NCBI GenBank assembly: GCA_024278555.1
Contig: JAJRSX010000064.1
Coordinates: 1-9,284, forward strand
DNA: 9,284 nucleotides
Direction of reading: 5' to 3'
Origin: a bacterium
GTDB lineage: Bacteria > CG2-30-53-67 > CG2-30-70-394
Of the stretch, positions 1-9,284 are shown in pieces. Below the pieces are notes generated by a model that ran no database searches, was not told the DNA's origin, and saw only the letters and a program-made list of their open reading frames with translations. The translations under genes and the position numbers were made by a program. Within the stretch, counting starts at the first letter, position 1; each line of letters begins with the position of its first letter.

Positions 1-75
1 CACCGGCAGGACACAAATCCGGCTCTTCCGGTCGCTCACGTCCACTCCGATCGTCTGCGTGGTAGCCCGCTTCAT
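1..75 (-). CDS. IS110-family (DEDD) transposase, N-terminal fragment cut by the window edge
   Basis: The minus strand reads 25 codons from an ATG at 75 to the window edge, beginning MKRATTQTIGVDVSDRKSR and continuing ICVLPV. A first beta strand ending in G-[IV]-D-[LV]-S followed by D-R-K-S and a second strand (xCVL) is the usual start of IS110-family recombinases, where this Asp (residue 12) is the first acid of the RuvC-like DEDD site. A strong ribosome site, AAAGGAG, lies eight bases before the ATG. The gene is transcribed away from fabG, so the element lies upstream of the fatty-acid genes. Only 25 residues are visible, so the subgroup (IS110 or IS1111) and whether the element is intact cannot be told. 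Another RuvC-fold protein with the same short motif is possible but less likely. Confidence 0.7.
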   Translation of the reverse strand, partial: MKRATTQTIGVDVSDRKSRICVLPV

Positions 76-220
76 GGTCGCTCTCCTTTGCTTGTGGGCT
101 CCGAGCCCGTGGTTAGCATTGAGCCAGGTGAGAACCTGAGCTCGCGAGGAGAGCGGCCTCCTCATCCCATCTCTGCGGGAGATTCCCACCCGACGAGTAG
201 GGGCCTTTCCGGCCCCCTTT
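76..220 (-). ncRNA. Candidate IS110 bridge-RNA region (structured non-coding end of the element)
   Basis: No gene is visible between the transposase start and fabG. The stretch holds five short inverted repeats in a row: 96-108 (GGGCT/AGCCC, 3-nt loop), 125-138 (CAGGT/ACCTG, 4-nt loop), 146-163 (GAGGAG/CTCCTC, 6-nt loop), 169-183 (ATCTC/GAGAT, 5-nt loop) and 200-216 (GGGGCC/GGCCCC, 5-nt loop). In IS110-group elements such as IS621 the non-coding end upstream of the transposase gene encodes the bridge RNA, on the same strand, with internal loops that pair to target and donor. Position, length and structure fit. The element boundary and the guide loops cannot be identified from one copy, and IS1111-group elements carry the RNA on the other side of the gene, so this is an inference. 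Confidence 0.3.
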
Positions 221-221
221 T
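200..221 (+). terminator. Possible rho-independent terminator upstream of fabG
   Basis: A GC-only 6-bp stem (GGGGCC, loop TTTCC, GGCCCC) is followed on the plus strand by C and four T. It could end transcription of the gene that lay upstream of fabG (fabD in many fab clusters) before or beside the insertion. The T-tract is short, and the hairpin could equally be part of the insertion sequence's structured RNA on the minus strand. Confidence 0.3.
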
Positions 222-288
222 CGCGGCGGTGGCCCGTCGTCACAATGGCGGCCCTTCCCGGCGCACCCTTCCCGAATCCAGCAACGCC

Positions 289-294
289 AAGGAG
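289..294 (+). promoter_or_regulatory. fabG ribosome binding site
   Basis: AAGGAG ends six bases before the ATG at 301. It fixes the fabG start there, although the frame stays open upstream to about 88. The translated upstream part does not resemble any reductase, and 301 gives a protein of normal family length. Confidence 0.8.
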
Positions 295-300
295 CCCCCC

Positions 301-1044
301 ATGTCTCTTCGCGACCGTGTCGCCCTCATCACCGGCGGTGGCCGCGGCATCGGCCGCGCCATCGCCGACCGCCTCGCCGAGGTTGGCTGTCGCATCGTCA
401 TTGCCGATGTCGACCAGGGGGGGGCGGAACAGGCGGCGGCCGAGGTGGGGGTGGCGCACGAGGTCGACGCCCTCGGCGTCGGGGCGAACGTCGCCGACGC
501 GAGCTCGGTGAAGGCGATGGTGGGGGCGGCGGTGGAGGAGTTCGGCGCCCTCGACATCCTGGTGAATAACGCCGGGATCACCCGCGATGGGCTGCTTTTG
601 CGGATGAAGGAGGCGGATTGGGACCAGGTCCTGACCGTCAACCTGAAGGGTGCCTTCCTCTCTACCCAGCAGGCGGCGCGCCCGATGTCGAAGGGGCGGT
701 GGGGGCGGATCGTCAACATCGCCTCCATCGTCGGGGCGATGGGCAACGTGGGGCAGGCGAACTACGTCGCCGCCAAGGCGGGGCTCATCGGGTTGACCAA
801 GACCGTGGCGCGCGAGTACGCCGCCCGCGGCATCACCTGCAACGCCGTCGCCCCCGGCTTCATCGACACGGCCATGACCCAGGCCCTGAGTGACGAGATC
901 CGCGCGGGGCTGATGGCGCAGATCCCCATGAAGCGCCTCGGCAGCCCCGAGGACGTGGCCCACGCGGTCGCCTTCCTGGCCAGCGAGGAGGCGGGCTATG
1001 TCACTGGCCAAGTGCTCCACACCAACGGCGGCATGTACATGTAG
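301..1044 (+). CDS. fabG: 3-oxoacyl-[acyl-carrier-protein] reductase FabG
   Basis: A 247-residue short-chain dehydrogenase that reduces 3-ketoacyl-ACP to 3-hydroxyacyl-ACP with NADPH in the fatty-acid elongation cycle, in the cytoplasm. The Rossmann cofactor motif TGGGRGIG lies at residues 11-18 and the NNAG motif at 89-92. The catalytic tetrad is complete: Asn114 (VNLKG), Ser142 (NIAS), Tyr155 and Lys159 (YVAAK). The C-terminus, TNGGMYM, is close to the FabG hallmark VNGGMYM. Length matches E. coli FabG. The neighbours acpP and fabF confirm FabG rather than another short-chain reductase. A run of eight G at 417-424 encodes Gly-Gly and is a possible slippage site. An insertion sequence starts 225 bp upstream, so the usual upstream partner fabD is not seen, and no clear promoter is visible between 220 and 290. 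Confidence 0.96.
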   Translation: MSLRDRVALITGGGRGIGRAIADRLAEVGCRIVIADVDQGGAEQAAAEVGVAHEVDALGVGANVADASSVKAMVGAAVEEFGALDILVNNAGITRDGLLLRMKEADWDQVLTVNLKGAFLSTQQAARPMSKGRWGRIVNIASIVGAMGNVGQANYVAAKAGLIGLTKTVAREYAARGITCNAVAPGFIDTAMTQALSDEIRAGLMAQIPMKRLGSPEDVAHAVAFLASEEAGYVTGQVLHTNGGMYM

Positions 1045-1049
1045 GTGGT

Positions 1050-1170
1050 GCGGGCGCTGAGGCGGCCTCTGAGGGGCCGTGTCCTCGGGCGGAGCCCTCC
1101 ACCGTACAACCAGTACGCCTCCGGTCTCCGCCCTGCGGGCCGGCCCCTCAGAGACCGCCTCAGCGCCCGC
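1050..1170. repeat. Long near-perfect inverted repeat just after fabG (30-bp arms)
   Basis: Left arm 1050-1079 and right arm 1141-1170 pair at 29 of 30 positions, the only mismatch being C1066 against A1154. A second nested stem lies inside, 1087-1094 (GGGCGGAG) with 1126-1133 (CTCCGCCC), and within that is CGTAC/GTACG around AACCA. The structure begins five bases after the fabG stop codon. No T-run follows on either strand, so it is not a standard rho-independent terminator. In RNA it would form a stem of nearly three helical turns, long enough for RNase III. It may also be a mobile palindromic (REP/BIME-like) element, since its central part recurs at 1203-1229. Confidence 0.9.
1100..1126 (+). 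repeat. 27-bp direct repeat, copy 1 (inside the long hairpin)
   Basis: Identical to 1203-1229. It contains CGTAC and GTACG flanking AACCA (a 5-bp stem with a 5-nt loop) followed by CCTCCGGTC. It forms the apical region of the 1050-1170 hairpin. Confidence 0.9.
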
Positions 1171-1202
1171 CAAGCTTGGGAGTGGGCGTGCGGCCGGTTC
1201 CT

Positions 1203-1229
1203 CACCGTACAACCAGTACGCCTCCGGTC
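1203..1229 (+). repeat. 27-bp direct repeat, copy 2 (truncated element copy)
   Basis: Exact second copy of 1100-1126. It is followed by CCCGGCTCAGCGCGCG, which resembles the outer end of the first element (CCGCCTCAGCGCCCGC) with the middle missing. This looks like a tandem, partly deleted second copy of the same palindromic element rather than a chance match. Weak flanking complementarity remains (GCCGG at 1193-1197 with CCGGC at 1231-1235). Confidence 0.85.
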
Positions 1230-1297
1230 CCCGGCTCAGCGCGCGAGCCAAATCTGACGCACCTGGCGCCGCCTACAGCGGGGATCAGTTGCCGTAG

Positions 1298-1324
1298 GGT
1301 GTGCCAAGCGCAGCGCGGCGCACC
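1298..1324. repeat. Imperfect palindrome GGTGTGCC / GGCGCACC
   Basis: Eight-bp arms at 1298-1305 and 1317-1324 pair with one G-T wobble. The centre AAGCGCAGCGC can itself fold. The surrounding phrase, from GTAGGGTG at 1294 on, resembles a short intergenic palindrome that I recall as common in proteobacterial genomes. No coding potential is seen. Confidence 0.6.
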
Positions 1325-1362
1325 GCGGTCCATTGGATTGCTCCATCCCCTGGCAGGGGCAT

Positions 1363-1409
1363 GGTTGGGTGGTTGGTCATGCTCCCCGCGCAATTCGCGG
1401 CGCCCAACC
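1363..1409. repeat. Nested inverted repeat GGTTGGG / CCCAACC
   Basis: Outer arms at 1363-1369 and 1403-1409 are perfect. An inner 5-bp stem, CCGCG/CGCGG with loop CAATT, lies at 1386-1400. This is part of the palindrome-rich stretch between fabG and acpP. No T-run follows. Confidence 0.55.
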
Positions 1410-1427
1410 CGCGGGCATCGTCCCCTT

Positions 1428-1450
1428 CGTTTTTCGCTACGCGAAAAACG
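1428..1450. repeat. Perfect 10-bp inverted repeat before the acpP promoter
   Basis: CGTTTTTCGC at 1428-1437 and GCGAAAAACG at 1441-1450 are exact reverse complements around the trinucleotide TAC. It is much more AT-rich than its surroundings. It ends five bases before a -35-like TTGACC, so it could be an operator or the end of a palindromic element. A terminator is less likely, because no T-run follows the stem. Confidence 0.7.
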
Positions 1451-1455
1451 CTGCA

Positions 1456-1484
1456 TTGACCGGCCATCGCCCCGCCTTTACCCT
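1456..1484 (+). promoter_or_regulatory. Possible sigma-70 promoter for acpP-fabF-rnc
   Basis: TTGACC (five of six matches to the -35 consensus) at 1456-1461 is followed after 17 bp by TACCCT (three of six matches to the -10 consensus) at 1479-1484. The predicted leader of about 40 nt runs to the acpP ATG. An internal promoter in front of acpP would make sense, because acyl carrier protein is needed in large amounts and the gap after fabG is long. The weak -10 keeps confidence low. Confidence 0.35.
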
Positions 1485-1530
1485 CCCGGCCGCTGCCGTA
1501 AACCCCTCGCTCTAGGCGGAGGAGAAACAC

Positions 1531-1767
1531 ATGGAAGACAAGGTAAAGGCCATCATCGCGGAACAGCTTGGCGTCGACATTGAGCAGGTGAAGCCGGAGA
1601 CCTCGTTTGTCGACGACCTCGGCGCCGACTCCCTCGATACGGTGGAGCTGGTGATGGCGCTGGAGGAGGAGTTCGGGATCGAGATCCCGGACGAGGAGGC
1701 GGAGAAGATCACCACGGTCCAGGACGCGATCGACTTCGTGAGCGCCCACAAGGGTGACGACGCGTAG
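1531..1767 (+). CDS. acpP: Acyl carrier protein AcpP
   Basis: A 78-residue acidic helical protein that carries growing acyl chains on a 4'-phosphopantetheine arm through fatty-acid synthesis. The attachment serine is Ser34 in the invariant DSL motif of [19 protein letters not shown], the recognition helix for FabG, FabF and the other enzymes. The tail [13 protein letters not shown] at about 55-67 matches E. coli AcpP closely. A strong ribosome site, GGAGGAG (1518-1524), lies six bases before the ATG, as expected for an abundant protein. The gene stands 486 bp after fabG, across palindromic repeats, and nine bases before fabF. It probably has its own promoter at 1456-1484. Confidence 0.98.
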
Positions 1768-1776
1768 GACGCCCCT

Positions 1777-3012
1777 ATGCGTCGCCGCGTCGTCGTTACC
1801 GGCCTCGGCATCGTCTCCCCGGTGGGTATCGGGGTGGCGGCGTCGTGGTCCGCCCTGCTCGCCGGCAAGAGCGGGATCGGCCGGGTCAGCCGTATCGACC
1901 CGGAGGGGTACCCGTGTCAGATCGCCGGCGAGGTGGAGGGGTTCGACCCCGATCTCTACTTCCCGAAGCGGGAGCAGAAGAAGGTCGACCTCTTCATCCA
2001 GTACGGCATGGCCGCGGCGATAGAGGCGATGGAGGACGCCGGCCTCACCCTCGAGGGGGAGCTGGCGGACCGTGCCGGCGTCTGTGTCGGCGCCGGGATC
2101 GGTGGACTGGCCACCATCGAACACTTCGGCCACGTGGTCCACACCAATGGGCCGCGACGGATCACCCCCTTCTTTATCCCGATGTCGATCATCAATCTGG
2201 TGGCCGGCCACATCTCCATCCGCTTCAACGCCCGCGGCCCCAACACCTCGCCGGTGACCGCCTGCGCCACCGGCACCCACGCGATCGGCGACGGGGCTAG
2301 GCTGATCCAGTACGGCGATGCCGATGTGATGATCTGCGGCGGCGCCGAGGCGCCGATCTGTCGCCTCGGCCTGGGCGGCTTTGGTGCCATGAAGGCCCTC
2401 TCCACTCGTAACGACGAGCCGGCGCGGGCGAGCCGGCCCTTTGACGCCGAGCGAGACGGCTTCGTCATGGGCGAGGGGGCGGGGGTGGTTGTCCTGGAGG
2501 AGATGGAGCGGGCCAAGGCGCGCGGGGCGCGGATCTACGCCGAGGTGGTGGGCTACGGGATGAGCGGCGACGCCTACCACATCACCTCCCCGGCGCCGGA
2601 TGGCGAAGGTGCCCAGCGCTGCCTCCGTGCCACCCTGCGCGACGGTGAGATCGCCCCGGAGACGGTGACCTACGTGAACGCCCACGGCACCTCCACCCAG
2701 GCGAACGACAAGAACGAGACGTGCGCCATCCGGGCCGTCTTCGGCGACCACGCGGATCGTCTGGTGGTCTCATCGACCAAGTCGATGACCGGCCACCTCC
2801 TCGGCGCCGCCGGCGGCATCGAGGGGGTGATCCTCGCCAAGGCGATCGCCGAGGGGCAGGTGCCGCCGACGATCAACTACGAGAACCCCGATCCGGCGTG
2901 CGATCTCGACTACTGCCCGAACGAGGCGCGTGACCTCGCCATCGAGGTGGGGATCAGCAACTCCTTCGGCTTCGGCGGCACCAACGCCTGCCTTGCCCTG
3001 CGACGTGTCTGA
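1777..3012 (+). CDS. fabF: 3-oxoacyl-[acyl-carrier-protein] synthase II (KAS II)
   Basis: A 411-residue thiolase-fold condensing enzyme that joins malonyl-ACP to acyl-ACP to lengthen fatty acids. The start [16 protein letters not shown] is typical of FabF. The active site is complete and falls on the same numbers as in E. coli FabF: Cys163 ([13 protein letters not shown]), His303 ([12 protein letters not shown]), Lys335 and His340 ([15 protein letters not shown]). The C-terminal [10 protein letters not shown] (395-404) is the family hallmark. The gene starts nine bases after the acpP stop with only a weak ribosome site (TAGGA), suggesting coupled translation. Its last eight bases overlap the proposed rnc start. 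FabB is excluded by length and by pairing with acpP. Confidence 0.97.
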
Positions 3013-3721
3013 TTCCCCTCCGGGGTCGCCGCGCCCGTGCGCCGACCTGGAGGCGCGCCTGGGCCACCGCTTTAGTGACCCGCACCTCCTCGTCCGCGCC
3101 CTCACCCACCGCTCCGCCGCCCGTGAGCTGGGGCTGGGGGCGGAGGTGACCAATGAGCGGCTCGAGTTCCTCGGCGACGCGGTGATTCAGCTCATCGTCT
3201 CCGACCTCCTCGTCGCCGGCCACCGCCACGCGCCCGAGGGCGACCTCTCCCGCTGGCGCTCGCGCCTCGTCTGCCAGGCCTCCCTGGCGGAGGCGGCCAC
3301 CGCCCTCGGCCTCGGCGATGATCTGCACCTCGGTGAGGGCGAGGCGCGTAGCGGTGGCCGGGAGAAGGGGTCGCTTTTGTGCGCGGTCTACGAGGCGGTG
3401 GTGGGCGCCCTCTACCTCGACGGCGGCATGGAGGCGGCGCGAGCGCTGGTCCATCGCCACCTCGCCGCCGGCGCCGCCGACCCGGAGGGGTTGGCCGCCG
3501 GCTGGGATGCCAAGGGGAGGCTGCAGGAGGTCACCCAGGGCCGCTACCGCCTCCTGCCGCGCTACGAGGTGGTGGAGGCGAGCGGCCCGGACCACGCCCC
3601 CCACTTCCGGGTGGCGGTGTGGCTCGGTGAGCGCCACCTCGGCGACGGCGAGGGGGGGAGCAAGAAGGCGGCGGAGCAGGCCGCCGCTGCCCGCGCCTTG
3701 GAGGCGCTGGAACAGGGGTAA
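3005..3721 (+). CDS. rnc: Ribonuclease III with one metal-ligand position altered
   Basis: A 238-residue RNase III that cuts double-stranded RNA (rRNA precursors, mRNA leaders). The nuclease domain spans about 14-155 with signature NERLEFLGD (50-58). A double-stranded-RNA-binding domain covers about 167-236 and ends in [18 protein letters not shown]. Catalytic acids seen are Glu51, Glu54, Asp58, Glu78 and Glu130. The position of E. coli Asp114 (Aquifex Asp107), normally in A-D-[AT]-[FVY]-E, is Ala127 here (CAVYEA). The GTG start at 3005 overlaps fabF by 8 bp and lacks a Shine-Dalgarno, so translation is probably coupled; a GTG at 2930 is an in-frame alternative that adds a low-complexity tail. 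Placement in a fatty-acid operon is known in several lineages. A seven-G run at 3652-3658 lies in the RNA-binding domain. Confidence 0.93.
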
Positions 3722-3787
3722 TAGGGGGCCATGCCCGCGACCCGGAGGGTGCTCACTTCGGGTTCGAGCCAGGTGGATAGCGGCCCC

Positions 3788-3809
3788 CCCCCTGATCCCT
3801 GATCGGGGG
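3788..3809. terminator. GC-rich hairpin in the rnc/HDOD convergent gap
   Basis: CCCCC (3788-3792) pairs with GGGGG (3805-3809), and GATC (3794-3797) pairs with GATC (3801-3804), with T3793 bulged and loop CCT. It lies between two convergent genes, where a two-way terminator is expected, but has no T-run on either strand. It may act as a rho-assisted or mRNA-stabilising stem. Confidence 0.35.
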
Positions 3810-3812
3810 CAC

Positions 3813-3835
3813 GGCCCCCTCCTGCCACGGGGGCC
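3813..3835. terminator. Second GC-rich hairpin in the rnc/HDOD convergent gap
   Basis: A perfect 7-bp stem, GGCCCCC (3813-3819) with GGGGGCC (3829-3835), has a 9-nt loop. It is symmetric for both strands and sits roughly midway between the stop codons of rnc and the HDOD gene. It lacks a T-run, so its function as a terminator is uncertain. The rest of 3722-3895 shows no gene. Confidence 0.4.
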
Positions 3836-3895
3836 GAGGGGCTCGGTCGAGGGCGCAGCAGGGCGCGGTGCGAGATCCGGAGTCCCGCGTGGGCC

Positions 3896-4744
3896 TCAGC
3901 CGGTAAACAGCGACGCGGCGCCCTCGCGCGACGCCTCCAGGTGGGCCTGCAGCCCCTTGAGGCCGTCGGTGGAGATGCCGAGGGCGCGGCACGCCGCCTC
4001 GTCGACCGTCGTCGGGTGGCCGAGGCGCTCGGCAAAGGGGATCTCGGTGAGGGAGTCGCCCACCTTCAGGAGGACCACCAAGGGTGGGGTCCCCTCCTCC
4101 ACCGGGGTGTGGTGGAGGGCGATCTGCTCCGCGGTGTCCTCCGGCAGGTTCCACGCCTGGAGGATCCTTGCGCCGAGGGCGCAGTGGTCGATGCCGAACA
4201 GTTCGCGCTCCGCCTGCTCCTGGGTCATCCCGCCACGCAGGGCGGCGGCGAAGAGCTCGCGGTGCTCCTTCACCAGCGGGTCGAGCAGGAGCATGCCGAT
4301 GTCGTGCAGCATCCCCAGGGTGAACGCCTCATCCTTGAGGGCGGGCATGTACCGCTCGGCGAGGAGCTGACAGGCGGTGGCGGTGGAGAGGGAGTGCTCG
4401 GAGAAGACGGCGGCGGACATGCCGTAGCCGAACAACCCCTGGCTGGTGCGCGAGTGGAGCTCGAAGCCGAGGACCATCTGGCGGATCACCCGCAGCCCCA
4501 TGAGTGACACCGCCTGGTGGACGTTGCGTACCTCGACCCGTACCCCGTAGAGGGGCGAGTTCACCCACTTCAGGGCCAGCGCCGCCAGCGCCGGCTCGTG
4601 GGTGATGACTTTGGAGATCTCGCCCACATCGGCGCGGTCCGGTGGCAGGCTGGTGAGGACCAGGAGCCGCTGGGTGGCCGCCGGGAGGGGGGGCAGAGAA
4701 TCGACCTGGGCAATGACGTCGTCGACGTTGGCAACCGGGGGCAT
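3896..4744 (-). CDS. Stand-alone HDOD-domain signalling protein
   Basis: A 282-residue soluble protein, almost entirely one HDOD domain (about 10-215) with a short helical tail. The N-terminal half shows the family phrases LPPLPAATQRLL (17-28), ITHEPALAALALKWVNSPLYG (starting at 47) and QAVSLMGLRVIRQMVLG (77-93). The C-terminal half keeps His117, the His147-Asp148 pair (GMLHDIG), Asp186-His187 and His211-His212. HDOD proteins are relatives of HD phosphohydrolases that mostly act in signalling without proven catalysis; partners and ligands are usually unknown. It lies downstream of a histidine kinase and a sigma-54 regulator on the same strand, after a 192-bp gap with its own candidate sigma-54 promoter. 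The ATG at 4744 has a GGAG nine bases upstream. No membrane segment or signal peptide is seen. Likely an output or co-regulator of the two-component pair; exact role unknown. Confidence 0.88.
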   Translation of the reverse strand: MPPVANVDDVIAQVDSLPPLPAATQRLLVLTSLPPDRADVGEISKVITHEPALAALALKWVNSPLYGVRVEVRNVHQAVSLMGLRVIRQMVLGFELHSRTSQGLFGYGMSAAVFSEHSLSTATACQLLAERYMPALKDEAFTLGMLHDIGMLLLDPLVKEHRELFAAALRGGMTQEQAERELFGIDHCALGARILQAWNLPEDTAEQIALHHTPVEEGTPPLVVLLKVGDSLTEIPFAERLGHPTTVDEAACRALGISTDGLKGLQAHLEASREGAASLFTG

Positions 4745-4820
4745 GGGGCGCGCTCCGGAAAAGGGGTGAATGGTTACCTGCTAAATCGGCAGATTCGCCA
4801 TGTAGGTGAAGGCGCGCCGG

Positions 4821-4836
4821 TGCACCGTGTGCACCA
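4821..4836 (-). promoter_or_regulatory. Candidate sigma-54 (-24/-12) promoter of the HDOD gene
   Basis: On the minus strand TGGTGCACACGGTGCA fits TGGYRYR-N4-TTGCA at every fixed position except the first T of the -12 box (GTGCA for TTGCA). The GG at 4835-4834 and GC at 4823-4822 have the required 12-bp offset. Transcription would start near 4811, about 66 bases before the HDOD ATG. The same bases form a 7-bp inverted repeat (GGTGCAC/GTGCACC, 4819-4835), which could instead be an operator. The gene just upstream encodes a sigma-54 activator, which supports the reading. Confidence 0.45.
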
Positions 4837-4912
4837 GTGGGCCGCAGGCGCCGGAGCGCCCTGCGAGTACCCCTCCCCCCCCCGCCCTTTTCACCCGGCC
4901 TATAGGGCCCTC

Positions 4913-4936
4913 CGTGAGAGATCCCGCAGGGATCTC

Positions 4937-4941
<5 letters not shown>
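4913..4941. promoter_or_regulatory. Perfect 13-bp-arm palindrome over the regulator stop codon; possible activator site
   Basis: CGTGAGAGATCCC (4913-4925) and its exact reverse complement (4929-4941) flank the trinucleotide GCA. The arm contains the stop codon (4937-4939) of the sigma-54 regulator gene. Downstream on the minus strand comes GGAGGGCCC with no T-run, so a standard terminator is unlikely. Its centre lies about 115 bp upstream of the predicted HDOD transcription start, the usual distance for an enhancer site bound by an NtrC-type dimer. An intercistronic RNA stem that blocks exonuclease decay is the main alternative. Between it and the promoter, the minus strand carries an uninterrupted run of nine G (4875-4883). 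Confidence 0.5.
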
Positions 4942-6334
<1,393 letters not shown>

Positions 6335-6352
6335 AAGGTGCTCCTTGATCCT

Positions 6353-8929
6353 TTATTCGGGGTCTGTCGCCGCCGGTGGCTCCACCACCAGGGGGAGGCT
6401 GAAGCGGATGGTGGTACCGCCACGGCTCCCCTCCGCCACCCAGACGCGGCCGTCGTGGGCCTCGATGATCTCGCGGACGATGGCCAGGCCGAGACCGGTT
6501 CCCTGGGTCGCCTTCTCCTGGGTGCGGACCTGGAAGAAGCGGTCGAAGACCCGCTCCCGCAGCTCGGGCGGAATCCCCGGCCCCTCGTCCGAGACCCCTA
6601 CCACCGCCTCGCTCCCGGACACCTCGGCACGGACCGAGACGGTGGAGCCGACCGGGGCGAACTTGATCGCGTTACCGAGGAGGTTGACCAGGACCTGGCT
6701 GATCCGATCCTCGTCGAGCTCCACCTTGTGGAGCCCCTCGGCCACCGACACGTCGATGCGGAGCTGGCGCTCCTCGGCCACCTTGATCAGCCCCTCCACC
6801 GCGGTGGGGATGAGCTGGCGCAGGTCGACGGCGGCGCGGCTCAGGGTGAGGGAGCCCTGCTCGGCGCGGGAGAGCTCCAACAGGTTGTCGATCAGGCGGG
6901 TCAGCCGTGTCCCCTCGCCGACGATGATCTGCAGAAACTCGTTGCGCGTCTCCTCGTCCATCTCCGGGTCGCGGAGGATGGTGGAGGCGAAGCCGTTGAT
7001 CGATACCAGGGGGGTCCGCAGCTCGTGGGAGACGTGGGAGACGAACTCGTTGCGCGCCCGCTCCGCCTCCACCAAACGAGTGGTTTCCTGGAAGAGCAGG
7101 ACGGTGCCGCGGTAGCTGCCTCCCTGAGGGTCGTAGACCCGGGCCAGGTTGACGCGGAAGGTGCGCCCGCCGACGGTGATCGTCTCCTCCAGGCTGGCGC
7201 CACGCTGGTTGCGCAGGTTCGGCAGCAGCTCCGCCGCCGCCTCCAGGATCGGGTTGCCGCAGGTGGCCAGGTCGGAGCCGACGAGGTCCGGCGCCTCTTG
7301 CCCGAGGATCGCCTCGGCGGCTCCGTTTACCAGGGAGACCTCGCCGTTCGGCCGGCTCACCACCACCCCTTCGCCCATGGAGCGGAGGATGAAGGCGAGC
7401 TTGTTGCGCCCCTCGTCCACCGCCCGGGTGACCGCCTGGATCTCCCGGTTCGCCTCCTCCAGACGCCGGTTGCGCTCTGCCAGCCTCTGTACCAGGCAGC
7501 GGGTCTCCAGGGCGATGGAGAGCTGGTGGGCGATGGTGGTGAGGAGTCCGACGTCGGCGTCGGCGAACTCCGGCGCGCCGCGGCGGCTGGAGACGTGGAT
7601 GATCCCGACGGTGGTCTCGCGCACGTTGATCGGTACCGAGACGAAGCTGGCGCTCCGGTAGTCGGCGGCGTGGTCAGAGAGGGGAAACCGCTCATCCGTG
7701 GCCAGATCGCGTACCACCAGCCGCTCCCCCGACTCGGCCACATAGCCGGAGATACCGTGGCCCTCCAGCACCGGCCCGCTGGCGTACGCCTCCTCCGGCA
7801 GGCCGCGTCCGGCGACCAGCACCATCTCCCCCTCCAGGTGGTCGTCGCGCAAAAACAGCGAGACCCGCTCGACCCGCATCAGGCGGGAGATCGGCTCCAC
7901 CAGGGCGCGGCAGAGGATCTCCGGGTCCTCCTCCCGCTGGATTCGCTCGCTCACCTCGGCGAGCAACCGCACCTGTTCCAGCCGCTCCTCCAGGGTGCGC
8001 TGCGAGCGCTCCAGGTTTAGGTGGATGCGGCTCACCATCAGGTTGCTCTCGACCAGGCGGCGGCTGTGGTCGGGGGGCAGGTCGCTCTCCAGGTTGAGGT
8101 CTACCGCGGCCTCCTGGACCGCCGAGGCCATCCCCGCCACCACCTCTCCCAGGACTTGGGGGGAGACCCCGAGGAGGTCCCGGCCGAGGCGCTCGATGGC
8201 ATAAAGATTGGTGTGCTCTCCCGCCTCGTCGCCATAGAAGAGGGCGGCGAGGCGGTTGGCCACGGTCACCGCGGCGATCACCGTGGCGTGGGGGTGGTCG
8301 GCGGGGGGGCCGGTGTGGTGGAAGCGGGCCGCATCGGCCACCACCGGCGGCATCTTCCAGGTGGTCAGGGCCTGCGCCCCGGCTACCGTGTGGTCGACGC
8401 CGCAAGCCGCCTCCTCGCGGGGGCGGGCACCGCGTACGCTGCCGGCCGCGTGGGCCTCGGTGAGGGCGTCCGGAAAGGCGGCATAGAGGACCCGGCGGCC
8501 AAGGTCGTGGAGCAGCCCGGCCACATACGCCACCTGCTTCCCCTCCTCACCCAGCCATCCCATCAGCCGCTGCGCCGCCACCGCGCAGCCGTAGGCGTGG
8601 CGCCACTCGGTGAGTATTGGTACCACCCCCGCCTCCGCCCCGGGCAGGTCGTCGAGGAGGGGGGCCAGAGAGGCGCACCGCGCAGGCGTCAGCCACTCGG
8701 GCCAGTGGGCGAGCGACGCGTCTGCTCCCACCGCCTGCCAGGCGAGGCAGAAGAGGAGCGGATCCGCCGCCACCGGCGCCAACCGGGTCGGCTTGCCGGC
8801 CAGCCAGGTGCGGCACGCCGCCTGGACCGGGGCGGCCACGGCGAGATCGGTGGGGGCGCAGATGCGCAGCGGTTCGGAGGTCACGGCCATACGGTCAGGA
8901 GGTTGGCTTGGGAAGGTCCGACAGGCCAT
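6353..8929 (-). CDS. Soluble hybrid-input histidine kinase: HDOD-GAF-PAS-HisKA-HATPase
   Basis: An 858-residue sensor kinase without membrane segments, so it senses a cytoplasmic signal. Domains in order: a diverged HDOD domain (about 40-275) whose second half keeps His111, His141-Asp142 (LLHDLG), Asp179-His180 and His204-His205; a linker helix; a GAF domain (about 318-478); a coiled coil (about 478-512); a PAS domain (about 510-615); HisKA with phospho-accepting His635 (VSHELRTP); and a complete ATPase with N-box Asn749/Asn753, G1 DEGPGIPP (781-788), F-box (792-801) and G2 GTGLGLAI (810-817). It lies 18 bp before the response-regulator gene and surely phosphorylates it. The ATG at 8929 has a purine stretch (GAAGAGGCGGGGG) before it; ATG 8890 is an alternative without a ribosome site. 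The first half of the HDOD domain is poorly conserved. Ligand unknown. Confidence 0.94.
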   Translation of the reverse strand: MACRTFPSQPPDRMAVTSEPLRICAPTDLAVAAPVQAACRTWLAGKPTRLAPVAADPLLFCLAWQAVGADASLAHWPEWLTPARCASLAPLLDDLPGAEAGVVPILTEWRHAYGCAVAAQRLMGWLGEEGKQVAYVAGLLHDLGRRVLYAAFPDALTEAHAAGSVRGARPREEAACGVDHTVAGAQALTTWKMPPVVADAARFHHTGPPADHPHATVIAAVTVANRLAALFYGDEAGEHTNLYAIERLGRDLLGVSPQVLGEVVAGMASAVQEAAVDLNLESDLPPDHSRRLVESNLMVSRIHLNLERSQRTLEERLEQVRLLAEVSERIQREEDPEILCRALVEPISRLMRVERVSLFLRDDHLEGEMVLVAGRGLPEEAYASGPVLEGHGISGYVAESGERLVVRDLATDERFPLSDHAADYRSASFVSVPINVRETTVGIIHVSSRRGAPEFADADVGLLTTIAHQLSIALETRCLVQRLAERNRRLEEANREIQAVTRAVDEGRNKLAFILRSMGEGVVVSRPNGEVSLVNGAAEAILGQEAPDLVGSDLATCGNPILEAAAELLPNLRNQRGASLEETITVGGRTFRVNLARVYDPQGGSYRGTVLLFQETTRLVEAERARNEFVSHVSHELRTPLVSINGFASTILRDPEMDEETRNEFLQIIVGEGTRLTRLIDNLLELSRAEQGSLTLSRAAVDLRQLIPTAVEGLIKVAEERQLRIDVSVAEGLHKVELDEDRISQVLVNLLGNAIKFAPVGSTVSVRAEVSGSEAVVGVSDEGPGIPPELRERVFDRFFQVRTQEKATQGTGLGLAIVREIIEAHDGRVWVAEGSRGGTTIRFSLPLVVEPPAATDPE

Positions 8930-8955
8930 CCCCCGCCTCTTCGACCGGTGACTGT

Positions 8956-8961
8956 ATCATA
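8956..8961 (-). promoter_or_regulatory. Possible -10 element of the kinase operon
   Basis: TATGAT on the minus strand (one mismatch to TATAAT) would start transcription near 8949, about 20 bases before the kinase ATG. No convincing -35 hexamer is found 16-18 bp upstream, so an activator or another sigma factor would be needed. It stands out as an AT island in GC-rich sequence. Confidence 0.25.
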
Positions 8962-9284
8962 TTGAGACGGTCGTCCCGGGTACGCCGGGGCACACCCAGA
9001 AGAGGGGGGGCGGTCGGGTGATCGCGTCACCGGTGGCCGTCCGGTTGTAGGGAGGTGCCTTGAAGGGTCGGGTTCAACGCAAAGGCGCAAAGGGGGGGGC
9101 AGCAGTAGAAAGTAGAAAGGGGGAGGTTGGGCGGGGGGGCGTGTCGAGTGGGGTTCTTAACGCAGAGAGGATCAGCGGAAATAGATCGGTTGCCCCGGAT
9201 TTTCATTCCGAAAATGGCCCCAAAATGGGCCGCGGTCGGCCTCTACGGCGATCAGACGGGGTAGAGAAGGAGCACGGCGTTGAC
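8962..9284. other. Right-end intergenic stretch with simple repeats, no supported gene
   Basis: Contents seen: a tandem pair of CGCAAAGG (9078-9093), a run of eight G (9092-9099), a tandem pair of AGTAGAA (9104-9117), and a G-tract cluster (9119-9143) able in principle to form a G-quadruplex. A minus-strand frame is open from the edge to a stop at 9172-9174 (36 codons, ending NPGQPIYFR), but its mixed third positions differ from the real genes and no start is visible. An AAGGAG at 9267-9272 near a TTG at 9280 might begin a plus-strand gene beyond the window. Confidence 0.4.
9199..9231. repeat. Two adjacent small hairpins with an AAAATGG direct repeat
   Basis: ATTTTC/GAAAAT (9199-9204 with 9210-9215, loop ATTCC) abuts GGCCC/GGGCC (9216-9220 with 9227-9231, loop CAAAAT). 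AAAATGG occurs at 9211-9217 and 9222-9228. The block is AT-richer than the neighbouring genes and may be a terminator-like or repeat element; no clear T-run follows. Confidence 0.45.

What the first reader, a model, noticed from the sequence alone, without database searches (positions are those of the whole stretch)
1..220. IS110-type element with a candidate bridge RNA next to the fatty-acid operon
The first 25 residues of a DEDD transposase are followed, on the upstream side, by about 145 bp of non-coding DNA with five consecutive hairpins. IS110-group elements carry their target- and donor-reading bridge RNA in this position. If right, the window contains the structured RNA of an RNA-directed recombinase of unknown specificity, placed just before an essential operon.
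Basis: partly seen in the sequence, partly recalled or inferred. Interest (0 to 1): 0.7.

Follow-up and report, generated by a model that had tools for sequence, protein, structure and literature searches.

The report
IS1111-type element end with structured leader
The window begins with the left end of a high-copy mobile element of a known RNA-guided kind; the hairpins seen there are not its guide RNA, which lies at the other end of the element, but a conserved folded leader that probably keeps its transposase from being translated.

Summary
In detail: window 75..1 (minus) encodes the first 25 residues of an IS110-family DEDD transposase, and 76-220 folds into five hairpins (z -3.8). The element ends at about 171-172, so two of the five hairpins lie wholly or partly in host DNA. 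About 29 partial copies lie in the same draft genome, mostly at contig ends. Forty-three relatives from at least five phyla show the full anatomy (about 1.4-1.7 kb): a 349-376 aa RuvC-DEDD/Transposase_20 recombinase, subterminal inverted repeats of 11-18 bp (15 bp here), an AG core, and a 3' non-coding region encoding a two-loop guide RNA. Guides in that 3' RNA match both flanks of their own elements (permutation p 2e-5 and 5e-5), and this genome's guide CGCCACAGAG matches the repeat sites its copies occupy. Guide order is that of IS1111. The 5' region carries no guide (p > 0.5). It is a conserved three-way junction whose closing stem pairs the subterminal repeat with the Shine-Dalgarno region and abuts the AUG. 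Most likely it represses transposase translation, as shown experimentally for ISPpu9. New member of a known kind.

The parts
1..75 (-). First 25 codons of an IS110-family (IS1111-type) DEDD transposase, cut by the contig end; holds the first catalytic Asp (GVDVSD)
76..86 (-). 3' arm of leader stem P1 (GGAGAGCGACC); contains the Shine-Dalgarno core GGAG (83-86) and abuts the ATG (75-73)
96..108 (-). Leader hairpin P3 (GGGCTCGGAGCCC), covarying in relatives
121..143 (-). Leader hairpin P2 (4 bp, one bulged T, 5 bp)
148..158 (-). 5' arm of leader stem P1 (GGCCGCTCTCC), overlapping the subterminal inverted repeat
151..165 (-). Left subterminal inverted repeat ATGAGGAGGCCGCTC (15 bp); inverse copy at the right end in contig C129
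166..170 (-). Left terminal extension ATGGG (donor side, right donor)
171..172 (-). Inferred AG core dinucleotide (CT on the plus strand) at the element/target joint
   Evidence: guide and flank matching in relatives
173..185 (-). Host left-target flank (sense ...TCTCCCGCAG); 7 of 10 positions match this genome's guide CGCCACAGAG (count includes the core)
301..1044 (+). fabG (3-oxoacyl-ACP reductase), first gene of the neighbouring fabG-acpP-fabF-rnc cluster; not part of the element

Best explanation
Window 1-172 is the left end of a high-copy IS1111-type insertion sequence inserted about 130 bp before fabG and pointing away from it. The recombinase is guided by a two-loop bridge/seekRNA encoded in the 3' non-coding region, outside the window. 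In relatives the first loop holds a right-target guide followed by a left-target guide, and the second loop pairs with the element ends; recombination is at an AG core between subterminal inverted repeats (sequence-supported; chemistry inferred from known families). The hairpins in the window are the 5' leader of the transposase mRNA: a conserved three-way junction in which the transcribed subterminal repeat pairs with the Shine-Dalgarno region up to the AUG (shown by conservation and covariation). Inferred: this stem keeps transposase translation low, also on transcripts reading in from outside, until it is opened.
For: Copies and end. Relatives with full recombinases, their Pfam/NCBIfam assignment and the conserved DEDD plus SG. 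Subterminal repeats of 11-18 bp, 15 bp in this genome. 3' RNA with two stem-loops. LTG/LT 55 of 88 matches against 29.9 expected, p 2e-5; RTG/RT 63 of 72 against 38.6, p 5e-5. This genome's LTG CGCCACAGAG: about half of 23 copies match at 8 or more of 10 positions, against 1.6% of AG sites. Leader: P1 90.5% paired, double changes in 21 cells against 5.9 shuffled; P3 21 against 9.4; P2 arms vary with pairing kept; GG of the SD paired; covariance model finds the window leader at 56.6 bits, though the window was among the 23 sequences it was built from. Precedents: IS1111 guide order and 3' NCR (PMC11187229); ISPpu9 5'-UTR that buries the RBS, with a 26-fold rise when weakened (PMC8450116).
Against: No intact copy of the transposase is assembled in this genome; every copy that reads past window position 1 has lost codons from about 25 to 112, so the window copy may be non-autonomous. 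The right-target guide of this genome's element is not assembled. The search pattern itself fixed five closing pairs of P1 (GGCCG/CGNCC), so only the six inner pairs are independent evidence. Nothing shows expression or translation control here. Placement inside IS1111 rests on anatomy, not on a tree.
Confidence: 0.82

Rival explanations
1. One reading: the 76-220 region encodes the bridge RNA of an IS110-group element.
For: Right place for the IS110 group, strongly structured, conserved.
Against: Only about 97 nt belong to the element; no target match in 28 leaders (p 0.59 and 0.63) or right-target match in 6; a guide RNA with matching guides is at the 3' end; subterminal repeats are present.
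Confidence: 0.03
2. The leader is a binding site for the recombinase or its ribonucleoprotein (autoregulation, or a second RNA cofactor), not mainly a passive translation block.
For: P2 and P3 have conserved shape (bulged T in P2, CTCGAAG-type loop in P3) that SD masking alone does not require.
Against: The SD lies in P1 next to the AUG throughout the family, and leader stems that abut the start codon are mildly enriched in other IS110-family genes with unrelated sequence (post hoc), which favours a translation role. No binding data.
Confidence: 0.12
3. The leader's pairing is a by-product of DNA-level constraint: the repeat copy before the ATG is a third recombinase-binding site or a DNA hairpin.
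For: The P1 5' arm is the subterminal repeat, so three related copies of one sequence occur in the element.
Against: Does not explain P2 and P3 covariation or the exact abutment to SD and AUG.
Confidence: 0.05

Closest known systems
IS1111 group of the IS110 family (ISEc11, ISKpn4, ISPa11, IS4321/IS5075)
   Same: DEDD recombinase with Transposase_20 and a GL-P----SG motif, subterminal inverted repeats, long 3' non-coding region, guide order right-target (top strand) then left-target (bottom strand)
   Different: Recombinase slightly longer (349-376 aa against the 330-350 aa given for IS1111 in PMC11187229); leader of about 80-100 nt with a conserved three-way junction; highly divergent sequence (best plasmid matches about 36% identity)
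IS621 / IS110 group with bridge RNA (PMC11208160)
   Same: RuvC-DEDD plus serine recombinase, two-loop RNA with target and donor guides, CT/AG core
   Different: In IS621 the RNA is in the left end before the gene; here it is after the gene and subterminal repeats are long
ISPpu9 (IS110/IS492 type) transposase 5'-UTR (PMC8450116)
   Same: 5'-UTR fold that buries the transposase ribosome-binding site; AG repeat; insertion in REP sequences
   Different: 244-nt 5'-UTR with an antisense RNA (Asr9); here a compact 97-nt three-way junction built from the subterminal repeat, no antisense RNA tested

Membership tests
IS110 family (all) | RuvC-like DEDD domain plus Transposase_20 with conserved Ser | tested here: met
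   In full-length relatives; the window itself holds only the first Asp
IS1111 group | Subterminal inverted repeats of 7-17 bp | tested here: met
   11-18 bp in nine relatives, 15 bp in this genome
IS1111 group | Long non-coding region with guide RNA downstream of tnp | tested here: met
   277-502 nt 3' region with guides in relatives; this genome's right end
IS1111 group | Guide order: top-strand match 5' to bottom-strand match | tested here: met
   Right-target guide before left-target guide in the 3' RNAs with both flanks known
IS1111 group | Recombinase clusters with IS1111 transposases in a tree | not tested
   No tree with reference transposases was built
   No guide signal in leaders; left non-coding end only 80-101 nt in the nine measured elements
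RBS-burying transposase leader (ISPpu9-like) | Fold includes the ribosome-binding site and lowers translation | tested here: inconclusive
   Fold and covariation met; effect on translation not testable here

The most novel reading that the evidence does not exclude
The 5' three-way junction is a widely distributed regulatory RNA module of IS1111-type elements in which the subterminal repeat doubles as an anti-Shine-Dalgarno arm, so that transposase output is tied to the state of the ends (for example the right-end repeat in a full-length transcript competing for the same arm).
Probability: 0.2. Interest if true: 0.55.

Novelty: new member of a known kind. Interest (0 to 1): 0.38.

Why it matters
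It corrects the place of the guide RNA, gives a complete guide/target assignment for an IS1111-type family from uncultivated Acidobacteria, Planctomycetes, Gemmatimonadetes, Myxococcota and others, and points to a conserved leader that could control recombinase output, which matters for use of these recombinases as tools.

Tried and rejected
Rfam on the window and on relatives: nothing for either RNA. PF01548 and PF02371 in the own genome: no hit, because copies break inside the gene. Plasmid, phage and viral collections with the window DNA or the 86-aa N-terminus: nothing. Guides in the 5' leader: none. Idea that the SD-masking stem is general in IS110-family genes: duplex energies not different from control genes (p 0.16); exact stems that abut the start codon are enriched (p 0.004 against controls, 0.02 against an inner position), but this test was chosen after seeing examples. 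The family's leader model does not match seven plasmid IS110 loci or three loci of G002, G004 and G005. Promoter and terminator scan of 1-320: none.

Full report
What is in the window. The window is the whole of contig C33 of a 3.06-Mb draft genome in 211 contigs. Its first 75 bases, read on the minus strand, encode MKRATTQTIGVDVSDRKSRICVLPV. DNA matching 1-180 occurs at 29 places in the genome, mostly at contig ends. All share the sequence up to CCTCATCCCATCTC and then diverge, so the element ends near 171-172 and the non-coding leader is about 97 nt, not 145. The rest of 173-300 is host DNA before fabG (301-1044), followed by acpP (1531-1767), fabF and rnc.

Relatives. A DNA pattern drawn from the window and one distant copy (GATGGNATGANNAGGCCG ... 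CGNCCATG) found 43 loci in genomes of Acidobacteria, Planctomycetes, Gemmatimonadetes, Myxococcota, an Anaerolinea and others. Several are complete, with recombinases of 349-376 aa. They match PF01548 and PF02371 and NCBIfam NF033542 'IS110 family RNA-guided transposase', and keep D, E, D, D and the SG motif. Their nearest solved structures by sequence are IS621 and ISCro4. This genome's 86-residue N-terminal piece matches the L066 recombinase in two blocks.

Ends and guide RNA. After the stop codon each complete element has a 277-502 nt non-coding region with conserved blocks (GACTGCG, GATGGCAGC, GACCCCAGCATGCACCGG, AGAGTGCGGATGGAAGC) and, at the far end, GGCCTTCTCATGGAAG, the inverse of the left-end ATGAGAAGGCC. 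The repeats are 11-18 bp long and vary together between elements; in this genome they are ATGAGGAGGCCGCTC / GAGCGGCCTCCTCAT. The 3' RNA folds as two stem-loops. In the first, the strand before GATGGCAGC repeats the left flank of the same element, and the strand after ACTGCG is complementary to the right flank (for example 9 of 9 in L052 and L077). Permuting guides among elements gives p 2e-5 for the left and 5e-5 for the right. In the second loop ATGGAAG repeats the right terminus. This is the IS1111 arrangement and order described by Siddiquee et al. 2024 (PMC11187229), and differs from the IS110 group, where the RNA precedes the gene (PMC11208160).

The same in this genome. A search for the right-end motif found two copies. 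One begins CGCCACAGAGATAGCAGC. The guide CGCCACAGAG fits the left flanks of the copies, typically TTTCACCAC[A/G]GAG: mean 7.2 of 10 identical against 4.5 at AG sites in general, and about half of 23 copies reach 8 or more (1.6% expected). The sites are short dispersed repeats, as is usual for this family. The window copy sits in a poorer match (7 of 10). The right-target guide is not assembled.

What the leader is. In 25 distinct relatives the leader folds as one closing stem P1 (GGCCGGTCTCC/GGAGACCGGCC) enclosing hairpins P2 (four pairs, usually a bulged T, more pairs) and P3 (GGGCTCGAAGCCC type). P1's 3' arm contains the Shine-Dalgarno sequence and ends at the base before AUG. P1 is paired in 90.5% of cells, with double changes in 6 of 11 pairs (21 cells against 5.9 in shuffles); the five outermost pairs were set wholly or mostly by the search pattern, so the six inner ones carry the evidence. 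P3 gives 21 against 9.4. Median fold z is -3.3. The leader has no signal for either target flank, so it is not a guide RNA. The best reading is a translation-repressing leader, with the subterminal repeat serving as the masking arm. ISPpu9 gives the precedent: its 5'-UTR buries the RBS, and weakening it raised expression 26-fold (PMC8450116). Shown here: architecture, conservation, covariation. Inferred: repression and its timing.

Limits. Placement as IS1111 rests on anatomy; no tree was made. Whether the window copy is intact cannot be told. In this genome the copies that can be read past window position 1 have lost recombinase codons from about 25 to 112, including the Glu and both later Asp, and the window contig ends at exactly that joint. 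That two contigs stop at this base suggests a second continuation, perhaps the full gene (inference).

Noticed in passing
window 1; L007, L005, L004, L101: Four copies in this genome that read past window position 1 share an internal deletion of about 85 codons that removes the catalytic Glu and the two later Asp; the window contig and C69 stop at exactly this joint. This looks like an amplified non-autonomous derivative.
   Followed up: partly
L008, L013, L023, L029 (window position 22): Four copies are broken at or very near the same inner base (window 22, sense GGAAGAGC) and continue into four different flanks, with no right end found nearby. The cause is unknown; GGAAG resembles the true right terminus.
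   Followed up: partly
right ends, e.g. L073 about 3736-3775, L052, L066: TTGACA lies shortly before the right-end repeat in many relatives, which would place a -35 box for a promoter formed when the ends join in the circle.
   Followed up: no
L048 3' end (minus orientation): A second GATGGGATGAG left end follows the right end of the first element after about 15 bases, so two copies lie in tandem; Rfam also finds group II intron pieces in this locus.
   Followed up: no
window about 1100-1125 and 1203-1229: The sequence CACCGTACAACCAGTACGCCTCCGGT occurs twice between fabG and acpP; not explained.
   Followed up: no
L035 1334-1444, L036 about 1400-1480, L107 about 1985-2049 (IS5075), L104: Other IS110-family genes of unrelated sequence also have a stem that takes in the Shine-Dalgarno region and abuts the start codon.
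   Followed up: partly
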